From assembly GCA_021160725.1 (NCBI GenBank), contig JAGHCA010000033.1, positions 1 through 38,838 on the forward strand: a DNA stretch of 38,838 nucleotides, in the 5' to 3' direction. Origin of the DNA: Dehalococcoidia bacterium. Its GTDB lineage: Bacteria; Chloroflexota; Dehalococcoidia; GIF9; AB-539-J10. Shown here piece after piece: positions 1 through 38,838 of the stretch. Position numbers and translations under genes: made by a program. The notes beneath the pieces are model-generated. The model was not told where the DNA came from and made no database searches. It worked only from the letters and a program-made list of their open reading frames with translations. Position 1 is the first letter of the stretch, and every line of letters begins with the position of its first letter.

Positions 1-240
1 TCTCTTTCCTGAAGACCCAACTGCCTGATATTGATGATAAAATAAGGTTTGTTATTCCAATAATGCTTGATAAAGTCTCTGTGAAATTAGGCCCCTGGAG
101 TGGATACAATGTCTTGGCACATCACCAAAATAGCGCCCGAATCCGTTGTTCGCCCCCACTCGACCTTAACTTGGTATTGCCCACCATTGACGTATGGCTA
201 AACCTGAGGTTCTCCGACAGAATTCGTTTCTTAGGGACGC

Positions 241-879
241 CTAATGATAGCCCAGGATCTCTTCCAGTTTTTCAGCCTGTTCCACATGATAAGGACCCAC
301 TCTAGTACGGCGAACTTCCACCACAGTAGCACCCACCCCAAGTTTTTCTCCGATATCATGAGTAAGGCTTCTGATGTAAAATCCAGAAGACACCTCGCAA
401 GTGAAAACAAAATAGGGAAATTGGAACTCCTTGAGCTCCAGGGAATAAATGCTTACCTTTTTAGGTGGCATGTTTACACTGACACCCTTTCTGGCTAGTT
501 GATAAGCCTTTCGCCCACCTATTTTTTTAGCTGAAAATGGTGGAGGGGTCTGCCATATCTCGCCATGAAATTCCTTTAAGACTTCTTCCAATTCCTCTCT
601 GGTTACTTCGTTTTTACTTTGCCACAAAACTTTTCCTTCAGAGTCAAAGGTATCTGTCTTGATACCAAGGACAGCCTTAACTTCGTAAGCCTTGTCCAGT
701 TTAAGAAACAAAGAGGCATTTTTCGTGCGCTTGCCAGTGAGAATAACTAACAGCCCTGTAGCTAGAGGGTCTAAGGTACCTGTATGGCCCACCTTCACGT
801 TGAACCTTCTTTTTATCTGCTCCACCACTCGGGAGGAGGTAATCCCTTTAGGTTTGTCTACCAGTAACATCTTGTCCAT
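241..879 (-). CDS. truB: tRNA pseudouridine(55) synthase TruB
   Basis: ORF 241..951(-); MDKMLLVDKPKGITSSRVVEQIKRR, GHTGTLDPLATGLL (TruB catalytic motif). Start placed at MDKM (879); the track's upstream start at 951 is possible. Confidence 0.93.
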   Translation of the reverse strand: MDKMLLVDKPKGITSSRVVEQIKRRFNVKVGHTGTLDPLATGLLVILTGKRTKNASLFLKLDKAYEVKAVLGIKTDTFDSEGKVLWQSKNEVTREELEEVLKEFHGEIWQTPPPFSAKKIGGRKAYQLARKGVSVNMPPKKVSIYSLELKEFQFPYFVFTCEVSSGFYIRSLTHDIGEKLGVGATVVEVRRTRVGPYHVEQAEKLEEILGYH

Positions 880-1059
880 CCCTGTAAGTATAGCGGAAAA
901 ACTAGAGTTTATCACTTGCCGAGGCTTGTCCGGAAATATGGATTTTGACAAATTTTCTAGTTAATGCTATTATAGCTCATATAAAGTAGATTGAAACCAA
1001 AGTTAATTGTAGCAAGAGGGTCAATTTGGTGGGGAAAGGGACTTAGGGGGTGGTAATAG

Positions 1060-2334
1060 GTGGATGTCGCCGATAGTTGGCTTCTCGTAGCCTTGTTAAT
1101 TTGCTTAGCCCTTTCAGCTTTCTTTTCCAGTGCTGAGTCAGCCTTTATTGCTCTGCCTAAACTTCGCCTGAGATATCTGGTAGAAAGCGGTGTTAAGGGA
1201 GCAGATAAACTGGCTAAAGCCGCTGAAAGGCCCGAGAGGGTTCTAGCTACTGTGCTGCTAGGCAATAACCTGGTGAATGTAGCTGCTGCCACACTGGGTA
1301 CCATCATGGCTGTGGCCGCTTTTGGACCAGTCACGGGACCTATTGTAGCCACCCTTGGAATAACAGCGCTGATTTTGATTTTCGGGGAAGTTATCCCCAA
1401 AACTCTGGCAATGCATCATGCTCAGCGGTTATCTCTAGCCTACGTTGAGCCACTAAAAATAATAGAATTGTGTCTTTATCCATTTGTCCTGGTGCTGGAT
1501 AAAATTGGGTTAAGTTTTACCAAGATGGCAAATGTGTCGGAGGAGGAGAAAAAATTAGTCAGCGAGGGTGAGATACTCTCGGCAATAAGTGCGGGGGAGA
1601 GCGAAGGTGTAGTGGAGCAAGATGAAGCAAAGATATTGCAAAAAGTACTTGAATTTACCGACCGTCCGGTGAGCAAAATAATGATCCCCAGAACAGAAAT
1701 TACCTGGGTGGCGCAAGGGACGACACTGAGAGATTTCCTGAATCTTTATACTGAAAGGCGCTACAGTCGTTTCCCCGTGTACAAGGAGAATACTGACAAT
1801 GTGGTAGGTATATTACACGCCAAAGATGTACTGACGAAGTTGACTGATGATTCCGTTGACAGAGAAAGCGCCATTGACGATCTGGTGCGACCCACCTATT
1901 TTGTCCCTGAAAGCAAACAGATGGGAGAACTTTTGGCTGAGATGAGGGATGGTGGTCACCATGCGGCGATTGTTGTAGACGAGTTTGGAGGTATGGCCGG
2001 AATGGTGACCATCGGACAGCTAACCGAGGAGATTGTTGGTGATTTTCGTGATGAACTAACATATAAAGAAGAAGACTTTATTGTAGCTGGTGACAGTACC
2101 TTTCAACTGGATGGTGGGTTCAGAATTGATGAAGCCAACGAAGAGTTGGGGCTGAAGTTGCCCGGCGGTGATTATGAGACCGTGGCTGGCTTTATTCTCA
2201 ACCACCTCGGGCGGATACCAAAACGTGGGGAACAATTTAAATACCAGAACCTGAAATTTGTTGTCACTGAAATGCGTGGGATGAAGATAGAGAAAGTCAT
2301 GCTAACCAAGGAAAAGGAAGTTACCTCATCGTAA
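1060..2334 (+). CDS. CNNM/CorC (HlyC)-type transporter: DUF21 membrane domain, CBS pair, CorC C-terminal domain
   Basis: N-terminal hydrophobic DUF21-like segment (SAFFSSAESAFIALPKLRLRYL), CBS region (VSKIMIPRTEITWV), C-terminal FQLDGGFRIDEANEELGLKLP typical of the CorC/HlyC domain; GTG start. Confidence 0.9.
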   Translation: MDVADSWLLVALLICLALSAFFSSAESAFIALPKLRLRYLVESGVKGADKLAKAAERPERVLATVLLGNNLVNVAAATLGTIMAVAAFGPVTGPIVATLGITALILIFGEVIPKTLAMHHAQRLSLAYVEPLKIIELCLYPFVLVLDKIGLSFTKMANVSEEEKKLVSEGEILSAISAGESEGVVEQDEAKILQKVLEFTDRPVSKIMIPRTEITWVAQGTTLRDFLNLYTERRYSRFPVYKENTDNVVGILHAKDVLTKLTDDSVDRESAIDDLVRPTYFVPESKQMGELLAEMRDGGHHAAIVVDEFGGMAGMVTIGQLTEEIVGDFRDELTYKEEDFIVAGDSTFQLDGGFRIDEANEELGLKLPGGDYETVAGFILNHLGRIPKRGEQFKYQNLKFVVTEMRGMKIEKVMLTKEKEVTSS

Positions 2335-2412
2335 GCTTATTCTATGCTGTCTATGGCAAGGGAGACTCGCAATGATAAAAAAACGCTGGGCAATTCAATC
2401 TAAGGAGACAGC

Positions 2413-3039
2413 TTGAAGCTCGTTTTAGTGAGGCATGGTGAAACTTGGTGGAATCAGGAGAGGCGTATCCAGGGAGGCGATAGCGATATCGAACTGAATA
2501 ATACCGGATTGGAGCAAGCCAGGAGGCTAGCAACTTTTCTTCAAGATGAAAACGTAATTTCTATTCTCTCCAGCCCTTTGCGGAGAGCTACTGCTACAGC
2601 CCAAGCCATAGCTAGCTGTCACCAGTTGTCTATAGAGGTTGATCAAGGACTAAGAGAGTTGAGGGTTGGTGAACTGGAAGGCATGTCTGTTTCAAATTTT
2701 AATACTACGTTCAATCATTTTTTAGTGCAATGGTGGCAACATAGTTGGGCAATGAAATTGCCTAATGGAGAAAGCTTTGTTGAATTGCAACAAAGAGCCT
2801 GGAAAGTCGTTGAGCGATTGTTAGGAAAGCATGAAGCTGACTCCGAGCGCAACGAAGATACCTCGGTGGTAATAGTCAGCCATTACTTCGTTACCCTAGC
2901 TATTATTCTTAAAGCTTTAAATTTGCCCCCGGAATATCTTACCAAATTCAAAGTAGACCTTGGCGGGGTAAGCAAACTCGAGATCCATGACCACGAAGCC
3001 CGATTGGTGACATTTAACGACACTTCCTATCAGCGTTAG
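2413..3039 (+). CDS. histidine phosphatase family protein (phosphoglycerate mutase-like)
   Basis: LVRHGETWWNQERRIQGG RHG motif, LRELRVGELEG, VVIVSHYF; TTG start. Confidence 0.9.
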   Translation: MKLVLVRHGETWWNQERRIQGGDSDIELNNTGLEQARRLATFLQDENVISILSSPLRRATATAQAIASCHQLSIEVDQGLRELRVGELEGMSVSNFNTTFNHFLVQWWQHSWAMKLPNGESFVELQQRAWKVVERLLGKHEADSERNEDTSVVIVSHYFVTLAIILKALNLPPEYLTKFKVDLGGVSKLEIHDHEARLVTFNDTSYQR

Positions 3040-3144
3040 CTGAGAAGGGCGAAGTGCTTGTCCAATTTATTGTGGTTCGGACAATACCAAATGCCAAACC
3101 GGGTTTAAAATCCATGCGACGGCTAGAACAAGAAAGCAATTCCT

Positions 3145-4665
3145 ATGAGCAAGACTAAGCTGGAGTTAAAAGTTATAGGCTTTATCCAGAGACACAGTCT
3201 GATTTCGCCTGGGGAGACAGTAGTTGTCGGGGTCTCGGGAGGTGCTGACTCAGTATGTTTACTTCATATCCTGGCGAAGTGGCAGAAAGAACAAGGGATA
3301 AGACTTCACGTAGCACATCTAAATCATCAACTTCGAGGAATGGAATCTGAAGCTGATGCCAAATACGTGTCCAATTTGGCTGACTCACTTAGCATTCCCA
3401 TTACTATTGATAGGCAAGACGTAGCTGCCTATAGAACTAAAAGAAACTGCTCTATTGAGGAAGCTGCCCGAGAATTACGCTATGTTTTTCTTGGCCGGGT
3501 AGCTAGGAAGGTCGGAGCTAATCGAATAGCTATAGGGCATACCAGGGATGACCAGGTGGAGACCATTTTGATGCACATATTACGGGGAACAGGAATTACC
3601 GGATTGTGTGGTTTAACTTCTTGCTCCCCTATGCCATATGAAAGGCTGGGAATGTCATCGCCGGCAAACCAGAGCACTCTCTTAGTAATAAGACCGCTCC
3701 TAGATATTACTAGAAAGGAAACAACGAGTTATTGCCAGGAATACCAGCTTGCCCCGCGTATTGATTCCTCCAATCATTCGCTTTCCTTTTTCCGAAATCG
3801 CCTTCGCCTTCAGTTGTTGCCTCTGCTCAGACAATATAACCCCAGGATTGACCAAGCTCTGCTTCGTTTGTCTGATATTGCCGGAGAAGCTAACGCTTTC
3901 ATTGAGCAGCAGGCTTTGGGATTGTGGGATGCAGTGGCCAGGCAGGACAATAATGCCATTTACCTGGATAAGAAACAGATTGTTAACTTGCCGATAGCCT
4001 TGCAGAGACAATTATTGAAAGTATCTGTGGCTAAACTGGCAGGGGATACCCGAGACATTGAATCAACCCATATCGAAGCGGCAAGGAGCCTGCTAAACAA
4101 AGCAGTTGGCAAAAAACTCTCTCTGCCCCATGGCTTTACCTGCGAGTTAGGCTATAATGAGTTCGTAATGACAAGAGTCCCCTTTGGTATTGCGAGTACA
4201 GCAGAGCAACATCAGCTTCCATCAATATGTCCCTTTCCTCCCCTGCCAGGCGAGTTTTATCTTAAAGTGCCTGGAAGAACAGTCTTACCCGGATGGGAGG
4301 TGATAGCCAGCATATTTAGGGAACAGGTGGCTTCTCTGCCAATGCAAGACACCCTTAGCCCAGGCAAAAGAATTTGGCAGAGCAATCTCGTTGCTGATTT
4401 CGAGCTACACAAAACAGGAATCGAACTTTTTGTCCGTCAACGTAGGCCTGGAGACAAATTTCAGCCACTGGGCATGAATGTACCCAAGAAGCTCCAGGAT
4501 TTTATGGTCGATACCAAGATACCTCGTTCCTGGCGAGACCACATCCCAATAGTCTGTTCCCCTCAGCAAATCATCTGGGTGGTAGGTTGGCGCATTGATG
4601 ATAGAGTCAAGCCCACTGAAGCCAGTAAAGAAATTCTTCGTCTGGAGTTTATCAAATCAGAGTGA
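3145..4665 (+). CDS. tilS: tRNA(Ile)-lysidine synthase TilS
   Basis: VVGVSGGADSVCLLHIL (SGGxDS), HLNHQLRG, IGHTRDDQVETILMHILRGTG; C-terminal TilS domain RRPGDKFQPLGM. Confidence 0.93.
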   Translation: MSKTKLELKVIGFIQRHSLISPGETVVVGVSGGADSVCLLHILAKWQKEQGIRLHVAHLNHQLRGMESEADAKYVSNLADSLSIPITIDRQDVAAYRTKRNCSIEEAARELRYVFLGRVARKVGANRIAIGHTRDDQVETILMHILRGTGITGLCGLTSCSPMPYERLGMSSPANQSTLLVIRPLLDITRKETTSYCQEYQLAPRIDSSNHSLSFFRNRLRLQLLPLLRQYNPRIDQALLRLSDIAGEANAFIEQQALGLWDAVARQDNNAIYLDKKQIVNLPIALQRQLLKVSVAKLAGDTRDIESTHIEAARSLLNKAVGKKLSLPHGFTCELGYNEFVMTRVPFGIASTAEQHQLPSICPFPPLPGEFYLKVPGRTVLPGWEVIASIFREQVASLPMQDTLSPGKRIWQSNLVADFELHKTGIELFVRQRRPGDKFQPLGMNVPKKLQDFMVDTKIPRSWRDHIPIVCSPQQIIWVVGWRIDDRVKPTEASKEILRLEFIKSE

Positions 4666-4919
4666 AAGCAGTAGGCAGGGAATTATACTTACGTCATCTT
4701 ATCGTTGACGAAGCTTTATGGAGGCTTGATCAATACCTCAACGATGCCTTTATGACAGGCTTATCCTCTGTGCGCATTGTTCATGGCAAGGGAACAGGAA
4801 AGCTACGCCGTGCCGTTCATGAATCACTGGCAAGGCACCCTCTGGTTAAATCCTATCGTCTTGGTGATTATGGAGAGGGAGACTATGGCGTCACATTAGT
4901 GGAACTGATAAATCATTAA
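4662..4919 (+). CDS. stand-alone Smr domain protein (MutS2 C-terminal-like)
   Basis: LRHLIVDEALWRLDQYLNDAFMTGLSSVRIVHGKGTGKLRRAVHESLARHPLV; GTG start overlapping the tilS stop. Confidence 0.85.
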   Translation: MKAVGRELYLRHLIVDEALWRLDQYLNDAFMTGLSSVRIVHGKGTGKLRRAVHESLARHPLVKSYRLGDYGEGDYGVTLVELINH

Positions 4920-5223
4920 ACCTCCCACGAAGGTTTTATGATTCCAGTAGATCTCTGTCAGTTCATAATCACCTCTATAAATCTGCATATTCAAATGAGG
5001 TAAAGATCCGAAATCCTAACCTAATCTCTGATTGAATCGGGAACCTCGTAGTGTAGCAATCCCCAGCCATCATCCCCCAAGATTGCTTCGACGCTATCCT
5101 GTCTGGCAATGGCAAGTGGAGGTTAAGGTTGCGGATCCTGTTCCGGGTGTGAGCCAGAAACCCCGTTCTGCGATTGGTTCGCCACTGTCGCGCTCTTCAA
5201 TGATAGGTGAAATTATGTTGAAC

Positions 5224-6117
5224 TCATTGTAGCATAGCCACATAGCTGTTCAGGGGCACATTAAGGGACTTCGCTACAGGTTTGCACTTGGCCTTAAGAC
5301 AATAGAAGAATCTCCCTTCCGGCGATAGCTCTGACAGAGCCTCATAATGCCCCATTCCTTTGGCAAATATAAGACCTGCTGACTCAAATTCCCGTTTGAA
5401 CTGAGCTGAAGCCAAAGAAAAAATTATTCCAGGCGAAGCTATGCCTGTGGTTATAACCTTCCCAAATTCACTTTCCAAGCCAGTCTCCCTCACATCTTCC
5501 AATGTCAAATCGTCTTGAACGGGGGATGGTTTAACTACGTAAATAACCTGGGCAAATTGCTTCATCCACTTGACTAAAGGCAGGTCGAAGTAGATCTCCC
5601 CGGCGTTATCAGCCAGGTATAGCACCTTGCCCGCTTCTTTTAGCCTTGTTTCAAGATACTCCGAGTCATCTACTGCCAAGCTTACGGCTTTCTTTATATC
5701 CTCCTTAATAGCAGCAGGTTGTCTGAAGAAGTCAATAGCGTTCGCTACTGCGGCCAGCTTAAGATATTCTCGAAGTTCATCCTTATAGTGATTTTTTTGC
5801 TTCCTACCCAACGCCAACAAGGCGGGGCTCGCAGCTTCAGCTGGCAATGACAGTTCAGGGTATAATTCTTTAGCAAGTGCCATCTCCCTTTCCTTCATTG
5901 TCCTATAAGGGTCATAGTTACCGGTTACTGCCCTTACTGTCCTGTGAATTTTTGTGGCAATCACAATAGATAATTGGCTATAAGAAAACTCATCATCCAA
6001 TATCTTCGCCGCTTTTTCTAGTGCCCTTTGCTTCAATGAAGCATCGTCGGTAGCTAAGTCAACAGCCTGACGAATTAGTTTTTGCAAGCACGCATAGCAC
6101 TCTGGCGCTAGTTTCAT
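5224..6117 (-). CDS. DUF89 / ARMT1-like (damage-control phosphatase-like) protein
   Basis: N-terminal CYACLQKLIRQA; LYLADNAGEIYFDLPL; FAKGMGHYEALSE motifs of DUF89. Confidence 0.85.
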   Translation of the reverse strand: MKLAPECYACLQKLIRQAVDLATDDASLKQRALEKAAKILDDEFSYSQLSIVIATKIHRTVRAVTGNYDPYRTMKEREMALAKELYPELSLPAEAASPALLALGRKQKNHYKDELREYLKLAAVANAIDFFRQPAAIKEDIKKAVSLAVDDSEYLETRLKEAGKVLYLADNAGEIYFDLPLVKWMKQFAQVIYVVKPSPVQDDLTLEDVRETGLESEFGKVITTGIASPGIIFSLASAQFKREFESAGLIFAKGMGHYEALSELSPEGRFFYCLKAKCKPVAKSLNVPLNSYVAMLQ

Positions 6118-6398
6118 TCTTGCCTCCTTAACTCAAATTTGAACCAAATAACGTCCTCAATGCATTCTAGCCCTGCACCTTGTCTCATTCATCACCCCCA
6201 ACTTGTCGGGGCGATGAATCTAATCCTGCTTAAGCCTATCATAAGCGAAGTTGAGAGGATTAACTCTGCTAAGAACCCCACACCCTGCTCACGAAGACGT
6301 CGGGAGACTCTTCTTCTTTACTTCGTTCAAGGTCTGGATGGCAAGTCCGAGACTAATAGTTGAGCAACTTATTTTACTCTATTATAATAATATCGGCT

Positions 6399-7469
6399 AT
6401 GTTTGAGAAACTAGAATTAATACAAAGGCGATATGATGAGCTAAACCAACTCCTAGCTCGAGCCGAGATAGTCACTGATCCCAGGCAACTTCAAGAGCTA
6501 AGCAAGGAGAAAGCTGATCTGGAGGATATTGTCTACACATACCAGCAATATAAAGCCAAGGAACAAGAACTGGCAGAGCTCGACGCTCTGCTCAATTCCC
6601 ATGTTGATGCTGAAATGATGGCTTTCATCAAAGAAGAATTGAGCAAGCTAAAACAGCAGCGAGATAATCTTATCCACAGTCTTAAGCTTTCCCTGCTGCC
6701 AAAAGACCCCAATGATGAGAAGGATGTCATTGTGGAGATAAGGGCTGGTGCCGGTGGTGAGGAGGCAGCCCTTTTTGCCGCAGACTTATTTCGTATGTAT
6801 AGTCGATATGCCGATGCCAAGGGCTGGCAAATAGAAATTATTGATAGTAATCAAAGTGAAATTGGAGGTTTCAAGGAGCTGGTATTTGGAATCAAAGGTA
6901 AAGGCGCCTTCAGCCGCTTCAAACATGAGCGTGGTGTCCACAGAGTACAGAGGGTGCCAACCACCGAAGCCTCAGGACGCATTCATACCTCGACAGCTAC
7001 GGTAGCGGTCTTACCTGCAGTTGAGGAGATTGAACTAAACATAAATCCTGATGACCTCAAAATGGAGTTTTTCCATAGTCGGGGCGCAGGAGGACAAAAT
7101 GTCAATAAAGTAACCACGGCAGTTCGCATCACTCACATACCCACAGGCATAGTAGCCTCCTGCCAAGATGACAGATCTCAAGTAAGAAACAGGACGAAGG
7201 CCATGGAAGTACTTCGAGCCAGGCTGTTGGCATTGGAGCAACAGAAACAATCTGAAAGCATAGATAAAGAGCGACAGATGCAAGTAGGCGGTGGCCAACG
7301 TGCGGAAAAGATTCGCACCTACAACTTTCCCCAGAACAGGGTTACCGACCACCGTATCAACCTAAGTTTTCATAACCTCCAACAGATTTTGGATGGAGAA
7401 CTGGACGAAGTCATCGAAGCCCTGATCAGCAAAGAGCAGGTCGAACAACTGGAAGCAGCCCTCACGTGA
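6399..7469 (+). CDS. prfA: peptide chain release factor 1
   Basis: RAGAGGEEAALFAADLFRMY, RVPTTEASGRIHTSTATVAV, HSRGAGGQNVNKVTTAVRITH; likely start ATG at 6399 (MFEKLELIQRRY) rather than 6360. Confidence 0.95.
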   Translation: MFEKLELIQRRYDELNQLLARAEIVTDPRQLQELSKEKADLEDIVYTYQQYKAKEQELAELDALLNSHVDAEMMAFIKEELSKLKQQRDNLIHSLKLSLLPKDPNDEKDVIVEIRAGAGGEEAALFAADLFRMYSRYADAKGWQIEIIDSNQSEIGGFKELVFGIKGKGAFSRFKHERGVHRVQRVPTTEASGRIHTSTATVAVLPAVEEIELNINPDDLKMEFFHSRGAGGQNVNKVTTAVRITHIPTGIVASCQDDRSQVRNRTKAMEVLRARLLALEQQKQSESIDKERQMQVGGGQRAEKIRTYNFPQNRVTDHRINLSFHNLQQILDGELDEVIEALISKEQVEQLEAALT

Positions 7470-8332
7470 TTTTACGCGAAACTTTACAGTCAGTTGCCCA
7501 AACATTACGCAAAGCAGGAATTTCTGATGCACTTGTTGAGGCTGAGCTTTTGCTAGGGCACGTCTTAGGCATATCTAAAACACAGCTTTACATGGAGCCG
7601 GAGAGAGGTTTGGCTTCAGCAGAAATAAAGCACCTATGGAATCTCGTCCAACGCCGCATTGGCCACGAACCTACTGCTTATATTTTAGGACACTGCGAGT
7701 TTTATGGGACCGACTTCCACGTTGATCGTCGCACTCTCATTCCTAGACCAGAAACAGAACTTCTCGTGGAAAAAGCTGTGGAGCTTGCCCAGCGCATTTT
7801 CGACCCGGGCAAGCAAATTACCATAGCTGACATCGGCACAGGCTGCGGAGCTATTGCTGTCAGCCTTGCCTTAACATTACCTCAATCTAAAATTTATGCC
7901 ACGGATATCTCAGCTTCAGCTCTACAGGTAGCCGAGATAAACTGTCAGCGTCATGCCGTTAGCAGCCATGTGACACTCCTACAAGGGAATCTGCTTGAGC
8001 CATTGCCTCAACCTGTAGATATGGTGATAGCCAACCTACCCTATATCAAGAATTACGAATTTAAAGATTTGAGTCCTGAAATCAGGAATTTTGAGCCAAC
8101 CATAGCCTTAGACGGTGGCGAAGATGGCTTGGACAAAATACAACAAATGCTGGAACAAATGCCAGGGAAACTTAATTACAGAGCCTGTTTTCTTCTGGAA
8201 ATAGGCCAAGGGCAAGGTGAAATGGTAACTTCGTTAATAAATAGCCATTTCCCGCAGGCTGGAATTGAGTTGACTCCTGACCTGGGCGGTATCGAAAGGG
8301 TAGTGACGGCCATCCCGATGGAATCGGGATAA
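7466..8332 (+). CDS. prmC: peptide chain release factor N5-glutamine methyltransferase
   Basis: RRTLIPRPETELLVEKA, IADIGTGCGAIAVSLA, VIANLPYI (NPPY-like variant NLPY). Confidence 0.93.
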   Translation: MILRETLQSVAQTLRKAGISDALVEAELLLGHVLGISKTQLYMEPERGLASAEIKHLWNLVQRRIGHEPTAYILGHCEFYGTDFHVDRRTLIPRPETELLVEKAVELAQRIFDPGKQITIADIGTGCGAIAVSLALTLPQSKIYATDISASALQVAEINCQRHAVSSHVTLLQGNLLEPLPQPVDMVIANLPYIKNYEFKDLSPEIRNFEPTIALDGGEDGLDKIQQMLEQMPGKLNYRACFLLEIGQGQGEMVTSLINSHFPQAGIELTPDLGGIERVVTAIPMESG

Positions 8333-8343
8333 GAAAGAGTTCA

Positions 8344-9114
8344 ATGATAGAAGATGTAGGGAGGTTAGCTCAGCTTATCATAGAGTCTAAAAAGATTGTT
8401 GTGTTTACCGGCGCCGGGATAAGCACTGAGTCAGGTATCCCCGATTTCCGCAGCCCGGGAGGAGTTTGGAGCAGATACGACCCTGAGGATTTCACTATTC
8501 AAAAGTTTCTTAGCAGCCAAGAGACTCGTGAAAATATTTGGAAGATGTCCGTTGAAGCTGGACTTCTTATAGAAGCCAAGCCAAATCCTACCCATTATGC
8601 CACCGCCGAGCTTCACCGACTTGGCAAATTAGATTGCGTTGTCACCCAAAATATCGATAACCTGCATCAAAAGGCCGGGGTTCCTGAAGATAAGGTGTTT
8701 GAACTTCATGGCAATATGCAATGGGTGGTATGTACAGGTTGCCGTAAACGATTTCCCCTACCTGAAGTATTACAAAAAGTAAAGGAGGGGATGGCAGTTC
8801 CCCATTGTCCTGACTGTCAGAGTATCCTGAAGCCAGATGTAGTGTTTTTTGGAGAAGCACTACCACAGGAGACATTAACAGAAGCTATTCGTCGTGCGCA
8901 AAGCTGCGACCTTTTTATTGTTATTGGTTCTACCCTCGTCGTTTACCCCGCTGCTTATATGCCAGCATATGCCAGAAAGGCCGGTGCCAGGTTAGCTATC
9001 GTTAATTTAACACCCACCTCTCTCGACCACCACACCACAGTGGTCATTCATGGCAAGGCTGGTGAAATAATGACCAGGGTGATGGAAAAGGTGAGACAAG
9101 TGGGACAAGAATGA
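8344..9114 (+). CDS. SIR2-family NAD-dependent protein deacylase
   Basis: GAGISTESGIPDFRSPGG, TQNIDNLHQKAG, CxxC...CxxC zinc motif (CTGCRK...CPDCQS), FGEALP. Confidence 0.93.
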   Translation: MIEDVGRLAQLIIESKKIVVFTGAGISTESGIPDFRSPGGVWSRYDPEDFTIQKFLSSQETRENIWKMSVEAGLLIEAKPNPTHYATAELHRLGKLDCVVTQNIDNLHQKAGVPEDKVFELHGNMQWVVCTGCRKRFPLPEVLQKVKEGMAVPHCPDCQSILKPDVVFFGEALPQETLTEAIRRAQSCDLFIVIGSTLVVYPAAYMPAYARKAGARLAIVNLTPTSLDHHTTVVIHGKAGEIMTRVMEKVRQVGQE

Positions 9115-9210
9115 TAAAGCTTAATCCCGATTTGATCGGCTCATGTCTAGGGAAAGGAAATTTGTACAAGATTATGTCATCGGCTATGACCGATTAATGA
9201 TTCTGCCTTC

Positions 9211-9978
9211 CTAATCCACAGTTCTTCGTATACGCTGGATATCCACTGCCTTGCCAGTATTTTCATCCACCTCGACTAGAATAGCATCGAAGTTCACCCT
9301 TCCCTTGCCCACTGCTAAGCGCCGTGGTATCTGAGTTAGAAAGCCGTTGATTGCAGAATCCGGGTCAATTCCAATAACCGAATCGATGGGACCAACCATG
9401 CCTATGTCGGTAGCATAAGCGGTGCCTCCGGGCAATATGTGAGCATCTACAGTGCCCACATGGGTATGGGTACCCAATACGGCACTAACTTTTCCATCGA
9501 GGTACTTACCCATTGCTACTTTTTCTGAGGTCGCCTCGGCGTGAAAATCAACAATAATGGGAGTTGATTTATGCTCAAGCTTAGCTAATAGCTGATCCAT
9601 AGTTCGAAATGGGCAATCAAAATTGCCCATGAAAACACGCCCAATGAGGTTAACTACCAGGACATTATTTTTAAATAAATACCCACAACCAGGATTTGCC
9701 GGTGGATAATTCAATGGGCGGAGGAGAGCAAGTTCGCTATCCAGATAAGGAATGATCTCCTTGTGATTCCAGATGTGATTGCCTGAGGTTATGACATCAA
9801 CACCAGCATCAAAAAGCTCTCGTGCTGTACTTAAGGTCAACCCCAGCCCGCCGGCAGCATTCTCGCCATTGCCTACTACCAGGTCAATAGCATATTCATG
9901 ACACAAGCCTGGTAGAAGTTCTCTTACTGCCTTCCTACCAGGCTTGCCGATGATATCACCTATTGCCAGTATCCTCAA
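9211..9978 (-). CDS. YmdB/TIGR00282-type metallophosphoesterase
   Basis: MRILAIGDIIGKPGR, VVGNGENAAGGLGL, TSGNHIWNHKEI, VDFHAEATSEKVAMG, GTHTHVGT. Confidence 0.9.
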   Translation of the reverse strand: MRILAIGDIIGKPGRKAVRELLPGLCHEYAIDLVVGNGENAAGGLGLTLSTARELFDAGVDVITSGNHIWNHKEIIPYLDSELALLRPLNYPPANPGCGYLFKNNVLVVNLIGRVFMGNFDCPFRTMDQLLAKLEHKSTPIIVDFHAEATSEKVAMGKYLDGKVSAVLGTHTHVGTVDAHILPGGTAYATDIGMVGPIDSVIGIDPDSAINGFLTQIPRRLAVGKGRVNFDAILVEVDENTGKAVDIQRIRRTVD

Positions 9979-10045
9979 TTTCCTCGATTTCTCCCGCCCC
10001 TCTTCCCAATTTAATCGGGGGCACCGGGGATAATACGGGGCAAGG

Positions 10046-11584
10046 CTACTTAGCGTATTCTGTTGCTATAGTCTCCCTTATCACTGTTACCTTTATCTGG
10101 CCAGGGTAAGTCAGGCTCTCTTCTATCTTATTAGCGACATCCCGAGCCAATCTCACCGCTGTTAAATCATCAACTTTATCTGGTTTTACCATGACACGGA
10201 CTTCACGCCCTGCTTGAATAGCGAAAGACTTTTCCACACCGGGAAAATTGGCTGCTATATCCTCTAAATCTTTAATGCGCTTCAGATATTGTTCCAGGGA
10301 CTCACGTCTAGCGCCAGGTCGCGCACCACTTATAGCATCGGCAGCACTGACAATAAAGCCCATAATACTACTCGTTGTCGCCTCTCCATGATGTTCAGCA
10401 ATAGCTTGCACCACCTCTGGATTGCTATCCCACTGCTTAACCAACTCAGCACCTATTAAAGCATGCGGGCCCTCCATTTGATGGTCTACTGCTTTTCCAA
10501 TATCATGAAGCAGACCGGCTTTCTTAGCGATGCCGACATTAGCTCCAATCTCACTAGCTAGCATCCCTGCCAGATGAGAAACCTCGAGACTGTGAAGTAA
10601 AACATTCTGACCATAGCTGCTGCGGAATTTAAGTTGGCCAAGTAGCTTAATTAGTTCAGGATGTAAGCCCGGTACTCCTGCTTCGTAAGCAGCTCGCTCA
10701 CCTTCACTACGTATAGTAGCTTCAACCTCTGCTTTGGTTTTATCCACTATTTCCTTAATCCGGGCTGGATGAATGCGGCCATCAAGGATAAGCTTGTTTA
10801 GGGCAAGGCGAGCTTGCTCACGCCTTACAGGATCAAAGCTGGAGATGGTAACTGTCTCTGGAGTATCATCAATGATAAGATCAACGCCAGTGGCTTGTTC
10901 CAAGGCTCGGATATTGCGTCCCTCACGTCCAATGAGCCGCCCCTTCATCTCGTCACTGGGCAGCGGAATAGCAGATATTGTAGTTTCTGAAACAACATCA
11001 GTGGCACATCTTTGGATAGCTGTGGCTAAAATGTTTTGAGCTCTTTCGCCAGCCTCTTCCTTTATTTTAGCTTCCCATATCCTAACCTGCCGCGAGGCCT
11101 CCTCTTCAACCTCCTCTTTCAGCATTTGCAACAAAAGCTCTTTTGCTTCTTCACTGGATGTGCCAGAGATGGATTCCAACTTTTCCAGTTGTTTTTCTCT
11201 TATTGCCTGAAGCTCAGCTCTTGTCCTTTTGACATCTTCTTTCAGGCTATCTAAATCACGCTCACGCCGTTCTACAGCCTCTAATTTCCGCTCCAGCGCC
11301 TCTTCTCTCTGGTGAACACGCTTTTCTATTCGTTGTATTTCAAGGCGCCGCTCTTTGCTTTCCGCCTCGGCAGCGTTGCTAACCTTGATAGCTTCTTCTC
11401 TAGCTGCACGGAGTAGCTCGTTATGCTCGGTTCTTGCTGCATCTAGTAATTTCTGTGCTTCGTTTCTTGTTTTTTGAATTTCCCGGTTGGCTACTAGCTG
11501 CTTGATAAAGTAGCCAACTAGGATGCCCAAGATAAGAGCAAGGGCAACTATTATATATAGGTATTGATATAGATATTGCTCCAT
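10046..11584 (-). CDS. rny: ribonuclease Y (TM + coiled coil + KH + HD)
   Basis: N-terminal TM, long coiled coil, [29 protein letters not shown] (KH), [17 protein letters not shown]...LLHDIGKA (HD). Confidence 0.95.
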
Positions 11585-11851
11585 TTCTCCTCTTTATTTC
11601 GTTGCTATAGTAAATGCAAAACATTGCAACACTAATAATAAACTTTTTTGTGGTTAGCGTCAAATAACGGAGCTGGCAAACAATCATCCGACCCATTTGT
11701 CTGGTGTATTTTAACTTACAGTGAGAAGGCATTATATTACCAGTGCAAATAATCCAAGATTGTGTACTTTATCCACTCCAACACAAAAACAGATTAATTT
11801 TTATCGAGCTGGTATCCGTCGTTTCAAATCCTGTACATTTGCATTATTGTT

Positions 11852-12199
11852 GTGGCAGTAATGAATGAAGAACTAATCGCTCCCTGCCGTATGAACTGTG
11901 ACTTCATCACCAGCTACCTGGCAATGAAGAACGACCTGAAGCTCAAGGGATTTGAGAATATGTTCTGCGCCGGCTACTACCAGGCGGTAAGAATTATCAT
12001 TACAAAAGGTATTTATGCTGCAACAACGAGCTGTATTATAAATGCAATCTTGATGAGCTACGCCAAAAGAAACACAAGTACCTCTGGGTGGACAAAAAGC
12101 ACATAAGATACTACTTGAGGGAGAAGATTCCAAGGTCATTGCCCGGGGCAAGAAGTACCAGGTTGTCGATTACGAAAAATACATAATGAAGATAACATG
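11852..12199 (+). pseudogene. probable decayed DUF3795-like / unknown gene remnant
   Basis: Residues NEELIAPCRMNCDFITSYLAMKNDLKLKG resemble DUF3795 N-termini; downstream coherent peptide segments (CCNNELYYKCNLDELRQKKHKYLWVDKKHIRYYLREKIPR; DSKVIARGKKYQVVDYEKYIMKIT*) lie in different frames, suggesting frameshifts. Confidence 0.5.
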
Positions 12200-12344
12200 A
12201 GGTTAGCACCAGTTCTTAATACCCTGTCTTGGACATAACAGATTGGTATTCTTACCTATTCCCTCAAATCGTTCAATTTACCTGAGTTACTAGTAATAGT
12301 GAAACTTCGACACTGGGCTTTCCTCGATGTAAAATAAACCCTAT

Positions 12345-13280
12345 ATGACCACAAAGAGGCCGGCAAAGTTGAATATGGTTTATTGGGGCCTTCTTCTTTT
12401 TATCGTCGCTCAAATGCTTATACTCCTTGTCGCTCCTCGCATAGATCCATTCCTGGATGAAAAGGATATATATATACCAACCCAACCATCTGAACCGATA
12501 TCATGGTGGCCTGGGGAAGTGACATTGCCCTCTGGAGAGGTTATAGAAATCCCAGCTCATTCAGCATTAGGACCAATTGTAATCTATATTCTTGCGGCAG
12601 CGGCCGTGCTCGGGCTTACGCTCTACAAGATCCCACTTAAAGCTTTAAAGGTTCTTCTAAGAATCTTGTTCGCTCTTCTGTTTAGTTGGGGCGCTTTCAT
12701 CGCAACTGTCTTCTACATACCTCTTCCAGTAGCTGTGTCTATCGCTGTCGCATTCGGAACATTTTGGTTTTTAATACCACTAGTCTGGTTACATAACCTG
12801 GTATTGATTCTGGCAGTTAGTAGCTTAGGAGCAGTTTTCGGTCGCTTTATTACTCCGTGGACTGCGATGGCTATTATTCTGGCACTCGCCGTTTATGATT
12901 TCTTGGCGGTTCGTTTCAGATATATGCTCTGGATGGCAGACAGGCTGTCGCAAGTAAATGCCTTGCCGGCACTAATCATTCCTAAAAATAATTCTCAGTG
13001 GAATTTCAACTTGAAAAAGCGGGAGAAAATAATAGAGGTGAATCCCGCTGAGAGAGAATACTACATACTGGGAGGTGGCGACATTGCCTTCCCCTGTCTG
13101 CTTACAGCCTCCGTTTATTTTGCCCAGGGCCTAAAGCCAGCGGTTATTATTGCAGTATTCGGATTACTGGGATTGGCTAGCGCCTACGCAATTCAAGCAT
13201 TATTTTTAAAGGGAAAGCCAATGCCTGCTTTGCCACCTATTGCTGCCTTTACATTGGTTGGATTATTGATTATCTCGTGA
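12345..13280 (+). CDS. presenilin/signal-peptide-peptidase-like intramembrane aspartyl protease
   Basis: Polytopic hydrophobic protein with YD (LAVYDFLAVR), GxGD (YILGGGDIAFP) and PAL (PMPALPPIA) motifs in the correct order. Confidence 0.82.
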   Translation: MTTKRPAKLNMVYWGLLLFIVAQMLILLVAPRIDPFLDEKDIYIPTQPSEPISWWPGEVTLPSGEVIEIPAHSALGPIVIYILAAAAVLGLTLYKIPLKALKVLLRILFALLFSWGAFIATVFYIPLPVAVSIAVAFGTFWFLIPLVWLHNLVLILAVSSLGAVFGRFITPWTAMAIILALAVYDFLAVRFRYMLWMADRLSQVNALPALIIPKNNSQWNFNLKKREKIIEVNPAEREYYILGGGDIAFPCLLTASVYFAQGLKPAVIIAVFGLLGLASAYAIQALFLKGKPMPALPPIAAFTLVGLLIIS

Positions 13281-13378
13281 AACAGCCTTGAATTATCCAC
13301 TACGCAGGTAAATAATTGTAGATTTTGCAACGAGAACTATGGGAAGGTTCTTGATTAGTAAGTTGTCTAATAACAAAG

Positions 13379-13452
13379 CGACCCCGAGGGGATTTGAACC
13401 CCTGATCTCCACCGTGACAGGGTGGCATGTTAAACCGCTACACCACGGGGCC
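13379..13452 (-). tRNA. tRNA-Asp (GTC)
   Basis: Reverse complement GGCCCCGTGGTGTAGCGGTTTAACATGCCACCCTGTCACGGTGGAGATCAGGGGTTCAAATCCCCTCGGGGTCG folds as a cloverleaf; anticodon loop CTGTCAC. Confidence 0.97.
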
Positions 13453-13497
13453 TCATAAAGAATCTATAGCACAATATAGTGGAAAATATAGCTAATG

Positions 13498-14130
13498 TCA
13501 AGTTTGTGTTGTGCGGGTTGTAAGCAACAACTTGCTTACTCTGTCCCAGATAATCTCAGCAATTTTACCTTTAGGCAGAGAAGCATCTATCACTAGCCAG
13601 CGATCAGGCTCGGTTGCCGCCATCTTGAGGTACCCTTCCCTGACTCGATGGTGGAACGATAAGTCCTCTAGCTCAAAGCGGTCTTTCAGACTTCGCTTCC
13701 GTGCCAATCCTTGCTCAGGAGACATATCTAAAAGGATTGTGAGGTCCGGCTTGATATTTTCTGTTGCCATGTTATTGACTTTCTCCACAGTGGTCAAATC
13801 AAGTCCCCGTCCATAGCCTTGATAGACCAGGGTAGAATCAGCAAAGCGGTCGCAGATGACTACCTTAGTTTCTTCTAAAGCAGGACGAATAAGCTCGATT
13901 AGCAATTGGACACGGGAGGCAACAAAGAGGAATAGTTCAGCTTGGGGTGAAATAGAGGAGCACTGCTTTTCTTTGAGCAATTTTCTTATCTCACCGCCCA
14001 GAGATGTGCCTCCGGGCTCATGGGTTAATACCACAGAGATGTTTTGTTGCTCGAGCTTTTTCAGTAAGAGCCTTGATTGGGTGCTCTTGCCACAGCCCTC
14101 GCCACCTTCAAAGGTGATGAATAATCCCAA
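13498..14130 (-). CDS. tmk: thymidylate kinase
   Basis: LFITFEGGEGCGKSTQSRLL, LTHEPGGTSLGGEIR, VVICDRFADSTLVYQGYGRG. Confidence 0.94.
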   Translation of the reverse strand: MGLFITFEGGEGCGKSTQSRLLLKKLEQQNISVVLTHEPGGTSLGGEIRKLLKEKQCSSISPQAELFLFVASRVQLLIELIRPALEETKVVICDRFADSTLVYQGYGRGLDLTTVEKVNNMATENIKPDLTILLDMSPEQGLARKRSLKDRFELEDLSFHHRVREGYLKMAATEPDRWLVIDASLPKGKIAEIIWDRVSKLLLTTRTTQT

Positions 14131-14133
14131 GGA

Positions 14134-15537
14134 TTACCTCGATTTCCTTTTGCCGCCAGATTCGAGTCTCCGGTTACCAGAGTCGAAACCGCGGCGTCCG
14201 GCCAAGATACGCTGTAGATTATGGACATAGGTATATTGAGTGTCACGGGGATAGAGAGCGTCCAGGCATTGCTTCATTTGAGCAGCATTGTTGCTCTTAA
14301 GGACGTAAATTGGTATACCCAGTGCCTCAGCATCCCGTATCTTCTGTGGCTTGCGGCGGTAATAACTTCGAGTGGTCAGAAAAATATCAGCCTGCTTAAG
14401 GTCAGTAACGATTTTCAGCTCCTCTCGCTTTTCCCTAGCACTTTGCTCCAGTCGAGCTCGGCTAGCGCCGAAGAGGTAGAACCGCAGCGTTTTTTCCAGC
14501 TGCTTCTCTTTTTTTCCTTCCCATATAAGGGGGGAGGTTATAACCTCCCTCTTTACCTCACCATCTTCATCCATCCAGCGCGCTTCAGCCTTGGGGAGTC
14601 GCCCATACAAGAGGGCATCAACAGCCTCGCTCACATCAAGATGTACAGTTACCTTATAATAATCTACAATTTCCACCACCACATCAAAGGTAGGCGGAGC
14701 CTTGCGCTCCAGGATAGATTTTTGTGTGTGCCGTCGCCTCGCTTCTTCATCTCCCAAAGTAACCGTCTGGATGCCGCCGATTAGGTCAGAGAGGGTAGGA
14801 TTCATTATCAAGTTTTCCAGAGTATTTCCATGTGCCGTGCCTACCAATTGCACTCCACGCTCAGCGATAGTTCGAGCCGCTCGAGCTTCGAGTTCAGTGC
14901 CTATTTCGTCAATAATGATGACCTCCGGCATGTGATTTTCCACTGCTTCAATCATTACCGCATGTTGTTCAGCGGGAGCAGCTACCTGCATCCGCCGAGC
15001 ATGCCCTATAGCAGGATGAGGAATATCTCCATCCCCGGCAATTTCATTGGAGGTGTCAATTACGATAACGCGTTTTTTGAAATCATCAGCCAGCACTCGA
15101 GCTACTTCCCGCAACATAGTGGTTTTGCCTATACCCGGCCGCCCCAGAAGCAAAACGTTTTTGCCTGACTCGATAAGGTCTTGAATCATCTTTACAGTGC
15201 CGAACACAGCTCTGCCCACGCGGCAGGTCAAGCCAATTATATAGCCATTTCTATTACGTATGGCTGAGATGCGGTGAAGAGTGTGGTCGATACCGGCACG
15301 ATTATCCCCGCTGAATTCGCCAGTGCGTGACACTACATAGTCAATATCAGGCTGGCTTACTTCCTTAGAATTGAGGATTAATTCCCTCTGGGGAAAGCGG
15401 GCCTCGGGAAGACGCCCTAAATCTAAAATTACCTCCAGTAGCTCGCTATAATCAGGTTGCTGGTAGAGAAACTCTCGGATATGGGGTGGCAAGATACCAA
15501 GTAGCGCGTCTAAATCGTCGGTAACTACCCTTCGCAT
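14134..15537 (-). CDS. SpoIIIAA/Ycf45-like AAA ATPase with R3H-like C-terminus
   Basis: [82 protein letters not shown]. Confidence 0.88.
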
Positions 15538-15561
15538 CCTGTGACAGTACCTTGCTTCACC

Positions 15562-16443
15562 TCACCAACCCCTGGGAGACAACAATTCTTGTGAGGGTAT
15601 AGCTTTTATGTCCAGACCTGGCATGGCAGAGCCTAAACCTTTGGATACTTCGGCAATAATGGTAGGGTCATTGTAGTGAGTCGTAGCTTTAACAATAGCT
15701 TGTGCTCTAGCTGCAGGATTGCTGGATTTAAAAATCCCTGAGCCGACAAAAACTCCCTCAGCTCCCAGCTGCATCATCAAAGTAGCATCGGCAGGTGTAG
15801 CTATACCACCGGCGGCAAAGTTTACCACGGGTAGCTTTCCTGTTTTGTGTACTTCCATTACTAACTCCAGAGGAGCACCGAGGGCTTTCGCTTCGGCTAC
15901 TAATTCCTCCTTAGGCAAAGATTGAAGCCTGCGAATTCCATCCTGAACTGCCCGCATATGTCTTACGGCTTCAACTATGTTTCCTGTCCCTGCCTCGCCC
16001 TTAGTACGCATCATCGCTGCCCCTTCAGCAATGCGACGTAATGCTTCGCCTAAGTCCCGACAGCCACAGACAAACGGAGCCTTGAAATCATGCTTCCAAA
16101 TGTGATGGCTCTCATCAGCGGGAGTAAGTACTTCAGATTCATCAATAAAATCAACGCCCAACGCTTCAAGCACCTGAGCCTCAGCAAAGTGCCCGATACG
16201 GCATTTGGCCATTACCGGGATGCTCACCGTCTCCATTATAGCTGTAATTATAAGGGGGTCAGCCATGCGAGCCACTCCGCCAGCAGCACGGATATCTGCC
16301 GGCACTCGTTCCAACGCCATAACAGCGCAGGCACCGGCTTCCTCGGCGATTTTAGCCTGCTCCGGCGTGACCACATCCATAATCACCCCACCCTTCAGCA
16401 TTTGGGCAAGTCCCGTCTTAGTTTTCCAAGTACCCTTTTCCAT
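15562..16443 (-). CDS. pdxS: pyridoxal 5'-phosphate synthase lyase subunit PdxS
   Basis: [80 protein letters not shown]. Confidence 0.97.
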
Positions 16444-16611
16444 TTGTTTCCATTATAACACCATGCCAGCCAAACTACAAGTATCTAGAGTGTTCAGCAA
16501 CACTATTTTGATGATGTCAAATAATTTTGAAACAAGGAAAGTCTCAAAGCACCGTGGTGGACTATGCCAAGGATTATCCGCGGTTTTGCCTCTACCTTAC
16601 CATAAGAGCGG

Positions 16612-16643
16612 GTAGGGTCGAGGAAGTATCTCCTCGACCCTAC
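16612..16643. terminator. 13-bp perfect inverted repeat, likely bidirectional terminator/hairpin between convergent-side gene ends
   Basis: GTAGGGTCGAGGA-AGTATC-TCCTCGACCCTAC, followed by pyrimidine-rich TTTCTGTCTCT. Confidence 0.55.
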
Positions 16644-16700
16644 TTTCTGTCTCTATTGCGCCGTCCAATCAGCCTCAATCAAGACAGTATTTCATTACCC

Positions 16701-17654
16701 CTAGGGTGAGCCCAGGTAGTCGTATGTTATAGATAGCATACTGCTATTGCTGCTACAATCATTTGTCGGGTCTACGTCCCCCTCCACATAAACACAACCC
16801 CAAGTAGTAACTACGTCGTCCATTCCCCAAACTCCTGCACGAACAGAGTCAGTGTCAAATATGATATCGTCCGGACCACTACCCCTGTAACCAAACCAGT
16901 TGGTTTTAGTTCGGTAGTTAGTGCCTTTACGTATCTTGAAGCTTACTACCACATCAAAGGTCACGTTATGGCACTTAAAGACATCAAACTCATAGCAAAT
17001 AGGGTGAATTACCCCATTCACGCTAGCCTCGTGGGTGAGATTCTGTGCGGGGGGCGCCGTAGAAACCGACCCCGGCGCGTTAGCAACATGCCAACTCTGA
17101 TATTCATTTTCTCCTAGGTAATGTTTCACAACCTTGAATGTTGCGTTTACCGTGACCCATTCAGATGAATTCCCGGCTAGAAAAATGTCGTACTCAGCAT
17201 CGATGGTTGTAGGCGGGTACACCGTGTACGAGCCTGGGGAAACCTGCTCCCCGTCTATGCTCCAACTTACGAACGTAATGGAGGCATCCGTCTCCGGTAT
17301 CTCGAAGTTAAAAGTAAAAGTGATTGTCCCCCCATCAGGCAATTCCTGGGTTTCTGAGGGTGCGATACCAACTAAGTCTGCCCCATCGGGACCACCACCC
17401 TCATATGAACAGGTCCAGGTACCGGCATCCATGCTATAGCTGCCAGGAACATCAGTACCACTAAAGGGTGACCCTACTCCGGGTGTTAAGGTATAGTCCA
17501 CAGCTCCTGTCCAAGGATCGCCATCAAGGGTAGCTTCAACCTCAATAGTGCCTTTCTCTGTCGGTTCACAGCTCAACCCAAACGCTGCGATTAACAGAAC
17601 TACAATTAAAAACATAGCAAAAAGCCTTTTTCTCATGCTTACCTTCTTATCCAA
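16701..17654 (-). CDS. predicted secreted lipoprotein, unknown function
   Basis: Signal peptide with lipobox (MRKRLFAMFLIVVLLIAAFGLSC), beta-rich T/S/G-rich sequence. Confidence 0.75.
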   Translation of the reverse strand: MDKKVSMRKRLFAMFLIVVLLIAAFGLSCEPTEKGTIEVEATLDGDPWTGAVDYTLTPGVGSPFSGTDVPGSYSMDAGTWTCSYEGGGPDGADLVGIAPSETQELPDGGTITFTFNFEIPETDASITFVSWSIDGEQVSPGSYTVYPPTTIDAEYDIFLAGNSSEWVTVNATFKVVKHYLGENEYQSWHVANAPGSVSTAPPAQNLTHEASVNGVIHPICYEFDVFKCHNVTFDVVVSFKIRKGTNYRTKTNWFGYRGSGPDDIIFDTDSVRAGVWGMDDVVTTWGCVYVEGDVDPTNDCSSNSSMLSITYDYLGSP

Positions 17655-18087
17655 TAGTCTAAGAGATTAAAATACTATGAACTTAGTTTTCATTTTCCCT
17701 CCTCAGTTATATTGCTCACGCCTCCGTCCAAAGCATTCTTTCTATCCATGGAAAAACAGGGGATTTCCGATGCAGCTCGAGAAAGGACCTCAACAACCAA
17801 TACCATCCCCACTTGCGCAGAACGGAAAGCTAGCTCTCCACAATTTTGTTTGATTTTTTAATACTATATCCCACCCCCCTACTGTCAAGGTTTTTCCAAA
17901 ATATTGCTAGGGATGCTAGGACATCATTAAAGCAAGCGATAGAGTCTGAGCACCTATGTCATACCAGCCCATAATAGCAAGTTGACAAACCGGAAGATAT
18001 TTTAACTTCTGGAGAACCCCGAACGATTTTGAGTATTTTTACTATAAGGGATCTGTAAAAGAATCGCAGAATTCCTTGGGTAGTAGT

Positions 18088-18273
18088 TTAGAGGCTCTTT
18101 TTTGTTTCCTCAATCTCCCTTTCGACCTCTCTCAATTCCTCTTCCAGGTCTTTCTTATACTCCTCGAGCATGTTCAGATACTCCTTTTTGCTGGGAAAGG
18201 GCTTCAAACCGTGGAAGTAAAAACCCATAGGAGGAAAACCAAAGTAAAATCTCCAAGCTTTCCTACGCCACAT
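18088..18273 (-). CDS. small protein, aromatic N-terminus plus C-terminal coiled coil (DUF5320-like)
   Basis: MWRRKAWRFYFGFPPMGFYF...KKEYLNMLEEYKKDLEEELREVEREIEETKKSL; preceded on the minus strand by AGGAGGTGAATAGAG-ATG. Confidence 0.6.
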   Translation of the reverse strand: MWRRKAWRFYFGFPPMGFYFHGLKPFPSKKEYLNMLEEYKKDLEEELREVEREIEETKKSL

Positions 18274-18391
18274 CTCTATTCACCTCCTGAATTAGTTGCC
18301 CCTGAAAAAGTCCATTCCTTAGGAGCCCCAGATTTATCCTCTGCTATTTCCAAGTCTCCCATGAAAAGAGCCAAGCGAATTTTCATAGGCG

Positions 18392-19114
18392 CTACATTGG
18401 CCGTCGCCTTGGCACACCAGGACGACGAGGATATTTACTCGGTGTAGGGTATATTTTATCAATAATAACCAGATAACGCACATCGTTGAATTCGTCCAAC
18501 TCTATTTTCTTTATCTGGTCTAATTTCCCTCCCAGAGTAGCAATGGCTTTCTCCGCCTCATCTATCTCCCTGCCAAGCTCTCCTTTCTTTTGAGCCACAA
18601 ATCTTCCCCCAATCTGGCAAAAGGGCAGGGTTAGCTCCACCAAAGTCGGCAACGAGGCCACGGCACGGGAGAGAACCAGAGTAAATTGCTCACGATAGAG
18701 TGGTAAATGAGCTACTTCCTCAGCTCTACTATTCAGTACTTCAATATTTTCCAATTCCAGTTTCCTGATGATGCGGTGGAGGAAAGTTATCTTTTTTGTT
18801 GTGGATTCAATAAGCACCAGCCTGGGTTGGGGAAAAAGAATTTTCAGCGGCAATCCGGGGAAGCCAGCGCCTGTGCCTATGTCAACAATACTGCAATCAG
18901 GCCTTTCCGCCCCTTCCTCAGGCAAAGCTAGAGTGATGGTCAGGGAATCAAGGAAATGCTTTACCTGTACGGAGGAGTAATCTGTTATGGCTGTGAGGTT
19001 AATCTTTCTGTTCCATTCGATTAGCTCCCGGTAGTAAAGCTCAAATTTCTTTACCTGCCTGGCATTGAGCTCTATCCCCAGCTTACCGGCTCCTTCAATA
19101 AGTTCTTTCATCAC
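18392..19114 (-). CDS. rsmG: 16S rRNA (guanine527-N7)-methyltransferase
   Basis: YYRELIEWNRKINLTAITDY, HFLDSLT, IVDIGTGAGFPGLPLKILFP. Confidence 0.94.
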   Translation of the reverse strand: MMKELIEGAGKLGIELNARQVKKFELYYRELIEWNRKINLTAITDYSSVQVKHFLDSLTITLALPEEGAERPDCSIVDIGTGAGFPGLPLKILFPQPRLVLIESTTKKITFLHRIIRKLELENIEVLNSRAEEVAHLPLYREQFTLVLSRAVASLPTLVELTLPFCQIGGRFVAQKKGELGREIDEAEKAIATLGGKLDQIKKIELDEFNDVRYLVIIDKIYPTPSKYPRRPGVPRRRPM

Positions 19115-19286
19115 GAGCTACGCTTAAAATTCATATGTTGCTTTATAACCTAATTCTATCGTAACTGCTGTTTATAGGTCGATATGTTCGCAAAGAGTAA
19201 TTCAGATTTTTGTGGTTTTTGTAGTTGCACCAATTTCATGGAGAATTTCAGAATTCTGGAGTGTGCTCCTTCAGGGTCGTGCAGCA

Positions 19287-19302
19287 CGAGGCTAAAGCCT
19301 CG
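19287..19302. repeat. short intergenic palindromic element
   Basis: CGAGGCTAAAGCCTCG with flanking GTGC/GCAC; style of dispersed palindromic intergenic repeats. Confidence 0.45.
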
Positions 19303-19465
19303 CACTACACTTACTCATAGGGACATAGCTCATCCCCATCCAACCCTGATTAACCAGACCCGGTTGTCTAATTTATCGGACAACTCCACTTTTGAACAGC
19401 TCTCCCTTTCCATTTGACAAATTAGTAAGACAAATCATATAATTCTGATTATACTTACAGAGGAG

Positions 19466-19762
19466 ATGACAATGGAACAAATGAATATGCGCCCGATAGG
19501 CAGGTGTTTTGGCACTGCTGTGCTTGGGACTCGAGGGCAGTTGGTGATTCCCATGGAAGCCCGAAAAGAACTGGGCATAGACACTGGCGATAAACTCCTG
19601 GTTTTCGGCCATTTTAGTGGGCGTGGCCTCATCTTTATAAAAGCTGAGGCAGCAGAGGAGTTACTGAACATCATGAGCAGCCATCTTGACGAGGTTGCCA
19701 AGCTGGTCAAAGAAAGTAAAACCGCTGGTGCTGGAATAGAGGGTGAAGGCAAGGCAAGTTAA
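19466..19762 (+). CDS. AbrB/SpoVT-type DNA-binding regulator
   Basis: GTAVLGTRGQLVIPMEARKELGIDTGDKLLVFGHFSGRGLIFIKAE swapped-hairpin AbrB pattern; upstream of the efflux operon. Confidence 0.85.
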   Translation: MTMEQMNMRPIGRCFGTAVLGTRGQLVIPMEARKELGIDTGDKLLVFGHFSGRGLIFIKAEAAEELLNIMSSHLDEVAKLVKESKTAGAGIEGEGKAS

Positions 19763-19820
19763 TGTCCCTGCCAAAGTATATGGTGCGCTTTTTCACCCAA
19801 CACTATAGATTTACGCTATA

Positions 19821-20945
19821 ATGAGTAGTTTATCAGAACAGAGAGGGATACACAGAAAAATGAAAAGAAGGCGAATACTAATAATAACAATCTGCGTGGT
19901 TGTTATTGGTATAGTACTCAGCATCGTACTTACTAGAGGCACTAGCCCTGAAGGTCCGCTGACGACTGTTAACGTTACTCGAGGCGATATAGTGAAAACT
20001 GTTTTAGTGGACGGCAGTTTGGCAATGCCTAACAAAGCATATTTATCATTTGGTGCCACGGGCACAGTGGAAGAGATACTGGTTGCCGAAGGGAATAACG
20101 TGACAGAAGGCCAGATATTAGCCAGACTGGATGCGCCGTCTTTGGAATCAAGTGTAGAGATGGCTGAGTTGCAGGTTGAAATAGCGGAGGAACAAGTCAA
20201 AGCTGCCCGAGCACAATACGAAATCGCCCAGATTAACCTGGACGAGGGCAAAATGTCTGAAGGCATACTTGAGTTGCAAGTGGATGCAGCCAGAGCCAAG
20301 TGGAAAACAGCAAAACTGAACCTGGAAATAGCAGAACTCAGCCTGGAATCGGCGGAACTTAACCTGGAAAAAGCAGTAATAGTAGCTCCCTTCGATGGCA
20401 TAGTGGCCGATATTACCATAACTGAAGGAGAAGAAATCTCGACAGCGACATTAGCCACTCCGGCAATATCCCTGGTTGACACCAGTGAGATAGAGATGCA
20501 CGGCTTTATTGATGAAATAGATATCACCATGGTTCAGCTAGGCCAGGAAGTGAATATTATATTAGATGCCTTGCCCAAGGAGGAAGTAAAGGGCGAGGTT
20601 ACTTTTATTTCCCCAACAGGCACAATTTTAGCCGGGGTGGTATCTTACGACACCACCATATCTTTGGAAAACCCTGTTGCAGAGCTTAGAGACGGCATGA
20701 GTGCCACTGCTGAAATTATTATCGAGCGCCATGATGATGTATTGATGATACCAAACAGAGCTATTCGGGGGACCTTGGAAAACCCAAAGGTTTTAGTGCT
20801 CGTAGATGAGCAAGAGGAGGAACGGGAAATCACCTTAGGGTTAACCGACGGGATAAACACCGAGGTCCTGTCGGGACTGGAGGAAGGAGAAAAAGTGATA
20901 TTACCCGCTCCTGAAGAGCGTCAAGGTGGCTTCTTCATGATGTAA
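19821..20945 (+). CDS. HlyD/MacA-type efflux RND periplasmic adaptor
   Basis: N-terminal TM, biotinyl-lipoyl-like halves, long coiled hairpin (AELQVEIAEEQVKAARAQYEIAQINL...), VIVAPFDGIVADI; alternative start at 19860. Confidence 0.9.
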   Translation: MSSLSEQRGIHRKMKRRRILIITICVVVIGIVLSIVLTRGTSPEGPLTTVNVTRGDIVKTVLVDGSLAMPNKAYLSFGATGTVEEILVAEGNNVTEGQILARLDAPSLESSVEMAELQVEIAEEQVKAARAQYEIAQINLDEGKMSEGILELQVDAARAKWKTAKLNLEIAELSLESAELNLEKAVIVAPFDGIVADITITEGEEISTATLATPAISLVDTSEIEMHGFIDEIDITMVQLGQEVNIILDALPKEEVKGEVTFISPTGTILAGVVSYDTTISLENPVAELRDGMSATAEIIIERHDDVLMIPNRAIRGTLENPKVLVLVDEQEEEREITLGLTDGINTEVLSGLEEGEKVILPAPEERQGGFFMM

Positions 20946-20948
20946 TCA

Positions 20949-21611
20949 ATGATTGAACTCGAAAACATAACCAAAGTGTATAAAGCGGGGCAGACCGAGG
21001 TTCCCGCTCTGCGGGGGATTAGCTGCCGCATTGAGTCAGGAGAGATGGTATCTATCACAGGGCCTTCAGGTTCGGGGAAGTCCACCCTGATGAATATCAT
21101 CGGCTGCCTTGACAAGCCGACTTCAGGACGATACCTCCTGGATGGGATCGAGGTAAGCAAGCTTAACGATAATCAATTAGCCGAGATAAGAAATAAAAAG
21201 ATAGGCTTTGTCTTCCAAAGCTTCAACTTACTGTCCCGGACCACGGCTTTAGCCAATGTGGAACTGCCACTTATTTACAGCGGCGCCAGCAACCGACGGC
21301 AAAGAGCGTTACAGGTTCTGGAGTCCGTGGGACTAGGTCACCGGGTCAACCATAGGCCAAGCGAGCTAGCGGGAGGAGAACAGCAAAGAGTGGCTATCGC
21401 CCGAGCCTTAGTAAATAATCCCTCTCTTATTTTAGCTGATGAACCCACAGGCAACCTCGACACCAAGACCAGCCAGGAAATCATGCTAATTTTCAAGCAG
21501 TTGCATGAGCAGGGCATGACCATCGTTCTGATTACTCACGAACCAGATATTGCCGCTTATACACAGCGCACTATTAAAATTCGCGATGGCCAGATTGAAG
21601 GAGGTGTTTGA
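20949..21611 (+). CDS. ABC transporter ATP-binding protein (MacB/LolD type)
   Basis: Walker [24 protein letters not shown], signature [15 protein letters not shown], Walker [13 protein letters not shown]. Confidence 0.96.
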
Positions 21612-21621
21612 CAGTTCACTT

Positions 21622-21688
21622 GCCATTCTGAGCATAGCGAAGAATCTAGACTCTTCACCCCGATGAAATCGGGGCTCAGGGTGACACT
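21622..21688. repeat. intergenic dispersed-repeat-like hairpin inside the ABC operon
   Basis: CCATTCTGAGCATAGCGAAGAATCTAGACTCTTCACCCCGATGAAATCGGGGCTCAGGGTGACA; contains the CCCCGAT/ATCGGGG hairpin. Confidence 0.45.
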
Positions 21689-21712
21689 TAAATTTCTAGT
21701 AGAGGCATCGGA

Positions 21713-22948
21713 ATGAAACTCTGGGATTGTTTCTCTACAGCGCTACGGGCTTTGCTTGGTAACAAGCTAAGGTCAGTTTTGACCATGCTGGGCATCCTGA
21801 TTGGTGTGGCTGCAGTTATTTCTGTGTTATCCTTAGGAAGTGCGCAGGCGGCTATAGTAGAGGAATCTTTTGCCACCCTGGGGTCTAACCTGATATACGT
21901 CACACCTCGAGAACTCGGCATGAGTGGAGTTGGAGCTCAGTCAACGCTGACTTTGAAAGATGCGCAGGCGATTGCCCAGAGCGCCCCTTCTGTAGAAGAT
22001 GTGTCGCCAATGGCACAGACTTATGCCCAGGTTGTAGCTGGCGGAGAGAGCCTTAGCAACACAATTATTGCCGGGGTGGCTCCACAAGCCGAATGGGTGG
22101 ACAATTATGCCGTGGCACAGGGCAGCTTCATAACCGACTTCGATTATAGAGCAAGGTCAAGGGTAGCCGTCCTAGGGAGCGAAGTAGCCAAGACCCTTTT
22201 TGGTGAGATGGACCCTACTGGCCAGAGCTTGAGGATTGGTGGGCGCCAATTCCAGGTCAGCGGTGTACTGGAAAGCCGGGGGATGGGATTTGGACTTGAA
22301 GACATGAGAGTCTATATTCCTTTATCTACCTTCTATACCACTCTGGCAACATCACAGGTGGGCAGCCGCGGAAACAGTGTTAACATAATCAGCGTTCAGG
22401 TAAAGAGCAGCGACATGCTGGAGTCTGCCGAGCAGGAGATCACTGCTATTTTGCGGGATACCCACAACATCAGAGAGGGAGAAGACGATGACTTCAGAGT
22501 TCTCAACGTGGCGTCTGTGGCAGACCAGGTTACCCAGGTGCTGGGAATACTCCAGCTCGCCCTTGCCGGCATAGCTGGTATATCCTTGCTTGTCGGCGGC
22601 ATCGGGATTATGAATATCATGTTAGTCTCGGTGACCGAGCGTATCAGGGAAATCGGTCTGCGCAAGGCGATAGGAGCAAAGCGTCGAGATATTATGATTC
22701 AATTCCTCATTGAAGCTGCTACGCTGGGGCTCTGTGGCGGCGCTCTGGGGATAGGGCTGGGGTGGATTATAGTTATAATCATGTCCAACATAGCGACAAA
22801 TCTTGGCTTCTCCTTTACCGCTACGCTTTCCGGCGATGCTATTGCCCTGGCAGTAGGTGTAGCAATTTTTATCGGGCTTGTTTCTGGATTGTACCCAGCC
22901 ATTCGGGCGGCGAGACTGGACCCTATCGAATCCCTGCGTCACGAATAA
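21713..22948 (+). CDS. ABC transporter permease (MacB/FtsX-like)
   Basis: ALRALLGNKLRSVLTMLGILIGVAAVISVLSLG; SLLVGGIGIMNIMLVSVTERIREIGLRKAIGAKRRDI; LYPAIRAARLDPIESLRHE. Confidence 0.95.
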   Translation: MKLWDCFSTALRALLGNKLRSVLTMLGILIGVAAVISVLSLGSAQAAIVEESFATLGSNLIYVTPRELGMSGVGAQSTLTLKDAQAIAQSAPSVEDVSPMAQTYAQVVAGGESLSNTIIAGVAPQAEWVDNYAVAQGSFITDFDYRARSRVAVLGSEVAKTLFGEMDPTGQSLRIGGRQFQVSGVLESRGMGFGLEDMRVYIPLSTFYTTLATSQVGSRGNSVNIISVQVKSSDMLESAEQEITAILRDTHNIREGEDDDFRVLNVASVADQVTQVLGILQLALAGIAGISLLVGGIGIMNIMLVSVTERIREIGLRKAIGAKRRDIMIQFLIEAATLGLCGGALGIGLGWIIVIIMSNIATNLGFSFTATLSGDAIALAVGVAIFIGLVSGLYPAIRAARLDPIESLRHE

Positions 22949-22949
22949 A

Positions 22950-23516
22950 CTATTTACCTTGAATCAAAGACAAAAACTCACTGCGCGTTGCTACCTTGCT
23001 GCGGAAATTTCCCCTCACCGACGAGGTTATCACAGTTGTTCCCGGCTTTTTTATCCCGCGCATAACCATGCATAAGTGTTCTGCCTGAATGACTACAGCT
23101 ACTCCTTCGGGTTGCAGTGCTTCAAAGATGGCATCAGCAATTTGCTGGGTCATCCTTTCTTGAAGCTGAGGTCGTCTGGCACAGATTTCTACTACCCTGG
23201 CCAGCTTGCTTACCCCTACCACTCTACCACCACGACTGGGAATATAGCCAACATGGGCTACGCCATAAAATGGGAGGAGATGGTGTTCACACATGGAATA
23301 GAAGGGAATATCCCTCAGAATCACCATCTCTTCATATCCTTCCCCAAAGTCCACCGCTAGCTCAGCTTTAGGGTCGGCATCCAAGCCGGAAAAGAGCTCG
23401 GCATACATTTCAGCCACCCTCCTTGGCGTATCCTTTACACCCTCCCTGCGAGGATCCTCACCAATAGCTTCAATCATGGAGAACATTGCCTTTTTGATTT
23501 TATCTTGATTAACCAT
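22950..23516 (-). CDS. folE: GTP cyclohydrolase I
   Basis: [66 protein letters not shown]. Confidence 0.96.
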
Positions 23517-23562
23517 CTAATTTCCTTCGCTTAGACAGCCTCCTCGGGAGGCTGAGACTTCG

Positions 23563-24606
23563 CTACATCAAAACTTCTTCCACGGCTGCCAGTTCAGCGG
23601 GAAGCTCCATCGGTGCCCGAGCATATCTTGCTGGCACAGCGGGGTCCTTGAGCCCAGTGCCAGTGACTATGCAAATTACACGCTTGTCGGAGAAGTTCCC
23701 CTCTTTGGACAACTTAATCAGCCCTGCTAAGGAGGCTCCTGAAGCTGGCTCGCCAAAGATGCCTTCTTTGACTGCCATCAATCTGTAGGCATCCATAATC
23801 TCATCATCAGTAACACAGTCAATGATACCTCCCGACTCATCTCGAGCAGCTACTGCTTTCTGCCAGCTAGCGGGATTGCCAATGCGAATAGCTGTGGCAA
23901 TAGTCTTAGGTCTTCTGACAATCTTGTCTAACACTATGGGGGCAGCACCCGCGGCCTGAAAGCCCATCATTCTAGGAGTGTGGCTGGCCCTGCCCGCACG
24001 AAGGTATTCCACGAACCCTTTCCAATAAGCAGTAATATTTCCGGCATTGCCCACAGGAATAAAGAGATAATCGGGAGCGTCTCCCAAGTTATCTATAATT
24101 TCAAAAGCTGCTGTTTTCTGACCTTCGATGCGATCAGGATTTAATGAGTTTACCAAGGTAATTGGGTATTTCTGGGTCAGTGCACGCACTATTTGAAGCG
24201 CCTGGTCGAAATTACCCCTTATGCCTATAATTTGAGCGTCGTAAACAAGGGCCTGGGCTAGCTTTCCCATGGCTATCTTCCCTTTTGGAATGATGACGAT
24301 GGTTTTGAGTCCGAATCTAGCGCCATAGGCAGCTGCCGAAGCACTGGTGTTGCCTGTGGAGGCACAAATGATACTCTGGCTGCCCTTTTCAACCGCCTTA
24401 GCCACCGCTACTACCATGCCCCGATCTTTAAAAGAGCCGGTGGGGTTACAGCCCTCGAGCTTAAAATAAAGTTCACCACAGCCGAGCTCTTTCTCCAGAG
24501 TTCGTGCCCTCACCAAAGGAGTATCCCCTTCCCCTAACGTAATCAAAGGCGTAGCCGGGGTGACTGGCAAGAAATCATGATACCTATTTAAGACGCCTTG
24601 CTTCAT
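23563..24606 (-). CDS. thrC: threonine synthase
   Basis: [32 protein letters not shown] (PLP lysine), [19 protein letters not shown]. Confidence 0.94.
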
Positions 24607-25895
24607 GTCTCAACTCTGATAAAGTTGCTAACCTCGTTAACCACAGTTAGCTGTCTTAATTGCTTAAGGGCTTTTTGCATCCCTTCTTCCTCTGCCGGAT
24701 AGGTCATAATGACGATTATGGCGGTTTGTGCTGCCGGATCGCTTTCTTTCTGGATTACGGACGAAATGCTTATAGAATTGTCGCCCAGCACTTTGGAGAT
24801 TTGAGCCAAAACACCGGGGCGGTCAGGCGCATTCAGCCTGAGATAATACCGTGTCTTTAACTCGGACATGGGCTTAACAGTTGCTCGCCGGTCTAATTTT
24901 AGGTCAGGAACATTATTGGCGCCGCGATAGATATTTCTGGCTATCGCCAACACATCACCTATAACAGCACTGGAGGCTCTGAGAGCTCCAGCCCCCTCCC
25001 CATAAAAGACTAGTTTGCCAGCTAAGTCAGTTTCTACTTCGACAGCATTGTAAACATCATTTACTTCAGCTAACTGAGAATCCCGGGGGATAAAAGCAGG
25101 ATGAACCCTCATCTCCACTTTGTCGTCATCTCTCTTAGCAATGGCTAGAAGTTTTATGGCATAGCCAAATTCTCTGGCATAAAGAAAATCTCGAGCAGCA
25201 ATATTTGCTATTCCTTCACAGTACACATCTTGTGGGACAAATTTAGCTCGAAAGGCAAGGTTGGATAAGATAACCAGTTTATAAGAAGCATCTATCCCCT
25301 CTATATCATTAGTTGGATCGGCTTCGGCATAACCTAATTTCTGGGCTTGTTTTAAGGTTGAAGCAAAATCCAGCCCCTCTTGTGACATTCGAGACAGAAT
25401 ATAATTAGTAGTGCCATTAAGTATGGCACGGATGGACGAGATTTTATTGGCTGCTAAGTCTTGCTGGAAAGAGGAGATAAGTGGTATGCCGCTGCCCACG
25501 CTGGCCTCATAGCGAAGGTCAGTATTGTATTTCCTGGACAGAGACAATAGCTCGTATCCATGTTTAGCTATTACCTCCTTATTGGCTGTAACTACATGCC
25601 TTCCGTTAGAGATAGCCTGTTCTATATATTCTCTGGCCGGATGCTCACCGCCAATAAGTTCGATTACTATATCAACATCAGGATGAGCAAGGATTTCTTC
25701 AGAGTGGGTAGTCAACAGGTTAGGACTAATCCCTACTGAACGCCGTTTATTCACATCGCGCACCAGTACTTTTTTCAAAACTAGAGGAAGTCCCGCTTGC
25801 TCAGCCAAGCTGTCTGCCTTGGTTGCCAAGACTTCAGCCACACCACAACCGACAACGCCCAGGCCCAGCAACCCGACGCCAATATCCTTCTTCAT
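24603..25895 (-). CDS. hom: homoserine dehydrogenase with C-terminal ACT domain
   Basis: [56 protein letters not shown]-terminal ACT. Confidence 0.95.
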
Positions 25896-25902
25896 TGTGG
25901 CT

Positions 25903-27156
25903 TTACCTTCCCTCCAGAACCTTATCTACAGCCCATGCTTTCTTTTCTTTATTCAGCAAATTTTCAATTGTGCTGTTCTCCTTCAATTCCCCAAACCAAT
26001 CATTCATGTGCTTGCCTACCAGCCCTTCCCTGCCATTCGGTGTGAGCTCATGCTCACCCCTTTCTATGACCTTAACCAGCCAATAGCCTCCAGTGGTTTG
26101 GACCGATTCATCTTTAACTGGCTCGCTTACCACATTGGGAGTAATATTGAAGGCAACTTGGTCAAAGGCAGTACTGCCCATATCTCCTTGTTTTAATCCG
26201 GCAAGCTCGCCTCCCTTGATTTTGCTTTCGTGCTGAGAATAATTCATAGCTAGGGCACTGAAATTGCCGCCAGATGCTAATTGAGCTTTAACCTGCTCTG
26301 CTTCGGTTTCGCTGCCCAGCAGCATAACCAGAGCATCTATCTCCTCATCATGTTTATCAGTAACCTTTATAAGCCAATAACCGACGTTTTTAGTTGCTGT
26401 TTCATCATAAATAGGCTCGCTTATCTCGCCCGGTGTGATATTGAAAGCGGCATCGGCAATCAAGGTGCTGGGCATTATCTCCCTGGGCAGCCAACCCAAA
26501 TCCCCTTCAATCGCAGGATTGCAGGAAAACTCCTCAACCAAAGCGGTGAAGTTATCGCTGACTTCAATTTTGGCTATCGCTTCATCCGCTACCTCTTGGC
26601 TCTCTACAAGCATTACTTGTACGTGAGCCTGCTCCATTGTGGCATTCAGCCCGGAACTAAAATGTTCTTCAAGCTTTTCCAACAATAAGGCACTACGAAC
26701 TATCTCTCGATATGCCTCATTATCAGGCCACCCAGTTTCCCTGAGCCTTGCGTCTATCTCCTCAGGAGCAACTTCGATGCTCAGATTATTAGCGCCCTGC
26801 CTTAACAATTCAGCCTCGATAATATACTTGGCCACCATATCAGCAACATAATCGCCCATATTCTGGATAAGCTCGAGTTCCACGCCCGTAGCTTTGGTGT
26901 AAGCATCAAACATCTTCACGTAGTATTCCATAGTAAAATCGACTCCGTTTACCTCAATCACAACCTCACGCCAGGCTCCAGCTCTAGCCTTATAGTCCTG
27001 ATAATATCCATATCCCACCCAGCTCAAAATGCCAGCCAGAAAAACAACAGCAGCAATTATCACAATACGGCGTATTTTCATCTGGCGCTGCCATTTAGAG
27101 AGTTGCCGCTTAGTAGGGGCTGGCTTTGGTATAGCTTTTTTCTGTTTCTTAGACAA
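25903..27156 (-). CDS. SurA/PrsA-like peptidyl-prolyl isomerase with two PpiC-like domains
   Basis: N-terminal TM; two tandem parvulin-like segments (FTALVEEFSCNPAIEGDLGWLPREIM... and FSALAMNYSQHESKIKGGELAGLKQGDM...). Confidence 0.87.
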   Translation of the reverse strand: MSKKQKKAIPKPAPTKRQLSKWQRQMKIRRIVIIAAVVFLAGILSWVGYGYYQDYKARAGAWREVVIEVNGVDFTMEYYVKMFDAYTKATGVELELIQNMGDYVADMVAKYIIEAELLRQGANNLSIEVAPEEIDARLRETGWPDNEAYREIVRSALLLEKLEEHFSSGLNATMEQAHVQVMLVESQEVADEAIAKIEVSDNFTALVEEFSCNPAIEGDLGWLPREIMPSTLIADAAFNITPGEISEPIYDETATKNVGYWLIKVTDKHDEEIDALVMLLGSETEAEQVKAQLASGGNFSALAMNYSQHESKIKGGELAGLKQGDMGSTAFDQVAFNITPNVVSEPVKDESVQTTGGYWLVKVIERGEHELTPNGREGLVGKHMNDWFGELKENSTIENLLNKEKKAWAVDKVLEGR

Positions 27157-27230
27157 GAATCACAACCTGCTAATCTGGCACTTTTTTTGCTATGATAACT
27201 ATGATAACATAATTATGTCAGCCGTGGCGA

Positions 27231-27304
27231 CGGGGTGTAGCGCAGCCTGGTAGCGCACCTGAATGGGGTTCAGGTGGTCGGAGGTTCAAATCCTCTCACC
27301 CCGA
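27231..27304 (+). tRNA. tRNA-Pro (GGG)
   Basis: CGGGGTGTAGCGCAGCCTGGTAGCGCACCTGAATGGGGTTCAGGTGGTCGGAGGTTCAAATCCTCTCACCCCGA; anticodon loop ATGGGGT. Confidence 0.97.
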
Positions 27305-27400
27305 CTTTGAATAGGAAGTAAAGTGGTCAGACCACCTGAGTCGCCGAAAAAAATAAAGGTGGCTAAATATGGTCTAGACCACCTGAATCGGTAGAAAATG

Positions 27401-27413
27401 AGGCGGGTCCGCA
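27401..27413 (+). repeat. 13-bp inverted repeat, left copy
   Basis: AGGCGGGTCCGCA; exact reverse complement at 29509-29521. Confidence 0.8.
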
Positions 27414-27422
27414 AAATGAATA

Positions 27423-28418
27423 ATGGCCGCATCAATAAAAATGGAGGTGCCACCGGGGGTATCCCTCAAATCCTTGGTGGCGGGATTTGTGCTCACAAAA
27501 CGAACGGAGGGGAAAAGTCCAAGGACGGTAGAATACTACCAGGACAATCTTAGGCGTTTTCTCTGGTATGCTGGGAGGCAGGGTTGGTCTGATGACGTTA
27601 GGTTTCTGACGGATTGGCAAATCAGGGAATTTTTAGGTTATGTAGGTACTGAAACTCATCGGTGGGGGCTCGAAGGTAATGGTTCTGAAACTTCCCAGCG
27701 TAATGCTTCACATTCAACTGTTCGTCATTACTTTGTTGTTCTCTCCTGCTTCCTTAACTGGGCAGTGGGAGAAGGTTTTGTTGAAGAAAGCCCTATGGCC
27801 AGAATAAAGGTAGCGAAGTCAAAGCCAAAGGTCATAGTCCCATTCAGCAACGAGGAGATCAGCCGAATGGTAGCAGTTTGCGATTATGACTATGAGCACA
27901 ATGCTAAGTTTCTGGGCAGTCGCAATCGAGCAATAATCTTGGTCTTGCTCGACACAGGCATTCGACTTTCGGAGTTACTTGGAATGAAAGTTGGCGATAT
28001 AAATAACGAGACTGGGTATATCCGGGTGCTGGGCAAAGGTAGTAAGGAGCGAGTCGTGAGAATGGGGAAAGTAGCTCGGAAAGCACTGTGGCGCTATCTG
28101 ATGTACCGCAGTTGCAAGGATACGCAAGAACTCTGGTTGACTGAGGAAGGGAAACCTTTGCATAACGGTGGTGTCCATTCGCTAGTCAAACGGCTTAAAG
28201 AAAGAGCAGGCATAAATGGGAGCGGAAATGTTCATCGCTTCAGACATACCTTTGCCCTAAACTTTTTGAGGACGGACAAGAACGTTTTTAATTTGCAGTA
28301 TTTATTAGGACACTCCGACCTAGATATGGTAAGACGCTATACTGCAACCTTAGGGATGGAAGATGCCCTGAGAGCTCATGAGAAAGCAAGCCCGGCAGAC
28401 CTTTTGGAGTTAAAGTAA
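27423..28418 (+). CDS. tyrosine recombinase/integrase (full length)
   Basis: N-terminal core-binding domain; LLDTGIRLSELLGMKVGDI (Arg), HRFRHTFALNFLR (HxxR), LGHSDLDMVRRYTA (H...Y). Confidence 0.95.
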   Translation: MAASIKMEVPPGVSLKSLVAGFVLTKRTEGKSPRTVEYYQDNLRRFLWYAGRQGWSDDVRFLTDWQIREFLGYVGTETHRWGLEGNGSETSQRNASHSTVRHYFVVLSCFLNWAVGEGFVEESPMARIKVAKSKPKVIVPFSNEEISRMVAVCDYDYEHNAKFLGSRNRAIILVLLDTGIRLSELLGMKVGDINNETGYIRVLGKGSKERVVRMGKVARKALWRYLMYRSCKDTQELWLTEEGKPLHNGGVHSLVKRLKERAGINGSGNVHRFRHTFALNFLRTDKNVFNLQYLLGHSDLDMVRRYTATLGMEDALRAHEKASPADLLELK

Positions 28419-29197
28419 TGCCGAGACTAAGCGATCCCAGGATAACCAAAGGGCATGCTGCCAGTTTCTTGGTGCGCTTGTATTTACAGGAACCTGAGTT
28501 TCTTTCAGAGTTCCGACAGCTTCGTCAGAATCACGCTGAGTTATTGGCAAAAGTATTGGTGACACAGGTTGAGTTCCTTGTGAAGTGCAGAGAGGTTCTG
28601 AGTATTGAAAAATATCAGAAAATGGTCCGTGCCTTATATCAATTGCCCGTTACACGACGCAGTATTCCTACTCTACCCGAAAACTTAACTCGCCAACTCG
28701 AACAGATGAAGCAGATGTATGTGAAACTAGAGCCGTACTTTCATGATCTGGAGCAGTTAGCTTCTAGATGGAAGCTTAAGGCGTCTTGGGCAGGCCCTAT
28801 GTTGTATTTATACCATATTCATGATTGCCTTCGTGCAGCCGGTGTGCCCGATGCCATCGATGTACCTTTGGAACAGCTGGATCTGCTATATCCCTGGCCA
28901 CCGCCTGTTTCGCCTCTGGAAATCAAGGTGTCCGCCTGGGCTTTCGTTTTTTATGGTCGGAAACAAATACAGGTCGAGATCGCCAAGAAACTGAAAGATT
29001 ATGAGGCGAGGCTCAAGACAGTGGGTCTGAAAGAAAAACCGAGTGCTCTTGAGAATCACGCGAAATGGTGGTTTGAGCACTATGCCAAGGGGAAGCCTTA
29101 TCGAGAGCTGGCGCAACAATTCTCGGGGACTGAGGAAGAAACGATAAAGAGAAAGGTGTGGGAATTCTCCAAATTGGTTGGGATTAGAAATCGTTGA
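28418..29197 (+). CDS. recombinase-associated hypothetical protein with C-terminal HTH-like segment
   Basis: 259-aa ORF overlapping the integrase stop (TAATG); C-terminal YRELAQQFSGTEEETIKRKVWEFSKLVG. Confidence 0.75.
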   Translation: MPRLSDPRITKGHAASFLVRLYLQEPEFLSEFRQLRQNHAELLAKVLVTQVEFLVKCREVLSIEKYQKMVRALYQLPVTRRSIPTLPENLTRQLEQMKQMYVKLEPYFHDLEQLASRWKLKASWAGPMLYLYHIHDCLRAAGVPDAIDVPLEQLDLLYPWPPPVSPLEIKVSAWAFVFYGRKQIQVEIAKKLKDYEARLKTVGLKEKPSALENHAKWWFEHYAKGKPYRELAQQFSGTEEETIKRKVWEFSKLVGIRNR

Positions 29198-29285
29198 CGC
29201 ACTTTTGCTGATGCCGTAGAAATCCACAGACAGGAACATAGGGTAAGCTGTAGACTTGGTAAGAGTCTGCAGCTTGTCTTTTATT

Positions 29286-29492
29286 ATGAGCACAAGTGTT
29301 ACAGAAGCCGGGAGAAAGGGAGGTCTGACTGTTCTCAACAGGAGAGGACGCTCCTTTTATTCTGCGATCGGCAAGAAAGGCCAAGCGGTCATGCGACGGA
29401 AATACCCCACGATGGCTGCGAAATGGGGAAGACTTGGTGGCAGGCCTAGGAAGCCTACGCTGGATGAAATCATGGGGGAGAACGGCAAATAA
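29286..29492 (+). CDS. small basic KGG-like protein
   Basis: MSTSVTEAGRKGGLTVLNRRGRSFYSAIGKKGQAVMRRKYPTMAAKWGRLGGRPRKPTLDEIMG; GRKGG/GKKG/GRLGG repeats. Confidence 0.65.
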   Translation: MSTSVTEAGRKGGLTVLNRRGRSFYSAIGKKGQAVMRRKYPTMAAKWGRLGGRPRKPTLDEIMGENGK

Positions 29493-29508
29493 AATAACGA
29501 AGGAGGTA

Positions 29509-29521
29509 TGCGGACCCGCCT
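29509..29521 (-). repeat. 13-bp inverted repeat, right copy
   Basis: TGCGGACCCGCCT, exact reverse complement of 27401-27413. Confidence 0.8.
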
Positions 29522-29608
29522 GCGTTATGCCTTTCCCCCCCCTCCCATTATACAACGAAAAGACACATAGACTCTGTCTGGGAAGACCGAATATAGCTTA
29601 AGTCAATC

Positions 29609-30298
29609 GTGAAAACCTACTTGGAGCCTTCCGAAGTAATATTGTTGGAGGAGGTAGCAACGAACCTCCGTGACAAGCTGCTGATTCACCTTCTGTTCCA
29701 TCTCGGCTGCAGAATCAGTGAGGCTTTGGCTTTGACAATTGAGGACGTAGATTTCGACCATGGCATAGTTACCATTAAGTATCTGAAAGCCAGCCTGAAG
29801 CTATCCTGTACTCAATGTGGACAGAGACTCGGCAAAAGCCACACGTTCTGCCCCAAGTGCGGGAGCAGGATCACGGAGGCTCAAGCTGAGCAACTGGAGC
29901 ATCGTCGACAGAGGATGCTACCACTAGATGCCGATACTTTGGAATTGCTCAAAGAATACGTCAGGCGCGGTGGGCCACTTCTTCGAGATGGGAAGAAGCT
30001 GATTTTCGGCATCAATCGACACAGGGGCTGGCAGATTGTTAAAGGATGTGCTGAGAGAGCAGACCTGCCAAAGCTGATCAACCCTGAAACTGGGAGAATC
30101 CATAATGTAAGCCCTCACAAACTAAGGGACGCTTTTGCAGTACGTGCAGTTAAGATGGATGACTCGGGAGATGGGCTCAGGCTTCTGCAGCAACACTTAG
30201 GGCATGCCAGCTTTAACACTACGGCTAAGTATAGAAAAGTCTCAGGGGAAGAGCACAAAGAATGGTACCAAAGGTTATGGGAGAAGGAAACGGCTTGA
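29609..30298 (+). CDS. tyrosine recombinase, catalytic domain only, with inserted Cys4 zinc ribbon
   Basis: LGCRISEALALTIEDVDF (Arg I), CTQCGQRLGKSHTFCPKCG insertion, PHKLRDAFAV (HxxR), HLGHASFNTTAKYRKV (H...Y). Confidence 0.88.
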   Translation: MKTYLEPSEVILLEEVATNLRDKLLIHLLFHLGCRISEALALTIEDVDFDHGIVTIKYLKASLKLSCTQCGQRLGKSHTFCPKCGSRITEAQAEQLEHRRQRMLPLDADTLELLKEYVRRGGPLLRDGKKLIFGINRHRGWQIVKGCAERADLPKLINPETGRIHNVSPHKLRDAFAVRAVKMDDSGDGLRLLQQHLGHASFNTTAKYRKVSGEEHKEWYQRLWEKETA

Positions 30299-30328
30299 CT
30301 ATCTTGCATCAGCTAAAGGAGATAGGCA

Positions 30329-30835
30329 GTGGTTGAACCACTAAGGCCAGCTAGAGGCGGATTTCTTCGCCCCTTTGGCTGCGGTTGCTTTATCAGGGAA
30401 TTTCTTCTAGGGAACGGCCCGAATGGGTCGCCGTTAATTGACCCGGAGGTTGGAGCCCCTCAAGCAGATGTTTTTTATTTCTACAAAAGAGCGTCGATGC
30501 GGGCTACAGCGGTGGATCAGGCGACGAGAATGGAGGAAAGGCGGGCCCGGCGAGAAAAGCGTTCCATAGAACCCGCTAACATCGAGAGGCTGACCAAGCA
30601 ATATCTGTCGAGAATGCCATATAAATCTAGAGGGTGCCGGTTCCATAGTTTTGTCGTGTATTTCTCTAACCTTCAACGATTGCATTGGGTGGAACCTACC
30701 GGGCGAGAGGAGCCATCAAGTTTTCAAGATCATTATCCACCCGGTCCGCCACGCAGATATTTCCGGCTCACCGATGCTGGTAGAGCTGCTCCTGAGTCAG
30801 CCTGGGATAATCCCTATCGCGCTCTTTACGGCTAA
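30329..30835 (+). CDS. hypothetical accessory protein
   Basis: GTG start with AAAGGAGATAG upstream; coherent 168-aa product. Confidence 0.6.
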   Translation: MVEPLRPARGGFLRPFGCGCFIREFLLGNGPNGSPLIDPEVGAPQADVFYFYKRASMRATAVDQATRMEERRARREKRSIEPANIERLTKQYLSRMPYKSRGCRFHSFVVYFSNLQRLHWVEPTGREEPSSFQDHYPPGPPRRYFRLTDAGRAAPESAWDNPYRALYG

Positions 30836-30853
30836 TGTCCAGCTGACTGGACA
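30836..30853. promoter_or_regulatory. 7-bp perfect dyad
   Basis: TGTCCAG-CTGA-CTGGACA immediately after the 30329 ORF stop; no T-run follows. Confidence 0.45.
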
Positions 30854-30915
30854 TAAAGCCGATAACATTTGGTTTTTATTCATGAAATCTAGGAGAAATC
30901 AGAGAAGGGTCCCTT

Positions 30916-30988
30916 GTTCAAGAGATGTTCAAATGGCGTTCAAAATACTGTTCAAATGCTGGTTACATCATTCAAATGTGGTTCAAAT
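30916..30988 (+). repeat. helically phased iteron-like array of GTTCAAAT
   Basis: Copies start at 30916, 30927, 30938, 30950, 30970, 30981 (intervals 11, 11, 12, 20, 11 bp), directly upstream of the HTH/coiled-coil gene. Confidence 0.8.
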
Positions 30989-31035
30989 TTCCATGATTTA
31001 TCAATACGAAAATCACGTTTAAAAGGAGGCTAAAG

Positions 31036-31554
31036 ATGGAACGATTAACAGCAAAAAAGAAACTCTCAGTGGTCAAGCTTTATTTGTCCGGCCTATCCTA
31101 TGATGACATTGCGGCCAAGAGCGGTGTCAGCAAAGGGACAGTGGCCAATGTCGTCGCCGATTTGAAGGCAGGCATGATTCCCGAGGCAGCTGATGTTGGT
31201 GAATACATTGAGCTACTTCGCGAATTATCCTTCGACTTGAAACGGTCAGAGCTGAGTCCGGGGCAATGTGCTGTGGGGCTCATACTTCTCAAGCAGATCA
31301 GTGAATGTGGACTCGACCCGGCCGACATCAGTCGCTGGCCAATGATTCTCAAATCGGTGAGAAACGAAGATGATATTAACGAGTTTGTCCGACTGGTCTA
31401 CAGTATTCAGCAAGTCCAGCAAAGAAGCGGCTTGAGTCTTGAGGATCTTGACAACAAAGTCCAGGAACTTGAGAAAAAAGCAGCCGATCTCGAACCTCTA
31501 TCAGACAAACTAGAGGACAATAAAAAGCAGCTCGCCGAATTGACCAGGCAGTGA
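31036..31554 (+). CDS. HTH/coiled-coil protein, N-terminal part (ends at in-frame TGA)
   Basis: Starts ATG after AAAAGGAGG; MERLTAKKKLSVVKLYLSGLSYDDIAAKSGVSKGTVANVVADLKAG HTH; coiled coil begins before TGA 31552-31554. Confidence 0.8.
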   Translation: MERLTAKKKLSVVKLYLSGLSYDDIAAKSGVSKGTVANVVADLKAGMIPEAADVGEYIELLRELSFDLKRSELSPGQCAVGLILLKQISECGLDPADISRWPMILKSVRNEDDINEFVRLVYSIQQVQQRSGLSLEDLDNKVQELEKKAADLEPLSDKLEDNKKQLAELTRQ

Positions 31555-32397
31555 GAGGAACTTGCCAGCGCCGTAGCCCTTCTTGAGCAGAAAAATGAAT
31601 TGCTGAGCCCCCAGATCAAGGACCTGGAAAAGCGCGAACAGACCCTATCACACCGTATTGCTGATATGGAGCCGAAGGCCAAGAAAGCGGAGGCAACTCT
31701 CTCTACCTTGAAGGGCGAGATGCAAAAGCTTGAAGATATAGGGTTCACCCTTAAGGAATTGGCTGAGTTCAACAAGAAGTTACAAGCGATTGCGCAGCAT
31801 CACTCTATCAAACCCTCCGAACTCAGGAGTCGCTTACTACATGAGCTTGAGACCCTGGACAAAGAGCTGGCACTCGAAACCTTAATCCAGAGCCGGCAGC
31901 AAGAGTTAGATAAGGTTGAGCAAGCTATCGCTAGGGGTAAAAATGAGATAGAGAGTACCAGGGCAGTTGTTGACAGCCTCAAACAAGAGAAAGGGAATCT
32001 GGAGGATAGTATCAAGGAAACGAGAGAAAAAGTAGGCCAGGAAATCGCCAAAATCATCCCCCTTGCTCAGGATACCATCGGTAAACTGAGAGAGGAACTA
32101 CAGCACGGCAACGACGAAGCTCTGGCCGAGATACAACGGCTCAAGGACGAAGCTGTGGATGTAGGCAGAGAGGTCGGCCGGTATGAAGGAATTCTCCAGG
32201 TTAACGAATGGCTCAACGAGTTAATGGCCCTGGTGCGAGGTGAAGAGGAGATTGAAGGCAAACGGGTCAGGATTATTGTCTTGTCGGTCGTGCGGGCTCT
32301 TCATATCTGGTTGAAGCGGCAGCACTACCTGTCCTACACAATTCTACCGGTTACAGTCGATAACCTAATCAGCGAGCTGGAACAATGGAAAATATGA
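31555..32397 (+). CDS. continuation of the same coiled-coil protein after the in-frame TGA
   Basis: Same frame as 31036 ORF; EELASAVALLEQKNELLSPQIKDLEKREQTLSHRI... continues without another stop to 32397. The ORF track starts it at TTG 31600. Confidence 0.7.
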   Translation, partial: EELASAVALLEQKNELLSPQIKDLEKREQTLSHRIADMEPKAKKAEATLSTLKGEMQKLEDIGFTLKELAEFNKKLQAIAQHHSIKPSELRSRLLHELETLDKELALETLIQSRQQELDKVEQAIARGKNEIESTRAVVDSLKQEKGNLEDSIKETREKVGQEIAKIIPLAQDTIGKLREELQHGNDEALAEIQRLKDEAVDVGREVGRYEGILQVNEWLNELMALVRGEEEIEGKRVRIIVLSVVRALHIWLKRQHYLSYTILPVTVDNLISELEQWKI

Positions 32398-33023
32398 AAT
32401 CATTTCACGACCATTTGGAAAATTTACAGTCTCTAGCGAAGAAGCTAACTGAAACAGAGCTTGCCCTGAATGCACTGTTTGCCGAAGAGGAAATCCGGCT
32501 GGAGTGCGAAGATGAAGCATCAAGTCTGAAAGCACTGTATCGCACTATTGCGGATCAACTGGACCGAACGAAATACAGCGAGAGTTGCGCATGCTACGGG
32601 GATACTAAAGCCAATCTGGATTTCTCAATCACCGGACTCGCTGTAAAAATCATTGTAGCAACAACAAAGAACCAGCGGGCGTGGAACTTTGTGAATAACA
32701 TTTTTGACACGGAAGGCCATAAGAAGCCTTTCGGTAAGGTCATGGTTCGTGTCGGCCCCAAGGGCCTGCCTGATGATGCTACAGTTATCTCTATATCTCA
32801 GTCAGCGCGTGAATCAAATCGGTCAGAGCCTGAGATTATGAATAAACTGCAAGAAGATGGCTATCTCCTTTTTAGCCAAGAGGCATTCTCTACCCTGGTT
32901 GACAGGCTGGTCGGTGACGTTCGGGAAGGACGGCTGAGTTTGCCCATATCCAGGGACAAACTGGTCGAGATAGCAGGATTGAACAAGCCAAAGCCCAGAA
33001 TCAAGTTCATAGAAGCAGAGTGA
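32385..33023 (+). CDS. hypothetical accessory protein
   Basis: 212-aa ORF overlapping the previous gene by 13 bp; coherent globular sequence. Confidence 0.7.
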   Translation: MENMKSFHDHLENLQSLAKKLTETELALNALFAEEEIRLECEDEASSLKALYRTIADQLDRTKYSESCACYGDTKANLDFSITGLAVKIIVATTKNQRAWNFVNNIFDTEGHKKPFGKVMVRVGPKGLPDDATVISISQSARESNRSEPEIMNKLQEDGYLLFSQEAFSTLVDRLVGDVREGRLSLPISRDKLVEIAGLNKPKPRIKFIEAE

Positions 33024-33148
33024 TTGCCAGTCTGCTAGTAAGGCTAGCTCTCTCGGCCTTGCCCTTGGTGCTGCTTGCTGTCTCCCTGTGGCTCTCTCTG
33101 CCTGAGCAGTCCTGTTGCCCTCTGATAAGGCTAAATTTGCCATTTTAG
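33020..33148 (+). CDS. putative 42-aa single-TM microprotein
   Basis: GTG overlaps upstream stop (GTGA); MIASLLVRLALSALPLVLLAVSLWLSLPEQSCCPLIRLNLPF*, below the ORF-track cutoff. Confidence 0.4.
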   Translation: MIASLLVRLALSALPLVLLAVSLWLSLPEQSCCPLIRLNLPF

Positions 33149-33341
33149 CCAACTTGATTTATCCCAAGAAAATAAAGCTGCCCACCCAATATCGCCGAAA
33201 TATAGGTTCATTCCGAAATTCAACAAAATGTCCTTTTGTGTGATGATGGATACTGGATAATCGCACATTAACAATTGAATATAAGGTAAGCCTAGCCTGA
33301 ACGCTTGCTCACTTTGGGCAAATAAACGCAAAGGGGGCAAG

Positions 33342-34070
33342 ATGGAAGGATATTGTAGTAATTGCCATAAGGTGTGGACATTAGAAACACGGCAAGGCAT
33401 TTGCCAGTGGTGCTCACGTGAGGCATCTTGCCTCACTACCTTGACAAAGCCTCGCCAGCTAAAGTCTAGCCGAAGCCGAAGGCGAAAGCAAGTTGACAAT
33501 GGTAATAATGGCTATGACCAGCTACCAGAGCCATATTTAACCTATTACAAAGTAGCTTTGCGGTTCGCTCGCAAGGCACTAATAGACGACACGCAAGACC
33601 TTCTACACGACATCATTGAAGGGCTTGCTAGAGTAGCAGAGCATAAAACGCTCAGCGAAGCTGCAATGTATCGGCTTGCCGAGCATATTAAAGACCATTA
33701 CTGGTATAGACACTACGCATACCATAATGGGCTAGATTGCCAGCATTGTAGCAAAGCACAGCGGGCGAAGTGTAGAGCAAATTGGGCTTATTCCGATTGC
33801 CCTAGGGCTATCACCTTGGAAAGCATAAACCAGACTATCATAGACAGCGAAGGCAATATCACCGAGCTTGCCGAGCTGATAGCCGATGACAAGGCGCTCG
33901 ATTTAGCAGAGTGGCTAGACGCCAAGACCTTTCTAATCGGCGCACCAATTAGGTTAAAACAGATAGCCAGAAAGCTATACAAGGGAGAGGCGTTAACGTA
34001 TCCAGAACGCAACTACTTGTCAAGGCTAAGAAAAAAGCGGCAACTAGCTCTAACAAGCGATACATTTTAG
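33342..34070 (+). CDS. zinc-finger-containing sigma-factor-like protein
   Basis: CSNCHK...CQWC N-terminal zinc ribbon; FARKALIDDTQDLLHDIIEGLARVAEH (region 2-like); GNITELAELIADDKALD linker style of sigma factors; C-terminal HTH-like segment; internal CQHCSKAQRAKC. Confidence 0.6.
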   Translation: MEGYCSNCHKVWTLETRQGICQWCSREASCLTTLTKPRQLKSSRSRRRKQVDNGNNGYDQLPEPYLTYYKVALRFARKALIDDTQDLLHDIIEGLARVAEHKTLSEAAMYRLAEHIKDHYWYRHYAYHNGLDCQHCSKAQRAKCRANWAYSDCPRAITLESINQTIIDSEGNITELAELIADDKALDLAEWLDAKTFLIGAPIRLKQIARKLYKGEALTYPERNYLSRLRKKRQLALTSDTF

Positions 34071-34147
34071 CCAATTTCGGACTTATATATAGTGGAAGCA
34101 TTGTATAGGCTAGCGAGGTTCAGCTATGCGAGGCTTACTACTAGGCG

Positions 34148-35329
34148 ATGCCGATGGACTTTGCCCAGCTATCGGATAGCCAAAGGGGGTGTTCTAAAAT
34201 AGAACAATTGAATATCGTGGGCAAGCGTTCAGGCGATGGCTTCGTATCTCACAAGGCTACACTGGTAAACGCCCTGTCCAGGGTGATGGCTGAAAGGCTG
34301 TTACTGCTGGACTTCACTATTGGGCGTAAAGGCTTCGCAGGATACATTAAAGCTCTTAGCGGAAGCAATATCGTTAAGATAGTGCCTTCCACTAACGGAA
34401 GTGCCAGCGGGGAGCGGGCTTCTGATAAAAGGCTAAAGGTAGTCTGCGGAGCTAATACCAGTTACCTTGAGGACACAGCCTGGGTTGGCGATAAGACGCC
34501 AATGACCTTCGCTGAGGTTAGGATAAGCCCTAATAACACTGTCAAGCCTAACATCGGAAGCATAGAGCTAGCAGAAGCGCTCAATAGAGTGCTGCCCTTC
34601 ACTAGCAAAGACGACGCCAGACCAGTTCTGCAATGCGTCAAGTTTATAGCTGGGGAAGGTAAATTGAAGCTAGTTGGTGCTGATGGGTTCAGGCTAGCAG
34701 AGGTTACTATGGACTTTGACGAGGACATCGAGGGGCAAGTCCTAATCAATCGTGATGAGTTGAAAGGCATCGTTGGCGCACTTCGCAAGGCAAAGCGTGT
34801 TCGGCTAGGCTTTGAGGCAAGTGGTGATACTCTGGATGGTATGAGCCTTATCATTGACACTGAGGCAATACGCTATAAGTGGCGTGGTGCTGAGGGGCAG
34901 TTTCCCGATTATGAGAAGGTTATACCAACGGAGTTCAGCACCTTCGCACACCTTGACACCCTGGAGCTTCTCAAGGCAGTTGGCGCACTCAAAGCCCTTT
35001 CAGACAAGCCCAAAGAAAATCCGCTGGACTTGACCATTGGCGAAGGCAAGATAATTATCGCCAATCCCGATGATAAGGGCGAAGCCATAATCACAGCCGA
35101 CACCGATGGCGAAGGTTCTGTCAGGATGGACGGTGGTTATCTTGCCGATGTGCTAAAGGCTTGCGGTGGTATGGTGGACTTTAAGCTCGTTAATGCCTAC
35201 TCGCCGATGCTCTTTACTACCGATGGTTATCAAGTGGTAGTAATGCCGATGGTGACCAGCAAGGCAGAGGCAGAGCAGAAGGAAGCCACAGCCCAAGCCC
35301 AAACCGAGCCAGAAGTAGAGCCAATTTAG
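34148..35329 (+). CDS. DNA polymerase III beta (sliding clamp)-like protein, shortened
   Basis: ARPVLQCVKFIAGEGKLKLVGADGFRLA, VLINRDELKGIVGAL, YKWRGAEGQFPDYEKVIPTEF, MLFTTDGYQVVVMPM. Confidence 0.82.
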   Translation: MPMDFAQLSDSQRGCSKIEQLNIVGKRSGDGFVSHKATLVNALSRVMAERLLLLDFTIGRKGFAGYIKALSGSNIVKIVPSTNGSASGERASDKRLKVVCGANTSYLEDTAWVGDKTPMTFAEVRISPNNTVKPNIGSIELAEALNRVLPFTSKDDARPVLQCVKFIAGEGKLKLVGADGFRLAEVTMDFDEDIEGQVLINRDELKGIVGALRKAKRVRLGFEASGDTLDGMSLIIDTEAIRYKWRGAEGQFPDYEKVIPTEFSTFAHLDTLELLKAVGALKALSDKPKENPLDLTIGEGKIIIANPDDKGEAIITADTDGEGSVRMDGGYLADVLKACGGMVDFKLVNAYSPMLFTTDGYQVVVMPMVTSKAEAEQKEATAQAQTEPEVEPI

Positions 35330-35432
35330 CCTAGCAAAGCGAAAGCGAAGCCAAAGCGCAGCCGTATCCGTAAAAAAGAACCAGTAGCCGTAGCATAGAA
35401 CGCTTGAACACAAAAACAACCACGCACAGGAA

Positions 35433-35456
35433 GGCGGCGGGGTAGCCGCCTTTTTG
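35433..35456 (+). terminator. Rho-independent terminator 1
   Basis: GGCGGC-GGGGTA-GCCGCC-TTTTTG. Confidence 0.85.
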
Positions 35457-35469
35457 TGCTTTTTTTGTA

Positions 35470-35510
35470 GGGGTATTCCTGCCCTGTGTGGCGTGGAATA
35501 CCCCTTTTTT
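35470..35510 (+). terminator. Rho-independent terminator 2 (tandem)
   Basis: GGGGTATTCC-(15 nt)-GGAATACCCC-TTTTTT. Confidence 0.88.
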
Positions 35511-35540
35511 GTGCGTGGCGAGGGCAAGAAAGGGGGAAAA

Positions 35541-35753
35541 GTGATTTGCGAGTTCTGTGGCAAAAACGCCCCTCGACTGATAATCCTTCGTGTTTACACA
35601 CGAGAAGGTATTCAGGTCTGTGAGGGGTGCTATAAGACGATAGACAGCCATCGCCACAAGCCTTACTCAAAGGTAATGGACAAACTAGCTCTAGTTGAAG
35701 CTGGCTATCAAGTTAATCGCAAGCTGGCAACGATGCCAAAAGGCAGAGGATAA
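35541..35753 (+). CDS. small zinc-ribbon protein
   Basis: GTG start after AGGGGGAAAA; MICEFCGKNAPRLIILRVYTREGIQVCEGCYKTIDSHRHKPYSK. Confidence 0.7.
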   Translation: MICEFCGKNAPRLIILRVYTREGIQVCEGCYKTIDSHRHKPYSKVMDKLALVEAGYQVNRKLATMPKGRG

Positions 35754-35777
35754 ATGTAGCCTGACTTGGGCAATCGG

Positions 35778-35814
35778 GATAGGAGTAATCTTGCCTGGAA
35801 AGGAGGTGATAACA
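35778..35814 (+). repeat. leader repeat copy 1
   Basis: GGATAGGAGTAATCTTGCCTGGAAAGGAGGTGATAACA before ATG 35815. Confidence 0.65.
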
Positions 35815-36066
35815 ATGTCAGTGCGTGCTTATAGGGTAATTAAGATAGAGCACGCTCAACCCAACACTTTCAACTTGTGGCACGATGATAAGCTCGTAGA
35901 GTTCCTTGATAAGGAATATGGCTTCTTTGAAGGACTCAATGAAAGTGGAGGCTTAACAGAAGTGCCTATTGAAGCACTTAAGCGTGCTCTGAAAGAAGCC
36001 TTGACGAAGGACATAGAAGCTTGCTGTAAGGAAGGCGAGGAGTACGTTCAATACTATTGCTTCTAA
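35815..36066 (+). CDS. small hypothetical accessory protein
   Basis: ATG after AAAGGAGGTGATAACA; MSVRAYRVIKIEHAQPNTFNLW... Confidence 0.75.
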   Translation: MSVRAYRVIKIEHAQPNTFNLWHDDKLVEFLDKEYGFFEGLNESGGLTEVPIEALKRALKEALTKDIEACCKEGEEYVQYYCF

Positions 36067-36084
36067 ATAAGTGTGCAGAGAAAC

Positions 36085-36120
36085 ATAGGGCTACTATGGC
36101 CCGGAAAGGAGGTGATATCT
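36085..36120 (+). repeat. leader repeat copy 2
   Basis: ATAGGGCTACTATGGCCCGGAAAGGAGGTGATATCT before ATG 36121. Confidence 0.75.
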
Positions 36121-36441
36121 ATGCCTATAAAATGGAGTGCTCTACAGGTGATGGAGGCAGCCGCTATGATTGAAAAACATATCAATGCGGCTGTCGAGCC
36201 TCTGGAGTGTGCCAGGGAAGTCGCCAAAGCAGCTTTGGAAATCCCACAGCTCCCTCAGTATGTTGACCGGCACTTTCGAGGGCTTATGGGGGAAATAGAC
36301 AGAGCAATTGGCGGCAGCCACTCTGAGCCAGTCGGTCGGTTAAAGGCCAGGCTACAGTCAATCCGAGACTCTGTGCCAAAAGATGCGCCAGAGGCAAAAG
36401 AAAAGAAAAGCAAATACGGTAAACAGCAGAGCCTGGTCTAA
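36121..36441 (+). CDS. small hypothetical accessory protein
   Basis: MPIKWSALQVMEAAAMIEKHINAAVEPLECAREVAKAALEIPQLP...; strong SD. Confidence 0.75.
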   Translation: MPIKWSALQVMEAAAMIEKHINAAVEPLECAREVAKAALEIPQLPQYVDRHFRGLMGEIDRAIGGSHSEPVGRLKARLQSIRDSVPKDAPEAKEKKSKYGKQQSLV

Positions 36442-36452
36442 GGTTGCCCTCT

Positions 36453-36495
36453 GGATAGGGCTACTATGCCTAAAATCTGCAAGAAAGGAGCACAA
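36453..36495 (+). repeat. leader repeat copy 3
   Basis: GGATAGGGCTACTATGCCTAAAATCTGCAAGAAAGGAGCACAA before ATG 36496. Confidence 0.7.
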
Positions 36496-36723
36496 ATGGC
36501 TGGAGTCAAGCGAAGGGATATCAGGTTAGAACCGCTCCAAGTCAAAGAGCAAACCTACGAGGAAATTAATAAGCTCTATAAATCGGGGACTACTGTCTCA
36601 ATCAAAGAGCATCGCAGTGGTTTTCCTGCTGTAACTGTGGACTGCGGTGAAATTCATATCCTTACCGATATTTTGAGCCTGGAAGCATGGTGGCACAAGA
36701 TGAGAAAAGCCGAGCAAACTTAG
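36496..36723 (+). CDS. small hypothetical accessory protein
   Basis: MAGVKRRDIRLEPLQVKEQTYEEINKLYKSGTTVSIKEHRSG...; SD AAAGGAG. Confidence 0.7.
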   Translation: MAGVKRRDIRLEPLQVKEQTYEEINKLYKSGTTVSIKEHRSGFPAVTVDCGEIHILTDILSLEAWWHKMRKAEQT

Positions 36724-36736
36724 AAAAACCCAGGCC

Positions 36737-36783
36737 GAATAGGGGAACTATTGGACAAAATCTAAAAGAAAGGAGGTGAACAA
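36737..36783 (+). repeat. leader repeat copy 4
   Basis: GAATAGGGGAACTATTGGACAAAATCTAAAAGAAAGGAGGTGAACAA before ATG 36784. Confidence 0.65.
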
Positions 36784-37260
36784 ATGTCCACCCAGCTTGG
36801 TATCTTCGAAGAAGCTGGGGTAGAGGTCACACAACCAGAGCCGAGCACAGCAGTCAGGCTAGGCACTCGAGAACGTCATGTTAACCTGGCCAAAAAGAGA
36901 CGTGAAGCCTTGAAAGAGTTTATGGATGTCCTCATCGAACTGGAAGGAAAGGATATCCATGTCGGGGCCTATGGCGGACACGGCTCTTACTACTGGGTAG
37001 AAGACCTGAAACTAGGCCGCATGACGGTAGAAAGTCCCATGTTTGGCGATAAGGAAGTGCCGAGCGTCATTGTGCTAAGGGGCACACGGGGATGCTCAGT
37101 GCGTATCTTCACCGACAGGGTTTTTGGCCTGCGACGCCAGGATTACTTCGGCTATACCCTGTGGCTGCTGGACTTCTGGAATGGCTTTGGAGAGTATCCG
37201 ATTGACTCCTACCGCCCGCCAGGCTGCCAGAGCCTGCACATTAAGCGATTTAACGACTAG
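36784..37260 (+). CDS. hypothetical accessory protein
   Basis: 158-aa ORF MSTQLGIFEEAGVEVTQPEPSTAVRLGTRERHVNLAKKRREALKEF... with strong SD. Confidence 0.78.
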   Translation: MSTQLGIFEEAGVEVTQPEPSTAVRLGTRERHVNLAKKRREALKEFMDVLIELEGKDIHVGAYGGHGSYYWVEDLKLGRMTVESPMFGDKEVPSVIVLRGTRGCSVRIFTDRVFGLRRQDYFGYTLWLLDFWNGFGEYPIDSYRPPGCQSLHIKRFND

Positions 37261-37280
37261 AGGGGCTGTACCCCTCATCC

Positions 37281-37316
37281 GATAGGGCTACTATTGCCTA
37301 AAAGGGAGGTGATAAT
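37281..37316 (+). repeat. leader repeat copy 5
   Basis: GATAGGGCTACTATTGCCTAAAAGGGAGGTGATAAT before CTG 37317. Confidence 0.75.
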
Positions 37317-37820
37317 CTGACAACTGAAGTTCAAATTGAGAAGGGCGTCTCCAACCTCGTTGGTGCTCTGACAGACCCCATTATTGTCTTTCCCGGGGGT
37401 TGGGGCGATACTCTTCCTGAATGGCTAAAAAATGCCATTACCATGGAGAGGTTAGTGATGAACATGAAGGCACTCAAGGGAGAGGAACTGACGGGGACAG
37501 ATGCCGAGGCCTGCGCCTATCTCTATACCGCTTGCCTCACTCAGCCAATAGATAGCAACTGGGCACAGATTTACCTTTACATCGCCAAACAGGTCTATAG
37601 TCGCCATCGCTCTAAGGAAAGCGGCGTCCAGTTTCACGAGGATATCCAGGTCAGGTCACTGAGCGACTTCCAGATGGCAGAGTTACGTCGGCTGAAAGAG
37701 TGGATTTACGAGAGGCGGACTCAGGCAAAGCAGGAAAGAGACAGAACTGAGAGGCAGAAGAAGCGAGAGGAAGAGGCAACAAAGAGGAGTATGGAGCGTC
37801 CAGCCTTATTCAAATTCTAA
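37317..37820 (+). CDS. hypothetical accessory protein, probable CTG start
   Basis: Open frame from CTG 37317: (M)TTEVQIEKGVSNLVGALTDPIIVFPGGWGDTLPEWLKNAITMERLVMNMKALKGEELTG..., joins ORF-track entry 37443..37820 in frame; in-frame TAA at 37299 excludes an earlier start. Confidence 0.65.
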   Translation: MTTEVQIEKGVSNLVGALTDPIIVFPGGWGDTLPEWLKNAITMERLVMNMKALKGEELTGTDAEACAYLYTACLTQPIDSNWAQIYLYIAKQVYSRHRSKESGVQFHEDIQVRSLSDFQMAELRRLKEWIYERRTQAKQERDRTERQKKREEEATKRSMERPALFKF

Positions 37821-37835
37821 TGTTCCTCAAATCAA

Positions 37836-37870
37836 ACAGGGTCGAGGAGCCAACCTCGACCCTGTTTTTT
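37836..37870 (+). terminator. Rho-independent terminator ending the small-ORF run
   Basis: ACAGGGTCGAGG-AGCCAA-CCTCGACCCTGT-TTTTT. Confidence 0.9.
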
Positions 37871-38025
37871 GCCTCTGAAGTAACAACCCGAGCTAATGTT
37901 CAGTAATATTAGCCTATAAATTCAAGATTGATTCTCAGTACATGTTACTGGGTGGCCTTTGTGATTCGTCACCATCGTCAATATTGTTGTCCATAGGCCG
38001 GTTACTCTAATGTCGCGCATAAAAC

Positions 38026-38055
38026 TTGACAAATGGGTTATGAATGTGCTAAAGT
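38026..38055 (+). promoter_or_regulatory. sigma70-type promoter with extended -10
   Basis: TTGACA (38026-38031), 18-nt spacer, TGC-TAAAGT (-10 at 38050-38055); predicted start near 38061-38063. Confidence 0.65.
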
Positions 38056-38060
38056 AAATA

Positions 38061-38206
38061 ATGCCCCGAGTAGCCAAGCTGGGACCTAGCAAACGAGTCA
38101 GGCCTGGTGGAAGCTGAAAAGTGTAGGCGAGAGCTAGCACAAGGTAAGTGGAAGCGAGGCCGGACAATAGCTGGGAGGAGAGGTAAGGTTGCTCGGGGCA
38201 TATTTT
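38061..38206 (+). ncRNA. candidate structured noncoding RNA, family not recognised
   Basis: 15-bp closing helix 38061-38075/38187-38201, internal helix 38097-38105/38157-38165, GNRA hairpin 38121-38140, TATTTTT tail, own promoter. Confidence 0.65.
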
Positions 38207-38429
38207 TGCCAACTTAGCGTCCCAGCCTCTTCTGAAATACGTAGATATTCGGCCTATTCAGCTTAGACTCCTAACCAAAATCTACCATCTGCGGCTTTGA
38301 CCTCAATCTGATTTTGGTTGCCATTATCATACTAGCTTTAAAGTTCAGGTGGTGGGTTTTAGTACTTTATGGCTATTGACACCGTGGCAGCAAATGGCCT
38401 ACTATCTGTCCCAAAAAGAGGAGGGGCAA

Positions 38430-38570
38430 ATGCAAGCATACTGTATGAAGTGCCGTGCCAAAAGGGAAATGAAGGATACTAGAAGGATAACCATGAAAAA
38501 TGGCAGGCCGGCAACTCGGGGCGTGTGCTCTGTGTGCGGAACCAAGATGTTCAAAATTGGCAAGAGTTAG
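38430..38570 (+). CDS. 46-aa zinc-ribbon protein (DUF5679-like)
   Basis: ATG 38430 after GAGGAGGGG; MQAYCMKCRAKREMKDTRRITMKNGRPATRGVCSVCGTKMFKIGKS. Confidence 0.8.
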   Translation: MQAYCMKCRAKREMKDTRRITMKNGRPATRGVCSVCGTKMFKIGKS

Positions 38571-38603
38571 GCCTGCTCCTTACAGAGCCTAACGGAACTC
38601 AAG

Positions 38604-38644
38604 AGGGCTGGATTTTCATGATGGGATCTCCAGCCCTTTTATTT
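38604..38644 (+). terminator. Rho-independent terminator
   Basis: AGGGCTGGA-(16 nt)-TCCAGCCCT-TTTATTTT. Confidence 0.85.
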
Positions 38645-38838
38645 TACGAATCACACTTAACAAGTTAATGTGCAACGGCCCAGGCTGTCGTTACTTCGAG
38701 CGTATCTTTCGGACTTTCCAGTCTGTGTTGAATTGTGAGGAGTCGGTACAACGGCTTGGCGAAGTTGCGCACGGAGAGCACAACGTGGAATGCGTCAATT
38801 TGAGCCAGTTATTAATTTGCACTCATCGATATTTACAA

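Follow-up and report, generated by a model that had tools for sequence, protein, structure and literature searches.

A structured RNA gene of an apparently undescribed family in Dehalococcoidia, and its frequent association with an HPRT fusion gene

The window, that is, the whole 38,838-nucleotide stretch of Dehalococcoidia DNA analysed here, carries an integrative element followed by two small genes. The element starts at a tRNA-Pro gene (27231–27304), with recombinase genes at 27423 and 29609. The region from 27231 to 37870 behind this tRNA-Pro(GGG) encodes two tyrosine recombinases, a coiled-coil protein and a divergent DNA polymerase III beta clamp (34148–35329). Three related 39-nt direct repeats (35779–35817, 36085–36123 and 37282–37320), with a ribosome-binding site (GGAGGTGAT), precede small element genes. 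A terminator hairpin, GGTCGAGG..CCTCGACCCTGTTTTTT, maps to 37840–37870 and is found three times in contig C94 of genome G003 (L190, near 6168, 7890 and 11503). A direct repeat of the tRNA-Pro end was looked for in the window and not found, and the far attachment site is not in it. Beyond the element, or at its far edge, sit the RNA gene under study (38061–38207, forward strand) and, as a separate neighbour, an ORF for a DUF5679 zinc ribbon (38430–38570, forward strand; Pfam PF18930, E 8e-16) with its own promoter-like site at 38376.

Direct reading and a promoter scan (score 10/12 with the TG) locate, on the forward strand at 38026–38055, the promoter proposed in the original prediction: a −35 element TTGACA (38026–38031), an 18-nt spacer and an extended −10, TGc-TAAAGT, with the TG at 38047–38048 and TAAAGT at 38050–38055. 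The fold of about 141 nt opens 5–7 nt past the −10 and is followed by a T-run. It is closed by helix P1, whose 5′ arm ATGCCCCGAGTAGCC (38061–38075) and 3′ arm GGTTGCTCGGGGCAT (38187–38201) form the 15-bp helix described earlier, with only the inner 13 bp conserved in homologs. The 3′ arm continues into ATTTTT, and the T-run at 38203–38207, likewise where it had been placed, resembles an intrinsic terminator by direct reading and by the T counts of homologs. A terminator scan did not report it, as only loops of 3–8 nt were allowed.

The minimum-energy fold of the RNA reaches −68.8 kcal/mol, versus −43.8 ± 3.57 in 200 dinucleotide shuffles (z = −7.0), none of which was as low as the native RNA. 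Inside P1, a purine internal loop comprises AA plus two pairs (GC) on its 5′ side (38076–38079; columns 14–17 of alignment A4) and GTAA on its 3′ side (38183–38186; columns 18–21). Fold and pair counts then define P2 (CCTAGC, 38085–38090, with GCTGGG, 38170–38175), P3 (GTCAGGCCT, 38097–38105, with AGGCCGGAC, 38157–38165) and an apical hairpin, GUGU-A-GGC-GAGA-GCU-A-GCAC (GTGTAGGC-GAGA-GCTAGCAC, 38121–38140). Both P3 and this hairpin had been anticipated, and both are present in the minimum-energy fold; the GNRA character of the hairpin loop is not conserved, since other members have AGTG, GGTG or GCTG in place of GAGA. Between P3 and the hairpin, module pairs in homologs define a core with a 5′ strand of GGAA, GCU and GAAAA (38109–38120) and a bulged-G-like 3′ strand of AAGGUA, AGU and GGAA (38141–38153). 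What had been called a self-complementary block is here redefined as GGAA (38109–38112) facing GGAA (38150–38153), where tandem G·A pairs are possible; beside it, GAAAA (38116–38120) faces AAGGUA (38141–38146), fitting the bulged-G motif.

The RNA belongs to no Rfam family tested, in agreement with the claim of novelty. Specifically, no match to it was found in the window at the gathering cut-off, and searching the RNA region by E-value returned two chance-level matches only, outside the RNA or antisense to it. No Rfam 15 family reached the gathering cut-off for the window copy or for the homologous loci scanned, and neither Rfam nor ARAGORN matched the window RNA to RNase P, tmRNA, SRP RNA or tRNA, the first three of which had already been judged absent by eye. 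The segment ACAAGGUA briefly resembles the 16S rRNA 3′ region, which we take to be a chance likeness. In the literature on Dehalococcoidia non-coding RNAs, covered to a limited extent for subscription journals, no description of the window RNA was found; the only related report located concerns an rdhA leader motif in Dehalococcoides (PMC11109978).

The search for homologs suggested in the original prediction returned about 100, with P1 pairs that covary; 86 distinct ones, of 76–163 nt, and further divergent ones occur in Dehalococcoidia, including SAR202. When 60 relatives were searched at the DNA level, copies turned up in most of the genus and in several members of the family, often several per genome. 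Two groups emerge: group A RNAs (about 138 nt) occur as several paralogs per genome at scattered intergenic sites, and group B RNAs (about 155 nt) are usually single and syntenic. The genome of the window has four copies: three of group A, on contigs C99 (the window copy), C75 and C49, and one of group B, on C8. The window copy counts among the three extra paralogs of its genome and lies far from hpt. A covariance model built on group A (R1) reached distant members in other Dehalococcoidia families.

At the level of the class, a pattern that fixed only TTGACA and the P1 5′ arm, with a spacer of 27–33 nt, matched in 29 of 254 genomes, compared with none for the reversed control. A stricter pattern run on all GTDB r220 genomes matched 55 stretches; one belongs to a Candidatus Stahlbacteria MAG, and the others carry the labels Chloroflexota/Chloroflexi, Dehalococcoidia or SAR202. 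The RNA at the Stahlbacteria locus (L144) is typical of group A, and the contig is probably a misbinned Dehalococcoidia one. The same kind of pattern had no match in 174 Chloroflexota genomes from outside Dehalococcoidia (phylum sample of 201). At L034 (G015:C20), a large inverted duplication, possibly an assembly artefact, has one RNA at each end (14498 and 32760), and the SAR202 locus L135 (4073–4545) has two tandem RNA copies about 370 bp apart, adjoining hpt.

The queries contained the −35 and the P1 5′ arm only, yet the −10, the 3′ arm and the T-run reappear in the matches. In 55 of 58 scorable matches the 3′ arm forms 12 or more of the 13 pairs, and a T-run usually comes next; 17 of about 2900 shuffles pair to that extent. 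Of 85 homologs, 84 have a −10 element at 17 or 18 nt from the −35, 72 carry the TG extension and 77 have the −10 ending 6 or 7 nt before P1; on average, 7.7 T fall within the 12 nt after P1 (86 homologs).

Covariation supports the closing helix. In group A the structure is paired in 97.0% of cells, compared with 46% or less in slid registers. Among 73 distinct stalk sequences, eight pairs changed on both sides, with 53 double-changed cells against 17.9 ± 8.4 in shuffles, in a test biased toward structure because the 3′ arms were chosen by pairing. In a broader set of 40 sequences, including hpt-linked ones, double changes affect 10 of the 13 P1 pairs (58 cells); the pairing score is 0.475 against 0.325 ± 0.015 in shuffles that leave sequence kinship in place (none of 500 as high) and at most 0.19 in slid registers. 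Examples are pair 1 (G-C 33, C-G 5), pair 2 (C-G 18, U-A 9), pair 6 (G-C 22, A-U 16) and pair 7 (A-U 34, G-C 6).

The core is purine-rich (G 39%, A 28%) with conserved non-canonical motifs, and groups A and B share the pattern (GCY/RGY)(GAAAR/AAGGUA)(GYGC/GCRC). All seven flanking pairs are standard in 26 of 36 scorable homologs, and they vary between U-A and C-G and between G-C and A-U. In group A, the GGAA/GGAA loop beside the module permits tandem G·A pairs. The inner part of the RNA varies in length, and many members carry the bulged-G/tandem-G·A module, which in five of them is circularly permuted, the AAGGUA strand coming first and an RGY/RCY stem being capped by a tetraloop. Module hairpins of the form GUA-3bp-4nt-3bp-GAR were counted in 34 of 86 members, compared with 0.5 ± 0.7 in shuffles, and their stems range from RGY/RCY to CCG/CGG with pairing kept. 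These hairpins set GUA against GAA next to a short helix whose sequence varies, a signature of the bulged-G (sarcin-ricin, loop E) motif, whose geometry the RNA would be predicted to adopt.

In conclusion, homologs, covariation, a promoter and a terminator at fixed distances and the lack of an Rfam match strongly support a discrete structured RNA gene: almost certainly, 38061–38207 encodes a non-coding RNA with a defined fold, whose family is apparently undescribed and, as far as searched, restricted to Dehalococcoidia. The newness apparently lies in the RNA family; the mechanism is not claimed as new.

By clustering the genes within 3 kb of the RNAs, we found one dominant family, near 36 of them, whose product ends in HPRT and whose gene is almost always convergent to the RNA. 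The protein consists of an N-terminal GAF domain, a middle part (TPDFYLPELDLYIELT..K) and a hypoxanthine phosphoribosyltransferase (TIGR01203, 204 bits). Pfam and NCBIfam assign no domain to the middle part, which looks PD-(D/E)XK-like in its sequence. Such fusions (L136:3231–4682, L042:3227–4672, L128:2279–3772 and others) occur in many Dehalococcoidia families, and the combination of GAF, middle domain and HPRT may be undescribed. Structure prediction of the fusion reached a pLDDT of 45, too poor for use.

Starting from the protein, among loci with downstream DNA available, and judging RNA presence by P1, promoter and T-run tests plus inspection, we found the RNA at 45 of 63 fusion-type loci (38 convergent, 7 tandem downstream) and at none of seven plain hpt loci; some of the 63 were matched over the middle and HPRT parts only. 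The reverse-complement control was not clean, as tandem RNAs lit it up, and only two per-locus shuffles scored 36 or more. The hpt-linked RNA occurs in both orientations, with its own promoter. In SAR202 members the neighbour is a plain HPRT gene; a fusion is therefore not needed, and the association in this group concerns hpt at large.

In three single-contig genomes, of 1,521,287, 1,469,720 and 1,362,151 bp, a 183-nt member is preceded by a tRNA gene (Arg, judged by eye) and faces the fusion gene convergently; a compensatory change from AAG/CTT to AGG/CCT is seen among the three. Model R1 scores these members weakly (E about 1–3), and they were assigned from their location, from P1 and the module, and from promoter-like sites. 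The 1,469,720-bp genome is, by its size, presumably that of D. mccartyi 195; its member occupies 689,380–689,562 on the plus strand (G152:C1). The likely ancestral RNA gene of the family sits by the 3′ end of such a GAF/middle-domain/HPRT fusion.

These observations suggest the following scenario. A sigma-70-type promoter would start transcription, which would be constitutive, at the 13-bp closing helix, and the P1 3′ arm with the U-run would end it. We tentatively propose that the product is a trans-acting structural RNA that would use its stalk and its bulged-G module to bind a protein, and would not act by pairing with mRNA: action in trans is suggested by the paralogs distant from hpt, and protein binding by the conserved bases in non-canonical modules. 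PyrR is a phosphoribosyltransferase that binds RNA. This analogy and the gene neighbourhood make the HPRT fusion the favoured partner, through which the RNA would be coupled to purine salvage or to a purine signal; extra copies would raise dosage or supply variants. HPRT and PyrR share general phosphoribosyltransferase similarity only, and we know of no RNA binding by HPRT. Paralogs such as the window copy, far from hpt, and the plain HPRT neighbour in SAR202 also count against this reading, and the linkage to hpt may reflect inherited gene order devoid of functional meaning. An undescribed RNA family with an HPRT-linked, protein-binding role is the best explanation of the data as a whole, and we hold it as a serious candidate that falls somewhat short of probable. 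More doubtful is a class-wide RNA–protein complex in which the rod-shaped RNA with sarcin-ricin-like modules would be the dedicated partner or effector of the GAF-HPRT fusion, coupling purine salvage or signalling to gene expression, an undescribed kind of phosphoribosyltransferase–RNA system.

The main rival, which we consider unlikely, is a Dehalococcoidia analogue of 6S RNA, an abundant rod binding the RNA polymerase holoenzyme by open-promoter mimicry. The long closing helix, the strong constitutive-type promoter and the housekeeping copy that most genomes of the order carry are compatible with it. RF00013 matched nothing in 60 relatives or in a set of six genomes, Dehalococcoides-sized ones included, where controls gave their signal; the 6S gene of the class is therefore unaccounted for, a point in favour of such a role. 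The same null result nevertheless means that the RNA itself has no 6S covariance match. Moreover, it does not fold with a large central bubble (group A shows only small purine loops, and group B folds are less certain), its core is built on conserved purine-rich, non-canonical motifs, and some members measure only 76–110 nt.

Equally improbable in our judgement is a base-pairing sRNA that would act in trans on mRNAs, perhaps that of hpt. Its size, its discrete promoter–terminator unit, its several paralogs and the close 3′–3′ arrangement with hpt would suit such a regulator. However, the conserved bases fall in helices and non-canonical loops, with terminal loops and lengths that vary, and in the seven tandem loci the RNA is not antisense to hpt.

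That the RNA and the DUF5679 zinc ribbon make up a two-gene module, in which the protein would partner the RNA, appears very unlikely. The ORF does lie within about 0.4 kb of the RNA at six loci (the window, L007, L013, L037, L038 and L039), on the same strand in five, and DUF5679 was found in all 20 relatives tested. It is, however, a multi-copy gene throughout the order. The 20 genomes hold 1–9 copies, mostly without the RNA and often preceded by some 60 bp of conserved DNA, which gives the impression of a family free to duplicate or move; near most RNA copies DUF5679 is lacking, and the window ORF has its own promoter-like site. In addition, contig C94 of G003 has a counterpart of the DUF5679 gene (91% DNA identity) and of the terminator upstream (81%), and the RNA is absent from it.

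The original prediction had placed the RNA in the integrative element, and a function in packaging, maintenance or anti-host action would be compatible with its position 10.8 kb from tRNA-Pro, with recombinase genes between. We regard this as highly improbable. The family is chromosomal and class-wide, its likely ancestral locus adjoins the hpt fusion, distant blastn searches of phages and plasmids found no copy, and the core pattern had no match in IMG/VR. Furthermore, contig C16 of G008 shows the same tRNA-Pro, a remnant of the same integrase and then an orthologous RNA with the DUF5679 gene, the element body being missing, so the window copy is independent of that body; it is present in some relatives and absent in others. 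A cis-acting leader or riboswitch was rejected, given the RNA's own promoter and T-run and a conserved neighbour that lies 3′–3′ or upstream.

The preferred reading, an HPRT-linked RNA, would give a class without a recognised 6S RNA an RNA family tied to one protein gene. The family, apparently undescribed, belongs to a class of environmental importance that is difficult to work with, among whose members are organohalide-respiring Dehalococcoides and deep-ocean SAR202, and the orthologous gene in the 1,469,720-bp genome makes the RNA checkable in a cultured species.

Compared with known systems, the family recalls 6S RNA (RF00013) in its rod-like shape, long terminal helix, sigma-70-type promoter and housekeeping character, and departs from it in the features given above and in its size range of 76–163 nt. 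Two protein-bound RNA types were considered and rejected. Like the Ro-associated Y RNAs, it has a conserved stalk and a variable upper part, but no TROVE/Ro protein was found in 25 relatives (the control gave a signal in 1 of 14 genomes) and Rfam gave no match. Like sponge RNAs of the CsrB/RsmZ type, it is a promoter–terminator sRNA with many GGA triplets, but CsrA was found in none of 25 relatives (the control gave a signal in 3 genomes). The sarcin-ricin/loop E modules of rRNA share the AGUA or GGUA opposite GAA by a short stem, often with a GNRA-type cap; here the module, a three-dimensional motif proposed from base order alone, occurs in one or two copies in a free small RNA and is in some members circularly permuted. 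Finally, PyrR with its mRNA binding loops offers the parallel of a phosphoribosyltransferase associated with purine-rich structured RNA. PyrR binds the leaders of pyr operons, whereas in Dehalococcoidia the association, known from gene neighbourhood, involves an RNA with its own promoter, 3′ of the gene.
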